Source: Sphingobacteriaceae bacterium (GTDB lineage Bacteria > Bacteroidota > Bacteroidia > Sphingobacteriales > Sphingobacteriaceae). Taken from it: a stretch of DNA of 64,000 nucleotides. The notes beneath the pieces are model-generated. The model was not told the origin of the DNA and did no database searches. It saw only the letters and a program-made list of their open reading frames with translations. The translations under genes were made by a program, and so were the position numbers. The DNA is taken from the NCBI GenBank assembly GCA_947463785.1, contig CANHRG010000002.1, forward strand, positions 1-64,000, given 5' to 3'. Positions within the stretch are counted from its first letter, which is position 1. Every line of letters begins with the position of its first letter. Below, piece after piece: positions 1 to 64,000 of the stretch.

Positions 1-855
1 ACGAATACAAAAATCACCTACGATGCAAACGGACTGATTACAGGAGGTGCACAAGCAACAGCAACAGACATTTCGAATGCAGCCTCAGGGAACATCACTG
101 CAACCACGGTACAAGGAGCGCTGAACGAATTGGATACGAAGAAACTAGCTGGAATAGGAACAGTCAATTATTTGCCTAAATTCACTAACGGCTCTAATTT
201 AGGGAATAGCCAAATTTTTGATAATGGTACAAATGTTGGAATAGGAACAATTACACCAACAGCTAAATTGCAAGTCGCCGGAAATATTAGTTCTACAGGT
301 AATATAACTGCCAGTGGAAATATTAGTGCAAACATTATTACTGCTGCTACAAGTTTTACTTCTTCAAGTATAATTGCTACCACAAGTATTACTTCACCAA
401 GTATTATTGCTACTGGAAATATTAATGCCGGTGGTGATTTAGTTGTTGGTGGTGCAATAACTGCTACGGGTGATATAAGCACTAATGGTGCTTTTATTGC
501 TTCAGACATACGCTTAAAAAGAAAGGTAGTTCCTGTTAGTGGTGCAATCCAAACGATTGAGCAGTTGGTTCCGGTAAGCTATGAGAAAAAAAGTAGTATT
601 GATTCGGATGATTATAAGTCTAAAGAAATAGGATTCATTGCTCAGGAGGTGAGGAAAATATTGCCTGTCTTAGTTTATGAGAGAAATGATCAATATAAAA
701 CCCTTTCACTTAACTATACTGCTTTAATACCGTTGTTGACCAAAGCGATTCAGGAACAGCAAGAATTGATTCTAAAACAAGATAATAAAATAGAAGAACT
801 TACTGGGAGAATTGAAAAACTAGAAAAACTATTCGAACAAAAAAATAATAAATAA
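1..855 (+). CDS. Surface/tail-fibre-like protein with C-terminal intramolecular chaperone (peptidase S74) domain; 5' end cut by window
   Basis: Frame is open back to base 1 (TNTKITYDANGLITGGAQATATDISNAASG...VQGALNELDTKK). Low-complexity ITATGNISA repeats are followed by SDIRLKRKV...EIGFIAQEVRKILP, typical of S74 chaperone domains. Confidence 0.8.
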   Translation, partial: TNTKITYDANGLITGGAQATATDISNAASGNITATTVQGALNELDTKKLAGIGTVNYLPKFTNGSNLGNSQIFDNGTNVGIGTITPTAKLQVAGNISSTGNITASGNISANIITAATSFTSSSIIATTSITSPSIIATGNINAGGDLVVGGAITATGDISTNGAFIASDIRLKRKVVPVSGAIQTIEQLVPVSYEKKSSIDSDDYKSKEIGFIAQEVRKILPVLVYERNDQYKTLSLNYTALIPLLTKAIQEQQELILKQDNKIEELTGRIEKLEKLFEQKNNK

Positions 856-898
856 AGATCAATATGCTTCTGCTAGCATAAATTCACTGGGACTTTGT

Positions 899-2365
899 TT
901 ACAACTCCTTCCTCAACCTCGCCACCGGAATATTCATCGCTTCGCGGTATTTAGCCACGGTGCGGCGGGCAATGTTGTAGCCTTTTTCTTTCAAAATTTC
1001 AGTAAGGCGCTCATCGGCTAGCGGATTTCGTTTATCCTCGTTGCCAATGCATTCTTCCAGAATCTTTTTCACTTCTTTGTTCGAAACCTCTTCTCCGCTT
1101 TCTAGCTGAATACCTTCAGAGAAGAAGGACTTGAGCAGAAAAGTGCCAAATTCGGTTTGCACGTACTTGGAATTAGCCACTCTTGAAACCGTAGAAATAT
1201 CCATGCCAATTTGCTCGGCAATATCTTTCAAAATCATGGGTTTCAGGTTGCGTTCATCGCCGGTCAAAAAATACTCGTATTGAAAATGCATAATGGCATT
1301 CATTGTCTTTAGCAAGGTCTGCTGGCGTTGTTTAATCGCATCAATAAACCATTTGGCCGAATCCAATTTTTGTTTTACAAACTGTACCGCCTCACGCATT
1401 TTTTTATCCGTTTTGGCTGCTTTATCGTAATGCTGGAACATTTCCTGGTACGAACGACTCACTCTCAATTCAGGGGCATTTCTGGCATTCAGCGTTAAAA
1501 TCAGCACCCCATCATTGTTGTAAATGTGGAAATCAGGAATAATTTGCAATTCCTTGGTGTTTGCTTCAGAGCTGTCTCCTGGTTTAGGATTTAATTTCAG
1601 AATTTCCTGAATGACTTCCTTTAGCTCGCCAGAGCTCATGTTTAGCGATTTTTCGAGTTTATCGTAATGTTTACGGGTAAACTCATCTAAATGTTGTTCT
1701 ACAATTCCGATGGCTTTTTGAATACTCCGGCTAGGTTCTTTTTTGCGTAATTGAATTAACAGACACTCCTGCAAATCGCGGGCAGCAACACCAGCCGGAT
1801 CAAAGGACTGAATCACTTTGAGGACTTCTTCAACTTCGTCTTCATCCGCAAACACATTCTGCGAAAAGGCTAAATCGTCAATTAAGGATAAAATCGGACG
1901 TCGTAAATAACCATCGTCGTCTAAACTGCCAATAATTTGCTTGCCAATTAGAAAATCTTTTTCAGCTAGGGGAACTAAATCCAGCTGGGCCTGCAGGTTT
2001 TCAAAAAAAGAGCGTTGTACGGCAAAGGGTATTTCCCTTCGTTCATCTTCCTCTTCTCCATTTTGATCGTATTTGGAACCATAATCGTTGATATTATCTT
2101 CCTGCAGGTAATCGTCTACGTTAAATTCCTCAAATTCTTCCTGCTGCTCTGAGGAGTTGAAATCGTCTTCATCATGATCCGGATATTCTTCAGCTACCTC
2201 ATTCATATTGGTTAAACTTAGATCTTCCAGGGCAGGATTCTCCTCCAATTCCTCCTTAATACGGGTGTCTAATGCAACCGTAGGAATCTGCAGCAATTTG
2301 ATAAATTGAATTTGCTGGGGAGATAGCTTTTGAAGGAGTTTTTGTTGGAGATGTTGTTTTAACAT
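899..2365 (-). CDS. rpoN: RNA polymerase sigma-54 factor
   Basis: N-terminal Q-rich LKQHLQQKLLQKLSPQQIQFIKLLQ and C-terminal ARRTVAKYREAMNIPVARLRK (RpoN box). Confidence 0.97.
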   Translation of the reverse strand: MLKQHLQQKLLQKLSPQQIQFIKLLQIPTVALDTRIKEELEENPALEDLSLTNMNEVAEEYPDHDEDDFNSSEQQEEFEEFNVDDYLQEDNINDYGSKYDQNGEEEDERREIPFAVQRSFFENLQAQLDLVPLAEKDFLIGKQIIGSLDDDGYLRRPILSLIDDLAFSQNVFADEDEVEEVLKVIQSFDPAGVAARDLQECLLIQLRKKEPSRSIQKAIGIVEQHLDEFTRKHYDKLEKSLNMSSGELKEVIQEILKLNPKPGDSSEANTKELQIIPDFHIYNNDGVLILTLNARNAPELRVSRSYQEMFQHYDKAAKTDKKMREAVQFVKQKLDSAKWFIDAIKQRQQTLLKTMNAIMHFQYEYFLTGDERNLKPMILKDIAEQIGMDISTVSRVANSKYVQTEFGTFLLKSFFSEGIQLESGEEVSNKEVKKILEECIGNEDKRNPLADERLTEILKEKGYNIARRTVAKYREAMNIPVARLRKEL

Positions 2366-2482
2366 AGAAGCGTATTGTGCAAAATTACATTAAATAGCAG
2401 AATTTAAACTCATAATCGCGTTGAATTATTATACCGATTTGAGTGCAATAAATTGTAGTTTTGCATCAAATCGCAATACAAT

Positions 2483-2893
2483 ATGGGATTTATAAAAGAA
2501 TTTAAGGAGTTTGCCATGCGTGGCAACGTTATCGATCTGGCCGTCGGGGTAATTGTGGGTGCCTCATTCGGAAAGATTGTGAATTCCTTGGTTGACGATG
2601 TAATTATGCCGCCAATTGGCTATTTATTGGGTGGAATTGATTTTGCAAACAAAAAGATTGTGCTGCAAGCGGCAAATGAGTCGAGAAAGATCTCAGAAGT
2701 AGCTATTAAGTACGGCAGTTTTGTAAATTCAGTAATTCAGTTCACTATTATTGCATTTTGTGTGTTTTTACTAATTAAATTTATCAATACCTTGCAACGT
2801 AAATTGGGTGAAAGTGACGAAAAAGCACCGCTAAGCAAGGAAGAAAAGCTGTTGACTGAAATCAGAGATCTACTTAAAAAGCAGAAAAACTAA
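2483..2893 (+). CDS. mscL: Large-conductance mechanosensitive channel
   Basis: MGFIKEFKEFAMRGNVIDLAVGVIVGASFGKIVNSLVDDVIMPP; 136 aa. Confidence 0.97.
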   Translation: MGFIKEFKEFAMRGNVIDLAVGVIVGASFGKIVNSLVDDVIMPPIGYLLGGIDFANKKIVLQAANESRKISEVAIKYGSFVNSVIQFTIIAFCVFLLIKFINTLQRKLGESDEKAPLSKEEKLLTEIRDLLKKQKN

Positions 2894-2905
2894 TTTTTTC
2901 TAAAA

Positions 2906-2936
2906 TTTGAATTAAAAAAAAACTACGCTATATTTG
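2906..2936 (+). promoter_or_regulatory. Bacteroidota-type promoter of rpmH
   Basis: TTTG (2906-2909), 19 bp spacer, TATATTTG (2929-2936); matches the TTTG/TAnnTTTG consensus. Confidence 0.6.
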
Positions 2937-2973
2937 CACTCTTGTTTTTCAAGAGCCATAAGTATAAGAAGTC

Positions 2974-3132
2974 ATGAAAAGAACATTTCAGCCATCCCAA
3001 AGAAAAAGAAGAAACAAACACGGTTTCAGAGAGCGTATGTCAACTGCAAACGGAAGACGGGTTTTGGCTTCTAGAAGGGCTAAAGGAAGAAAAAGACTGA
3101 CCGTATCTGACGAGCGTCGTCACAAAGCATAA
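2974..3132 (+). CDS. rpmH: 50S ribosomal protein L34 (missing from the ORF track because it is short)
   Basis: Read directly: ATG...TAA encoding [52 protein letters not shown]. Confidence 0.97.
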
Positions 3133-3137
3133 TTTTT

Positions 3138-3200
3138 GATTGCTTGCCGCTTTCGCGGGATAGCAGATCAGAAATTCATTCTGAACCAGCTCAGGCAATC
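3138..3200 (+). other. Predicted three-way-junction RNA/DNA fold between rpmH and rnpA
   Basis: P1 GATTGCTTG/CAGGCAATC (3138-3146/3192-3200), P2 CCGC-TTTC-GCGG (3147-3158), P3 AGC...GCT closing TCAGAA-ATTCA-TTCTGA (3162-3191). Confidence 0.6.
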
Positions 3201-3203
3201 AAG

Positions 3204-3602
3204 ATGTATACCTTTACTAAAGAAGAACGTTTATGTAGTCAAAAGCTTTTAGATGAGCTTTACCATAAAGGTTCTTCTTTTTTGTTATACCCATTTTCGG
3301 TAATCTGGTTGCCTCAAGAGCCAGTAGCCAAGCCAGTTCAAGTCGTATTGCAAGTTCCTAAACGAAGATTCAAGCACGCCGTAGATCGAAATTACATCCG
3401 TCGCCGGATGCGTGAAATTTACCGTTTACACAAATCCGAATTGCTGTATCCGTTTCTGAAATCAGATCAAACACTTTTGCTGGGTATTAGCTACATAGGT
3501 AAAGAGTTACCCGAATACGCTTTTATGGACTCGAAGCTGAAAGAAGTGTTCAAAAAATTAGTGAAAGAAATAGCCTTGAAGCAGGAAGGAGAACCGAGCT
3601 GA
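3204..3602 (+). CDS. rnpA: Ribonuclease P protein component
   Basis: [23 protein letters not shown]...[24 protein letters not shown]; follows rpmH. ATG at 3204 preferred over the upstream TTG at 3144. Confidence 0.95.
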
Positions 3603-3820
3603 TGCGTTTCTTTACGTACATTTTCTTGTTTTTCATCAAGTTATACCAATACTTATTATCGCCATTACTTGGGGCCTCTTGCCGCTATACACCTACCTGT
3701 TCACAATATGGGGTAGAAGCCATTCAAAAACATGGTCCATTTAAAGGAGGATGGTTAACTTTGAAACGTATAGGCCGTTGTCACCCCTGGGGTGGGCATG
3801 GTCATGATCCAATTCCCTGA
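3602..3820 (+). CDS. yidD: Membrane protein insertion efficiency factor
   Basis: [59 protein letters not shown]. Confidence 0.97.
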
Positions 3821-3829
3821 TAGAAACAC

Positions 3830-4507
3830 ATGTCGCTGATACTTCAACTAGAAACTGCTACCCGCTCTTGTTCGGTCGCCTTGGCCGAGAATGGTGTTTT
3901 ATTGGCTAAAAAAGAAAAAAATGAGGCCAATATCCATGCGCAAAGCATCACTTTGTTTATCGAAGAATTGATGCAAAGCTGTGGCAAAGCATTTACTGAT
4001 TTGAGTGCCGTGGCGGTGAGTATGGGTCCGGGATCATATACCGGTTTGCGAATTGGTGTTTCAGCGGCTAAAGGCTTGTGCTACGCCTTAGATATCCCGC
4101 TTATTGCGGTATCTACTTTGGCTTCCATGGCATCGGCAAAGCAAAATCAAACGCAGTTTAACACCTTACTTTGCCCGATGATTGATGCCCGACGCATGGA
4201 GGTGTACATGGCCTTATTTGATCAAAATTTAAATTTAAAAGTGCCTGTTAAAGCGCAAATTTTAGATGAACAAACCTTTGACGAATTTTTAAACGACCAT
4301 CAAATTCTCATTTTTGGTGACGGTGCCGATAAGTGCAAGGGCTTATTTACTGCTCCAGAATTTCATTTTAACGAGCATGTAAACTCCGCTGCCGATATGA
4401 CACCTTTGGCTTACCAGGCTTATCAAGCTCAAAATTTTGTCGATTTAGCCTATTTTGAGCCTTTTTATCTGAAAGATTTTATCGCAACACAGCCTAAGAA
4501 TGCGTAA
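3830..4507 (+). CDS. tsaB: tRNA (adenosine(37)-N6)-threonylcarbamoyltransferase complex dimerization subunit TsaB
   Basis: ILQLETATRSCSVALAENG...VSMGPGSYTGLRIGVSAAKGLCYAL. Confidence 0.95.
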   Translation: MSLILQLETATRSCSVALAENGVLLAKKEKNEANIHAQSITLFIEELMQSCGKAFTDLSAVAVSMGPGSYTGLRIGVSAAKGLCYALDIPLIAVSTLASMASAKQNQTQFNTLLCPMIDARRMEVYMALFDQNLNLKVPVKAQILDEQTFDEFLNDHQILIFGDGADKCKGLFTAPEFHFNEHVNSAADMTPLAYQAYQAQNFVDLAYFEPFYLKDFIATQPKNA

Positions 4508-4534
4508 TTTAGTACGTCTTAGCCGTTGCGATAC

Positions 4535-4912
4535 ATGAAGAATAAACTACTCTTTTTTGCTGGTCTTTTTGGTTCATTAGGTGTAATTTTTGGTGCTTTT
4601 GGTGCTCATGCCTTAAAAGCAATCCTTACCGAACAAGCTCTAGCCAATTGGCAAACGGCCGTACAGTATCAGTTCATCCATAGCTTGGCACTTTTATTCT
4701 TGTCGGCCCAACCTGAAACCAAGCAAATTAGAATGGCTTCCTGGTTTTTTGTCTTTGGTATTCTACTCTTCAGCGGGTCGTTGTATCTATTATCGCTGCG
4801 AGATATTCTTGCTCTTCCGCTCTCATTTCTTGGCCCCATCACACCCATTGGAGGTTTGTTTTTTACTGCTGGGTGGCTGATTTTGTTTTTTTCCGGATTG
4901 AAAAAGAGCTAA
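4535..4912 (+). CDS. DUF423 family small membrane protein
   Basis: GSLGVIFGAFGAHALKAILTEQALANWQTAVQYQFIHSLALL; ATG at 4535 preferred over the TTG at 4526. Confidence 0.9.
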   Translation: MKNKLLFFAGLFGSLGVIFGAFGAHALKAILTEQALANWQTAVQYQFIHSLALLFLSAQPETKQIRMASWFFVFGILLFSGSLYLLSLRDILALPLSFLGPITPIGGLFFTAGWLILFFSGLKKS

Positions 4913-7393
4913 ATGTTATCCTTTAATGCCGATACAGTAGAGCGACGTACCTTATTTGTTGAGGTGATTTTGCCGTTGGCCATTTCCAAAGCTTATACGT
5001 ATCGGGTACCTTTTGAGCTTAATCAACAAATTGAAATTGGAAAACGCGTAGTAGTTCAATTTGGTAAAAGCAAAATATACACCGCAGTTATTTATCAAAT
5101 TTCAGAACAACCACCGCAAGGTTACGATGCCAAATATTTGATCGATGTATTGGATGAAAAACCCATTGTTACTGCTAATCAATTGCGTTTATGGGAGTGG
5201 ATGGCTAACTATTACCTCTGCACCTTAGGCGAGGTAATGCAAGCAGCATTGCCTTCAGCCTTAAAACTGGCCTCTGAAACTAAAATTGTAAAAAATACCG
5301 ATACCACTTTCGATAAATCGGAGCTGAATGACAAGGAGTTTTTGATTTTAGATGCGCTGGACATTCAACCCGAATTGAGTGTGGGAGATATTAGTAAAAT
5401 CCTTGGCCAAAAGACGGTTTTTCCAGTTTTGAGGGGATTATTGGCTCAAGGAATAATTTTGGTTTCGGAAGAGATTGTAGAGAAATACCAAGCTCGAAAA
5501 AAAACATACATTAAACTGAGTGCTTTCTACGACGACCCTGAAAATAGAAAACAGCTTTTCGAGATCTTAGAACGAGCACCTAAGCAATTGGATCTCGTGC
5601 TTTCGTATATCCAACTACGTAAAAATCAAGCCGAAATTAGTAAGGCAGATTTGTTAGAAACGAGCGGTTCAAGTGCTGCAGCCGTTAAAGCACTTATTGA
5701 AAAAGAGGTACTGATAGCTTATGAGAAAGAAGTAAGCCGTTTGCAAAGCCATGAGGAGGATCTTAACGCGGATTTGAATTTAAATGAAGTACAGGAAGAT
5801 GCGTTAAGTCTTATTAATGAGCAACATCAGTATAATGACGTTTCTTTGCTATACGGAGTAACCGCTTCGGGTAAAACGGCCATTTACATTCGTTTAATCG
5901 AACAATACCTAGCCCAACAGAAACAAGTACTCTATTTATTGCCCGAAATTGGCTTAACTACCCAAATCATCCAGCGCTTAAAGCAGTATTTTGGGAATCA
6001 GATTGGCGTTTACCACTCCAAATTTAGCGATCAGGAGCGTGCAGAGATTTGGCAAAAAGTGTTGTCTGGAGAGTATCGGATTATACTCGGTGCCCGATCA
6101 TCGGTTTTTCTACCTTTCCAGGATTTAGGCTTAATTGTGGTAGATGAGGAGCATGAAAATTCGTATAAACAATTTGACCCTGCACCGCGTTATCATGCCA
6201 GAGACACCGCTATCGCTTTAGCGGCTCAACACCAATGCAAGGTTGTATTAGGATCTGCTACTCCCAGTTTGGAGAGTTTTTACAATGCCAAAATCGGCAA
6301 GTATGGCTTAGTGACTTTAACCGAGCGCTATGGTGGCGTTCAGCTGCCCGACATTCAAGTTGTATCCATCGCGGAGGAGACGAAACGCAGAACCATGCAA
6401 TCCCATTTCACCAGCGTTTTGCTCGAGGAGATGAAGGCTGCCTTATCCCGCAAGGAACAAATTATATTGTTCCAGAACCGTAGGGGTTATGCACCTGTTC
6501 TGGTATGCCATACGTGTGGGTTTAGCCCCAAATGCATGCACTGTGATGTTAGTTTAACCTACCATAAAAGCAGCGGACAATTGCATTGTCACTATTGTGG
6601 CTATCGACAAGAGTTGGTGGCGGCTTGCCCGGCTTGTGGATCGGCAAAGATTGAGCAGAAAGGCTTTGGAACCGAGAAAGTGGAAGATGAATTGAGTTTG
6701 ATTTTTCCCGAAGCCCGAATTGCTCGTATGGATTTAGACTCTACACGGAGCAAAAATGGCTTTCAACAATTACTCAACGATTTTGAGGATAGCCGTATTG
6801 ATATTTTGGTAGGAACGCAAATGGTAGCCAAGGGACTGGATTTTGAGAAAGTAAGTACCATTGGTATTATCAATGCCGACGCGATGCTCAATTACCCTGA
6901 TTTCAGAGCTTTTGAACGTAGTTTTCAATTAATGGCTCAAGTAGCCGGTAGGGCAGGAAGACGAAATAAACGCGGAAAAGTTATTATTCAGGCTTACGAT
7001 ACGCATCATCGGGTATTACAACAGGTTATTGAGCATGATTATCAGGGCTTATTTGAAACTGAGCTCATGGAGCGTTGTAATTACCATTATCCGCCCCTGT
7101 ATCGTTTAATTAATCTCGATATTAAACATAAAGATCAGGGTAAACTGTATCAAATTGCCGATTATTTGGCAAAAGTATTGCGCCAGCAGTTTGGCGATCG
7201 GGTTTTAGGTCCGGAGGCACCTTTAGTAAGCCGAATTCGTAATTATTACATCCAAACCTTATTGCTGAAAGTGGAGAAGAAAGGCGTTTCGGTACAGAAA
7301 GTAAAAACCAACCTTCAGGAAATTCTTAAAAAATTTGAAGCAGAAAGCTTGGCCAAGGGAAGTATTATTCAAATAGATGTTGATCCTTATTAA
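4913..7393 (+). CDS. priA: Primosomal replication protein N' (helicase PriA)
   Basis: GVTASGKTAIYIRLIEQYL, DEEHENSYKQ, CHTCGFSPKCMHCD zinc motifs, VAGRAGRR. Confidence 0.97.
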   Translation: MLSFNADTVERRTLFVEVILPLAISKAYTYRVPFELNQQIEIGKRVVVQFGKSKIYTAVIYQISEQPPQGYDAKYLIDVLDEKPIVTANQLRLWEWMANYYLCTLGEVMQAALPSALKLASETKIVKNTDTTFDKSELNDKEFLILDALDIQPELSVGDISKILGQKTVFPVLRGLLAQGIILVSEEIVEKYQARKKTYIKLSAFYDDPENRKQLFEILERAPKQLDLVLSYIQLRKNQAEISKADLLETSGSSAAAVKALIEKEVLIAYEKEVSRLQSHEEDLNADLNLNEVQEDALSLINEQHQYNDVSLLYGVTASGKTAIYIRLIEQYLAQQKQVLYLLPEIGLTTQIIQRLKQYFGNQIGVYHSKFSDQERAEIWQKVLSGEYRIILGARSSVFLPFQDLGLIVVDEEHENSYKQFDPAPRYHARDTAIALAAQHQCKVVLGSATPSLESFYNAKIGKYGLVTLTERYGGVQLPDIQVVSIAEETKRRTMQSHFTSVLLEEMKAALSRKEQIILFQNRRGYAPVLVCHTCGFSPKCMHCDVSLTYHKSSGQLHCHYCGYRQELVAACPACGSAKIEQKGFGTEKVEDELSLIFPEARIARMDLDSTRSKNGFQQLLNDFEDSRIDILVGTQMVAKGLDFEKVSTIGIINADAMLNYPDFRAFERSFQLMAQVAGRAGRRNKRGKVIIQAYDTHHRVLQQVIEHDYQGLFETELMERCNYHYPPLYRLINLDIKHKDQGKLYQIADYLAKVLRQQFGDRVLGPEAPLVSRIRNYYIQTLLLKVEKKGVSVQKVKTNLQEILKKFEAESLAKGSIIQIDVDPY

Positions 7394-7429
7394 ACCCTTT
7401 TTATTTTTGCCCCAAGAGATAGTTTAGAG

Positions 7430-8086
7430 ATGGCTTATAAGTTGATAGATAATTACAGGGAACAGGGAGCACGTAAAAAATTGGTGGCCTTGATGCGTGA
7501 GCGGGGTATTGCCGACGAGCGGGTTTTGGCTGCTATGGCCAAAGTGCCCCGACACTTTTTCTTTGATGAAACTTTCTGGAATCAGGCTTATAAAGATATC
7601 GCTTTCCCTATTGGTGACGGCCAAACCATTTCACAACCCTACACGGTAGCCTATCAAACGGAATTATTGCATGTTCGAAAAGGGAATAAGGTTTTGGAAA
7701 TTGGCACCGGATCGGGTTACCAAACTTGTATTTTATTAGAGCTTGGGGCTAAAGTGTATACGATTGAGCGTCAGGAAAATCTCTATAAACGAACTAAAGA
7801 AACCTTGCCTAAAATGGGCTATAACCCTGAGTTTTTTCTAGGTGATGGTTCCATGGGTATACCTGAACATGCGCCCTACGATCAAATTATTGTAACTGCC
7901 GGAGCTCCAATTGTGCCTGAGGCATTGCTAAAGCAATTAAAAATTGGTGGAATCTTGGTGATCCCGGTAGGAGATACCAAAGAGCAAAAAATGGTTACGG
8001 TACTTCGTGTTTCTGAAACTGAATACGAGAAAATAGTTTTAGACACCTTTCGCTTTGTACCGCTGGTGGGTGACCAAGCCTGGTAA
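7430..8086 (+). CDS. pcm: Protein-L-isoaspartate O-methyltransferase
   Basis: VPRHFFFDE...DGQTISQPYTVAYQTELL...VLEIGTGSGYQTCILLELG. Confidence 0.95.
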   Translation: MAYKLIDNYREQGARKKLVALMRERGIADERVLAAMAKVPRHFFFDETFWNQAYKDIAFPIGDGQTISQPYTVAYQTELLHVRKGNKVLEIGTGSGYQTCILLELGAKVYTIERQENLYKRTKETLPKMGYNPEFFLGDGSMGIPEHAPYDQIIVTAGAPIVPEALLKQLKIGGILVIPVGDTKEQKMVTVLRVSETEYEKIVLDTFRFVPLVGDQAW

Positions 8087-8087
8087 T

Positions 8088-8537
8088 TTAGCGTTTCAAT
8101 ACCCGCTGCAGCTCAATCTTAGTGTCACGTTCTTTAATGCTTTCGCGTTTGTCGAAAAGCTTTTTACCTTGAGCTAGGCCGATTACCAGTTTGGCAAAAC
8201 CACGATCGCTAATAAAGATTTTTAAGGGAATGATTGTAAAGCCTTTTTCTTCACTTTTAGCCTTGAGTTTGCCTAACTCTTTTTTGTTGAGTAGCAGTAC
8301 GCGGTCGCGTTTGGCTTCGTGGTTGTAAAATGAACCGTGTGAATATTCGGCAATGTGCATGTTTCGTACATACAGCTGATTGTTCAAAAATGCACAAAAC
8401 GCATCGTTAATGTTCGCTTTACCCTCACGAATCGATTTGATTTCGGTTCCCAGCAACTTGATTCCAGCAACAAACTCTTCGAGAATATGGTACTCGAAGT
8501 AAGCTTTTTTGTTTTTGATGTTCAAATCGCTGGCCAT
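8088..8537 (-). CDS. smpB: SsrA-binding protein
   Basis: NKKAYFEYHILEEFVAGIKLLGTEIKSIREGKANINDAF...DKRESIKERDTKIELQRVLK. Confidence 0.97.
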   Translation of the reverse strand: MASDLNIKNKKAYFEYHILEEFVAGIKLLGTEIKSIREGKANINDAFCAFLNNQLYVRNMHIAEYSHGSFYNHEAKRDRVLLLNKKELGKLKAKSEEKGFTIIPLKIFISDRGFAKLVIGLAQGKKLFDKRESIKERDTKIELQRVLKR

Positions 8538-8552
8538 GGTGCAAATATCCGT

Positions 8553-9377
8553 TTAATATCGGAAAGAAATGCCGGCGAAATAAACTTTATCAGTGTTTTT
8601 AGTGAGCCCGTAATTGAAACCCAGGTCAAATTTGAGGTCTTCATTTGCCTGATACGAAATTCCGCCATTAAAATGGGCATCAAATGCTTTCTCGTCGTGT
8701 AGGTAGGTATAATACCCCTCTACAAATCCATTCCATTTTTCACTCAGGTCTTTAGCAAACGTGATCGAATTGAGCCATAAGGTTTGGTAGCCCGATTCGC
8801 TTTTCTGCAATTCAAATTGTCCTTGCGCCCCCATACCCCAGCCGTTGTTTAAATCCATGGCGAATGGAAAAATGATTCCTCCCTCAATACTTTGGTGTTC
8901 AACAAACCTTCCAGTTGGGAGCTTGATGTAAGGCATTGCCGCTAAAGCCGTTTTCCCAGCATCGTTTCCCCAAAGATTTTGTTTATACCGGAGACTAATG
9001 GATCCAAATCCGCTTTTTTTGATGCTTGTGCCTAAATTGTCCGTAAACTTATCTACTACATAGTTTTCAACTACTACTTGGAAATCGGCCGAATGAGTCA
9101 AGCCAATTTTCAAGTTGATCAGGTTAAAGTAGTTTTGGATGCTTTTACCGGTTTCTTGTCGATTTCGGACTTGCTTAAACAAGTCGGTTTCCAATTGAAA
9201 ATGACCTGCATCAACTGAATAAGCACTTTCTGTAATATCTGGTCGGTCTGTTTCCATATCCCGCATCTGGTTGCGTGGTGTAGGATTAAAAATGGTGTAT
9301 TTCTTTGTGTTACTTTGAGCTAGGCTCAACTGCTGAACCAGTGAAATTACAAAGGCAATCAGTATAATTTTTCTCAT
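8553..9377 (-). CDS. Outer-membrane beta-barrel transporter-like protein (MetA-pathway-of-phenol-degradation-like)
   Basis: Signal peptide; METDRPDITESAYSVDAGHFQLETDLF; alternating beta-strands ending in Y/F; C-terminal ISFRY. Confidence 0.75.
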   Translation of the reverse strand: MRKIILIAFVISLVQQLSLAQSNTKKYTIFNPTPRNQMRDMETDRPDITESAYSVDAGHFQLETDLFKQVRNRQETGKSIQNYFNLINLKIGLTHSADFQVVVENYVVDKFTDNLGTSIKKSGFGSISLRYKQNLWGNDAGKTALAAMPYIKLPTGRFVEHQSIEGGIIFPFAMDLNNGWGMGAQGQFELQKSESGYQTLWLNSITFAKDLSEKWNGFVEGYYTYLHDEKAFDAHFNGGISYQANEDLKFDLGFNYGLTKNTDKVYFAGISFRY

Positions 9378-9382
9378 TATGT

Positions 9383-11254
9383 TTAATTTACGATTAAGAC
9401 CGGAATGTTGACCCGGTGCCTTACTTTATTTACAGTGGTTCCAAATATGACATCCTTTAGATTTCTATGTCCATGTGCACCCATCACCAATAAGTCAATC
9501 TCCTCATTATTTACGATTGTACTGATGGCTTTTGCCCGATTCCCAAACCCAATTTTTGCTTCCGCTTTAAAACCCAATTCCTTAAAATTTTGCTGATATT
9601 TCTTCAAATTCTCCTGATCTAATCCGGTTTCCAAATCCATAACTTCTTCACCATGATAGCGAGCACCTGCCGTTTCTACCACATGTATTAGGGTGTATTT
9701 AGCTGTTTTGCCACCCTGCAGCATGGCATGTTGGATGGTTTTTTGGTCATGTTCCGAAAAATCAATGGTAATGCCTATGTGGTTATAATTTGCAGGTTTT
9801 ATTTTTTCAATTTCTAAGGCTTTTCCATGAGGGATATGGCTTTCTACCTCAGCATGTTTGTGCAATAGCGGATGTATCAGAATATAACCCAGTAAAATCA
9901 AAATCCCCAAGGCCAGCGGAATAACGAGCAGATACACCCACCAGTTTCCAGTCTCTGAACTTGCCCATTTTATAATTTCTTCGGTTACCAGTTTAATATT
10001 TAAGCCAATAATGATGATAGCACTAGTCCATGCCAATACCTTTACCCAAGGTTTGATGCTAAAGCTTTTCATCAGTTTGGCATCCGAATTAAAATGGATA
10101 AGCGGAACAATGGCAAATCCCAATTGGAGGCTCAGCACAACCTGACTCAATACCAACAGTTCACCAAGAGCGTCTTCACCGAAATAAATAATGGTGAAAA
10201 ATGCCGGAATAATTGCCAGTAAGCGAGTAATTAATCTCCTGATCCAAGGCTGAATGCGTAAGTTTAAATGCCCTTCCATCACAATTTGCCCAGCCAGCGT
10301 TCCTGTAATGGTCGAACTTTGTCCAGATGCAATTAGCGCAATGGCAAATAGGGTTGGCGCCAGCGATCCAAATATATGAGCCAATAATTTATGGGCATCC
10401 TGTATTTCTGCCACTTCGAATAGTCCGTTTTTATAAAATGCGGCTGCGGCTAAAATTAAAATGGCAGAATTGACTAGAAATGCGACGTTCAGCGCAATTG
10501 TAGTGTCGATTAGGTTGAATTTTATGGCTTCCTTAATTCCCCGATCAGAACGTTCAATATGGCGAGTTTGTACCAGCGAAGAATGCAGGTACAAATTATG
10601 TGGCATTACTGTGGCGCCTATGATACCGATAGCAATATAAAGGGCTTCTCCAGCTAGTAAGGAAGGCTTAAATCCTGAAGCAATATCCATACTTGAGGGT
10701 TGCACAATAAACATTTCTGCCAAAAACGAAGCCCCAACCACAAAAACCATGGAGATAATGAACAATTCCATAATCCGCATACCTCTATGAAGTAAGAACA
10801 GCAATAAAAATGTATCGAGGATGGTAATGGAGATACCCCAAATTAATGGTAGTCCGAATAGTAGATTTAAGCCAATTGCCATTCCAATTATTTCTGCTAA
10901 ATCGCAAGCAACAATGGCGATTTGTGCCATGATGTAAAGTGGAATATTTGCCCATCTTGGGTAGGCGTTTCGAGAAGCTTGAGCCAGATCCATACCACTT
11001 ACAATGCCTAAACGGGCACTCATGGTTTGCAGCAGCACGGCAATCAGGTTAGACATGAGCAAGACCCAAATCAGCTTGTATCCAAACTGACTTCCTCCGG
11101 CAATATCTGTAGCCCAGTTTCCCGGATCCATATAGCCTACACTAATTAAATAAGCAGGGCCTAAAAAAGCAAATAGTTTGCGCCAGCCCGTTTTGTTAGT
11201 GGTTTTCACCGAGGCAAATACCTCACTTAGCGAGCTTTCAGGTTGTTGGTTCAT
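9383..11254 (-). CDS. Nramp family divalent metal transporter with C-terminal universal stress protein (UspA) domain
   Basis: YMDPGNWATDIAGGSQFGYKLIWVLLMSN, GATVMPHNLYLHSSLVQTR; C-terminal HIGITIDFSEHDQKTIQHA...LVMGAHGHRNLKDVIFGTTVNKVRHRVNIPVLIVN. Confidence 0.93.
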   Translation of the reverse strand: MNQQPESSLSEVFASVKTTNKTGWRKLFAFLGPAYLISVGYMDPGNWATDIAGGSQFGYKLIWVLLMSNLIAVLLQTMSARLGIVSGMDLAQASRNAYPRWANIPLYIMAQIAIVACDLAEIIGMAIGLNLLFGLPLIWGISITILDTFLLLFLLHRGMRIMELFIISMVFVVGASFLAEMFIVQPSSMDIASGFKPSLLAGEALYIAIGIIGATVMPHNLYLHSSLVQTRHIERSDRGIKEAIKFNLIDTTIALNVAFLVNSAILILAAAAFYKNGLFEVAEIQDAHKLLAHIFGSLAPTLFAIALIASGQSSTITGTLAGQIVMEGHLNLRIQPWIRRLITRLLAIIPAFFTIIYFGEDALGELLVLSQVVLSLQLGFAIVPLIHFNSDAKLMKSFSIKPWVKVLAWTSAIIIIGLNIKLVTEEIIKWASSETGNWWVYLLVIPLALGILILLGYILIHPLLHKHAEVESHIPHGKALEIEKIKPANYNHIGITIDFSEHDQKTIQHAMLQGGKTAKYTLIHVVETAGARYHGEEVMDLETGLDQENLKKYQQNFKELGFKAEAKIGFGNRAKAISTIVNNEEIDLLVMGAHGHRNLKDVIFGTTVNKVRHRVNIPVLIVN

Positions 11255-11333
11255 GTACTGTAAACGTCAATCTGCAAATTTAATTGAGTGCAGCCGTATT
11301 AAAAATTATCCAACAATAAATCGATCAAATAGT

Positions 11334-12011
11334 TTAGCTTATCTGCCAATTAATGCTCTGTTTACCTTCTTTTGCTAATATGACGTTGGCTTGGGAGAAA
11401 TGTTTACAGCCAAAAAAACCGTTATAAGCTGAAAATGGGGAGGGGTGAGCAGCTTTTAGAACAAAATGTTTGTTGGTATCAATTAAACTTTCTTTTTGTT
11501 GAGCATATCGACCCCAAAGCATAAATACGAGTCCTTCACGTTTTGAACTTAAGCTAGAAATAGCCTGATCGGTGAATTGTTCCCAGCCTTTATGTTGGTG
11601 TGATCCAGCTTGATTAGCTCTAACCGTAAGGGTTGCGTTTAGCAATAAAACACCCTGATCGGCCCAATAGGTTAATTCTCCGTGACTTGGATAGGTAAAA
11701 CCTGGAATATCTGTTTGCAGTTCCTTGTAAATGTTTTGCAAAGATGGAGGAATAGGAACGCCTTTTTTTACAGAGAACGATAAACCGTGTGCCTGTCCGG
11801 TTCCATGATAGGGATCTTGACCGATGATTACAATTTTAACCTGATCAAACGGAGTATGGTTGAAGGCATTGAAAACTTCTTCGTTTTTCGGGAAGATGGT
11901 ATATCCCTGTTGCTTTTCCTGAAGTAAAAATGCTTTGAGATGCTGCATATACTCCTTTTCGAATTCAGGTGCCAGCACAGCTTGCCAGGAAGGGTGTAGA
12001 TTTGCAGCCAT
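11334..12011 (-). CDS. ung: Uracil-DNA glycosylase
   Basis: VKIVIIGQDPYHGTGQAHGLSFSV...LLLNATLTVRANQAGSHQHKGWEQFTD...AAHPSPFSAYNGFFGCKHFSQAN. Confidence 0.97.
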   Translation of the reverse strand: MAANLHPSWQAVLAPEFEKEYMQHLKAFLLQEKQQGYTIFPKNEEVFNAFNHTPFDQVKIVIIGQDPYHGTGQAHGLSFSVKKGVPIPPSLQNIYKELQTDIPGFTYPSHGELTYWADQGVLLLNATLTVRANQAGSHQHKGWEQFTDQAISSLSSKREGLVFMLWGRYAQQKESLIDTNKHFVLKAAHPSPFSAYNGFFGCKHFSQANVILAKEGKQSINWQIS

Positions 12012-12015
12012 GAGT

Positions 12016-12023
12016 CAAATATA
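12016..12023 (-). promoter_or_regulatory. -7 box of ung (TATATTTG on minus strand)
   Basis: caaatata on plus strand, 4 nt upstream of the ung ATG; no good -33 TTTG seen. Confidence 0.45.
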
Positions 12024-12085
12024 CTTTTTGATGCGTTTAATTTGACAGATTTATCGGATATTTGCTCCACTAAAAACCACATATC

Positions 12086-12628
12086 ATGCCAAATATTATC
12101 AGATTGATTGCTGCAATTGCCCTTTTGGGTGGTTCTACTGCCGGAATTGTTTTCGGGTTTTGGGAATGGGGTATTGTTGGCATTTTAGTTGCCATCCTCA
12201 TTTTCGTTACTTTTTTCTTCAATGAGAAAATGCTGATTGCGCAATATTACTTGCGTAAAGAGAATATGGATAAAGCCGAAGCCTGGCTGAATAAGATCAA
12301 AAACTATGAGCGTGAACTGATCAGTGTGCAATATGGCTACTACCATTTGCTGCTTGGCCTAATCGAGAGTCGGAAAGCTCCTATGCAGTCTGAAAAATTT
12401 TTTAAACGTGCCTTATCTTTAGGTATGACGATGGATCATAACATCGCTTTGGCAAAACTAAGCCTTGCTGGTATTGCCATGGCTAAACGCAACAAGCGTG
12501 AGGCTACCATGCTCCTTCAGGAAGCTAAAAAAGCGGATAAAAATAAGTTGTTAGCAGACCAGATCAAGATGATGCAGGCGCAAATGGGCCAACTGGATAA
12601 AGCCCAGCAGGTAAGAAGTTACAGATAG
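12086..12628 (+). CDS. Membrane protein with TPR-like repeats, unknown function
   Basis: Two N-terminal TM segments, then helical repeats (MDKAEAWLNKIKNYERELISVQYGYYHLLLGLIESRKAPMQSEKFFKRALSLG). Confidence 0.7.
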   Translation: MPNIIRLIAAIALLGGSTAGIVFGFWEWGIVGILVAILIFVTFFFNEKMLIAQYYLRKENMDKAEAWLNKIKNYERELISVQYGYYHLLLGLIESRKAPMQSEKFFKRALSLGMTMDHNIALAKLSLAGIAMAKRNKREATMLLQEAKKADKNKLLADQIKMMQAQMGQLDKAQQVRSYR

Positions 12629-12643
12629 ATAAACAGTCCATAT

Positions 12644-12676
12644 AAAAAAGCCCTTCGAATTTCGGAGGGCTTTTTT
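12644..12676. terminator. Bidirectional Rho-independent terminator between convergent genes
   Basis: AAAAAAGCCCTTCGAA/TTCGGAGGGCTTTTTT between + CDS 12086-12628 and - lysS. Confidence 0.85.
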
Positions 12677-12777
12677 ATTCTTAGTTCGTCTTGTCTGCAG
12701 TAGGGGGGAGATATCTTAAGCCAAATAGCAACGAGAGTTTTCTCCTCGCATTCGCTAGTCGAATTGATGATAATTAC

Positions 12778-14499
12778 TTAGGCAAACCAGCTCATCACCA
12801 CATCCTTCTCAGGCATGGCTATATCTAATTTTAGTTTTTTGCGTATGCCGCCTAGATCGTTAAAAACTTTGTTCGGGTTAGCTGCTTTCAATTCTTCAAC
12901 CGTTAAAAAGCCCATTTTTTGAATTACGGGGAACCATTCTTCAGGAACTCCGATAGCGACGAAATCTTCAACAGAAGCTACTTTAATCTTTTTTTCAGGG
13001 CGCATCTGCGGGAAGAACAATACTTCCTGAATGGTGCTCTGGTTAGTCATCAGCATGACCAAGCGGTCTATACCAATACCTAAGCCCGAAGTAGGTGGCA
13101 TGCCGTATTCTAGGGCACGTAAAAAGTCTTCATCCATAGCCATAGCCTCTTCGTCACCTCGATCGGCCAGTTTTAGCTGATCTTCAAAGCGCTCTCGCTG
13201 ATCGATTGGGTCGTTCAATTCTGAATACGCATTTGCAATTTCTTTACCCATTACAAACAGCTCAAAACGCTCTACCAAGCCTTCTTTGCTGCGGTGTTTT
13301 TTCGCCAACGGCGTCATCTCGATCGGGTAATCGGTAATGTAGGTGGGCTGAATTAAATTCGCTTCTACTTTTTCACCAAAAATTTCGTCAATCAGTTTAC
13401 CGCGACCCATGGTGTCATCCACGGTAATCTCCAATTCTTTACAGGTTTTGCGCAAGTCGGTTTCATCCATCGCAGAAACATCTATTCCGGTGTATTTTTT
13501 AATCGAATCGTACATCGATAACTTCTCATATGGACCGGCGAAATCGATGATATGTTCCCCAACTTTTACTTTAGAGCTACCATGTATCGCGGTAGCCACT
13601 TTTTCTAAACATTCTTCTACCATGGCCATCATCCAGATATAATCTTTGTAGGCCACATAAATTTCCATGGAGGTAAACTCGGGATTGTGTGTACGGTCCA
13701 TGCCCTCATTGCGGAACATTTTGCCGAACTCGTAAACACCATCAAAACCGGCTACGATTAAGCGTTTCAGATACAATTCGTTGGCAATACGCAGGTACAA
13801 GGGCATGTCTAGCGTATTATGGTGGGTTTTAAACGGACGAGCTGCCGCACCGCCATGAACCGGCTGCAGGATAGGAGTTTCCACTTCCATCCAACCCTGA
13901 CTATCGAAATAGCTCCGCATGGTGTTGATCACCTTGGAGCGGTTCATGAAAATATGTTTGAATTCCGGATTAACGGTCAAGTCCACATAACGTTGGCGGT
14001 AGCGCAGTTCCGGATCGGTAAATCCATCATACACATTACCTTCTTCGTCGCGTTTAACGATAGGGAGTGGTTTTAACGATTTAGATAAAACCGTTAAGCC
14101 AATCACGTGGATGGATATTTCTCCCGTTTGTGTGGTGAAAACATGGCCTGTAATACCAATAAAATCACCGATATCTAATAATTTCTTGAAAACGGTATTG
14201 TATAAGGTTTTATCCTCGGTAGGACAAATTTCATCGCGGTTGATATACACCTGAATGCGACCGGTGGCATCCTGAATTTCGGCGAAGGAAGCACTGCCCA
14301 TAATGCGTCGGGTCATGATTCGCCCGGCTATGCTTATGTTTTTATAGGAAGTTTTGTCGCGTTCGTAATTTTCCTTGATGTCCTTGGCATTGGCATTGAT
14401 CTCAAATGCTTCAGCAGGATAGGGGTTGATGCCCAAATTCCGCAGTTCTGCCATCGCCTCCCGGCGTAAAATCTCCTGTTCAGATAAACCTATACTCAT
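12778..14499 (-). CDS. lysS: Lysine--tRNA ligase (class II) with C-terminal extension
   Basis: GRIMTRRIMGSASFAEIQDATGRIQVYINRDE...MFRNEGMDRTHNPEFTSMEIY...SGLGIGIDRLVMLMTNQSTIQEVLFFPQMRPE. ATG at 14499 preferred; the 14520 start lies in a predicted -7 box. Confidence 0.96.
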   Translation of the reverse strand: MSIGLSEQEILRREAMAELRNLGINPYPAEAFEINANAKDIKENYERDKTSYKNISIAGRIMTRRIMGSASFAEIQDATGRIQVYINRDEICPTEDKTLYNTVFKKLLDIGDFIGITGHVFTTQTGEISIHVIGLTVLSKSLKPLPIVKRDEEGNVYDGFTDPELRYRQRYVDLTVNPEFKHIFMNRSKVINTMRSYFDSQGWMEVETPILQPVHGGAAARPFKTHHNTLDMPLYLRIANELYLKRLIVAGFDGVYEFGKMFRNEGMDRTHNPEFTSMEIYVAYKDYIWMMAMVEECLEKVATAIHGSSKVKVGEHIIDFAGPYEKLSMYDSIKKYTGIDVSAMDETDLRKTCKELEITVDDTMGRGKLIDEIFGEKVEANLIQPTYITDYPIEMTPLAKKHRSKEGLVERFELFVMGKEIANAYSELNDPIDQRERFEDQLKLADRGDEEAMAMDEDFLRALEYGMPPTSGLGIGIDRLVMLMTNQSTIQEVLFFPQMRPEKKIKVASVEDFVAIGVPEEWFPVIQKMGFLTVEELKAANPNKVFNDLGGIRKKLKLDIAMPEKDVVMSWFA

Positions 14500-14517
14500 G
14501 TGCACGTTTAATTTGTG

Positions 14518-14525
14518 CAAAAATA
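14518..14525 (-). promoter_or_regulatory. -7 box of lysS (TATTTTTG on minus strand)
   Basis: caaaaata on plus strand, 18 nt from ATG 14499. Confidence 0.4.
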
Positions 14526-14554
14526 GCGTTTTAAGCGTAAATTCTGCTATCCGG

Positions 14555-16462
14555 TCAGGCTAATTCTTCAGCATACAATTCCTCAATCGCATCGGCATAT
14601 TTTTTCTCAATTACTTTGCGCTTGGCTTTGAGGGTTGGCGTAATTTCCCCGTCTTCGATGGTGAATGGATTACGTTTCACCATAAAGTGTTTGATCCGTT
14701 CGAATTTTGCGAGTTCATTCGAAAGGTGCTTGATGTCATCATCCACCCAGTTAACAATAGTTTCATCTCGAATAAAAGCATCCGATTCATTAAAGAATGC
14801 ATCATTTAAATTGAACGTTTCTTGCAGCGTTTCTCTTGAAGGTACAACAATAGCCGTTACGTATTCGCGTTTATCGCCAATTAAGAATATTTGCTCAATT
14901 TTTGGGCTTTTGAGATAGGTATTTTCTACCGGGGTAGGATAAATATTCTTTCCGTAGGCGTTTACCAACATGTTTTTGATACGGTCGGTGATTTGCAAAT
15001 TACCCTTGAAGAATCGGCCCACATCTCCGGTATGGAACCAGCCCTCTTTATCAATTACTTGAGCAGTTTCTTCGGGTTTATTCCAGTAGCCTTTCATTAC
15101 ACAATGGCCGCGAACTACTACTTCGCCTTCACCACATTCAAAGCTTTCATTAAAGCTGTCGTGGTTTTGAACCGTGATAAATTCTTTGGTTTCTACATCT
15201 TGAATTCCAACCTCAATACCTGGAATTACACGACCTACAGTTCCGTAAACCTGTCGATGGTATTCGGTTACTGCCATTACCGGAGAAGTTTCGGTTAACC
15301 CAAAGCCTTCCAGGATTTTGATACCTAGATTACCGAAAAACTCACCAATATTTTTAGGTAAGGCTGCGCCGCCAGAAATCATAAATTTCAAACGTCCGCC
15401 AGTTTTTTCTTTGATCTTGCTGAAAACCAATTTTTCAGCCAATTTTTGTTGCAGGCTAAGTAAAAAACTTGGTTTATTTCCAGACTCTAGAACTTCGCGG
15501 TACTGCTGTCCGGTTTTTAAAGCCCAAAGGAATATGTGAGCTTTGGCACCTCCAGCAGCCGTACCGTTCTTCATTGCTTTGTCGTGAATGCGTTCTAATA
15601 ACCGAGGCACACAAGCCATGATGCTCGGCCTTACATCGGCCATATTCTTGGCCAATAATTCCAAACTTTGCGCAAAGGCTATTTTACAACCCATTGCACA
15701 GCAAATATGGTAAGTTGCCGTACGTTCAAATACGTGTGAAAGCGGCAAGAACGATAAAAACGTTTCTTTATGGTCTATTACCGGTATTTGCTGCAAACAT
15801 ACCCTCACATTTTCAACAAAATTGGCATGGGTTAACATTACACCCTTTGGTGTTCCTGTAGTTCCTGAGGTATAGATTAAGGAAGAAAGGTCACTAGGCA
15901 ACACATCATTACGCAGGATATCTATTTCTTTACGATGCACATCTAAGGTAAGCACACCTTCTTTAATAACGTTTGCAAGTGAGATAACCCCGGCATTTAG
16001 TTTTTCTTTCTCGGTGTACTTGGAATAATCGTCAAAAACTGGAATTATGCGAATTAAATCGCTGCAATTATTAGCTAATTTGATGATTTTACGCAAGAGG
16101 AATGGATTGCCTACCAAAATTGTTTTAGCTCCGCAATCTTTCAAGATATATTCAATCTCCGATTCGCTGAGGGTAGGATACACCGAAACGTTTACGGCGC
16201 CAATTTGCTGTAGTGCCTGGTCGTAATAAATGTAATCCGGACAATTTTCGATGATTAGTGCTAAACGATCTCCTTTTTTAATACCTATATCCAATAAATA
16301 ACTGGAGATGGCATCTGCTTTGTCTAAGACCTGCTTAAAACTAATATCTTCCCAATTTTGGCCAACTTTATGACTTAAAAAAGGGTGATTTTCGGGATGT
16401 ATATGTTGGACTACATTTCTAAGTAGTCGTGGAATAGTAGTATGCTCGTTAATCAAACTCAT
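14555..16462 (-). CDS. AMP-dependent synthetase / long-chain fatty acid--CoA ligase
   Basis: SSLIYTSGTTGTPKGVMLTHANF, GYWNKPEETAQVIDKEGWFHTGDVG, ITDRIKNMLVNAYGKNIYP. Confidence 0.93.
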   Translation of the reverse strand: MSLINEHTTIPRLLRNVVQHIHPENHPFLSHKVGQNWEDISFKQVLDKADAISSYLLDIGIKKGDRLALIIENCPDYIYYDQALQQIGAVNVSVYPTLSESEIEYILKDCGAKTILVGNPFLLRKIIKLANNCSDLIRIIPVFDDYSKYTEKEKLNAGVISLANVIKEGVLTLDVHRKEIDILRNDVLPSDLSSLIYTSGTTGTPKGVMLTHANFVENVRVCLQQIPVIDHKETFLSFLPLSHVFERTATYHICCAMGCKIAFAQSLELLAKNMADVRPSIMACVPRLLERIHDKAMKNGTAAGGAKAHIFLWALKTGQQYREVLESGNKPSFLLSLQQKLAEKLVFSKIKEKTGGRLKFMISGGAALPKNIGEFFGNLGIKILEGFGLTETSPVMAVTEYHRQVYGTVGRVIPGIEVGIQDVETKEFITVQNHDSFNESFECGEGEVVVRGHCVMKGYWNKPEETAQVIDKEGWFHTGDVGRFFKGNLQITDRIKNMLVNAYGKNIYPTPVENTYLKSPKIEQIFLIGDKREYVTAIVVPSRETLQETFNLNDAFFNESDAFIRDETIVNWVDDDIKHLSNELAKFERIKHFMVKRNPFTIEDGEITPTLKAKRKVIEKKYADAIEELYAEELA

Positions 16463-16524
16463 ACGCTATTAGGATTAAGGAAAATTGGTTAGTTAACAAT
16501 TATACGGGATAAGCTTTAAAAAAC

Positions 16525-16550
16525 AAAAGGGCAATTTCATTTGCCCTTTT
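16525..16550 (-). terminator. Terminator of iscS-iscU-iscA unit
   Basis: Minus strand AAAAGGGCAA-ATGAA-TTGCCCTTTTGTTTTTT. Confidence 0.8.
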
Positions 16551-16575
16551 ATCTATTGAAAAAATTAAACCTTAA

Positions 16576-16902
16576 TTAAACAGAAAAACTTTCCCCACAA
16601 CCACAGGTTCTACTGGCATTGGGGTTGTTAAAATTAAATCCTTTACCGTTTAAGCCATCTGAAAAATCTAATTCGGTACCTGCTAGGTAAAGAAACGATT
16701 TCATATCTAAGGTTATACGGATGCCTTTATCTTCAAAAAACTGATCACCGGTTTTTTCTTCGTTATCAAAGTCTAAATTGTAGCTCAGCCCCGAACAACC
16801 TCCCCCCTTAACAGAAACCCGCAGGAAGTAAGATGAGTCTAGGCCTGCTTCTTGCATCAGGCTTAAAACTTTCTCTTTGGCTTTATCGGTTACGGTAACC
16901 AT
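16576..16902 (-). CDS. iscA: Iron-sulfur cluster assembly accessory protein (IscA/HesB family)
   Basis: MVTVTDKAKEKVLSLM...LRVSVKGGGCSGLSYNL...RTCGCGESFSV; ATG at 16902 avoids overlap with iscU. Confidence 0.92.
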   Translation of the reverse strand: MVTVTDKAKEKVLSLMQEAGLDSSYFLRVSVKGGGCSGLSYNLDFDNEEKTGDQFFEDKGIRITLDMKSFLYLAGTELDFSDGLNGKGFNFNNPNASRTCGCGESFSV

Positions 16903-16909
16903 AGTTTTT

Positions 16910-17323
16910 TTAGTGGTGGCTTTTTTCAGACTCAATAGGAGCCAAGCCATTTTTTACACGGTAATCGTTGATGGCAGCCTTAATCGCATCCTCAGCCAAT
17001 ACAGAACAGTGGATTTTAACCGGAGGCAAAGCCAATTCTTCTACAATATCCATGTTGTCGATGGTCATTGCGTCGTCAATAGATTTTCCTTTTAACCACT
17101 CTGTAGCTAAAGAAGACGATGCAATAGCAGAACCACAGCCAAAAGTTTTGAATTTGGCGTCGGTAATTACATTGTTGCCATCTACTTCAATTTGCAAACG
17201 CATTACGTCACCACATTCTGGTGCACCCACTAAACCAGTGCCCACATTGTTTTTGCTTTTATCAAGCGTACCCACATTACGTGGATTGGTGTAGTGATCG
17301 ATTACTTTATCTGAATATGCCAT
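16910..17323 (-). CDS. iscU: Fe-S cluster assembly scaffold IscU
   Basis: MAYSDKVIDHYTNPRNVGTLDKS...GAPECGDVMRLQIEV...FKTFGCGSAIASSSLATEWLKGKS. Confidence 0.96.
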   Translation of the reverse strand: MAYSDKVIDHYTNPRNVGTLDKSKNNVGTGLVGAPECGDVMRLQIEVDGNNVITDAKFKTFGCGSAIASSSLATEWLKGKSIDDAMTIDNMDIVEELALPPVKIHCSVLAEDAIKAAINDYRVKNGLAPIESEKSHH

Positions 17324-17327
17324 AATT

Positions 17328-17432
17328 TTTCAATTTGTTAATTAGTCAATTAGCTAATTAGCCGATTATTTTTTCTTTAATTTTATTTTAATTGCCGAAT
17401 TGACAAATCGTCAAATCGACAAATTGATTAAT
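17328..17432. repeat. Two facing arrays of degenerate octamers (AATT-phased) between iscU and iscS
   Basis: Array 1: TTTCAATT TGTTAATT AGTCAATT AGCTAATT AGCCGATT (17328-17367). Array 2: TGCCGAAT TGACAAAT CGTCAAAT CGACAAAT TGATTAAT (17393-17432). Confidence 0.7.
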
Positions 17433-18639
17433 GTTCAACCCACTCTACTTTATCAAGGTCGATACCTTCTTTAAACATCTCCCAAAGTGGAGAAAGATCG
17501 CGTAAGTGATTTACCGCTTTTTTGGTGACTTCAATAGCGTAATCTACTTCTTCTTCGGTAGTAAATCTACCTAAACCGTAGCGGATTGAAGAATGAGCCA
17601 AATCATCCGACAGGCCTAAACTCTTTAATACGTATGATGGTTCTAATGAAGCAGATGTACAAGCAGAACCCGAAGATACCGCTAAATCTTTCATGGCCAT
17701 CATCAAGCCTTCGCCTTCAACATATTTGAAAGAAATATTAGCAACATGCGGTAAGCGATGTTCTACATTTCCGTTTACATAACTTTCTTCTAGTTCGAGT
17801 AGGGATGATTGTAATTTATCGCGGAATGCAGCCAAACGTTTTGCTTCAGTATCCATCTCTAAGCGACACAATTCAGCAGCTTTACCAAAGCCTACAATTC
17901 CGGCTACGTTAAGCGTACCTGAGCGCATGCCACGCTCATGACCACCACCATCCATTTGTGCAGTAACTTTCACTCTCGGATTTTTGCGGCGAACATACAA
18001 TGCACCCACACCTTTAGGTCCATACATTTTGTGACCAGTAAATGCCATCAGGTCAATTCCGTCTGCATCTACATTTACAGGTATTTTACCAACAGCTTGA
18101 GTGCCATCGGTCATAAATAAAGCACCGTGTTTGTGTGCAATGGCAGAAATTTCTTTTACTGGCTGAATAACACCGATTTCGTTATTGCCATACATGATAC
18201 AAACCAAAATGGTTTGTGGAGTCATGGCAGCTTCTAGTTCTTTCAGGTCGATTAAACCGTCTTCTTTAACAGGAAGATAAGTAACCTTTGCACCTTGTTT
18301 TTCCAGATGTTTGCAGGTATCTAAAACCGCTTTGTGTTCAGTAACAGTGGTAATGATGTGATTACCCTTGTCTTGATACATTTCAAAAACACCTTTAATA
18401 CCTAGGTTATCGCCTTCGGTAGCTCCTGATGTGAAAATAATTTCTTTTTCGCTAGCTCCAATTAATTGAGCCACTTGTTCACGAGCATAATCTACACCTT
18501 CCTCAGCAGCCCAGCCAAAAGCGTGGTTACGACTTGCTGCGTTACCAAATTTTTCGGTAAAGTAAGGCAACATGGCTTCAAGAACACGCGGGTCCATGGG
18601 GGTAGTTGCATTGTTATCTAAGTATACAGGTAGTTTCAT
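17428..18639 (-). CDS. iscS: Cysteine desulfurase IscS
   Basis: [23 protein letters not shown]...[17 protein letters not shown]...[19 protein letters not shown]. Confidence 0.96.
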
Positions 18640-18672
18640 CTGGTTTATTTAGAATCAGTTTAAATTCAGATA

Positions 18673-18680
18673 CAAAGATA
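18673..18680 (-). promoter_or_regulatory. -7 box of iscS operon (TATCTTTG on minus strand)
   Basis: caaagata on plus strand, 33 nt upstream of the iscS ATG. Confidence 0.4.
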
Positions 18681-18759
18681 GAAAAATACGTAAAAGAAAA
18701 AGTAGGTTAACGTAGTAAATTCGCCATAAAATCGTCATTTTTGTTACAAAGGTCACAAA

Positions 18760-19164
18760 ATGAAAAAGATCGAACATATTGGTATTGCGGTTAAAGATTT
18801 GACGAGTAGCTGTAAAACCTACGAACAATTGCTTGGTGTAAAACACTACAAAGTTGAGCTTGTAGCTTCAGAAAATGTTTCAACAGCTTTTTTTCAAGTA
18901 GGTGAGAACAAGGTTGAGCTGCTTGAAGCTACATCTGAGCAGAGTGCGATTCATCAATTCATTCAGAAGCGTGGTGAAGGAATTCATCACATTGCTTTTG
19001 CTGTGGATGATATTTATGCGGAAATGGATCGCTTGAGAAATGAGGGATTTACCTTGTTAAACGAGCAACCCAAAAATGGTGCCGATAATAAATTGATTTG
19101 TTTTGTGCATCCGAAAGATGCCAATGGGGTTTTGATAGAACTCTGTCAGGAGATTAAATCGTAA
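18760..19164 (+). CDS. mce: Methylmalonyl-CoA epimerase
   Basis: MKKIEHIGIAVKDLTSSCKTYEQLLG...GEGIHHIAFAVDDI...FVHPKDANGVLIELCQ. Confidence 0.93.
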   Translation: MKKIEHIGIAVKDLTSSCKTYEQLLGVKHYKVELVASENVSTAFFQVGENKVELLEATSEQSAIHQFIQKRGEGIHHIAFAVDDIYAEMDRLRNEGFTLLNEQPKNGADNKLICFVHPKDANGVLIELCQEIKS

Positions 19165-19204
19165 TATTTTTACGTTTTGAATTTTTTGTTTTGACTTTTA
19201 ACGC

Positions 19205-19212
19205 TATATTTG
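19205..19212 (+). promoter_or_regulatory. -7 box of rpmE (TATATTTG)
   Basis: TATATTTG 27 nt upstream of the rpmE ATG; -33 spacing not ideal. Confidence 0.45.
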
Positions 19213-19239
19213 CCCCTCTCAAAAAGATATTGAAAGACG

Positions 19240-19491
19240 ATGAAAGCTGATTTACATCCAAAAAACTATAGATTAGTGGTTTTCAAAGACATGTCTAACG
19301 ACTATGCTTTTTTAACCAAATCATGCATTGAAACCAAAGAAACCGTTAAATGGGAAGATGGAAATGAATATCCATTGGTGAAATTAGAGATTTCTCATAC
19401 CTCACATCCATTCTTTACCGGTAAGATGAAACTGGTAGATACTGCTGGTCGTATCGATAAATTCAAAAATCGTTACGCAAACAAAAAGTAA
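19240..19491 (+). CDS. rpmE: 50S ribosomal protein L31 type B
   Basis: [35 protein letters not shown]...[29 protein letters not shown]. Confidence 0.96.
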
Positions 19492-19511
19492 TCAATCGCA
19501 AAATATACCGA

Positions 19512-19541
19512 AGTCCCGGCCTAACAGTCGGGACTTTTTTT
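19512..19541 (+). terminator. Rho-independent terminator after rpmE
   Basis: AGTCCCG...CGGGACT followed by a T-run. Confidence 0.8.
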
Positions 19542-19552
19542 ATTTTTGTTAA

Positions 19553-20740
19553 ATGCGCATCATCCTTTTTGACGATCAAGCACGAGAAAGTCTTCTGCCT
19601 TTAACCTATACGCGGCCAGTAGCCGATTTGCGTATCGGGATTCTGACCATTGCCGAAAAATGGTCTAAACGGTTAGATAACCCTAGCTATTCTTTCCTAA
19701 CGGCCGATTATCTACAGACCAAATTCAGCTTAAAAACCGATTCAGACAACGTGTTTATCAATGGGTCACTTTGTCCGGATGAGAATTTGGTAGCGGCTAT
19801 TGGTACGCTTGGCACTGGAGAAGCTCTGGCAAAAGATGATTTGTTGCTTGCCGTTCGTTTGGGTGAAGCAGCTGGCAAAACATTCGATTTTACTGATTTT
19901 TCAGCCTACAAGATTTTAAACTATCCACACGAAATTCTTCGTTTAGTTTACCCGGAAGATATTTTCAAACATAATGATACGGAATTACGAAAAGACTTCA
20001 AGTTGGTTACCGCTGGTCGTCAATCGGCGAAAATCAGCTCAACCAATACCATTTTAGGTACTGATTTTTTTGCTGAAGAAGGAGCTACTGCGGAGTGTAG
20101 CACTTTTAACACCATCGAAGGCCCCATTTATTTGGCTAAAAACACCCAGGTTTGGGAAGGCAGCCATATTCGCGGTTCATTCGCCTTGTGTGAGCATTCA
20201 CAGGTTAAAATGGGTGCCAAAATTTACGGAGCAACTACTGTTGGTCCACATTGTCGGGTGGGAGGTGAGGTAAGTAATTCCGTTCTACAAGCCTATTCTT
20301 CAAAAGGACACGAAGGCTTTTTAGGAAACTCAGTTTTAGGTGAATGGTGCAATATTGGTGCCGATACTAATAATTCTAACCTAAAAAACAATTATGCCGA
20401 GGTTCGTTTATGGGACTATAAAAAGCAGAGTTTCCGGAAAACCGGTCTTCAATTTTGCGGTCTGATCATGGCCGACCACGCCAAATGCGGTATCAATACC
20501 ATGTTCAACACCGGTACGGTGGTTGGTGTAAGCGCCAATGTGTTTGGTTCGGGCTATCCACGTAATTTCATTCCAGATTTTGCCTGGGGCGGGGCTCAGG
20601 GCTTTGAAGTGTATGCGCTTGCAAAAGTTTTTGAAACTGCCGAATTGGTTTACCAGCGCCGTAACCGTGAATTTGATCAAATTGAAAAGGATATCTTATC
20701 CAAAGTATTTGAATTAACAGAACAACATCGGAGATTTTAA
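19553..20740 (+). CDS. GlmU-like putative sugar nucleotidyltransferase with left-handed beta-helix C-terminus
   Basis: MRIILFDDQARESLLPLTYTRPVADLRIGILTIAEKW; C-terminal GNSVLGEWCNIGADTNNSNLKNNYAEV...CGLIMADHAKCGINTMFNTGTVVG. Confidence 0.88.
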   Translation: MRIILFDDQARESLLPLTYTRPVADLRIGILTIAEKWSKRLDNPSYSFLTADYLQTKFSLKTDSDNVFINGSLCPDENLVAAIGTLGTGEALAKDDLLLAVRLGEAAGKTFDFTDFSAYKILNYPHEILRLVYPEDIFKHNDTELRKDFKLVTAGRQSAKISSTNTILGTDFFAEEGATAECSTFNTIEGPIYLAKNTQVWEGSHIRGSFALCEHSQVKMGAKIYGATTVGPHCRVGGEVSNSVLQAYSSKGHEGFLGNSVLGEWCNIGADTNNSNLKNNYAEVRLWDYKKQSFRKTGLQFCGLIMADHAKCGINTMFNTGTVVGVSANVFGSGYPRNFIPDFAWGGAQGFEVYALAKVFETAELVYQRRNREFDQIEKDILSKVFELTEQHRRF

Positions 20741-20759
20741 TACTCCATTAAATACATAC

Positions 20760-21530
20760 ATGAGAAAGAAGTTAGTTGCCGGTAATTGGAAAATGAATCA
20801 AGACTATACCTCGGGTACAGCCTTATTTTCTGAAATTTTAACAATGGTACAGGATGAAGTGCTTGGGAACCAAGAGGTCGTAGTTTGTCCACCATATATC
20901 CATTTAAGTACACTCAGCCAATTGGCTAAAACAAGTTCTAAAGTTTCATTAGGTGCTCAGAATTGCCATCAGGCAGAGGCCGGAGCGTATACCGGAGAGG
21001 TATCAGTAGCTATGATTCAATCGGTAGGTGCCAAGTATGTAATTCTTGGCCATTCAGAACGTCGTCAATATTTTGGCGAGACTGATGCTTTGCTGGCAGA
21101 AAAGACGAATACCGTACTGGCAAATGGTTTAAATCCGATTTTTTGTATTGGCGAAACCTTACAAGAACGCGAATCAGGTAATTTTTTGGAAATCATTGCC
21201 AGTCAACTTAAAAACGGCATTTTTCATTTAAATGCTGATCAGTTTGCAGAAGTAGTGTTGGCTTACGAGCCGGTTTGGGCCATCGGTACCGGACTAACCG
21301 CTACGCCAGAGCAAGCGCAAGAAGTGCATGCGTTCATTCGCCAGGAAATTGCCAGACAGTACAATGCCGCTACCGCCGATAATTGCACTATTTTGTACGG
21401 TGGAAGTTGTAATCCTAAAAATGCTTCAGAATTATTTGCACAACCAGATATTGATGGAGGCCTAATTGGCGGAGCATCATTGAAATCGCGTGATTTTGTG
21501 GACATTGTGAAAACCTTCAACGGTCGATGA
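20760..21530 (+). CDS. tpiA: Triosephosphate isomerase
   Basis: RKKLVAGNWKMN...VILGHSERRQYFGETD...VLAYEPVWAIGTGLTATPEQAQEVH. Confidence 0.98.
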   Translation: MRKKLVAGNWKMNQDYTSGTALFSEILTMVQDEVLGNQEVVVCPPYIHLSTLSQLAKTSSKVSLGAQNCHQAEAGAYTGEVSVAMIQSVGAKYVILGHSERRQYFGETDALLAEKTNTVLANGLNPIFCIGETLQERESGNFLEIIASQLKNGIFHLNADQFAEVVLAYEPVWAIGTGLTATPEQAQEVHAFIRQEIARQYNAATADNCTILYGGSCNPKNASELFAQPDIDGGLIGGASLKSRDFVDIVKTFNGR

Positions 21531-22366
21531 GCTATCTCGAACTGCTATTTGTTCAAACTAAAGGAGATCGCTTTTACTGCGACATTCTGATGTCCGAACT
21601 GGCTGAGCTGGGTTTCGATACATTTGAAGAAACCGAGGAGGGCTTCAAGGCATTTATTCCAAAAAATACATTTAATCAACAGCTTTTAGAGACGTGTTTG
21701 GCTGCTATGGCCGATGATTGTGCCTTTGCATATTCGCAACAGGAAATTGCTCAGCAAAACTGGAATTCGGTTTGGGAAAGCAATTTTGAACCCCTAACTA
21801 TTGCCGATCAGATCTATGTGCGTGCTACTTTTCACCAGCCTAAACCTGATTTTCCTTATGAAATTGTGATTGACCCCAAAATGGCTTTCGGAACCGGGCA
21901 TCATCAAACTACTGCTTTAATGATGGAGATGATGTTGGAGGAAGATTTTGAAGGTAAAATAGTATTAGACATGGGTTGTGGAACAGGTATTTTAGCTATT
22001 CTGGCTGAGAAAATGGGGGCTACAAAACTAGATGCCATAGATTACGATCCGCTGTGCTACGAGAGTACATTGGAAAATTCGACCTTAAATGGGTGTAGTT
22101 GTATTCAGGCATTATGCGGTTCGAAAGAAGTTATTCCGAATCAGGTTTACGATATTATTGTGGCTAATATTAACCGAAACATTTTGCTTGATCAGCTAGA
22201 TCGTTATTCGGACGTACTCATCCAGGGAGGTAAATTGTACCTCAGCGGCTTTTATGAGCATCCTGATCTGGAGATCTTGAAAGAAAAAGCAGCATCTCTA
22301 GTCTTGATTTATCAGGAACACCGGGTAAATAAAGACTGGACAGCAGCTAAATTCATCAAAAAATAA
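21527..22366 (+). CDS. prmA: Ribosomal protein L11 methyltransferase
   Basis: PKMAFGTGHHQTTALMMEMMLEEDFEGKIVLDMGCGTGILAILAEKMG...VANINRNILL; ATGA overlap with tpiA. Confidence 0.95.
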   Translation: MSYLELLFVQTKGDRFYCDILMSELAELGFDTFEETEEGFKAFIPKNTFNQQLLETCLAAMADDCAFAYSQQEIAQQNWNSVWESNFEPLTIADQIYVRATFHQPKPDFPYEIVIDPKMAFGTGHHQTTALMMEMMLEEDFEGKIVLDMGCGTGILAILAEKMGATKLDAIDYDPLCYESTLENSTLNGCSCIQALCGSKEVIPNQVYDIIVANINRNILLDQLDRYSDVLIQGGKLYLSGFYEHPDLEILKEKAASLVLIYQEHRVNKDWTAAKFIKK

Positions 22367-22367
22367 C

Positions 22368-23729
22368 ATGAAAGTACATTTTATCGCAATTGGTGGGAGT
22401 GCAATGCACAATCTGGCTATTGCACTTGCAAAAAAAGGCTACCACGTTACAGGTTCTGATGACATCATTAACGAGCCTTCCAAATCGCGGTTGGCCCGAT
22501 ATAACATTTTGCCTGCCCAAACTGGTTGGTTTCCTGAGAAGATCACGCATGATTTAGACGCGGTGATTTTGGGTATGCATGCCCGTGTAGACAATCCAGA
22601 ACTACTTAGAGCACAAGAATTGGGCTTACCCATTTATTCGTACCCGGAATACATTTACGAACAGTCGAAACAAAAAACACGTGTTGTAATTGGGGGAAGT
22701 CATGGTAAGACCACCATCACTTCCATGATTTTGCACGTTCTTCAGTATGCAGGCAAAGATTTCGATTATTTGGTAGGGGCCCAGCTGGAGGGCTTTGATA
22801 CCATGGTTAAGATTACAGAAGATGCTCCAATTATTGTAATTGAAGGAGATGAGTATTTAGCTTCGCCAATTGATAGACGTCCGAAATTTCATTTGTATCA
22901 AGGGCACATTGCTGTAATTAGTGGTATAGCCTGGGATCATATTAACGTATTCCCAACTTGGGACTCCTACATTCAGCAATTTGAGCTGTTTATAGATACC
23001 CTTCAGCCCGGTGGTTCGTTGATTTATTGCGAACAGGATTCGGAATTAAAACACTTGGTTGAACAAAAACAAACAGCAATTGAAAAGATACCCTACCACT
23101 TGCCTCCTCATCAAATAGAAAATGGGACTACTTATTTAAACACCGATAACGGTAAGGTGGGTTTAGAGGTGTTCGGAGAACATAATCTGCTTAATTTAAC
23201 TGCAGCTCAAAAAGTATGCGAAAAACTTGGCATAGGTGCTGCTGTTTTTTACGAGGCTATTGCCACATTTAAAGGTGCGGCACGTCGCTTAGAATTGGTT
23301 GGGAAGACCGAAAATTGTACAATATTTAAAGATTTCGCCCATTCTCCATCCAAATTAAAAGCAACTATTCATGCAGTTAAGCAACAGTTTCCGGAAAGAG
23401 ATTTAATTGCGGCGATAGAATTACACACTTTTAGTAGTTTGAACGCAGAATTTTTAAAAGAATATGCTGGTACAATGGATGAGGCAGATCTGCCAATTGT
23501 GATTATTGATGCTGAAACTTTTAGGCAAAAACAACTGGAGCCCTATGAAGAAAATGTCGTAAAAAAGTCATTTAATAACGACAAATTAAAATTCTTTGAT
23601 AATTTTGAAATATTTCAAACATATTTGAATACAATTTCTTTTACTAACAAGACACTCTTATTGATGAGTTCTGGCAATTTTGGGGGAATTGATTTGGAGA
23701 AATTGAAAAACCATATATTAAAATTATAA
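22368..23729 (+). CDS. mpl: Mur ligase family, UDP-N-acetylmuramate:L-alanyl-peptide ligase-like (Mpl-type)
   Basis: VHFIAIGGSAMHNLAIALAKKGYHVTGSDDII...VVIGGSHGKTTITSMILHVL...DEYLASPIDRRPKF...FKDFAHSPSKLKATI. Confidence 0.88.
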   Translation: MKVHFIAIGGSAMHNLAIALAKKGYHVTGSDDIINEPSKSRLARYNILPAQTGWFPEKITHDLDAVILGMHARVDNPELLRAQELGLPIYSYPEYIYEQSKQKTRVVIGGSHGKTTITSMILHVLQYAGKDFDYLVGAQLEGFDTMVKITEDAPIIVIEGDEYLASPIDRRPKFHLYQGHIAVISGIAWDHINVFPTWDSYIQQFELFIDTLQPGGSLIYCEQDSELKHLVEQKQTAIEKIPYHLPPHQIENGTTYLNTDNGKVGLEVFGEHNLLNLTAAQKVCEKLGIGAAVFYEAIATFKGAARRLELVGKTENCTIFKDFAHSPSKLKATIHAVKQQFPERDLIAAIELHTFSSLNAEFLKEYAGTMDEADLPIVIIDAETFRQKQLEPYEENVVKKSFNNDKLKFFDNFEIFQTYLNTISFTNKTLLLMSSGNFGGIDLEKLKNHILKL

Positions 23730-23769
23730 ACCATTAATTAATTTTACCACACCATTATCACTGAATAAA

Positions 23770-24111
23770 ATGAAAACATTAGGCAAAAAAATCAGACTGC
23801 TGAGACACCAGCGTTCGTGGAGCCAGGAAGATGTGGCCAAACAATTGGACATTTCTATTCCTGCATTTTCTAAAATTGAAACCGGTATTACCGATGTGAA
23901 CTTATCCCGTTTGCAGCAAATTGCTACACTTTTTGGGTTAAGTGTGGTTCAGTTGTTAACCTACAACGATACTGAAGAGCAAGAAAAATACAATAATGAG
24001 GTAGAAACCTTAACTAAAAAATTACAAGAACGCGAAGCAGATGTGATCGATCTACAGAAAAAAGTAATTGATCTGTATGAAGAATTGCGTCGTGCAAAGG
24101 TGATGGCTTAA
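23770..24111 (+). CDS. XRE-family HTH regulator with C-terminal coiled coil
   Basis: LGKKIRLLRHQRSWSQEDVAKQLDISIPAFSKIETGITDVNLSRLQQIATLFG; heptad-like tail VETLTKKLQEREADVIDLQKKVIDLYEELRRAK. Confidence 0.9.
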   Translation: MKTLGKKIRLLRHQRSWSQEDVAKQLDISIPAFSKIETGITDVNLSRLQQIATLFGLSVVQLLTYNDTEEQEKYNNEVETLTKKLQEREADVIDLQKKVIDLYEELRRAKVMA

Positions 24112-24128
24112 TTTTTTCATTGATATAT

Positions 24129-24163
24129 AAAAAAGCCCTTCTGAAATCCAGAAGGGCTTTTTT
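24129..24163. terminator. Bidirectional terminator between convergent genes
   Basis: AAAAAAGCCCTTCTG-AAATC-CAGAAGGGCTTTTTT. Confidence 0.88.
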
Positions 24164-24178
24164 ATTGCAAAATTTCCA

Positions 24179-25297
24179 TTAAAAAACCTTGAGCATGGTT
24201 AGGTGGCGTTTGCCAAAGGTTGCTCCGGTTGCTTGGTGAATGGCAATCATTTTATCATTGAAATCACCAACCCAAGAAAGTTCAAGCTCTTGGTATTGTT
24301 TTTTAGGCATGACATACTTTTTCAATTCGATGAATAATGCCGACTCCAATCCATGTTTTTGAAATGCCTTTTTGGTTCCCATCACAATGGCACGCATCCG
24401 TGAAACACCTCTCCAACGTTGATATGCAAATTGTAGTTTTTGCCATAAACCCAGTTTTCCGTTGAAGGATTTTATAAACTGATTAGCATCGGGTAATATA
24501 ACTACGAATGATGCAGGTTCATCATCAACATAGGCAAAGCGAATGAGTTTTTCATCCATGATAGCTTTCATTTTCTCGAAACTTTCCATCACTACCTGCT
24601 TTTCGAGCGGTACGAAGTTTTTGAAATCTCTCCAGGCATCGTTGTAGATTTCCATGAAATCCTGTGCAAATCGATCGATTTCGCTGGCTTTTAAACATTC
24701 AAACCGATAGCCGGGTTTATTGGCTACCCATTCGGCAATTTTAGTGAAGCGTTCAGGAAAGGGTTTTGTTAAATCAAGATGATTGGTGATTTGTTCGTAT
24801 TGTGTACTGAAACCGTAGTGTTTAAATAATTTTTGGTAGTATGGCCCGTGGTAATTCATGCCATACGAAGGAGGGGTAAAGCCTTCGGCCAATAAGCCCC
24901 AAAACGTATCATTTTCACCAAAATTGATAGGCCCTTCCATGGCCTTCATCCCCTTCTCCGAAAGCCAATTTTTAGCCGTATCAAATAATAAATTTGCTGC
25001 TTTCTGATCGTCTATGCATTCAAAAAAGCCCATACCTCCGGTTGGAACTTCGTATTGATAGGCCTTTTTTTCATTGATAAATGCAGCCACTCGGCCAATC
25101 AATTGGCCATCTTCCGATTTGAGTATCCAACGAGTGCATACACCGTGTTGGTGAAAACTATTGCTATTCGGGTCAAAAACAGCTTCAATATCCTGGTCGA
25201 GCGGGCAAATCCAATTTGGATCATCTTTATAAATTATCCGGGCTGTATCCAGAAAATCCTTTTGGTCTAGTGCGTTTTTAACTTCGGTAATGGTCAT
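24179..25297 (-). CDS. GNAT-fold-like conserved protein, unknown function
   Basis: MTITEVKNALDQKDFLDTARIIYKDDPNWICPLDQDIEAVFDPNSNSFHQHG...GMNYHGPYYQKLFKHYGF. ATG at 25297 preferred; the 25318 start lies inside the upstream gene's terminator. Confidence 0.7.
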   Translation of the reverse strand: MTITEVKNALDQKDFLDTARIIYKDDPNWICPLDQDIEAVFDPNSNSFHQHGVCTRWILKSEDGQLIGRVAAFINEKKAYQYEVPTGGMGFFECIDDQKAANLLFDTAKNWLSEKGMKAMEGPINFGENDTFWGLLAEGFTPPSYGMNYHGPYYQKLFKHYGFSTQYEQITNHLDLTKPFPERFTKIAEWVANKPGYRFECLKASEIDRFAQDFMEIYNDAWRDFKNFVPLEKQVVMESFEKMKAIMDEKLIRFAYVDDEPASFVVILPDANQFIKSFNGKLGLWQKLQFAYQRWRGVSRMRAIVMGTKKAFQKHGLESALFIELKKYVMPKKQYQELELSWVGDFNDKMIAIHQATGATFGKRHLTMLKVF

Positions 25298-25308
25298 GTG
25301 TTTGATAT

Positions 25309-25340
25309 AAAAAAGCATCCGAGTGTGCTCGAATGCTTTT
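25309..25340 (-). terminator. Terminator of the 25361-25546 gene
   Basis: Minus strand AAAAGCATTCGAG-CACA-CTCGGATGCTTTTTTAT. Confidence 0.75.
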
Positions 25341-25360
25341 CTTTGAATTGTGTATGTTAA

Positions 25361-25546
25361 TTAAAAGTCATCGTCATCCAGGTCGTCAAGATCAGCTATA
25401 TCCAGATCATTAATGGGTAAATCAAACTCATCTTCTTCATCCGCAATAAATAATGGATCGGGGTTTGCTGAGTTTGTTTTTGCAACTGATTTGTTAGGCG
25501 CTTTAGGTGCGTTTTTCTTACTGGTACTCTTTTTGGGCGTTTTCAT
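25361..25546 (-). CDS. Small charge-segregated protein (Lys-rich N-terminus, Asp-rich C-terminus), unknown function
   Basis: MKTPKKSTSKKNAPKAPNKSVAKTNSANPDPLFIADEEDEFDLPINDLDIADLDDLDDDDF; followed by its own terminator. Confidence 0.65.
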   Translation of the reverse strand: MKTPKKSTSKKNAPKAPNKSVAKTNSANPDPLFIADEEDEFDLPINDLDIADLDDLDDDDF

Positions 25547-25630
25547 CAGAAATCAGAATCAAATTGTTAGCTTAAAATTAAGAAGTTTTTAGAATCTCCA
25601 ACTCGCCAAAACTAATTTTTGTAAATTTTT

Positions 25631-26191
25631 TTACTCGCTTTGCTCCCCAATTTCATTGCTCTCCGCAACCAAGTCTTTCAGTTGGGGTAAATCAGCTAAA
25701 CTCTTTAAGCCAAAATAATCCATAAACAAATTACTGGTGGTGTATAAAAGTGGTTTTCCCACCGAATCTGCTTTTCCTGAGATGGCAATTAATTCCTTTT
25801 CCAGGAGTTTTTGAATGGTATAATCGCAATTTACTCCACGAATTTGTTCAATTTCCAGTTTGGTAATGGGTTGTCTGTAGGCAATAATAGCCAAGGTTTC
25901 TAGGGCAGCCTGGCTGAGTTTTTTCTTTGAACGATGAATCTGTAGTTGATTGATGGTTGCGTGGAACTCCTTTTTAGTTAAAAAGATGAATCCATTTGCA
26001 AGTTCTACTAATTCAATGGCAATACCCGGATCTGCGTATTTTGTACGTATGTTCTCAATGGCTTCGGTTATATCTACTGGGTTAAGCTGTATTTCTAGCG
26101 AAGCTTCAACCACTGCTTTGATCTCTTCCAGGCTGATGCTTTGTTCAGCCGAAAATATAAGTGCTTCGATATGTTGCGACAGGTTATTCAA
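25631..26191 (-). CDS. scpB: Segregation and condensation protein B
   Basis: LSQHIEALIFSAEQSISLEEIKAV...SQAALETLAIIAYRQPITKLEIEQIRGVN. Confidence 0.95.
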   Translation of the reverse strand: MNNLSQHIEALIFSAEQSISLEEIKAVVEASLEIQLNPVDITEAIENIRTKYADPGIAIELVELANGFIFLTKKEFHATINQLQIHRSKKKLSQAALETLAIIAYRQPITKLEIEQIRGVNCDYTIQKLLEKELIAISGKADSVGKPLLYTTSNLFMDYFGLKSLADLPQLKDLVAESNEIGEQSE

Positions 26192-26202
26192 TGTAGTGTA
26201 AT

Positions 26203-27327
26203 TTAATAATTGATAACTTGTTCTTCAATTTGTGTAGGCAAATCGCGGAATTCATACTGCTGGGTACGTAATTGCGGCTCAAAACCTGCTTCGCGAATGG
26301 CTTCTTGGATTCCTTTAGCTGTAAATCGGTGGGGTGCACCGGCTGCAGAAACCACGTTCTCTTCAATCATGATCGATCCAAAATCATTGGCTCCGGCATG
26401 CAAGCATGTTTGTGCAACTTGTTTACCAACCGTTAACCACGAAGCCTGAATGTTTTTGATATTAGGTAGCATGATCCGACTCAATGCAATCATACGAATG
26501 TATTCATCTCCGGTAACCTGGTTGGTAATTCCACGTACTCGTTTTAATAATGTACCGTCATCTTGGAAAGGCCAAGGAATGAAGGCAATAAAGCCTTTGG
26601 CATGGGCTGGCTTTTCGGATTGTACTTCACGTAGCCAAACCAGGTGTTCGAAACGTTCCTCCAAGGTTTCTATGTGCCCGAACATCATGGTTGCTGAAGT
26701 AGTTAAATTCAACTGATGTGCTGCCCGCATGACATCTAACCACTCTTGTCCGCCACATTTTCCTTTAGAAATTAAGCGACGAACCCGATCGTTCAAAATT
26801 TCGGCACCAGCTCCCGGTAAAGAATCTAAACCCGCCTCGATGAGTGCTTTCAATACTTCGGTATGGCTTAGGCCTTCTAATTTGGCGATATGGGCAATCT
26901 CTGGGGGGCCTAAAGAGTGTAATTTAAGAGTCGGGTAGAGTTCTTTAAGTTGTTTGAACAAGTCGACATAGTATTTCAGACCTAAATCTGGATGGTGGCC
27001 ACCTTGCAGTAGCAATTGATCACCTCCATAACGAAAAGTTTCCTCAATCTTTACCTTATAGGTTTCAATGTCTGTAATGTAACTTTCTTCATGACCAGGG
27101 CGGCGGAAAAAATTGCAAAATTTGCAATTCGCAATACATACGTTCGTAGTATTCAGATTCCGATCGATGATCCAGGTTACTTTGTTATGTGGAACTTGCT
27201 TTTTGCGCAGTTCATTCGCAACAAACATCAAGTCTGCCGTAGGAGCCTCTTTAAATAAAAAAAGTCCTTCTTCGGCAGTCAAAAAATCAAAGTTTGCGGC
27301 CCGGTTTAATAAATCTGAAACATTCAT
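26203..27327 (-). CDS. mqnC: Cyclic dehypoxanthinyl futalosine synthase (radical SAM, menaquinone biosynthesis)
   Basis: NTTNVCIANCKFCNFFRRPG (CxxxCxxC), LQGGHHPDLGLKYYVDLF, HAGANDFGSIMIEENVVSAAG. ATG at 27327 preferred; the upstream TTG lies in a predicted -7 box. Confidence 0.9.
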   Translation of the reverse strand: MNVSDLLNRAANFDFLTAEEGLFLFKEAPTADLMFVANELRKKQVPHNKVTWIIDRNLNTTNVCIANCKFCNFFRRPGHEESYITDIETYKVKIEETFRYGGDQLLLQGGHHPDLGLKYYVDLFKQLKELYPTLKLHSLGPPEIAHIAKLEGLSHTEVLKALIEAGLDSLPGAGAEILNDRVRRLISKGKCGGQEWLDVMRAAHQLNLTTSATMMFGHIETLEERFEHLVWLREVQSEKPAHAKGFIAFIPWPFQDDGTLLKRVRGITNQVTGDEYIRMIALSRIMLPNIKNIQASWLTVGKQVAQTCLHAGANDFGSIMIEENVVSAAGAPHRFTAKGIQEAIREAGFEPQLRTQQYEFRDLPTQIEEQVINY

Positions 27328-27333
27328 GAAGGG

Positions 27334-27341
27334 CAAAGATA
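27334..27341 (-). promoter_or_regulatory. -7 box of mqnC (TATCTTTG on minus strand)
   Basis: caaagata on plus strand, 6 nt upstream of ATG 27327. Confidence 0.45.
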
Positions 27342-27436
27342 GTTAAAGGCATTAGCCAAAAACAAGAATAGCACTTCCGAATTGAAAATATTTACATTGA
27401 TCAAACTTCTTGAAGCGTATTCGCTTCTTAAATCAT

Positions 27437-27444
27437 TAAATTTG
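27437..27444 (+). promoter_or_regulatory. -7 box of M16 peptidase operon (TAAATTTG)
   Basis: TAAATTTG 17 nt upstream of ATG 27462. Confidence 0.45.
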
Positions 27445-27461
27445 CGCTCTCAATTCCTACT

Positions 27462-28703
27462 ATGGTTCCTTTTGAACGTTTCACACTGGCTAATGGTTTA
27501 ACGGTTTTGGTACATGAAGACCCAACCACACCCATGGCCGTTTTAAATATTTTATACGATGTTGGTGCTCGAGATGAAAATCCAAAACAAACCGGATTTG
27601 CCCATTTGTTTGAGCACCTCATGTTCGGCGGTTCTGTGAATATTCCTTCTTACGACGAACCCCTACAACGGGTTGGTGGTGAAAACAACGCCTTTACAAG
27701 TAACGATATCACCAACTATTACATCACCTTACCGGCTGTTAATCTGGAAACTGCCTTTTGGTTAGAGAGTGATCGTATGCTAAGCTTGGCTTTTTCTGAA
27801 AAAAGTTTGGATGTGCAACGCAATGTGGTTTGCGAAGAGTTTAAACAACGCTATTTAAATCAACCTTACGGCGATGTTTGGTTAAAGTTACGCCCTCTGG
27901 CTTATCAAAAACATCCCTATCGTTGGGCTACCATTGGTAAAGAATTAGCACACATTGAGGAGGCCCGGATGGAAGATGTTAAGACCTTCTTTCACCGTTA
28001 TTATGTGCCTTCAAATGCCATTATGGTAGTTGCCGGAGCGGTTAAATTACCCGAGGTAAAGCAATTAGCAGAGCGCTGGTTCGGTCCAATACCTGGAGGT
28101 GTAAAACCAAAACGAGAATTACCGGTAGAACCCGAACAGCAAGAAGCCAGACAAGAAACCGTGGAGGCCAATGTGCCTTTGAATGCCATGTATAAGGCTT
28201 TCCACATGCCAGCACGTACAGACAAATCGTATTATGCCGCTGATTTATTGTCGGATATTTTATCTGGGGGGAATTCGTCTCGCTTGTACCGAAAACTGTT
28301 GAAAGAGCAGCAGGTATTTTCAGAAGTTAATGCTTACCATTTAGGAAGTATTGATCCGGGTTTGATGGTGGTGGAAGGTAAACCCTCGCCCAAAGTGAGT
28401 ATGGAGGATGCTGACGAAGCAATTTGGGCGGAGTTGGATTTAATTAAAACCCATTTGGTAGGTGAAGAAGAATTGAATAAGGTAAAGAATAAGCTCGAAT
28501 CTACTCTGGTTTTTGCCGAAATGAGTTTGTTGGATAAAGCAATGAATTTGGCCTATTTTGAGCTGCTAGGTGATGCTCAGGATTTAAATCTGGAAGTAGA
28601 AAACTATTTGGCAGTTACCGCTGAAGAGATCAGACAAGTTGCCCGAAAAATATTTTGCCCCGAGAATTCGTCTACCTTGTACTATTTAGCAAAGCAATCA
28701 TGA
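27462..28703 (+). CDS. M16 family zinc peptidase (catalytic-type subunit)
   Basis: GFAHLFEHLMFGGSVNIPSYDEPLQRVGGENNAFTSNDITNYYITLP, with the inverted zinc motif HxxEH. Confidence 0.94.
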   Translation: MVPFERFTLANGLTVLVHEDPTTPMAVLNILYDVGARDENPKQTGFAHLFEHLMFGGSVNIPSYDEPLQRVGGENNAFTSNDITNYYITLPAVNLETAFWLESDRMLSLAFSEKSLDVQRNVVCEEFKQRYLNQPYGDVWLKLRPLAYQKHPYRWATIGKELAHIEEARMEDVKTFFHRYYVPSNAIMVVAGAVKLPEVKQLAERWFGPIPGGVKPKRELPVEPEQQEARQETVEANVPLNAMYKAFHMPARTDKSYYAADLLSDILSGGNSSRLYRKLLKEQQVFSEVNAYHLGSIDPGLMVVEGKPSPKVSMEDADEAIWAELDLIKTHLVGEEELNKVKNKLESTLVFAEMSLLDKAMNLAYFELLGDAQDLNLEVENYLAVTAEEIRQVARKIFCPENSSTLYYLAKQS

Positions 28704-29974
28704 TCAACAGACATACCGCACCGTCATTCAGAGAAGTAGAGGAAATCGCACTTATACGGGCCAATCCGGTAAAGTTAGATAACGGTTTGCCGGTTTTTCA
28801 GGTAAACGCTGGCGAACAGGATTTGGTACGGATTGAATTTATATTCGAAAATACCGCCTGGGATCCTTCTAAACCTCTGCAGGCCTTTGCGGTAAACGCT
28901 TTGCTCCAAGAGGGTACTTCTGAACTTACATCAGCCGAACTAGCTGAAAAATTAGACTATTACGGAGCTTTTTTACAAAAAGAATTCACATTTGATAACT
29001 CCAGCCTGGTGTTATACTCGCTTAATAAACATTTGGTGCATGTGTTGCCATTGGTTAAAGCCATGCTTGCTGACGCCACTTTTCCTCAAAATGAATTGGA
29101 TACGTTTATCCGGAATCAGCAGCAGCGTTTGGTAGTAAATCTTGAAAAAAATGATTTTTTGAGCCGACGTTTATTCAACCAGGTACTTTTTAAAGAAACC
29201 CTCTATGGTTATGCTGTTGAACCTGCAGACTATATAAAACTGAACAGAGAAGACTTGTTGACTTACTACAAACTGGCTTATCAACCTGCTAACTGCACCA
29301 TTGTTGTAGCCGGCAAAATCAACGAGCAAACTCATCAGTTGCTAAATCAATATTTTGGAGCAAATTGGGATTCGGCTTCAAATCCACATAAAAATGAATT
29401 CAGTTTTCTACCCGGTAAGGGTAAATTTCATGTGATTGAAAAGTCCGAAGCACTACAGTCGGCTATTCGTATTGGTCAAATCATGATCAATAGAACACAT
29501 CCCGATTTCCCGGCTTTACAGGTTTTAAATGCCATTTTAGGAGGATATTTCGGTTCCCGATTAATGGCTAATATCCGGGAAGATAAGGGCTACACTTACG
29601 GAATTGGATCTGCTTTGGTTTCGCTGCAAAGTACTGGCTATTTCTTTATTGCTTCTGAGGTTGGTGCAGATGTTTGCGGTTCAGCTATTCAGGAGATCGA
29701 AAAAGAAGTAAAACGCTTGCAAACGGAATTGGTTGACCAAGAAGAGCTGAAACTGGTAAAGAACTACATGATGGGTTCCATGTTGGGTAGTTTGGAGAAT
29801 GCATTTTCACATGCCGATAAGTTTAAGAACATTCACTTTTTTGGCTTGGGTTACGATTACTACGATCGGTATGTGCATACCCTTAAAAACGTTCAGTCTG
29901 AAGATATTTTGAACTTAGCCAATCAGTACTTGAACTTTGATCAGTTTGAAAAAGTGATTGTTGGAAAGCAATAA
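28700..29974 (+). CDS. M16 family protein lacking the HxxEH motif (non-catalytic partner)
   Basis: ATGA overlap with previous gene; ILGGYFGSRLMANIREDKGYTYGIGS; no HxxEH. Confidence 0.92.
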   Translation: MINRHTAPSFREVEEIALIRANPVKLDNGLPVFQVNAGEQDLVRIEFIFENTAWDPSKPLQAFAVNALLQEGTSELTSAELAEKLDYYGAFLQKEFTFDNSSLVLYSLNKHLVHVLPLVKAMLADATFPQNELDTFIRNQQQRLVVNLEKNDFLSRRLFNQVLFKETLYGYAVEPADYIKLNREDLLTYYKLAYQPANCTIVVAGKINEQTHQLLNQYFGANWDSASNPHKNEFSFLPGKGKFHVIEKSEALQSAIRIGQIMINRTHPDFPALQVLNAILGGYFGSRLMANIREDKGYTYGIGSALVSLQSTGYFFIASEVGADVCGSAIQEIEKEVKRLQTELVDQEELKLVKNYMMGSMLGSLENAFSHADKFKNIHFFGLGYDYYDRYVHTLKNVQSEDILNLANQYLNFDQFEKVIVGKQ

Positions 29975-29999
29975 ATTCGTGATTATCAGAAAAAAGCGA

Positions 30000-30007
30000 T
30001 AGCTTTG
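30000..30007 (+). promoter_or_regulatory. -7 box of guaB (TAGCTTTG), with TTCG at 29976-29979 as a near -33
   Basis: TAGCTTTG 33 nt upstream of ATG; 20 bp spacer to TTCG. Confidence 0.5.
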
Positions 30008-30010
30008 CCT

Positions 30011-31510
<1,500 letters not shown>

Positions 31511-32095
31511 ATGAAAAGTGTTTGCGTTTTTTGCGGATCGAATTTCAATGGAGATCCCCATTTGTCGAAAGCTGTTGAAGACTTGTCGGCAATCTTGGTA
31601 GAAAAAGACATTACCCTGGTGTATGGCGGAGGTAGAGTGGGCGTAATGGGATTAATAGCTGACAAAATGCTTGCTAAAGGAGGAAAGGTAATTGGCATCA
31701 TCCCCGAATTTTTAATGAATAAGGAAGTGGGGCATCACGGACTCACGGAATTGATCATTACCAAAAATATGCATCAGCGCAAGCAAAAAATGGCCGATTT
31801 GAGTGAAGGAGTAATCACCCTGCCTGGTGGTTATGGTACCATGGAGGAATTTTTTGAGGTGTTAACCTGGTTGCAATTGGGTTTGCATCATAAGCCAATT
31901 GGCTTGTTGAATGTAGGTGGTTTTTACGATTTTTTACTGAAACAACTGGATGTGATGGTGGATCAAAAATTCCTAAAACCAATTAACCGAGATTTGGTTC
32001 TAAGTGATGTTGAAGTTACTTCACTTATCACTAAAATGGAACGCTTTGATGCCCAACCTGACGATGTTTGGTTTAAGGACAGAAACTTGATCTAG
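31511..32095 (+). CDS. LOG family protein (TIGR00730-type, cytokinin riboside 5'-monophosphate phosphoribohydrolase-like)
   Basis: VCVFCGSNFNGDP...LVYGGGRVGVMGLIAD...LPGGYGTMEEFFEVLTWLQLGLH. Confidence 0.93.
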   Translation: MKSVCVFCGSNFNGDPHLSKAVEDLSAILVEKDITLVYGGGRVGVMGLIADKMLAKGGKVIGIIPEFLMNKEVGHHGLTELIITKNMHQRKQKMADLSEGVITLPGGYGTMEEFFEVLTWLQLGLHHKPIGLLNVGGFYDFLLKQLDVMVDQKFLKPINRDLVLSDVEVTSLITKMERFDAQPDDVWFKDRNLI

Positions 32096-32128
32096 TTATT
32101 TTAAGTTTTTTACAAAGTAAATGTGCTT

Positions 32129-32153
32129 AAATCGTTGATTTGGAACGATTTTT
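32129..32153 (+). terminator. Possible terminator after LOG gene
   Basis: AAATCGTT-GATTTGG-AACGATTTTT; short T-run. Confidence 0.5.
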
Positions 32154-32233
32154 GTGGAGTATAATTCTTCGAAATTATAACCAAACTTTTACCAAAAACC
32201 GCAAACTAAGCTCGCTTTTTTCGGGTTTAATAT

Positions 32234-32241
32234 TAACTTTG
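32234..32241 (+). promoter_or_regulatory. -7 box of rpoD (TAACTTTG)
   Basis: TAACTTTG 30 nt upstream of ATG 32272. Confidence 0.45.
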
Positions 32242-32271
32242 CTTTTTCAAAAATACAGCACCCTTTTTTAA

Positions 32272-33132
32272 ATGAGACAACTCAAGATTACCCAATCCAT
32301 TACCAATCGTGAATCACAATCGCTAGATAAGTATTTGCACGAAATTGGTAAAGTAGATTTGATTACTGCAGAAGAAGAAGTAATTCTGGCTCAAAAAATC
32401 AGAGAAGGTGATCAAGCCGCTTTAGAGCGTTTGACCAAAACCAATTTACGTTTCGTGGTTTCTGTTGCCAAGCAGTATCAAAATCAGGGTTTAACCTTGG
32501 GCGATTTAATTAATGAAGGAAATTTAGGCTTGATCAAAGCTGCTAAACGTTTCGATGAAACCAAAGGTTTTAAGTTTATTTCTTACGCGGTTTGGTGGAT
32601 TCGTCAGTCAATTTTGCAGGCTATTGCAGAGCAGAGCCGTATTGTACGTTTGCCTTTGAACCAAGTAGGTTCATTGAGCAAAATCAGCAAAGCGTTTTCA
32701 AAACTAGAGCAGGAATACGAACGCGAACCTTCTCCGGAAGAGTTGGCAGATATGCTGGAGACCACTGTTGATAAAATTTCTGATACCCTAAGTAATTCTG
32801 GTCGCCATGTATCTATGGATGCGCCATTTGTTCAAGGTGAAGAAAATACCTTATTGGATGTTTTGGAAAATAACGATCCAGAGACTGACAGTAGCTTGAT
32901 CAACGAATCACTCTCTGAGGAAATCAGACGATCTTTATCAACCTTAACCGATCGTGAGCGTGAGATTGTAGTGTTATTCTTCGGATTAAGTACCAACCAG
33001 CCTTTATCGTTAGAAGAGATCGGCGAGAAATTCAACCTAACTCGAGAGCGGGTAAGACAAATTAAGGACAAGGCCTTGCAACGTTTGCGTCATACCTCAC
33101 GGAGCAAAATTTTAAAATCATACTTAGGATAA
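32272..33132 (+). CDS. rpoD: Primary RNA polymerase sigma factor RpoD/SigA
   Basis: [37 protein letters not shown]...[35 protein letters not shown]...[18 protein letters not shown]. Confidence 0.97.
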
Positions 33133-33137
33133 TACTA

Positions 33138-33164
33138 AAGATCGGGCTTGCACCGATCTTTTTT
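33138..33164 (+). terminator. Rho-independent terminator after rpoD
   Basis: AAGATCGG...CCGATCTTTTTT. Confidence 0.8.
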
Positions 33165-33218
33165 GTTTATACCATTTCGTGTAAGTTATTTCTGATTTTA
33201 ATGCATTTATGATTTTGC

Positions 33219-33226
33219 TAATTTTG
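33219..33226 (+). promoter_or_regulatory. -7 box of GAPDH gene (TAATTTTG)
   Basis: TAATTTTG 25 nt upstream of ATG 33252. Confidence 0.45.
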
Positions 33227-33251
33227 CGCCATCTATTCACTAATCTATCTT

Positions 33252-34697
33252 ATGAATCATCAATACGAAACCGAGTTTAAAAACTGGGTAGAGAAAGAAA
33301 AAAAAGCCATTGAGCTCATCAATGTCGTTGGCAAACTGTGGTTCGATCGTTCCATTGAACTGGTTTTATTCAGAAAGCCCCTGTTTGATGTAAGCAGCAG
33401 TGAAATTTTGGCGCATCATCATTATGCCAAACAAATTACCGGTAATGAAGTATCCATACATGAAACGCTTGCTCTAGCACAAGCCATTGCGGTTTCTAAT
33501 TTGGCTCCATCGCGTATTGATATGGGCCGTTTGGTAATTGAATGGTTGAAAGAAGGAGCGAAATATCCATCTATACACGATTTCGTATTGGCAAAGCTGG
33601 CCAAGTTTGTAGGCAAAGACAAAAAGAAACTAGTTGCTAAAGACGTAGTTTTATTTGGTTTTGGTCGAATTGGTCGTATTGCTGCTCGCGAACTGATTTT
33701 GCAAGCAGGTAAAGGAGAACAATTGCGATTAAGAGCCATCGTAACTCGTAGCTATAGCGACGAAGAATTGACCAAAAGGGCTGAGTTATTAAGAACCGAT
33801 TCTGTGCATGGAGCTTTTACCGGAACGATTATTGAAGATTTCAAGAACAAAGCCTTGATAATCAATGGCCAAATGGTGTACATGATTGCCGCCAAGAATC
33901 CGGAAGAAGTAGATTACACTTCGTATGGTATTGAAGATGCTTTACTAATTGACAATACCGGGGTTTTTAGAGACCGTGAAGGATTGGGTATCCACCTTAA
34001 AGCAAAAGGCATCAGTAAGGTTTTATTAACTGCTCCGGGCAAAGGGGATATTCCTAACATTGTACACGGTATCAATCATTTGGAACCAGCTGCAAGTGAA
34101 ACTATTTATTCTGCTGCATCTTGCACTACCAATGCCATAGTACCGGTATTGAAAGTTGTGGAAGACGTTTTTGGAATTCAGAAAGGCCACATTGAAACGG
34201 TTCATTCGTACACCAATGATCAAAATTTGCTGGATAATTACCATAAAAAGTACCGCCGTGGACGTTCTGCAGCATTGAATATGGTGATTACTGAAACCGG
34301 TGCCGATAAAGCAGTAGCAAAAGTTCTTCCACCCTTGGCCGGAAAATTGACCGGTAATGCAGTAAGAGTACCTACGCCAGATGTTTCATTAGCCATTCTG
34401 AACCTCACTTTGAATCGTGAAACCACCAAGGAAGAATTATCGAAAGTGTTGAATGAGGCCTCACTTTATGGCGATTTAGTGGAGCAAATCGAATATTCAA
34501 TTTCCAACGAGTTGGTATCTAGTGATGTAATTGGTAACAGTCATGCCTCTATTGTAGATGGTCCTGCAACTATTCTTTCTGCCGATAAAAAATCGGTGGT
34601 AGTATACGTTTGGTACGATAACGAATACGGTTACACTCGTCAGGTAGTTCGTTTAGCTAAGGTAATTTCAGGAGTAATTCGCTTAACGTATTATTAA
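33252..34697 (+). CDS. Glyceraldehyde-3-phosphate dehydrogenase, long form with about 130-aa N-terminal extension
   Basis: VVLFGFGRIGRIAARELI...YSAASCTTNAIVPVLKVVEDVFGI...HSYTNDQNLLDNYHKKYRRGRSAALNMV...WYDNEYGYTRQVVRL. Confidence 0.95.
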   Translation: MNHQYETEFKNWVEKEKKAIELINVVGKLWFDRSIELVLFRKPLFDVSSSEILAHHHYAKQITGNEVSIHETLALAQAIAVSNLAPSRIDMGRLVIEWLKEGAKYPSIHDFVLAKLAKFVGKDKKKLVAKDVVLFGFGRIGRIAARELILQAGKGEQLRLRAIVTRSYSDEELTKRAELLRTDSVHGAFTGTIIEDFKNKALIINGQMVYMIAAKNPEEVDYTSYGIEDALLIDNTGVFRDREGLGIHLKAKGISKVLLTAPGKGDIPNIVHGINHLEPAASETIYSAASCTTNAIVPVLKVVEDVFGIQKGHIETVHSYTNDQNLLDNYHKKYRRGRSAALNMVITETGADKAVAKVLPPLAGKLTGNAVRVPTPDVSLAILNLTLNRETTKEELSKVLNEASLYGDLVEQIEYSISNELVSSDVIGNSHASIVDGPATILSADKKSVVVYVWYDNEYGYTRQVVRLAKVISGVIRLTYY

Positions 34698-34777
34698 AAA
34701 CACATTTTCGAGTATTCCACTTTAGAATAAACGATTCTTTGACAGCTATTCAAACCCGACTTTTCGGATAAAACTGT

Positions 34778-35485
34778 TTAGAAATTCGGTTTCAACACGT
34801 ATTTGTCGTAGAAACGGAAAATGTGTTCAGCCGCATCTTCAGCTGTATCTACCAAACGGAATAAGTTCAAATCTTCTTCATTAATGTTGTGTTCTTTCAA
34901 CAACATGGTTTGTCTAATCCAATCTAGTAATCCAGACCAATACGAAGTTCCAACCAATACAATTGGGAAACGGGCAATTTTACCGGTTTGAATCAAGGTT
35001 AAGGCTTCAAACATTTCATCTAAGGTTCCGAAACCACCAGGTAGCACGATAAACCCTTGCGAATATTTCATGAACATGACTTTGCGCACAAAGAAGTAAT
35101 CAAACTCCAACAGCTTATCGCGATCAATAAATTTATTGTGGAACTGTTCAAAAGGAAGCTCAATATTTAAACCCACCGATTTACCTCCGGCTTCATAAGC
35201 GCCTTTGTTGGCAGCTTCCATAATACCTGGGCCACCACCAGAAATTACGCCATAGCCACGTTCAGTGAGTAAGCGAGCGCAATCTTCTGCCATTTTGTAG
35301 TAGGGGTTGGCCTCTTTGGTTCTTGCCGAACCGAATATGGACACGCAAGGACCAATTTTAGCTAATTTTTCGAATCCGTCAACGAATTCGGCCATAATCT
35401 TAAAGATCTGCCAAGAGTCGGTTACTTTAATTTCTTGCCAATCTTTGTTTTCAAAAGCACTTCTAATTTTATCGTCACTAGTCAT
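34778..35485 (-). CDS. LOG family protein (TIGR00730), second copy
   Basis: VSIFGSARTKEANPYYKMAEDCARLLTERGYGVISGGGPGIMEAANKGAYEAGG...VLPGGFGTLDEMFEALTLIQTGK. Confidence 0.93.
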   Translation of the reverse strand: MTSDDKIRSAFENKDWQEIKVTDSWQIFKIMAEFVDGFEKLAKIGPCVSIFGSARTKEANPYYKMAEDCARLLTERGYGVISGGGPGIMEAANKGAYEAGGKSVGLNIELPFEQFHNKFIDRDKLLEFDYFFVRKVMFMKYSQGFIVLPGGFGTLDEMFEALTLIQTGKIARFPIVLVGTSYWSGLLDWIRQTMLLKEHNINEEDLNLFRLVDTAEDAAEHIFRFYDKYVLKPNF

Positions 35486-35507
35486 AATCTATTTATTTCT
35501 CTTTTGA

Positions 35508-37013
35508 TTAAAATCGAGTTTGTTTTGTTGCCGGTTTGCTGATCAAACACAGGCCGGCAAAGGTAAGTAATCCATTGATTACTATAAGCTCCGTATCAAA
35601 AATATAGCCGTTCAGTAAAGTTTTGGAATTCAAGTTCAGGAAATAGCAAATGGCCGGTGAAAGCAAGCAAATAAAAGGCACAAATTTATCCCTTAGATCC
35701 CGTTTTTTCATAAATAACCCAAAACTGTACAATCCTAAAAGCGGGCCATAGGTGTACGAAGCCACCGTGAAAATAGCACTTACTACTGCGGCGTTATTCA
35801 CCACATTGAACAATACAATTACCAGGAACAAGGCAATCGAAAAACCAATATGAACCAGATGGCGGGTGCGTTCTGCTCCGGCTTTGTTCTTATTTTCAGC
35901 TTTATCCATCCCTAAAAAGTCCACACAAAAAGAAGTGGTTAAAGCGGTTAAAGCGGAGTCGGTGGTGGCAAAAGTTGCCGCTGTTAAGCCGAGCATGAAT
36001 ATAATTCCTGGTAGTAGACTTAAATGATTAAGCGCTATTTCCGGAAATAAGAAATCTGTACGGAGATTGCCAGCTGAGTCAGTTGGCATAGCGATACCGT
36101 TTTTAGCCGCGTAGATGTACAATAAAGCTCCTACACTCAAGAAGAAAATATTGATCACCACAAAAATACCGGTAAAGGTGAACATGTTCTTTTGTGCCTC
36201 GCCGATGTTTTTACAGCTTAGATTTTTCTGCATCAAATCCTGATCCAAACCCACCATGGCAAGCGTTACAAATATGCCGCCGAGTAATTGCTTGCCAATA
36301 TGAAACTTGCTGCTAATAAAATCTTCCACGAAAAAAATCTTGGAATAGGCGCTGTTTTTAACCGTTTCGAATGCTTGAGGTATAAATAATTCTAAACTGT
36401 CGCAAACAAAATAAATAGTTAAGAAAACAGAAGAAACCAAAAAAACGGTTTGTAGTGTATCTGTAATGATAATCGTTTTTAGTCCACCTTTGAACGTGTA
36501 AGACCAAATCAAAACCAACGAAATCAATACCGTAAGCCAGAAAGGGATTTGATAAGCATCAAAAATGAAGCGCTGGAGTACAATAACAACTAAATATAGT
36601 CTAAATGCAGATCCAATAGTTCGGCTGATTAGGAAAATACCTGCAGCTGTCTTATAACTGTAAAAACCCAGTCGTTGTTCGATATAACCATAGATTGAGG
36701 TCAACTGCATTCGGTAATACAAGGGGAGTAGGATGGTGGCAATGAGAATAAAACCAATCGCATTGCCTAAAACAAATTGAAAGTATTGAAACTGATCTCC
36801 AGAAACTGCACCAACTTTACCAGGAACTGAGATGAAGGTTACCCCAGAAAGTGAAGTACCGATCATGCCAAAAGCCACTAAATACCATTTGGAGTTCCGG
36901 TTAGCGATAAAGAAGGAGTCGTTATCTGAAGCATTTTTCGAGGTGAAATACGAAATCGCGATTAATACTGCGAAATATCCGATAACAAAGCTGAGTAAAA
37001 CGGCAGGTGCCAT
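35508..37013 (-). CDS. Sodium:solute symporter (SSS family)
   Basis: Multiple TM helices; DSFFIANRNSKWYLVAFGMIGTSLSGVTFISVPGKVG; ATTDSALTALTTSFCVDF. Confidence 0.92.
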   Translation of the reverse strand: MAPAVLLSFVIGYFAVLIAISYFTSKNASDNDSFFIANRNSKWYLVAFGMIGTSLSGVTFISVPGKVGAVSGDQFQYFQFVLGNAIGFILIATILLPLYYRMQLTSIYGYIEQRLGFYSYKTAAGIFLISRTIGSAFRLYLVVIVLQRFIFDAYQIPFWLTVLISLVLIWSYTFKGGLKTIIITDTLQTVFLVSSVFLTIYFVCDSLELFIPQAFETVKNSAYSKIFFVEDFISSKFHIGKQLLGGIFVTLAMVGLDQDLMQKNLSCKNIGEAQKNMFTFTGIFVVINIFFLSVGALLYIYAAKNGIAMPTDSAGNLRTDFLFPEIALNHLSLLPGIIFMLGLTAATFATTDSALTALTTSFCVDFLGMDKAENKNKAGAERTRHLVHIGFSIALFLVIVLFNVVNNAAVVSAIFTVASYTYGPLLGLYSFGLFMKKRDLRDKFVPFICLLSPAICYFLNLNSKTLLNGYIFDTELIVINGLLTFAGLCLISKPATKQTRF

Positions 37014-37093
37014 ACATTTAATTGGTTAACCAGATAAATGTAATAAATTATTTAAATCCCACTAAAAATGTGGATAAAAGCTAAATTAGTATC

Positions 37094-37705
37094 GTGAATT
37101 TTTCTTCAAAGCTTCTCGAAAGCGCAGTAAATGAGTTTGCTAAATTGCCTGGTGTGGGTCAGCGTACAGCCTTGCGTTTGGTATTACACTTGCTTAATCA
37201 ATCGGATGTTGAGGTGGCTCAGTTTACAGATTCTCTCAATCGATTGAAGCAGGAAATACGCTTTTGTGAAACCTGTCACAACATATCCGACCAGCCGATA
37301 TGTGAAATTTGTTCCAGTCATAAACGAGATCGTGGCTTAATTTGTGTGGTAGAAGATACCCGTGATGTAATGGCTATTGAGAATACGGCTCAATTTCAAG
37401 GACTGTATCATGTACTGGGTGGATTGATTTCTCCTATGGATGGCATTGGTCCATCTGATTTAAGTATCGATGATTTAGTAGAACGGGTTCAAAAAGGAGA
37501 GGTGAGAGAGGTGGTTTTAGCCCTCAGTGCAACCATGGAAGGCGATACGACCATTTTCTTTTTGTATAAAAAACTGAAGGATTTACCGGTTCAGATTTCT
37601 ACCATTGCCAGAGGAATAGCCTTTGGTGGAGAGCTGGAATACGTGGATGAAATCACACTCGGTCGCTCAATTGCCACCCGGGTGCCTTATGAAAGTTCAA
37701 TTTAA
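37094..37705 (+). CDS. recR: Recombination protein RecR (GTG start)
   Basis: SSKLLESAVNEFAKLPGVGQRTALRLVLHLL...CETCHNISDQPICEICSS...LGRSIATRVPYESSI. Confidence 0.96.
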   Translation: MNFSSKLLESAVNEFAKLPGVGQRTALRLVLHLLNQSDVEVAQFTDSLNRLKQEIRFCETCHNISDQPICEICSSHKRDRGLICVVEDTRDVMAIENTAQFQGLYHVLGGLISPMDGIGPSDLSIDDLVERVQKGEVREVVLALSATMEGDTTIFFLYKKLKDLPVQISTIARGIAFGGELEYVDEITLGRSIATRVPYESSI

Positions 37706-37707
37706 CG

Positions 37708-38529
37708 GTGTTTATGGATTTAAAGAATAAAACAGTCATCATAACCGGTGCATCTTCAGGAATTGGCAAAGCTTGTGCCGAGTCTTTTGCTAAACGAGGT
37801 GCTAACGTGGTTTTGGGCGCTCGCCAGTACGTTACCTTGTGCCAAATTACCGATGAGCTGGAGCGTAATTACGGTATTCGTGCCTTGGCAGTTGCCTGTG
37901 ACGTATCGAAAGAGCAAGATTGCCAGCAATTGATTCAGCAGGCTACAACAGCTTTTGGCCGAATTGATGTACTGATTAATAATGCCGGTATTTCGATGAG
38001 AGCCTTGTTTAAGGATCTGGATTTGGTGGTAATCCGTAACCTGATGGATGTTAATTTTTGGGGTACAGTTTACTGCACAAAATATGCCCTTCCTGAATTG
38101 TTGAAGAATCAGGGTTCGGTGGTCGGCGTATCTTCCATTGCGGGTTACAAGGGTCTGCCTGGTCGAACGGGTTATTCCTCCTCTAAATTTGCCATGAACG
38201 GCTTTTTAGAGGCCTTAAGAGTTGAAAATTTAAAAACAGGTCTGCACGTAATGCTGGCCTCACCGGGTTTTACGGCTTCTAATATTCGCAAAGTTGCCTT
38301 GGTAAAGGATGGTTCTTCGCAAGGAGAAACCAGCATGGACGAAGATAAAATGATGAGCTCTGAAGAAGTAGCTGAAATCATAACTCAAGGTGTACTAGCG
38401 AGAAAACGGACCCTAATTATGACAGGACAAGGTAAACTGACCGTATTCCTGAGTAAATGGCTGCCAGGCTTATTGGATAAACTGGTCTATAATCATTTCA
38501 CCAAAGAAAAAGATCCATTAATACGATGA
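37708..38529 (+). CDS. SDR family NAD(P)-dependent oxidoreductase
   Basis: NKTVIITGASSGIGKACAESFAKRGANVVLGAR...INNAGIS...GYSSSKFAMNGF (YxxxK). Confidence 0.94.
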   Translation: MFMDLKNKTVIITGASSGIGKACAESFAKRGANVVLGARQYVTLCQITDELERNYGIRALAVACDVSKEQDCQQLIQQATTAFGRIDVLINNAGISMRALFKDLDLVVIRNLMDVNFWGTVYCTKYALPELLKNQGSVVGVSSIAGYKGLPGRTGYSSSKFAMNGFLEALRVENLKTGLHVMLASPGFTASNIRKVALVKDGSSQGETSMDEDKMMSSEEVAEIITQGVLARKRTLIMTGQGKLTVFLSKWLPGLLDKLVYNHFTKEKDPLIR

Positions 38530-39374
38530 AAATTAAATTATTCCTGCTGATGTTGTTTTACATTTCGAGCCTAAATTCTGTTTTAGCCTATTCAATTAAA
38601 GTAAAGAAAGACATTAGTTATCCAAGTAGCTCTAAAGTTGGCCGAAACCAACTGGACGTTTATTATCCCAAGGATATTTCTAAACCTAAAAATGTATTGG
38701 TTTTTATACATGGTGGGGCCTGGGATAGCGGTAAAAAAGATATGTATTGGTGGTTGGGCCGTAACATGGCGAACAAGGGGGTGGTAACGGTCATTATCAA
38801 CTATCCACTTGCCCCGCAGGCCGGTTACGAAGAAATGGCCGAGAGCTGTGTGGAAGCCTTGAAATGGGTGAAAGATTCGATTGGGAATTATGGTGGTAAT
38901 TCCGAACGGATTTTTGCCATGGGCCATTCTGCCGGTGGACATTTAGCTGCGTTGATTGATGCAGATCCGCGTTTTTTTGCTTCGAAACAACTAAATAATC
39001 CCTTGAAAGGTGTGATTTTAAACGATGGATTTGGATTGGATATGTTCGAATACTTGAGCATTGCTGATAAAACGGAGGGGCATAACCCAAGTTTCCTGAA
39101 AACCTTCACTGAGAATCCCGAAAACTGGAAAAAGGGTTCGCCATTAAGCTATTTTGACCAAGTTAAAAATCCGTATTACGTGTTGGTTGGCGGAGAAACC
39201 TACGAAGCCATTCGTATTCAGTCTAAACGTTTTTATGAACAAATGAATGCCGCAAAAAAGCCAATTAAATACGAAGTATTACCCAAGAAAAAACACGTTC
39301 CAATGATCAGTCAAATGGTTTTTGGAGCCAATCCGGTGTACCAATCCATCATTGATTTTATCAATACACACTAA
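38526..39374 (+). CDS. Secreted alpha/beta hydrolase (carboxylesterase/BD-FAE-like)
   Basis: Signal peptide; VLVFIHGGAWDSGKKDMYWWLGRNMANKGVVTVIINYPLAP; GHSAGGHLAALI. Confidence 0.92.
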   Translation: MKIKLFLLMLFYISSLNSVLAYSIKVKKDISYPSSSKVGRNQLDVYYPKDISKPKNVLVFIHGGAWDSGKKDMYWWLGRNMANKGVVTVIINYPLAPQAGYEEMAESCVEALKWVKDSIGNYGGNSERIFAMGHSAGGHLAALIDADPRFFASKQLNNPLKGVILNDGFGLDMFEYLSIADKTEGHNPSFLKTFTENPENWKKGSPLSYFDQVKNPYYVLVGGETYEAIRIQSKRFYEQMNAAKKPIKYEVLPKKKHVPMISQMVFGANPVYQSIIDFINTH

Positions 39375-39394
39375 ATTCGCGTTGTTTTACTGCC

Positions 39395-40570
39395 TTAAAT
39401 CTGAGCGTTCTTTCCCAGAGCGTTTAGAAATTGATAGCCTGCGAATGCGGCTGTAATGGAGGCAATAAGAATACAAAATTTGGCTTCGGTTTGATAAATC
39501 GGATCTTCAAAAGATAAAATGGACACAAAAATGGACATGGTAAAGCCAATACCGGCCAACATGCCTAGTCCTAAAATGTGCTTCCAATTACTATTGGATG
39601 GTAAGCTGCCGAAGCCTAGTTTTACCGAAATCCAGGAAAAAAGTAGAACTCCTATCGGTTTTCCAAGCACCAAGCCAATAATGATTCCCAAGCCCAACGA
39701 ACTGGTGATACCGTGAAGCATTTCGTTTTCAAAATTGATGTTGGTGTTTGCAAGCGCAAACAAAGGCATAATGACAAAATTTACAGGTTTTAGCAGCAGG
39801 TGCTCCAGTTTTTCGAGTGGTGAAGTTTCTTTTACAGGATTAGTGGGGATACAAAAAGCTAAGAGTACGCCGGCTATGGTGGCATGAATACCTGAATGAT
39901 GAACAAAGTACCAAAGTAATAGTCCGGGTATGAGGTAAGCTAATACGTTTTTTACCCCGAAATAATTCAAAAAGCTTAAAAAGACTACGATTCCGGCTGC
40001 ATATGCAAGGTAATCTATATGCAAGTCGCTGGTGTAAAATACGGCAATAACTACAATTGCGCCTAAATCGTCGACAATGGCCAGCGCTGCTAAGAAGATT
40101 TTTAGCGAGGCCGGTACCCGTTTACTCAATTGTGAAATTATAGCTAAAGCAAAGGCAATATCTGTCGCCATCGGTATACCCCAGCCGTTCTGATTGGGCG
40201 TTCCAGAATTAAGTAATGCATAAATTGCAGCTGGTACCAACATGCCGCCTAGTGCTGCAAAAACCGGCATTGCAGCTTTTTTAAATGAAGATAATTCCCC
40301 TTCTACTAATTCTCTTTTGATTTCTAAACCAACCAATAGAAAGAACAGGGCCATAAGTCCGTCATTTATCCATTGTAAGTTGTTGTAGTACAGTTTAACG
40401 CTGGAGGATTGATAGCCCCATTGGTAGGTTAAAAAATCGGTAAAGTAGGAGTTCAGGCCAGAGTTTGCGATGATCAATGAAGAAATAACGCAAGCCAACA
40501 ATGCCAAGCTGCTCGATTTCCCCGACTGAAAAAATTCCCGAAAGGGTTTCAAGTTGATGATTTTGGCCAT
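39395..40570 (-). CDS. nhaA: Na+/H+ antiporter NhaA
   Basis: WINDGLMALFFLLVGLEIKRELVEGELSSFKKAAMPVFAALGGMLVPA...GWGIPMATDIAFALAIISQLSKRVP. Confidence 0.97.
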   Translation of the reverse strand: MAKIINLKPFREFFQSGKSSSLALLACVISSLIIANSGLNSYFTDFLTYQWGYQSSSVKLYYNNLQWINDGLMALFFLLVGLEIKRELVEGELSSFKKAAMPVFAALGGMLVPAAIYALLNSGTPNQNGWGIPMATDIAFALAIISQLSKRVPASLKIFLAALAIVDDLGAIVVIAVFYTSDLHIDYLAYAAGIVVFLSFLNYFGVKNVLAYLIPGLLLWYFVHHSGIHATIAGVLLAFCIPTNPVKETSPLEKLEHLLLKPVNFVIMPLFALANTNINFENEMLHGITSSLGLGIIIGLVLGKPIGVLLFSWISVKLGFGSLPSNSNWKHILGLGMLAGIGFTMSIFVSILSFEDPIYQTEAKFCILIASITAAFAGYQFLNALGKNAQI

Positions 40571-40639
40571 TTCCTGCTAAGTTAGAAAAATCTGTGCTCA
40601 TATCCTGTTAAGGCAGAAAAGCTATTATTAGGCTGATTT

Positions 40640-40656
40640 AATAACTATTAGTTATT
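40640..40656. promoter_or_regulatory. Inverted repeat AATAACT-ATT-AGTTATT in nhaA/lipoprotein divergent region
   Basis: Perfect 7-bp arms with 3-nt spacer between divergent start codons. Confidence 0.35.
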
Positions 40657-40767
40657 TTAAAAACATTAATTGAAGCATAATTAAAATTCAATTTCTGCTG
40701 CTGTAATTTTAAATGTTTAAACACGCCAAGTCGCCAGTCGGATTGTTCAACTTAAACGAGTTTTCTG

Positions 40768-41769
40768 ATGAAATGGTATTTCAAACACAGCCTATTCTTC
40801 AGTTTATCTTACCTCTGTCTTTGCCTAGCTTGTAGCAAAGATGAACACGTACCCGTGGATTCAACGGTACAGCAATTTGAATTCGGTATTGTTGGTCAGC
40901 TGTTTCCGGCTATTAAAAATCCAAACCATAAATCATTAGAAATTATACTTCCACAGAATTCGACCAAGACTAATTTATCTGCTTTTTGCCGGGTCACTCC
41001 AAAAACTCAGGTACTACTCAATAATGCTATTCTGATCGATAGTCAAACCGTTGTGGATTGCTCCATGCCCGTAAAATTGAGTTTAATTGCTGAAAATTCT
41101 ATGCAACAAGAGTGGACTGTACATGTAAAAACCGAGTCGGAGGCTTATGGTTTAGGTACTATGGTAACTGCATCTAAAAGTTTAGACCGGAATTACGAGT
41201 TTTACCGAGAACAGAAGGGAAGCGGTTTGTATGCAGTTGAAAACTGCGGGCCTGCGGTTGCGGCAATGGCAATTCACTGGGCTGATTCTGGTATGAATAA
41301 AACGGTTTCTGATGCTCGTAAAGCCATTCTGCCACAGGGTGGCGATTGGTCTACTTCAGACCTGATCGATTATTTGGCTGCTGCAGGAATTCAAAGTACA
41401 ATGGCCTATTTATCGAATGTTGAACAAAATGTAAAAAAATACATTGATCTAAATTATTTGCTGATTTTGTGTTTGGATATGCACCAAATCAAGTATAATG
41501 CTAATGCGATAGAAAAAACGAATAAGTTTTACCCAACTTTTCACAGCGGCTGGAGTCACTTCCTATTGGTAAAGGGTTATCGGATTGTGGATGGAAACTT
41601 TTATTTGGAAGTATACGATCCTAATTCCAACGGTAGGGTGCATGTGTTAAGCCATCAACCTAGGGGGAAAGACCGGTATTATTCTGCAGATCAAATTGAG
41701 CTTGCAACGGATGCCTGGTGGAAATACGCTATTGTTGTAGCCCCAAAAGGTGAAACGGTAAAATTTTAG
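40768..41769 (+). CDS. Lipoprotein with C39-like/papain-like cysteine peptidase domain
   Basis: Lipobox LCLACSK; ENCGPAVAAMAIHWA (Cys), HSGWSHFLLVKGYR (His), LEVYDPNSNGR (Asp). Confidence 0.7.
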   Translation: MKWYFKHSLFFSLSYLCLCLACSKDEHVPVDSTVQQFEFGIVGQLFPAIKNPNHKSLEIILPQNSTKTNLSAFCRVTPKTQVLLNNAILIDSQTVVDCSMPVKLSLIAENSMQQEWTVHVKTESEAYGLGTMVTASKSLDRNYEFYREQKGSGLYAVENCGPAVAAMAIHWADSGMNKTVSDARKAILPQGGDWSTSDLIDYLAAAGIQSTMAYLSNVEQNVKKYIDLNYLLILCLDMHQIKYNANAIEKTNKFYPTFHSGWSHFLLVKGYRIVDGNFYLEVYDPNSNGRVHVLSHQPRGKDRYYSADQIELATDAWWKYAIVVAPKGETVKF

Positions 41770-41776
41770 CTAAAAT

Positions 41777-43210
41777 TTAAAACTCTGCGTTTTTAGGCGT
41801 TCTTGGGAACGGAATTACGTCGCGGATATTGGTCATTCCGGTTACAAATAAAACTAAACGCTCAAAACCGAGTCCAAAGCCGGCATGCGGTGCTGATCCG
41901 AAACGGCGAGTATCCAAATACCATGACATTTCTTCGGCAGGAATGTGCATTTCGGTCATGCGTTGTTCAATTTTTTCTAAGCGTTCTTCACGTTGAGATC
42001 CACCAACAATTTCGCCAATGCCCGGGAACAGGATGTCCATGGCACGTACGGTTTTGCCGTCGTCGTTTTGGCGCATGTAGAATGCTTTAATTTCTTTCGG
42101 GTAATCGGTTAAGATGACTGGCTTTTTGAAGTGTTTTTCTACCAAATAACGTTCGTGTTCCGATTGCAAATCGGCTCCCCAGCTTTCAATCAGGTATTTG
42201 AACTGTTTTTTCTGGTTGGGTTTAGATTGCTTTAAGATATCGATAGCTTCGGTATACGTGATGCGTTCGAAATTGTTTTCCAAACAGAATTTAAGTTTCG
42301 AAATCAGATCGAGTTCAGATCGTTCGTTCTGAGGTTTTTGTTTTTCCTCTTCTTCTAGACGTGATTTTAGGAAATCGAGCTCATCGGCACAAGTTGTTAA
42401 GGCATAGTTAATCACATACTTCAACAGATCCTCAGCCAAATCCATGTTATCCTGTAAATCGTAAAAAGCCATTTCAGGCTCAATCATCCAGAATTCCGCC
42501 AAGTGACGGGTGGTGTTGGAATTTTCGGCACGGAAAGTAGGGCCGAAAGTATAAATATCGCCTAAAGCCAATGCTGCCAATTCGCCCTCCAGCTGACCAG
42601 AAACGGTAAGGTTAGTCGCCTTGCCAAAAAAATCCTCCTTGAAGTTAACAGATCCATCCTCGTTACGTGGGGTATTGTCGAAGTCCAAAGTGGTTACCTT
42701 GAACATTTCTCCAGCACCTTCCGCATCTGAAGCGGTAATGATTGGCGTATGCAAATAGGTAAAACCACGCTCGTTAAAGAATTGGTGTACGGCAAATGCC
42801 AAGGCATGACGCACTTTAAAAACGGCATTGAACGTATTGGTACGGAAACGCAAGTGCGCAATTTCACGTAAAAACTCTAGGCTGTGTTTTTTAGGTTGCA
42901 ATGGAAATTTTTCTGCATCGCTATCGCCCAATATTTCGAGTTCTTTTACTTTAATTTCTACTTTTTGGCCTTTTCCTAAAGATTCTACTAAGGTTCCGGT
43001 TACGGAAATAGCTGCTCCGGTGGTTAATCTTTTCAATAAACCTTCATCAAAAGCATTGAAATCAACCACTGCTTGAATATTTTGAATAGAAGAACCGTCA
43101 TTTATCGCGATAAACTGATTATTGCGGAAGGTTTTAACCCAACCCATTACAGTTACCTCTTTTTGGAATGTTGTTTCGTTTAACAGCGATTTGATTTTGG
43201 TTCTTTTCAT
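41777..43210 (-). CDS. asnS: Asparagine--tRNA ligase
   Basis: [31 protein letters not shown]...[28 protein letters not shown]...[29 protein letters not shown]. Confidence 0.97.
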
Positions 43211-43277
43211 GTGTTATTGTTATTCAGGGCGCTAAAATACGAAAAATTTGAGCATTGAGATAGGACGAGCAGAAGCA

Positions 43278-46200
43278 CTAGGCGACTTCACGCATATCCA
43301 CCGCCACTACTTTAGAAACTCCTTGTTCAACCATGGTTACACCATAAATAATGTCGGTACTGGCAATGGTGCGCTTGTTGTGTGATACAATAATGAATTG
43401 CGATTGGTAAGAGAATTTGCGAATGATGTTATTGAATTTATCGATGTTGGTATCATCCAAAGGTGCATCTACCTCATCGAAAATACAGAATGGCGCAGGT
43501 TTTAATAAGTAGAGTGAGAATAACAGGGCAGTAGCCGTTAAGGTTTTTTCACCACCCGATAATTGGTTGATGGATAAAGGGCGTTTACCTTTCGGTCGGG
43601 CCAAAATCTCGATATCCGATTCTAAGGGATTTTCAGGATCTGAGAGAACTAAATCGCAGCTATCTTCTTCATTAAACAAGGAACGGAATACTTCAATAAA
43701 ATGTTCACGAACTTGGGTAAAGGCCTCCATGAACTTGGCCTTCGCGGTATCGTCAATTTCTTTGATGGTTTCCAAGAGCGATTCCTTGGCATCCATCAGG
43801 TCTTTTTTCTGTGCTTGAATGAAGTGGTAACGCTCATTCATTTCCTGATAAGCTTCCATGGCCATCGGATTGATAGCGCCAAAATCTTCAATCTGATGCT
43901 TCATGCGTTCAGTTTTATCGCGTAAATCGTCTTCGTTTTCTCCTTGCGGGATTTCAGCATCCAGCAAGTCGTTAATATCGATGTTGAATTCAACCGCCAA
44001 ACGCTCTTTTAGTGCATTCAGTTCTAATTTCAGATTGGTTTTCTTATCCTTGATCTCGTTCGCTAAATATTCGGCCTGTTCTTTGGTACGCCTTTTTTCG
44101 CTAATGGTGTTTTCTGTTTCGGTAATGATACCTTTAGAAGCATAATATTCCTGCTCCAAGTCGTGCAATCCTTTTTCCAGACTTTCTTTTTGTTCATACA
44201 TGGCAATCAGGTCGCCATCAGAATGGTCTACATGTTGCAGGGTTTCTTTCATGCCCGCTTGGGTTTTATCCAATTCGACTGAGTTGGCCTCAATGCGACT
44301 GCTTAAGCTGGCGTGTTGACTGTTACGGTATTCCAGATCTTTTTCGAGTCCCGAAACTTTGTTTTGTTGCTGGTGAAAACGGATGTTTTCTTGGTTGTAA
44401 GCCGTAGATAGGTTGTTCACTTCATCGGCTAATACCTGGTAATCTTGTTGCTTTTGAGCCAGAGCATCTTGTTTGATCTCTTTCTCCGCTTTCATTTCAG
44501 CCAATCGAGGTTCAGTTTTTTCAATTTCGTTAGCAATGCTTTCCAATTTGGCTTCAATATCCTGCTTGCGGTTGCGGCTGTTTTCAATAAAGGTCAAATA
44601 TTGTTCCTGTTTGGTCTTTACCGAAATGTATTCGTTGTTAAGGCTGTTCAGTGCCAGCTCCTGTTGTTGTAGTTGTGTTTTTTGTGAGGAAGCTTTCAGT
44701 GCTTCCAATTTCTGGCTTTCTTGTGCTATTGCGGTAGCCAGTTTGCTCAAATCTGTTTCAAGTTTTTTTATTTCTTTAGCAAGATTTTCTAGGTTTTTTG
44801 CCCTACCAATACGTTTTCCTTCAAATAATCCCACCGAGCCACCGGCCATCCCCAAACGGTTTTTGCTGTATTTGCCGCTGCTGCTCAAAATCACTTCATC
44901 CCCAGTCGGAAGGGCAGAGATCAGTTCTTCTTCTTCGCCATATTTGATTAAATAAACCCCGTGCAATAGCATTTCGCAAAGTGGAAGGTACTGTTTGTCT
45001 ACCTCAATAATTTCTAAGGCGGCTATTAGATTGCTGTTTTTGGCTTCCGATTTCGGTTTAGCTGGTTTTACCGCATCTAAAATGAAAAAGTTAGCACGAC
45101 CTTGTGCCGAATCGCTGAGTAATTGAATTGCTTTTACCGCTTCGGCTTGTGTTTGTACCACGTAATGGTTCATTACCGGTTCCAGATAGTTCTCTATCGC
45201 AATACGGTATTCTTCTTTACAGAACAGAATGTCTGAAAATAGGGGAGCTTGTTTTGTCCAATCGGCGTTCTTTTTTAAGAAACGAATAGATTCTGGAAAA
45301 CCTTCCAGACTGTCAACCATGGATTTGGTGAGGTTGTATTCGTTTTGTTTGGCATCTAGCTTTCGGCTTTCGCTATTTTGATCTTGCTTGTGTTTTTCTA
45401 GGTTTTCTTGCGTTTGCTGAATTTGCTCTTGCAACTCATTTTCCAGTTTCTTGGCCAGCTCAAATTCCTGATTTTGGGTTTGCAAGCGCTGTTCCAATTC
45501 GGCTAAAACTTTATTAAATTCATTCAGTTCAGCTTCTTTGCTTTCTGCATCACTAACATTTCGGGTGCTTTCCTGTTGTAAAGCATCTCGCTGTATATGT
45601 AAAATAGCCAAGTCTTTTTCCAGCTGATGCAATTCGTTCTGAAAGGTTTGATTGGCTTTAGTTAACTGATCAAGTTCAGTTTTGGCTTCTTGCTGTTTTA
45701 GTCGCTGAGCGTCGAGGTTGGCTTTTTGTTTCTCTAATCCAGTTTGCAATGTTTTGAACAGGTCATTTTCTTGAGCAAGTTCTTCTTGCAAGCGTTTTTG
45801 GTTATAAATAACGTGATTGAACTGGTTTTTGTCCGTTTCTAATTCCTGTTTAAGGCGAGTTTCTTTCTCCTCTAAAAAACGCAATTGCTCGTTTTTTAGT
45901 TTTTTCTCACTCTCGTAAGCCCTAATCTTAGCCACAAATTCATTAGTGGCTTTTTGTTGCGTGGCTAGATTTTTTTCTTTACTTAAACTATCCAGCTTTT
46001 GCTGTTGAAGTGCAGCCTCCAAGGTATCAATGGAAGCACTAATACCCAAGCGTTCTTCGACTTGTTGCTGCTCTTGTTTTTCTAAAGTTTCAAGCGCATC
46101 GCGGAAGCTAATGATACGAAAGGAAGCCAGCATGACACTCAAGGCCTTGTATTGCTCTTTGAGTTTATAGTAACGTTCTGCTTTTTTAGCTTGATTTTCG

Positions 46201-46814
46201 AGTGTTTTTAGGTTTTTGTCGATCTCAAACAAAATATCTTCTACACGACTCAGGTCGGCTTCGGTATCTTTTAGTTTAGAGAAGGTTTGCTTTTTGCGGA
46301 GTTTGTATTTCGAAATACCCGATGCTTCTTCAAACAAAGCCCGGCGTGAATTTTCTTTATTGGCGATGATCTCATCGATCATTTTTAACTCGATGATAGA
46401 GTAGGAGTCGGAGCCAATACCGGTATCCAGAAACAGATCCGTAATATCTTTTAATCGGCATTGTACATCGTTTAAGCGGTATTCGCTCTCCCCGGTACGG
46501 TACAATTTACGAGTCAGCGTAACCTGCGAATACTCGGTTGGCAGAATGTTTTTGGTGTTATCGAAGGTTAAAGAAACCTCTGCCAGGTTTGAAGGTTTAC
46601 GTGTTTTGGTTCCGTTAAAAATGATGTTCTCCATCTTTTCAGAACGGAGCATGCGGGTACTTTGCTCACCTAATACCCAACGAATGGCATCCACCACGTT
46701 TGATTTTCCGCAACCATTTGGCCCCACAATGGCGGTTACGCCCTCATTAAAGTTGATGGTGATCTTATCGCCGAAGCTTTTAAAGCCTTTTATTTCTAAT
46801 CGGGTGAGCTGCAT
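43278..46814 (-). CDS. smc: Chromosome segregation protein SMC
   Basis: RLEIKGFKSFGDKITINFNEGVTAIVGPNGCGKSNVVDAIRWVLGEQS; coiled coils and hinge; LSGGEKTLTATALLFSLYLLKPAPFCIFDEVDAPLDD. Confidence 0.98.
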   Translation of the reverse strand: MQLTRLEIKGFKSFGDKITINFNEGVTAIVGPNGCGKSNVVDAIRWVLGEQSTRMLRSEKMENIIFNGTKTRKPSNLAEVSLTFDNTKNILPTEYSQVTLTRKLYRTGESEYRLNDVQCRLKDITDLFLDTGIGSDSYSIIELKMIDEIIANKENSRRALFEEASGISKYKLRKKQTFSKLKDTEADLSRVEDILFEIDKNLKTLENQAKKAERYYKLKEQYKALSVMLASFRIISFRDALETLEKQEQQQVEERLGISASIDTLEAALQQQKLDSLSKEKNLATQQKATNEFVAKIRAYESEKKLKNEQLRFLEEKETRLKQELETDKNQFNHVIYNQKRLQEELAQENDLFKTLQTGLEKQKANLDAQRLKQQEAKTELDQLTKANQTFQNELHQLEKDLAILHIQRDALQQESTRNVSDAESKEAELNEFNKVLAELEQRLQTQNQEFELAKKLENELQEQIQQTQENLEKHKQDQNSESRKLDAKQNEYNLTKSMVDSLEGFPESIRFLKKNADWTKQAPLFSDILFCKEEYRIAIENYLEPVMNHYVVQTQAEAVKAIQLLSDSAQGRANFFILDAVKPAKPKSEAKNSNLIAALEIIEVDKQYLPLCEMLLHGVYLIKYGEEEELISALPTGDEVILSSSGKYSKNRLGMAGGSVGLFEGKRIGRAKNLENLAKEIKKLETDLSKLATAIAQESQKLEALKASSQKTQLQQQELALNSLNNEYISVKTKQEQYLTFIENSRNRKQDIEAKLESIANEIEKTEPRLAEMKAEKEIKQDALAQKQQDYQVLADEVNNLSTAYNQENIRFHQQQNKVSGLEKDLEYRNSQHASLSSRIEANSVELDKTQAGMKETLQHVDHSDGDLIAMYEQKESLEKGLHDLEQEYYASKGIITETENTISEKRRTKEQAEYLANEIKDKKTNLKLELNALKERLAVEFNIDINDLLDAEIPQGENEDDLRDKTERMKHQIEDFGAINPMAMEAYQEMNERYHFIQAQKKDLMDAKESLLETIKEIDDTAKAKFMEAFTQVREHFIEVFRSLFNEEDSCDLVLSDPENPLESDIEILARPKGKRPLSINQLSGGEKTLTATALLFSLYLLKPAPFCIFDEVDAPLDDTNIDKFNNIIRKFSYQSQFIIVSHNKRTIASTDIIYGVTMVEQGVSKVVAVDMREVA

Positions 46815-46826
46815 TTAATAAATACC

Positions 46827-46861
46827 AAAGCCTACTAAAGTAAGATTTAGTAGGCTTTTTT
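46827..46861. other. Hairpin between MBL-fold gene and smc (terminator- or attenuator-like)
   Basis: AGCCTACTAAA-GTAAGA-TTTAGTAGGCT; the 6-T run is on the plus strand although both flanking genes are on minus. Confidence 0.7.
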
Positions 46862-46877
46862 CCAATATGTTGTTGTT

Positions 46878-47717
46878 CTATAATTCGCTGAGTTTATACG
46901 TTTCGCTTACGCGAATGCCTTTTTCTGTTTGCTGAAGGGTGCAGCATTCATTTTGTGCATCGTGCTCAAAGTAAAGTACATAGTCATTAGTTACGGCTTC
47001 CTCTAAAAATGCTTTCTTTTCTTTTAGTGTTTGTAAGGGAAACATGTCGTAAGCCATCACGTAGGGCAATGGAATGTGGGCCGTTGATGGTAATAAGTCG
47101 GCCATGTAAACAATCGTTCTGCCTTTGTACTCAATTTGAGGGAGCATCATAGCGTCGGTATGGCCGTAAGCAAAACGTACTTTCATATGTTCTGAAAAAT
47201 CGACCCCATCTTCTGTAGCTACAAATTTTAGTTGCCCGCTTTCTTGAATAGGTAGGATGTTTTCTTTCAAAAAAGATGCCTTTTCTCTGTCGTTCGGATG
47301 AACCGCCCATTCCCAATGTTTATCGTTGCTCCAGTAGGTGGCACTTTCAAAAGCGGGTTTCAGTTTTTCGCCTTCGCGAATGATAGAGCCTCCACAATGG
47401 TCGAAATGTAAATGTGTTAAAAATACATCGGTGATGTCTTTTCGGGCAAAGCCGAGCTTGGCTAACGATTTATCCAAGGAATCATCGCCATGTAAATGGT
47501 AATGCCCCATGAATTTTGCGTCTTGTTTATCGCCAATGCCATTGTCAATCAGAATTAATCGGTTGCCGTCTTCAATTAGCAGGCAACGCATGGCCCAGGT
47601 GCATAAGTTGTTTACATCAGGCTGGACTAATTTTTGCCAAATGGTTTTAGGCACTACACCAAACATGGCGCCGCCGTCGAGCTTAAAAAAACCGGTATCT
47701 ATAGTGTGTAATTTCAT
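46878..47717 (-). CDS. MBL-fold metallohydrolase
   Basis: DVFLTHLHFDHCGGS...RFAYGHTDAMMLPQIEYKGRTIVYMADLLPSTAHIPLP. Confidence 0.93.
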   Translation of the reverse strand: MKLHTIDTGFFKLDGGAMFGVVPKTIWQKLVQPDVNNLCTWAMRCLLIEDGNRLILIDNGIGDKQDAKFMGHYHLHGDDSLDKSLAKLGFARKDITDVFLTHLHFDHCGGSIIREGEKLKPAFESATYWSNDKHWEWAVHPNDREKASFLKENILPIQESGQLKFVATEDGVDFSEHMKVRFAYGHTDAMMLPQIEYKGRTIVYMADLLPSTAHIPLPYVMAYDMFPLQTLKEKKAFLEEAVTNDYVLYFEHDAQNECCTLQQTEKGIRVSETYKLSEL

Positions 47718-47828
47718 AGGGTTAATAATAGTAGCTAAATATAAGATGTAATTTATCCTTTACGAAAACTGAACTGGGCGAATTTTCTGAAAAATAGATT
47801 TAAATTAGATTAACCAAATGAATCTCAG

Positions 47829-50800
47829 ATGAAAAAAATTTTATGCCTAATTGCCCTTTTTGGCTTTTCTGCGGGTGTTTTTGCTCAGAAAAGCAGTAAA
47901 TCATACCTTGGGTCTAGTTCGAAGTATGCTTACGATAGTGTGCTTTACAGTAATTTAAAATACCGCTTGATCGGTCCATTCAGAGGAGGGAGGAGTGCTG
48001 CAGTAGTTGGTGATCCGAATCAGAAAAATGTGTTTTACATGGGCGCTACAGGCGGTGGTGTTTGGAAAACTTCGGACGGTGGCAGCAATTGGAAGAACAT
48101 TTCGGATAAGTATTTTGGCAGTACTATTGGTGCCCTTGCCTTAGCTCCATCCGATCCATCCATTATGTATGTTGGGCAAGGGGAAAATACCATGCGTGGT
48201 AATGTTAGCGAGGGTTTGGATGGCATGTGGAAGAGTGATGATGGAGGTAGAACCTGGAAAAATATTGGATTGAAAGATACCCGTCATATTGTGCGAATAG
48301 TCATTCATCCGAAAAACCCGGATATTGTTTGGGTAGCTGCAACCGGACATTTGTTTGGCCCAAATGAAGAGCGAGGAGTTTATAAAACTGTAGATGGAGG
48401 TAAAACCTGGAAACGGGTATTGTTCTCGAACAATTTAGCTGGAGCGGTTGATCTGGTGATGGAGCCTGGAAATCCGAAGGTGCTTTACGCAACTACCTGG
48501 CGTGTGATTAGAACACCTCACAGTATGGAAAGTGGTGGTGAGGGTAGTGGCCTTTGGAAAAGTACCGATGGTGGAGAAACTTGGAGAAATATTTCTCGAA
48601 ATAAAGGTTTGCCTAAAGATACCTTAGGTATTTTGGGTGTTGCGATAAGCCCATCCAATCCAGATCGGGTGTATAGTATTATTGAATCAAAAACCGGCGG
48701 TTTATTCCGTTCGGATGATGCCGGCGAGACTTGGATTAAGATGAATAGCGATAATGAAATTCGTCAGCGGGCTTGGTATTATAGCAAGGTTTTTGTAGAT
48801 CCAAAAAACGACAATCAGGTTTACGTGTTAAATGTAAGTTTCTTGCGTTCGAGAGATGGCGGAAGAAGTTTCCAACCAATTCGTACGCCACATAGCGATC
48901 ACCATGATTTATGGATTGACCCTAATGATCCGAACCGAATGATCGTGGCTGATGATGGTGGAGCTCAAGTTAGCTTTGACGGTGGCGCCAATTGGAGCGA
49001 TTACAATACACAACCCACGGCCCAGATTTATCGTGTAAGTACCGATAATCATTTCCCATATCGCATTTTAGGTGCCCAACAGGATAATTCGACCATTCGA
49101 ATTATGTCTAGAACTTACGGCGGTGCAATTACTAATGAAGATTGGGAATCGACTGCAGGAGCTGAATCTGGCTATGTGGTGGCCGATCCGCTAAATTCTG
49201 ATATTGTATATGGTGGTAATTATGGAGGTTATTTGTCTCGTTTAGATCACCGCACTGGCGAAAACAGAGCAGTTTCGGTTTGGCCGGATAATCCGATGGG
49301 TTCAGGTGCTGATGTGTTGAAGTACCGTTTCCAATGGAATTTCCCTATTTTCTTTTCACCAAATAATCCTAAGCGCTTATATGCGGCCGGAAATGTGTTG
49401 TTTAAAACCGAAAACGAAGGTCAGTTATGGGAAGCCATTAGTCCGGATTTGACCCGAAACGATAAGAGTAAGCAGGGTCCGAGCGGAGGTCCGATCACGA
49501 AAGATAATACCAGCGTGGAATATTACAGCACGATTTTCACCGCAACCGAGTCAGCTCAGGAGCCCGATTTGTTATGGTCAGGAAGTGATGATGGTTTGCT
49601 GTTTGTAAGTAAAGATGGTGGTAAGAACTGGCAAAATGTAACTCCAAAAGGAATGCCCGAGTGGATGATGTTCAACAGTATTGATGTTGATCCGTTTAGA
49701 AAAGGTGGTGCATATGTGGTTGGTACTCGTTATAAATCTGATGATTTTAGACCATACATTTATAAAACTGAGGATTATGGTAAATCTTGGAAATTAATAA
49801 CCAATGGTATTCCTTTCAATCATTTTGCAAGAGTAGTTCGTGCCGATCAAAAACGTGCGGGCTTATTGTATGCAGGAACCGAGTATGGGATGTATATTTC
49901 TTACGATGACGGTGCAAATTGGAAGCCTTTCCAACTGAATTTGCCAGAAGTGCCGATTACCGATTTAACGATCAAGGAAAACGATTTGATTGTGGCTACA
50001 CAAGGTCGTGCTTTCTGGGTATTGGATGATTTGTCTACTATCCAGCAATTGGCTGCTGGTATTGCTGCAAAAAACTTGCACGTATTTACTCCAAGCGAAA
50101 GTTACAGACGTGCCGGATTTGTAAATCCAAATGCCAAGAATGTAGGTCAAAATCCGCCGAATGGCGCTATTATTAATTATTATCTCAAGCAGGCTAGCGA
50201 TAGTACAAAAGTTTCTATTTCGTTGTATGACAGCAAAAACAAATGGGTAAGAACCTACAGTACTCAGGGTAAAGATGTTGAGAAGATTGAAGTAAAATCT
50301 GGAATGAATCAGTTTGTTTGGAATCTGGATTATCCGGCTGCTGAACGTGCTGATGGTATGATTTTATGGAATGGAGCGGTTGGGAGTCCGAAAGCAATTC
50401 CTGGTAAATACCGTGCTTTAATTGTTTCAGGTAAGGATACCGCATCTGTAGAATTTACGGTTAAGCCTGATCCAAATTATAGTATGACTGCCAAAGATTA
50501 CGAAGATCAGCTGAACTTCCTGATCCAGGTTAGAGATAAGTTTACTGAAACTCAGAAGGCGATTCAACAGATCCGAAAAATTCGCACTCAAATCAACGAT
50601 TTAGTGTTGAGCCGTGGTAAAGAAACTCCAAAAGAGGTAAAAGATAAAGCGGATATGATGGTTAAAAAACTGACCACCATTGAGGAAACGTTGTACCAAA
50701 CGAAGGCAAAAAGTGGTCAGGATGTGCTTAATTTCCCAATCCGATTAAACGATAAACTCTCGGGTGTATATGATGTAGCAGCTTCGGGTTATGCTGCACC

Positions 50801-50948
50801 AAGTAAGCAAGTGAAAGAAGTTTATGCTGAGCTTGCAGCACAAATTGATGCACAATTGAATCAGTTCAAGCAGATTAAAGATCAAGAAGTAAAAGCCTTA
50901 AACGAGTTGATTACGCAAAAAGCGGTACCGCTCATTAGGGTAAACTAG
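47829..50948 (+). CDS. Secreted VPS10/sortilin-like, Asp-box (BNR) beta-propeller protein
   Basis: Signal peptide; about 10 Asp-box repeats (VWKTSDGGSNWKN, MWKSDDGGRTWKN, VYKTVDGGKTWKR, LWKSTDGGETWRN, LFVSKDGGKNWQN...). Confidence 0.88.
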   Translation: MKKILCLIALFGFSAGVFAQKSSKSYLGSSSKYAYDSVLYSNLKYRLIGPFRGGRSAAVVGDPNQKNVFYMGATGGGVWKTSDGGSNWKNISDKYFGSTIGALALAPSDPSIMYVGQGENTMRGNVSEGLDGMWKSDDGGRTWKNIGLKDTRHIVRIVIHPKNPDIVWVAATGHLFGPNEERGVYKTVDGGKTWKRVLFSNNLAGAVDLVMEPGNPKVLYATTWRVIRTPHSMESGGEGSGLWKSTDGGETWRNISRNKGLPKDTLGILGVAISPSNPDRVYSIIESKTGGLFRSDDAGETWIKMNSDNEIRQRAWYYSKVFVDPKNDNQVYVLNVSFLRSRDGGRSFQPIRTPHSDHHDLWIDPNDPNRMIVADDGGAQVSFDGGANWSDYNTQPTAQIYRVSTDNHFPYRILGAQQDNSTIRIMSRTYGGAITNEDWESTAGAESGYVVADPLNSDIVYGGNYGGYLSRLDHRTGENRAVSVWPDNPMGSGADVLKYRFQWNFPIFFSPNNPKRLYAAGNVLFKTENEGQLWEAISPDLTRNDKSKQGPSGGPITKDNTSVEYYSTIFTATESAQEPDLLWSGSDDGLLFVSKDGGKNWQNVTPKGMPEWMMFNSIDVDPFRKGGAYVVGTRYKSDDFRPYIYKTEDYGKSWKLITNGIPFNHFARVVRADQKRAGLLYAGTEYGMYISYDDGANWKPFQLNLPEVPITDLTIKENDLIVATQGRAFWVLDDLSTIQQLAAGIAAKNLHVFTPSESYRRAGFVNPNAKNVGQNPPNGAIINYYLKQASDSTKVSISLYDSKNKWVRTYSTQGKDVEKIEVKSGMNQFVWNLDYPAAERADGMILWNGAVGSPKAIPGKYRALIVSGKDTASVEFTVKPDPNYSMTAKDYEDQLNFLIQVRDKFTETQKAIQQIRKIRTQINDLVLSRGKETPKEVKDKADMMVKKLTTIEETLYQTKAKSGQDVLNFPIRLNDKLSGVYDVAASGYAAPSKQVKEVYAELAAQIDAQLNQFKQIKDQEVKALNELITQKAVPLIRVN

Positions 50949-50958
50949 AATTGTAAAC

Positions 50959-50990
50959 AAAAAAGGCTCCTCAATTGAGGAGCCTTTTTT
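50959..50990. terminator. Bidirectional terminator between convergent genes
   Basis: Perfect palindrome AAAAAAGGCTCCTCAATTGAGGAGCCTTTTTT. Confidence 0.9.
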
Positions 50991-51005
50991 CATATTTGAG
51001 GTATA

Positions 51006-52394
51006 TTACAAGTGAATTACTTCACCGTAAGCATCTGCGGCAGCTTCCATAATCGCCTCACTCATGGTAGGGTGAGGGTGAACTGCTTTTACAATATCCA
51101 TACCCGTGGTTTCCAATTTGCGGGCAACAACTACTTCGGCAATCATTTCAGTTACATTGGCACCGATTAGGTGAGCCCCCAAGAACTCACCGTATTTAGC
51201 GTCGAAAATTACTTTCACGAAACCATCTTTAGCGCCAGCAGCACTTGCTTTACCTGATGCAGAGAATGGGAATTTTCCTACTTTGATTTCGTATCCTGCT
51301 TCTTTAGCGGCTTTTTCAGTATAACCTACCGAAGCAATTTCTGGAGAGCAGTACGTACATCCAGGAATGTTGTTGTAATTTAATGGTTCAGGATGATGTC
51401 CGGCAATTTTTTCAACGCAGATAATGCCTTCAGCAGAAGCCACGTGAGCCAAGGCCTGACCTTTCACAATATCACCAATGGCATATACACCAGGGATATT
51501 GGTTTGGTAAAAATCATCTACTAAAACACGGCCCTTATCGGTTTTTACACCTACTTCTTCTAAGCCAATGTTTTCAATATTTGGTGTTACGCCTACTGCA
51601 GATAAAACGATATCGCATTCGAGCGTTTCTACGCCGGTAGCAGTTTTAACTTGAACTTTACAGCCCTTACCTGAAGTGTCTACCGATTCAACATTAGCGC
51701 CGGTCATGATGGTTATACCAGCTTTTTTGAAACTTCTCAATAGTTGTTTAGAAATTTCCTCGTCTTCTACCGGAACAATGTTATCCAAGTATTCTACAAT
51801 GGTAACTTGTGTGCCAATTGAATTGTAGAAATAAGCAAACTCAACACCAATAGCTCCAGATCCCACTACAACCAATGATTTGGGTTGTTCAGGCAAAACC
51901 ATCGCTTGGCGGTAGCCAATTACTTTTTTGCCATCTTGTTTCAGATTAGGAAGTTCTCTAGAACGACCTCCAGTGGCTAGAATCGTATGCTTTGCAGTTA
52001 ATTCTTGGTTAGAACCATCGGCTCCTAAAACCTGAACTTTTCCGCCAGTTTTAATCTTCGCGGTACCCATGATGACATCGATTTTATTCTTTTTCATCAG
52101 GAATTGTATCCCTTTGCTCATGCCCTCTGCCACATCACGGCTACGTTTAACCACAGTTTTGAAATCAACTTCAGCTTGGTTAACTTTTAAACCGTACTCT
52201 TCAGCATGATTGATGTATTCAAAAACCTGAGCACTTTTCAACAAAGCCTTAGTCGGAATACAGCCCCAATTCAAGCAAATTCCACCTAATGATTCTTTCT
52301 CAATAATTGCAGTTTTTAAACCTAATTGAGCAGCACGGATAGCTGCAACATACCCTCCTGGGCCACTTCCAATAACTATTAGATCGTAATTCAT
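51006..52394 (-). CDS. lpdA: Dihydrolipoyl dehydrogenase
   Basis: YDLIVIGSGPGGYVAAIRAAQLGLKTAIIEKESLGGICLNWGCIPTKALL...HPHPTMSEAIMEAA. ATG at 52394 preferred; a TAGTTTTG box lies at 52424-52431. Confidence 0.97.
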   Translation of the reverse strand: MNYDLIVIGSGPGGYVAAIRAAQLGLKTAIIEKESLGGICLNWGCIPTKALLKSAQVFEYINHAEEYGLKVNQAEVDFKTVVKRSRDVAEGMSKGIQFLMKKNKIDVIMGTAKIKTGGKVQVLGADGSNQELTAKHTILATGGRSRELPNLKQDGKKVIGYRQAMVLPEQPKSLVVVGSGAIGVEFAYFYNSIGTQVTIVEYLDNIVPVEDEEISKQLLRSFKKAGITIMTGANVESVDTSGKGCKVQVKTATGVETLECDIVLSAVGVTPNIENIGLEEVGVKTDKGRVLVDDFYQTNIPGVYAIGDIVKGQALAHVASAEGIICVEKIAGHHPEPLNYNNIPGCTYCSPEIASVGYTEKAAKEAGYEIKVGKFPFSASGKASAAGAKDGFVKVIFDAKYGEFLGAHLIGANVTEMIAEVVVARKLETTGMDIVKAVHPHPTMSEAIMEAAADAYGEVIHL

Positions 52395-52423
52395 GTTTAT
52401 GCTAATCTGAAAAATTTGATCGT

Positions 52424-52431
52424 CAAAACTA
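52424..52431 (-). promoter_or_regulatory. -7 box of lpdA (TAGTTTTG on minus strand)
   Basis: caaaacta on plus strand, downstream (minus sense) of the longest-ORF start at 52451. Confidence 0.4.
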
Positions 52432-52614
52432 AGCAATTGCATTGGCACCATGAAATTGGAATCATCTCTTTAGCAGTTAAAAAGGCTTTAATTTTGAGTT
52501 TTGACAGTTTTTAACTGTATAAAACCGCTAAAATGTTGAAAACTATGCTCAATCTGTTTGCAATAATTTACAAATAGTTAATGTTTGCACAGCCAAACTT
52601 TGCCGGAAGCTGAT

Positions 52615-52622
52615 TATATTTG
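52615..52622 (+). promoter_or_regulatory. -7 box of TonB-dependent receptor gene (TATATTTG)
   Basis: TATATTTG 50 nt upstream of ATG 52673. Confidence 0.45.
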
Positions 52623-52672
52623 CGGTGTATAATTAAAAATACATCAATTAAACCATTTATTAACACCAAATT

Positions 52673-55600
52673 ATGATGAAAAAATTACTTTACTCATTGG
52701 TGCTTGTGTTTACGAGTGTAAGCTTGTTTGCTCAGGTTACCACAAGTAGTTTATCGGGTACGGTCAAAGATGCCAATGAAACTTTGATCGGTGCTTCCGT
52801 TAAAGCTATTCACACGCCAACCGGTACGGTTTATGGTGGCTCTACCAATGCAAACGGTAGATTTACTCTATCTAACCTACGTGTTGGTGGACCTTACACT
52901 ATTGAAGTTAGCTACCTAGGTTACCGTAGCTTCAAAGTAACTGATGTTTACCTGAAATTGGGTGAAACACTTACTTTGAATCCGGTATTGGAAGCTGGCG
53001 GTCAACAACTACAAGAAATTGTGGTAGTAGGTACTAAGGATAATGTATTTAACAGCAAGCGTACTGGTGCTGCAACAAGCATTAGTAAAGATCAGTTGGA
53101 AAAACTACCTACCTTAAACCGTTCATTGCAAGATTTTACCCGTTTAACTCCACAAGCTACAGGAACCAATTCATTTGGTGGAAACAACAACCGTTTCAAT
53201 AGCATTACTGTGGATGGTGCGGTAAACAATGACGTTTTTGGTTTAGCTTCATCTGGTACTCCGGGTGGTCAGGCAAACACGCAGCCTATCTCTCTAGATG
53301 CGATTCAAGAGATTCAGGTAGTGTTGGCACCATACGATGTTTCATTAGGTAACTTTACAGGTGGTGGTATCAATGCGGTTACTCGTTCTGGTACAAACCA
53401 ATTTGAGGGTTCTGCTTATTTCTTTGGTCGTAACGAAAGCACTTTAGGTCCTAACGTACTTACCAACTTGAAAACACCGGGTTATACCAATAACCAGTAT
53501 GGTTTCCGTGTAGGTGGTCCAATCATTAAAGATAAATTGTTCTTCTTCGTTAACGCTGAATCGCAACGCATTAAATCTCCTTTAATCAACAATGCTGGTG
53601 AAGCAGGTTCTGCCATTTCTTCAGCTACTGCTAAACAAATTGCTGATTATGCATTAGCTACTTGGGGATATGATGTAGGTTCTTACGGAGTACAGGATGC
53701 TCGTACAGAAAACGATAAAGTATTTGCAAAATTAGATTGGAACATCAATGCTAAAAACCAATTGACATTGCGTTACAACTACATCGAAGCATTTGATGAC
53801 AACATTTCAAGAAGTGCTACTTTGTTCCGTTTCGGAAATAATGCTTATAAATTTAACAACAAACAAAACGTAGGTGTTTTAGAATTGCGTTCTAAAATCA
53901 GCGATAGAGCTTCAAACAACTTAATTTTAGGCTACACCAGCGTTAGAGACTTCCGTACAACAGCGGGTCAATTGTTCCCATTCATTGAGATTAGAGCAAT
54001 TGACGGATTTGCTTCAAACACCGCACAAATTGGTTCTGAAAGAAGTTCAGTTGCCAACCAGTTAGATCAAGATGTAATTGAACTTACAGATAACTTCAAA
54101 TTGAGTTTAGGTAAGCACAACTTGACTTTAGGAACGCATAATGAGTTCTTCAAATTCCGCAACTTGTTTATGAACAACTACAATGGTCGTTGGACGTATA
54201 ACAACATGGCCGATTTCTTGGCTGGAAAGCCAAATCAAATCCAAGCCACGTATTCTGCTATTCCAGGTGTTGATAGACCAGAAGCTAAATTTACTGCTGC
54301 TCAGTTAGGTTTTTATGTTCAGGATGAATTCGAAGCTGCCAAAGGTTTAAAGTTAACTGCTGGTTTACGAATGGATTTGCCGGTATTTGGCGACAAGCCT
54401 TTGCGTAACAACTTAGTGGTTACCAATTTTGTTGGCATGGCAACAGACCGTACGCCTTCTCAAAAACCACTTTGGGCACCACGTTTAGGATTTAACTACG
54501 ATGTTAAAGGTGACCGTTCTATCCAAATTAGAGGTGGTTCTGGTATTTTCAGTGGACGTGTACCGTTTGTATGGTTGTCTAACCAATACTCAAACAGTGG
54601 TATGTTATTTAATGATATCAACAGAACTACATCTGTTGCATCACCGCTAACTTTTGTATCAGATCCAAACAACCAAAAGGCTGCTTTAATATCTCCAGTT
54701 GCTACTAAACAAATTAACTTAGTTACGCAAGATTTCAAAGTACCTCAAGTCTTCAGAAACAACTTGGCTGTTGATTTGAAACTTCCTTTTGGTATCACAG
54801 GTACTTTAGAAGGTATTTACTCTAAAACCTTGAATAACGTTGTTTATTCTGATATCAACTTATTGCCTTCTACTGCTAGCATTAACGCTGCTTTAACCAA
54901 CGGTAACGATACTCGTGCTGCTTACGGTGCAAAAGCTAACTCTACCAATTTTACTAACGTGTTATTGTTAAGCAACACGAATAAAGGTTATACCTACAGT
55001 ATTACTGGTCAGTTGCAAAAAGCATTTGATTTTGGTTTATCAGCAATGGTTGCTTATACCAGAAACAGAGCAACTTCTGTTAACGATGGTACCAGCAGTG
55101 TAGCATTCTCTAACTGGGAATTCGTACAAACTGTTAACTCACCAAACTCACCTGCTTTAGCTACGTCTAATTTCCAGACTAAAAATCGTGTAATTGGATC
55201 ATTAGATTATAAAATTAGCTACGGTAAGGGTAAAAACTTCTCAACCGGTTTCTCATTATTCTACATCGGTCGTTCAGGTCTTCCGTTCACCTATTTGTAT
55301 AATGGTGACTTGAATGGTGATGGAGCAAGATCTAATGACTTATTGTATGTTCCTCGTTTCCAAAGCGAGATGAAGTTTGTTGCATTGTCAGCTTCAGGAA
55401 ATTTACCTGCAATGACTGCTGATCAGCAGTGGGCTGCTTTCAATGCCTTCATTGAAAGTGATCCTTACTTGAGTACTAAGAGAGGTCAATATACTGAGCG
55501 TAACGGTGCTGAAACTCCTTGGGAAAATCAGTTCGATGTACGTATTACTCAGGATATAGGAGGTCTAGTTAAAGGCACTAAAAACCGTCTTCAACTTACT

Positions 55601-55810
55601 TTTGATATCATCAACGTAGGTAACTTGTTAAACAAAGAATGGGGTCGTCAGTATACTGTGAGCAACCAGGCAAATACCTTAGTAACTTATACAACCAGTT
55701 CAGGTGGTGGTTTCCAATTTAGACCTCCAGCTAACGGTTTAGGTTATGGAGTATCTGGTTTTGGTTCAGCTTGGTCAGGTCAATTCGGAGTAAGATACTT
55801 GTTCAACTAA
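52673..55810 (+). CDS. TonB-dependent receptor with N-terminal carboxypeptidase-regulatory-like domain (Oar-like)
   Basis: SGTVKDANETLIGASVKAIHTPTGTVYGGSTNANGRFTLSNLRVGGPYTIEVSYLGY; plug and barrel; C-terminal FGVRYLFN. Confidence 0.93.
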   Translation: MMKKLLYSLVLVFTSVSLFAQVTTSSLSGTVKDANETLIGASVKAIHTPTGTVYGGSTNANGRFTLSNLRVGGPYTIEVSYLGYRSFKVTDVYLKLGETLTLNPVLEAGGQQLQEIVVVGTKDNVFNSKRTGAATSISKDQLEKLPTLNRSLQDFTRLTPQATGTNSFGGNNNRFNSITVDGAVNNDVFGLASSGTPGGQANTQPISLDAIQEIQVVLAPYDVSLGNFTGGGINAVTRSGTNQFEGSAYFFGRNESTLGPNVLTNLKTPGYTNNQYGFRVGGPIIKDKLFFFVNAESQRIKSPLINNAGEAGSAISSATAKQIADYALATWGYDVGSYGVQDARTENDKVFAKLDWNINAKNQLTLRYNYIEAFDDNISRSATLFRFGNNAYKFNNKQNVGVLELRSKISDRASNNLILGYTSVRDFRTTAGQLFPFIEIRAIDGFASNTAQIGSERSSVANQLDQDVIELTDNFKLSLGKHNLTLGTHNEFFKFRNLFMNNYNGRWTYNNMADFLAGKPNQIQATYSAIPGVDRPEAKFTAAQLGFYVQDEFEAAKGLKLTAGLRMDLPVFGDKPLRNNLVVTNFVGMATDRTPSQKPLWAPRLGFNYDVKGDRSIQIRGGSGIFSGRVPFVWLSNQYSNSGMLFNDINRTTSVASPLTFVSDPNNQKAALISPVATKQINLVTQDFKVPQVFRNNLAVDLKLPFGITGTLEGIYSKTLNNVVYSDINLLPSTASINAALTNGNDTRAAYGAKANSTNFTNVLLLSNTNKGYTYSITGQLQKAFDFGLSAMVAYTRNRATSVNDGTSSVAFSNWEFVQTVNSPNSPALATSNFQTKNRVIGSLDYKISYGKGKNFSTGFSLFYIGRSGLPFTYLYNGDLNGDGARSNDLLYVPRFQSEMKFVALSASGNLPAMTADQQWAAFNAFIESDPYLSTKRGQYTERNGAETPWENQFDVRITQDIGGLVKGTKNRLQLTFDIINVGNLLNKEWGRQYTVSNQANTLVTYTTSSGGGFQFRPPANGLGYGVSGFGSAWSGQFGVRYLFN

Positions 55811-55830
55811 TACAGAGTAATCTACTCAAT

Positions 55831-55864
55831 AAAAAAGCCCTTCGAAATTTCGAAGGGCTTTTTT
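55831..55864. terminator. Bidirectional terminator between convergent genes
   Basis: Near-perfect palindrome AAAAAAGCCCTTCGAAATTTCGAAGGGCTTTTTT. Confidence 0.92.
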
Positions 55865-55891
55865 ATTGCTGTGATTTTTTAGATGAGTTGT

Positions 55892-57070
55892 TTAATGGTA
55901 AGTAAACTCTCCAAACTCAGAACGAATGGTCACTTGCTTCTGATTGGCATTTTCAACACGGCCAATTATTTGCGCATCAATACCAAACGATTCTGAAATA
56001 GCAATCAAATTACCTGCAATAGTTTCAGGCACATACAACTCCATACGATGTCCCATATTGAATACCTTATACATTTCCTGCCAATCGGTAGTGGATTGCT
56101 CCTGTATCAATTTAAACAATGGCGGCACCGGGAATAAATTATCCTTGATGATGTGCAAGTTGTCTATAAAGTGCAAGACCTTGGTTTGAGCGCCGCCGCT
56201 GCAATGTACCATCCCGTGAATTTCAGAGCGGTATTGATCGAGTATTTTTTTAATCACAGGGGCATAGGTTCGGGTAGGCGAGAGCACTAATTTCCCTGAG
56301 CTAACCGTATTTCCTCCAGAGATTTCTATTAAATCAGTCAGTCTTTTGTTTCCTGCAAAAATGAGTTCATATGGGACTGCCGGGTCGTAACTTTCCGGAT
56401 ATTTCTCAGCCACATATTTATGAAACACATCGTGGCGTGCGGAAGTTAAACCATTTGAGCCCATGCCACCATTATACTCCTTCTCATACGAAGCTTGACC
56501 ATAAGAAGCAAGACCAACAATAACATCCCCGGCCTGAATGCGATCATTCGATATCACCTCAGAGCGTTTCATTCGGCAGGTTACGGTCGAATCAACAATA
56601 ATCGTTCGCACCAAATCGCCCACGTCAGCGGTTTCGCCTCCAGTAGAATAGATACCAATACCCAGGGCTCTGAGCGCAGCTAGTATTTCCTCTGTTCCAT
56701 TAATGATTTCGGCAATTACTTCGCCCGGTATTAGGTTTTTGTTCCGACCAATGGTAGAAGATAAAAGAATGTTATCGGTCGCACCAACACAAAGCAAATC
56801 ATCCAGATTCATAATAATGGCATCTTGGGCAATGCCATTCCAAACCGACAAATCACCCGTTTCTCTCCAATACACATAAGCCAAAGATGACTTTGTGCCT
56901 GCACCATCCGCATGCATAATATTGCACCAATCGGCATCGCCACCTAAAATATCAGGGATAATCTTGCAGAAGGCTTTTGGATAAAGACCCTTATCTATGT
57001 TTTTGATCGCCGCATGAACGTCTTCCTTGCCGGCCGAAACGCCGCGTTGCTGATATTTTTGGTCGGACAT
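55892..57070 (-). CDS. purM: Phosphoribosylformylglycinamidine cyclo-ligase (AIR synthase)
   Basis: YQQRGVSAGKEDVHAAIKNIDKG...HADGAGTKSSLAYVYWRETGDLSVWNGIAQDAIIMNLDDLLCVGA...STGGETADVGDLVRTII. Confidence 0.92.
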   Translation of the reverse strand: MSDQKYQQRGVSAGKEDVHAAIKNIDKGLYPKAFCKIIPDILGGDADWCNIMHADGAGTKSSLAYVYWRETGDLSVWNGIAQDAIIMNLDDLLCVGATDNILLSSTIGRNKNLIPGEVIAEIINGTEEILAALRALGIGIYSTGGETADVGDLVRTIIVDSTVTCRMKRSEVISNDRIQAGDVIVGLASYGQASYEKEYNGGMGSNGLTSARHDVFHKYVAEKYPESYDPAVPYELIFAGNKRLTDLIEISGGNTVSSGKLVLSPTRTYAPVIKKILDQYRSEIHGMVHCSGGAQTKVLHFIDNLHIIKDNLFPVPPLFKLIQEQSTTDWQEMYKVFNMGHRMELYVPETIAGNLIAISESFGIDAQIIGRVENANQKQVTIRSEFGEFTYH

Positions 57071-57105
57071 GCTGTAAAGTTAGGAATTAGGCAAAAGAAT
57101 CCAAT

Positions 57106-57132
57106 AAAAAACCCCGCTCGGGCGGGGTTTTT
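57106..57132. terminator. GC-rich terminator between purM and glutamine synthetase gene
   Basis: AAAAACCCCGC-TCGG-GCGGGGTTTTT. Confidence 0.88.
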
Positions 57133-57137
57133 GTTTT

Positions 57138-59324
57138 CTATTTAATAAACAACAATTCTCTAAACTTAGGAAGTGGCCACTGACCGTCATCAACCAATTG
57201 CTCCAGCTTATCTACGTGATAACGAATCGGTTCGAAATAGGTCTTAACTTTTTCGTCGTAAGCAATTGATCGTGCTCTGAGATCCTCAATCGCATTGGCT
57301 TTCTTGCGTTCTTCTACCATTTTGTCAACATTCGATTTGATAAAGTTGACATGCGTAGAGATCTTTTTGATGAGTTCCAGTTGAGCTTGGAAATGATCTT
57401 TATCTAAGCCAATACCCATCAAACCCTGAACATTCTGAATCAGTTTGCTTTGGTATTCAATAGCAGACGGAATAATGGTACTGTTCACCAATTCGCCGAT
57501 CACACGGGCTTCAATCTGTAATTTTTTATAAAAGCTTTCAAGTAAGATTTCGTGGCGGGCATGTGCTTCACGGTCGTTGAAAACATTCAATTTGGTAAAC
57601 AAATCCGTAGTTTTTTCACTCACATACGCATCTAAAGCTTTCGGTGTGGTTTTAATGTTAGATAAACCGCGTTTTTCAGCTTCTTTCTCCCATTCTTCAC
57701 TGTAACCATTGCCCTCAAAGCGAATCGCATTTGATTCTTTGATGTATTTTTTGATGATGGTTAATAAAGCGATGTCTTTTTTCTCCCCTTTCTTGATCAA
57801 TTTATCTACTTCTGCTTTGAACTTCACCAATTGATCGGCAACAATAGTGTTTAAAACGGTCATTGGTGCAGAAGAGTTAGCAGAAGAACCCACCGCACGG
57901 AACTCGAACTTGTTGCCGGTAAAGGCAAAAGGCGAAGTACGGTTACGATCGGTATTATCGAGTAGAATTTGAGGAATTTTAGGAATACCCAGCCACAAAG
58001 CATTGTCATCTTTTATTTTTTTGCTGATGCGTGAGCTTTCTAATTCATCCAATACATCATTCAATTGACTACCCAAGAAGATTGAAATGATGGCCGGAGG
58101 AGCTTCGTTTGCGCCTAAACGGTGATCGTTGTTTACCGAAGCAATAGACGCTCTCAATAAATCGGCATGCTCGTAAACTGCTTTGATGGTGTTCACAAAG
58201 AAGGCCAGGAACATCAAGTTGTTTTTAGGTGTTTTGCCTGGTGACAACAGGTTTTTACCGGTATTGGTAATTAAACTCCAGTTATTGTGCTTACCCGATC
58301 CGTTTACGCCGGCATACGGTTTTTCGTGTAATAAAACCTTGAAATTATGTCTCTTAGCCACTTTGTCCATCACATCCATCAATAGCTGGTTATGATCAAT
58401 GGCCAAGTTGATTTCTTCGTAAATTGGTGCACACTCAAATTGCGATGGAGCTACCTCATTGTGACGAGTCTTTAAAGGAATACCCAGTTTTAAACACTCG
58501 GTTTCAAAATCGAGCATGTACGCATATACACGCTCCGGAATGGTTCCGAAATAATGGTCTTCCAATTGCTGCCCTTTGGCAGACATGTGACCGAACAAGG
58601 TGCGTCCAGTTAACAATAAATCAGGACGGGCATTGTACAAGGCTAAATCCACCAGAAAATACTCCTGTTCGATACCTAGAGAAGCATTTACTTTGGTTAT
58701 CGATTTATCAAAATAATGGCAAACATCAACAGCGGCTTTGTCCATTGCTGATAATGCCTTTAATAAAGGTGCTTTATAATCGAGCGCTTCACCAGTGTAC
58801 GACACAAATACGGTTGGAATGCACAAGGTTTTTCCGCTGCCGCTTTCTATAATAAAAGCTGGAGAGGAAGGATCCCAAGCGGTATATCCACGAGCTTCAA
58901 AGGTATTTCGGATACCACCGTTCGGGAAACTGGATGCATCGGGTTCTTGTTGCACCAAAGCATCGCCAGAAAACTTCTCAATAGCCGATCCATCGCTGGT
59001 TGGCTCGAAGAAAGAATCATGTTTCTCAGCAGTGCTGCCAGTTAATGGCTGGAACCAATGGGTATAATGTGTGGCTCCTTTGCTCATGGCCCAGGCTTTC
59101 ATGGCTGAAGCAATCTGTTCAGACACTTCTCTATTTACCGTTTCACCCAATTCTATCGAATTGATGATACTTTGGTAGGCTTCTTTCGATAAAAATTCCT
59201 TCATTTTCTTTTTATCGAACACATTTGAGCCGAAAAAATCCGAAATTTTGCTCGAAGGAGTCTTAACTTCCGGAATTGTACGTGTTAGAACAGCATTTAA
59301 TGCCTGAAATCTGAGATTTGACAT
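57138..59324 (-). CDS. glnN: Glutamine synthetase type III
   Basis: 728 aa; HYTHWFQPLTGSTAEKHDSF, GIEQEYFLVD, HNEVAPSQFECAPIYEEINLAIDHNQLLMDVM, NRTSPFAFTGNKFEFRAVGSSAN. Confidence 0.97.
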   Translation of the reverse strand: MSNLRFQALNAVLTRTIPEVKTPSSKISDFFGSNVFDKKKMKEFLSKEAYQSIINSIELGETVNREVSEQIASAMKAWAMSKGATHYTHWFQPLTGSTAEKHDSFFEPTSDGSAIEKFSGDALVQQEPDASSFPNGGIRNTFEARGYTAWDPSSPAFIIESGSGKTLCIPTVFVSYTGEALDYKAPLLKALSAMDKAAVDVCHYFDKSITKVNASLGIEQEYFLVDLALYNARPDLLLTGRTLFGHMSAKGQQLEDHYFGTIPERVYAYMLDFETECLKLGIPLKTRHNEVAPSQFECAPIYEEINLAIDHNQLLMDVMDKVAKRHNFKVLLHEKPYAGVNGSGKHNNWSLITNTGKNLLSPGKTPKNNLMFLAFFVNTIKAVYEHADLLRASIASVNNDHRLGANEAPPAIISIFLGSQLNDVLDELESSRISKKIKDDNALWLGIPKIPQILLDNTDRNRTSPFAFTGNKFEFRAVGSSANSSAPMTVLNTIVADQLVKFKAEVDKLIKKGEKKDIALLTIIKKYIKESNAIRFEGNGYSEEWEKEAEKRGLSNIKTTPKALDAYVSEKTTDLFTKLNVFNDREAHARHEILLESFYKKLQIEARVIGELVNSTIIPSAIEYQSKLIQNVQGLMGIGLDKDHFQAQLELIKKISTHVNFIKSNVDKMVEERKKANAIEDLRARSIAYDEKVKTYFEPIRYHVDKLEQLVDDGQWPLPKFRELLFIK

Positions 59325-59418
59325 GATTTTTTTCTTTTTTAAGATTTTTAATGCTCAAAAATAAGCATAATTGTTAAAAATGAGGATTAAAAAGTTGATA
59401 AATTCTGATTTTGTTGAT

Positions 59419-59436
59419 AAAAATTGATCAATTTTT
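59419..59436. promoter_or_regulatory. 18-bp perfect palindrome AAAAATTGATCAATTTTT in glnN/purL divergent region
   Basis: Read directly; lies in the AT-rich intergenic region. Confidence 0.4.
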
Positions 59437-59587
59437 GAATTTTATTAGAAAATAGACTAAGAATTTTTGAAATTTTTTAAATGTGGATATCCATGTGTAA
59501 AAATAAGGCTCAAGAATTTCCCTGCTTTCTTCTGCAATTCATTCGCTTTTCCTACTTTTGATTAAGCATTCTAAAATCCCTCAAAAA

Positions 59588-61810
59588 TTGGAAACAAATC
59601 AGCCAGCCAGCCTCGAAACCGCTAAAGAATTAGGCCTTTTGCCTGAAGAATTTGATAAAATCAAAGAAATTTTAGGAAGAACACCCAATTTTACCGAGTT
59701 ATCTATTTTTTCGGTGATGTGGAGTGAGCATTGCTCCTACAAAAATTCCATCGTTTGGCTTAAAACTTTGCCCAAAGAGGGACCGAGAATGCTGGCCAAA
59801 GCCGGAGAGGAAAATGCAGGTTTAGTAGATCTGGGAGATGGAATTGCTTGTTGTTTCAAAATAGAATCACACAATCACCCCTCAGCCTTAGAGCCTTATC
59901 AGGGTGCAGCAACAGGTGTAGGCGGCATTAATCGCGATATTTTTACCATGGGAGCACGTCCCATTGCTCAGTTGAATTCGCTTCGTTTCGGCGATATTCA
60001 TCAGGCACGAAACCAATGGTTATTAAAAGGTGTAGTTAAAGGTATTGGCGATTACGGCAATGCATTTGGTATTCCAACGGTTGGCGGCGAATTGTTTTTC
60101 GACGAATGTTACAATGTAAATCCGCTGGTCAATGCCATGTCTGCCGGAATTGTAAACGTAGGTGAAACCGTTTCAGCTACTTCGTACGGCGTAGGTAACC
60201 CGGTTTATATCGTAGGTTCTGCCACAGGTAAAGATGGAATTCATGGGGCGGCCTTTGCTTCTAAAGATATTACCGAAGATTCGGTGAACGATCTGCCGGC
60301 AGTACAGGTAGGCGATCCTTTCCAAGAAAAATTGTTATTAGAAGCTACGCTCGAAGTCATTAAAACCGGTGCCGTAGTGGGAATGCAAGATATGGGCGCA
60401 GCTGGAATCATCTGCTCCAATTCAGAAATGTCGGCCAAAGGCGAACACGGCATGCGTATCGATTTGGATAAAGTGCCTATGCGCCAAGAAAATATGAAGC
60501 CTTTTGAGATTCTTTTGTCCGAATCGCAGGAGCGTATGTTGATTGTGGTGAAAAAAGGTAGAGAAAAAGAGGTTGAAGCGGTTTTTGAAAAATGGGATCT
60601 GAACTGTGCGATTATTGGTGAAGTAACCGATACCAAGCGACTTGAATATTATATGAATAGTCAATTGGTAGCCGATGTGCCTGCCGAAGACCTGGTTTTG
60701 GGCGGCGGAGCACCGGTTTACCACCGCGAATACCGCGAACCGGCGTATTATAAAGAAAATCTGAAATTTAACATCGATCAGGTAGCCGAACCAAAAGATT
60801 TAAAATCCGTAGCCGATCATTTGATCGCTCATCCTAATATTGCTTCCAAACGCTGGGTAACCGATCAATACGACTCGACGGTGGGCACCGCCACCATGAC
60901 TACAAACCGTCCTTGCGATGCAGCTGTAGTTTCGGTTAAAGGCACAGATAAAGCCATTGCGCTAACGGTTGATTGTAATTCCCGCTATGTGTATGCCGAT
61001 CCGCAAAAAGGTTGTGCGATCGCGGTAGCTGAAGCTGCCCGTAACATTACCTGTGCCGGTGGCGAGCCCGTGGCCATTACCAATTGTTTAAACTTTGGTA
61101 ACCCTTACGTGCCCGAAGTGTACTGGCAATTTGTAGGTGCCATTAAAGGGATGAGCGAGGCTTGCACCAAGTTTCAAACACCGGTTACCGGCGGAAATGT
61201 GAGCTTTTACAACCAATCATCTGATGAAGGTCCGGTTTTTCCAACACCAACCATTGGTATGCTGGGTGTATTGGATGATACCAAAACCCTCATGACCGCC
61301 GACTTTAAAGCCGAGGGCGATCTGATCTACCTCATTGGCGAAAGCGTAAACGATATTGCTTCATCTCAGTATTTGGCTTCATACCATAATATTAGCGCTT
61401 CTCCGGCTCCGCATTTTGATCTGGATAAAGAATATGCCATGCACCAAGTGTTAAAGCAGCTCATCCGCGAACAATTAATCGTTTCTGCCCATGATGTAGC
61501 CGATGGTGGTTTATACATTGCATTATTAGAATCTGCAATGCCAAACCAGTTGGGTTTCGCCATCGAAAGCGAAGAAGGTATTCGTAAAGATGCCTTCTTG
61601 TTTGGCGAAGCTCAGGGAAGGGTAGTGGTTTCGGTAAAACCTGAGCAGCAAGAGGCATTTATTGAGCTGATGGCTACTTCCGAAACTGAATTCAGTTTGT
61701 TGGGTACTGTAACTTCGGGCGATCTAAAAGTGGATGAGGAACATTTGGGTACGGTTAAAGCTTCAAAATCAGTATACCAGAATGTACTTCATGAAATTTT
61801 AGGCGCTTAA
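59588..61810 (+). CDS. purL: Phosphoribosylformylglycinamidine synthase subunit PurL (small type), non-ATG start
   Basis: [45 protein letters not shown]...[22 protein letters not shown]. No ATG before the conserved VMWSEH; TTG 59588 preferred over TTG 59558. Confidence 0.95.
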
Positions 61811-61883
61811 ATTTCCTAAAAAATTGTTTCAGGGGCAATAAGCCCTCTTCTTTTTTCGTTAACAAAGGAAAAAAGAAAAATCT

Positions 61884-62384
61884 ATGAAACATTTAATTTT
61901 AATTCTAACACTAACACTTGTTGGTTTAGGGGCTTGTAAAAAAGACAAACCGACTGCGGTAAAAACTTTTGCAGATTACACCTTTCAAGAAATTAAAGCT
62001 CAAGAAGCAAATTTCAACTCTAATCCAATCACCTATAATGGGCCCACTACCAATTTTAAATTAGGTTCAATTATCTTTTTTAAAACGAACCTTGGAAATT
62101 ATGGTAAAATGGAAATACTGAACGTTGGCCCACAGTCCGATTATAAGCTTAAAGCAAATGTAGTGGTTTACGATCCGAATGGTACAAAAATAGTGGATAA
62201 GGTGCTTAATGATATTCCAGCTCAGGTGGCCTATGGCTACGATTTTGACGATCCTCTACTGCCCGAGGTTTCACAATCTGATCCAAGTAAATCAGATTTT
62301 GTATGGGGGGTTACTAATAATATACTAGTCATTTTCTTTGTAAGCGGCAATCAGCTTACAAAGGGCTTTTTGTTCAAACCGTAA
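61884..62384 (+). CDS. Small lipoprotein, unknown function
   Basis: MKHLILILTLTLVGLGACKKDK lipobox; beta-rich remainder with no recognised domain. Confidence 0.75.
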   Translation: MKHLILILTLTLVGLGACKKDKPTAVKTFADYTFQEIKAQEANFNSNPITYNGPTTNFKLGSIIFFKTNLGNYGKMEILNVGPQSDYKLKANVVVYDPNGTKIVDKVLNDIPAQVAYGYDFDDPLLPEVSQSDPSKSDFVWGVTNNILVIFFVSGNQLTKGFLFKP

Positions 62385-62401
62385 TTTTTAATAGAACGTG
62401 C

Positions 62402-62439
62402 AACAGCCCTAATTTGCTCAAGCAGATTAGGGCTGTTTT
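62402..62439 (+). terminator. Stem-loop terminator after the lipoprotein gene
   Basis: AACAGCCCTAAT-TTGCTCAAGCAG-ATTAGGGCTGTTTTGTT. Confidence 0.75.
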
Positions 62440-62488
62440 GTTAACTATTGATCCTAATCTTTTAACTTTATGTCGATAAATAAACGTA

Positions 62489-63205
62489 TTGAATTCATCT
62501 ATTTTTCAGTTTAAGGAGTTTACCGTAGATCAAACCCATTGCGCCATGAAGGTAAATACCGATGGCGTATTGTTAGGGGCTTGGGCTAATGCTGAACATC
62601 CACAATCTATTTTAGATATTGGTACCGGAACGGGTGTAATCGCCTTGATGCTGGCACAACGTTTCCCGAAGGCCGAAATTGATGCGGTAGAACTGGATAA
62701 ACTGGCGGCTACAACCGCAGCGGTGAACTTTCGGGCCAGTCCGTTTGCCAATAGATTAACAGCTTTCCCATTGGCTATTGAGCATTATTGGATGGTTTAT
62801 CCAGATAAAAAGTTTGATCTGATTGTTTCAAATCCGCCTTTTTTTCTGGATTCACTTAAATCTGTAGAAAAAACTAAGGAACTAGCTCGACATACCAATG
62901 TAGATTTTTTCGAGGAATTGTGCGCTTCGGTTGCTCAGCATCTTAATCCTAAAGGAAATTTTTGTCTGATTTTGCCACAAGAAACGGCCGAATTAGTTAA
63001 AGAAAGGGCATCGGCATACGATTTGTATCTTGAACGAGTTACTCGTGTTCATTCTTTTGAACATGCTGCACCTCATCTTTTCTTGTTGCGTTTTGGGTTT
63101 CAGCAACAAGAAACTAAAATTGATCAATTGATTATTTATCAGTCCGAAAAAGTTTATCACCCCCAATACCAAAATATACTCCAAAACTTTTTGACTATCT
63201 TTTGA
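62489..63205 (+). CDS. trmN6: tRNA1(Val) (adenine(37)-N6)-methyltransferase
   Basis: FQFKEFTVDQTHCAMKVNTDGVLLGAWAN...ILDIGTGTGVIALMLAQRFP...FDLIVSNPPFF. TTG start; the first in-frame ATG lies inside the conserved CAMKVNTDG motif. Confidence 0.93.
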   Translation: MNSSIFQFKEFTVDQTHCAMKVNTDGVLLGAWANAEHPQSILDIGTGTGVIALMLAQRFPKAEIDAVELDKLAATTAAVNFRASPFANRLTAFPLAIEHYWMVYPDKKFDLIVSNPPFFLDSLKSVEKTKELARHTNVDFFEELCASVAQHLNPKGNFCLILPQETAELVKERASAYDLYLERVTRVHSFEHAAPHLFLLRFGFQQQETKIDQLIIYQSEKVYHPQYQNILQNFLTIF

Positions 63206-63207
63206 TT

Positions 63208-63702
63208 GTGAAACGAATAGGCTTAATTTCAGATACACACGGTTATTTGGATGACGCGGTATTCCGCTACTTTGAGGCCTGCGATGAAATTTGGCATGCA
63301 GGTGATTTCGGAACGCTTGAATTAGCCGATCAGTTGGCAGCCTTTAAGCCTTTGCGTGGTGTTTATGGAAACATAGACGGGCAAGATGTTCGGATTGTTC
63401 ATCCCGAACATCAATTTTTTACTTGCGAAGAGGTGAAAATTTGGATGACGCATATCGGGGGGTATCCCGGTAAATATCCTGCAAAAGTAAAAGAAACACT
63501 GCTCAACTACCAGCCCGATCTGTTTATTTGCGGGCATTCACATATCCTTAAAGTGATTTACGATAAGAATTTGCATTTTTTACACTTAAATCCTGGTGCT
63601 GCCGGAAAGCAGGGTTGGCACAAAGTGCGTACATTGCTTCGATTTGACATTTTTGACAAAAAAATTCATAACTTAGAAGCGATAGAGTTGGGATCTAGAT
63701 AG
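63208..63702 (+). CDS. Metallophosphoesterase (YfcE/MJ0936-type)
   Basis: MKRIGLISDTHGYLDDAVFRYFEACDEIWHAGDFG...YGNIDG...FICGHSHILKVIYD...HLNPGAAGKQG; GTG start. Confidence 0.93.
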   Translation: MKRIGLISDTHGYLDDAVFRYFEACDEIWHAGDFGTLELADQLAAFKPLRGVYGNIDGQDVRIVHPEHQFFTCEEVKIWMTHIGGYPGKYPAKVKETLLNYQPDLFICGHSHILKVIYDKNLHFLHLNPGAAGKQGWHKVRTLLRFDIFDKKIHNLEAIELGSR

Positions 63703-63723
63703 CGTAAGAAATACACTAAGCCT

Positions 63724-64000
63724 ATGAAACAAGTTACCACTTTAGGGCAATTCATTATTGAAAAACAGAATGATTTTCCCTATGCAAAAGGAGAGTTATC
63801 GCGTCTCCTTCGCGATATCGGTATCGCCGCTAAAATAGTTAATCGAGAAGTCAATAAAGCTGGTTTGGTAGACATCCTAGGAGATCAGGGTGCAACCAAT
63901 GTGCAGGGTGAAAATCAGAAGAAGTTAGATGTTTATGCAAACGAGCAATTTATTGCCGCACTTTCAAGTGGTGGAGAGTGTTGTATTGTGGCTTCAGAAG
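63724..64000 (+). CDS. fbp: Class I fructose-1,6-bisphosphatase, N-terminal part (cut by window)
   Basis: Read directly: [92 protein letters not shown]. Confidence 0.92.

Follow-up and report, generated by a model that had tools for sequence, protein, structure and literature searches.

An RNA domain spanning the rpmH-rnpA gap in a Sphingobacteriaceae-like family, with a likely role in translation of the RNase P protein

An RNA domain spans the gap between rpmH and rnpA in the window (the whole 64,000-nucleotide stretch of DNA analysed here), and its predicted fold, which runs from the rpmH stop codon to the rnpA start codon, is beyond chance. The structure itself is well supported. It is likely that the fold controls the amount of RNase P protein that is translated, a reading of the modelled structure that is supported by its family-wide architecture, by covariation, by strand-specific G.U pairs and by the predicted burial of the rnpA start. 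We propose, with moderate confidence, that the element would be an operon-internal cis-regulatory RNA that lowers the translation of rnpA relative to that of rpmH and is opened by the ribosomes finishing rpmH. The coupling step, in which translation of rpmH would open the rnpA start, is less certain than the control of translation, and we infer repression, coupling and purpose (the ratio of L34 to RnpA). The genes and helices concerned are the following.

2907 to 2936, plus strand: likely rpmH(-rnpA) promoter of the Bacteroidetes type (TTG, 19 nt, TAtaTTTG), read in the sequence.
2974 to 3132, plus strand: rpmH, ribosomal protein L34 (Pfam PF00468, E 4.5e-23), with the stop codon TAA at 3130-3132.
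3134 to 3146, plus strand: 5' arm of P1, UUUUGAUUGCUUG, beginning 1 nt past the rpmH stop (RNAfold, family geometry).
3147 to 3158, plus strand: P2 hairpin, CCGC-UUUC-GCGG (RNAfold), whose two best covarying pairs rank 1 and 2 in the test on 65 sequences.
3162 to 3191, plus strand: P3, AGC/GCU, an internal loop, then UCAGAA-AUUCA-UUCUGA (RNAfold).
3192 to 3204, plus strand: 3' arm of P1, CAGGCAAUCAAGA, whose last nucleotide is the A of the rnpA AUG (RNAfold, family geometry, accessibility).
3204 to 3602, plus strand: rnpA, RNase P protein (Pfam PF00825, Ribonuclease_P, E 1.8e-13), its start region predicted to be sequestered by P1.
3602 to 3820, plus strand: yidD, the next gene in the cluster (Pfam PF01809).

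The promoter was assigned against the Bacteroidetes consensus, and a sigma-70 scan at 2907-2934 gave a weak match at chance level. Within the 71-nt gap of the window, the stable structure follows the stop codon directly. The sequence-only reading had drawn a three-way junction at 3138-3200, and RNAfold returns exactly this junction at -21.5 kcal/mol (z -2.67, with one of 200 dinucleotide shuffles as good); when the flanks are included (3130-3210), the fold reaches -26.7 kcal/mol and is better than every one of 200 dinucleotide shuffles (z -3.73). Both of the hairpins that had been described, P2 (CCGC-TTTC-GCGG) and P3 (AGC/GCT with TCAGAA/TTCTGA), are present in this structure. The closing helix P1 had been drawn too short: GATTGCTTG/CAGGCAATC, with its one G.U pair, is there, but RNAfold adds four outer pairs between U3134-U3137 and A3201-A3204, so that the full helix pairs 3134-3146 with 3192-3204. 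The end of the fold, which had been set 3 nt short of the ATG, moves with it to the A of the rnpA AUG at 3204. The long open reading frame that would start rnpA at TTG 3144 had been put down to translation through the spacer, and rightly so, since the spacers of relatives vary from 34 to 94 nt and do not keep the frame; this extended start was rejected, the ATG ... TFxKEER start of RnpA being conserved in relatives whereas the frame of the spacer is not.

The architecture of the element is common to a family whose members live in soil and water, among them Pedobacter and Mucilaginibacter; these two are the nearest named relatives, and the family is therefore probably Sphingobacteriaceae. The family sample comprises 111 distinct rpmH-rnpA spacers under a length limit of 100 nt, mostly of 60-94 nt, and their median folding z against composition-matched shuffles is -2.97. 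Ends joined in the manner of P1, by at least 6 bp between the 16 nt at one end of the gap and the 16 nt at the other, are found in 88% of these spacers compared with 20% of shuffles. In the census of minimum-energy folds, P1 is accompanied by two hairpins in 61 spacers and by one in 42, and is missing from 5 (four to five family members lack it in the predicted fold). The constant feature of the predicted folds is therefore the closure of the gap by P1, and the three-way junction is its commonest filling only, not a universal one. The sequence of the P1 helix and the size of the hairpins drift between relatives while the pairing persists, and P2 and P3 differ in sequence, size and number from genus to genus; no conserved unpaired motif and no conserved junction or loop nucleotides stood out among the family spacers. 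In 89% of the 107 spacers with P1, at most 6 nt separate the rpmH stop from the start of this helix, and in 57 spacers the helix begins at the first nucleotide; its 3' end lies at or across the rnpA start, the AUG itself being paired in 62. The start codon is shifted in some genera (loci L177, L204 and L220), where P1 covers the first rnpA codons instead. In one clade (L067, L070, L073, L082, L084, L085, L168, L172 and their relatives), the P2 loop contains a conserved UAGCCU whose complement, AGGCUA, lies ahead of the 3' arm of P1; by this complementarity, the two may form a pseudoknot or a second fold in competition with P2.

As a control within the window, nine other co-directional gaps of 40-110 nt were considered, and one of them has an end-to-end helix, formed by an AT-rich degenerate repeat. 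Between co-directional genes at 17324-17427 (minus-strand sense), a 104-nt AT-rich gap contains degenerate CGATTTG/AATTTG-like units and a long end-to-end stem (z -3.65). Another pair of co-directional genes is separated at 46815-46877 (minus-strand sense) by a perfect, terminator-like hairpin, AAGCCTACTAAA...TTTAGTAGGCTTT, with a z of -5.4.

Covariation points to the same helices. In a MAFFT alignment of 31 sequences, the 18 pairs are 89.7% canonical, and their covariation score of 0.188 lies above that of all 500 shuffles (mean 0.132) and drops to 0.07 or less when the partners are slid by 1-3 columns. Blind MAFFT alignment of all 111 spacers lets no structural pair stand out, the 3' arm slipping against the adjacent ATG, and for this reason a subset of 71 sequences and covariance-model alignments were used. 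They were examined by an R-scape-like test, a G-test with APC whose null redistributes the substitutions along a tree built from the neighbouring coding DNA. The top column pair of the blind alignment of 71 sequences is the P1 pair 3143:3195 (C-G in 43, U-A in 16; E 0.84). In the covariance-model alignment of 65 sequences, the proposed pairs are six of the top seven among about 3,700 column pairs under the tree-based null; since this alignment leans towards its own structure, the evidence lies in the concentration of the top pairs on the proposed ones. The covariation that the sequence-only reading had pointed to as a check is thus seen in this ranking and in the shuffle comparison, but no pair falls below an E of 0.05 over all column pairs, the first three standing at 0.06, 0.15 and 0.2. 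Blind RNAalifold of 27 Mucilaginibacter-like sequences, a separate clade, recovered P1, P2 and P3. Cells with G.U far exceed those with C.A: the counts are 87:13 overall, 33:3 for P1 when taken from the blind alignment, and 44:6 for the Mucilaginibacter-like second clade; neither a DNA palindrome nor an antisense RNA would show this asymmetry, so that selection acts on the sense mRNA strand.

A covariance-model search of 296 genomes across the class found family members only, and Mucilaginibacter-type members were missed too, so that absence elsewhere is not implied. A second apparent model match, at 2624-2710 of L090, falls within a coding gene and was set aside. Identity with a known Rfam family was likewise rejected: Rfam 15 gave no family at the gathering threshold, whether the window or 20 related loci were scanned, and no meaningful match at E up to 10. 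The window contains no tRNA gene. No published description of an element in the rpmH-rnpA gap was found in our literature search, itself incomplete. We conclude that the element is a lineage-restricted, operon-internal RNA of a known kind, new as a member.

Around the rnpA start (-12 to +5) the predicted accessibility is low: the unpaired fraction is 0.38, whereas the start region of rpmH in these loci has 0.63 and shuffled spacers give 0.53, and the rnpA figure in the window is 0.15, no p-value being attached to these differences because the genomes are related. The 3' arm of P1 is A-rich (GCAAUCAAA-AUG in many members) and is paired with U-rich sequence past the rpmH stop. Bacteroidetes do without Shine-Dalgarno pairing; what tunes initiation in this phylum is local structure together with A residues upstream (PMC6847099). 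When the 12 nt after the rpmH stop are masked in silico, the predicted unpaired fraction of the rnpA start rises to 0.55-0.58, as against 0.41-0.44 with equal 12-nt masks elsewhere. The demand for L34 is at the level of ribosomes, that for the RNase P protein much lower. We hypothesise that P1, by pairing the sequence that immediately follows the rpmH stop with the sequence that leads up to, or takes in, the rnpA start, one or two hairpins lying between them, would keep the rnpA start region double-stranded; free ribosomes would then seldom initiate there, and one transcript would give far less RnpA than L34. A ribosome terminating on rpmH would cover about 12 nt past the stop, corresponding to the 5' arm of P1, and with this arm covered the rnpA start, about 70 nt downstream and distant enough for a second ribosome, would be freed. 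The translation of rnpA would thereby be low, yet follow that of rpmH. The spacing, mostly of 60-90 nt, leaves room for two ribosomes, one at the rpmH stop and one at the rnpA start, and so favours start gating with coupling by unfolding, which we rank above pure insulation, processing and feedback by RnpA.

Immediately past a stop codon, mRNA structure can, instead of coupling translation, also prevent re-initiation (PMC7518266). On such a reading, which we regard as rather unlikely, the element would be a translation insulator, or ribosome termination structure, a barrier to sliding and re-initiation without coupling, and rnpA would be started only by rare breathing of P1. Post-stop structures are indeed common where the gap exceeds 25 nt and reduce downstream expression (PMC7518266), and P1 begins directly at the rpmH stop codon; however, an insulator has no need for a 3' arm that ends exactly at the next start, as P1 does family-wide, and the extension of P1 into rnpA codons in several clades also speaks against it. 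The exact closure of P1 on the start codon would equally be left unexplained by an element of RNA processing or stability, either a duplex that an RNase cuts, parting rnpA from the abundant message of rpmH, or a structure shielding the 3' end of the rpmH mRNA. The long stacked helices, set between genes whose required output differs greatly and keeping their pairing while helix sequence and hairpin size drift, would suit such a role, but no conserved unpaired motif accompanies them, and we judge it improbable.

Feedback deserves consideration, since RnpA binds RNA and the start codon of its own gene is where the element lies: RnpA, the RNase P holoenzyme or L34 might bind the junction and repress rnpA. 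The variation of P2 and P3 between genera, the lack of conserved junction or loop nucleotides, and the absence of any tRNA or RNase P family match in the Rfam scans of the window and related loci make this very unlikely. A slightly slimmer chance still is given to a family-wide RNA switch, in which RNase P or RnpA would recognise or cut the junction at its own start codon, feedback acting via a compact, sequence-poor fold; if true, RNase P would be under feedback control exerted through the mRNA of its protein. Scarcely any credence is left for a DNA-level element, whether an internal promoter or a dispersed REP-like palindromic repeat. Of the 107 genomes that have P1, 17 match the Bacteroidetes -7 consensus, TAnnTTTG, in the region of the rpmH stop and the P1 5' arm, and in these an internal promoter is possible; but the match is absent from most members, and the 87:13 ratio of G.U to C.A indicates selection on one RNA strand. 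The repeat version, which the sequence-only reading had offered as an alternative, is refuted: many copies would be expected, whereas BLAST found no further copy in the organism's own genome (1.8 Mb), only chance-level matches of 16-26 nt, and the covariance model found one significant copy there, with 61 bits at the rpmH-rnpA gap and 20 bits (E 5.4) for the next best.

Start gating with coupling has a known counterpart in the rpmI-rplT (L35-L20) pair of E. coli, where a ribosomal-protein gene likewise lies tens of nucleotides ahead of a gene transcribed together with it. In E. coli, L20 also binds as a repressor; the genes are different here, and no binding protein is indicated for the rpmH-rnpA element. 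The E. coli structure hides the downstream start and is opened by upstream translation, an opening that in rpmH-rnpA is predicted; coupling there proceeds by unfolding across a gap of +52 nt, for which room for two ribosomes has been argued (PMC12548453). The element shares with ribosome termination structures a stable structure directly after the stop, within an operon and in a gap of more than 25 nt (Chemla et al, 2020; PMC7518266), but these are a generic feature of local energy, whereas the rpmH-rnpA element is one specific helix from stop to start that covaries across the family. L34 and the RNase P protein are also translationally linked in Thermus, through a shared rnpA-rpmH start site (PMC9841429), although the reading frames overlap there, with start codons a few nucleotides apart, and the element described here is a structured spacer. 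Like the ribosomal-protein leader RNAs of Bacteroidia (r-leaders), it is lineage-restricted, cis-acting and located in a ribosomal-protein operon; r-leaders, however, are found ahead of the operon and presumably bind a ribosomal protein, whereas this element lies inside it, and the main text of the r-leader paper makes no mention of an L34 or rnpA leader (PMC7247131).

At the evolutionary level, outgroup Bacteroidetes with adjacent rpmH and rnpA have a hairpin followed by a U-run in 10 of the 14 spacers inspected, a terminator or attenuator at the same genomic place and plausibly with the same purpose, less rnpA than rpmH. The element differs in having no U-run after its stem: the gap of the window holds no intrinsic terminator, and weak terminator-like calls were made in only 3 of the 111 family spacers. 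For most of the 20 genomes taken from the other families of the class, no rpmH was detected beside rnpA, and the few spacers between adjacent genes showed no end-to-end P1. The 138-nt spacer of L083 has an extra, terminator-like hairpin with a U-run upstream of the conserved element; to judge from its sequence, this member perhaps carries both solutions, terminator and gate. It is plausible that both lower rnpA relative to rpmH from one promoter, the outgroups by termination and the Sphingobacteriaceae-like family by hiding the start. L34 and RnpA lie on a shared transcript despite unequal need, and the control of RnpA output is poorly described. The present comparison points to one lineage in which a gate at the level of translation took the place of a transcription terminator between rpmH and rnpA; this gate would be an example of start-codon gating in a phylum without Shine-Dalgarno sequences and a concrete, testable case in the culturable Pedobacter and Mucilaginibacter.
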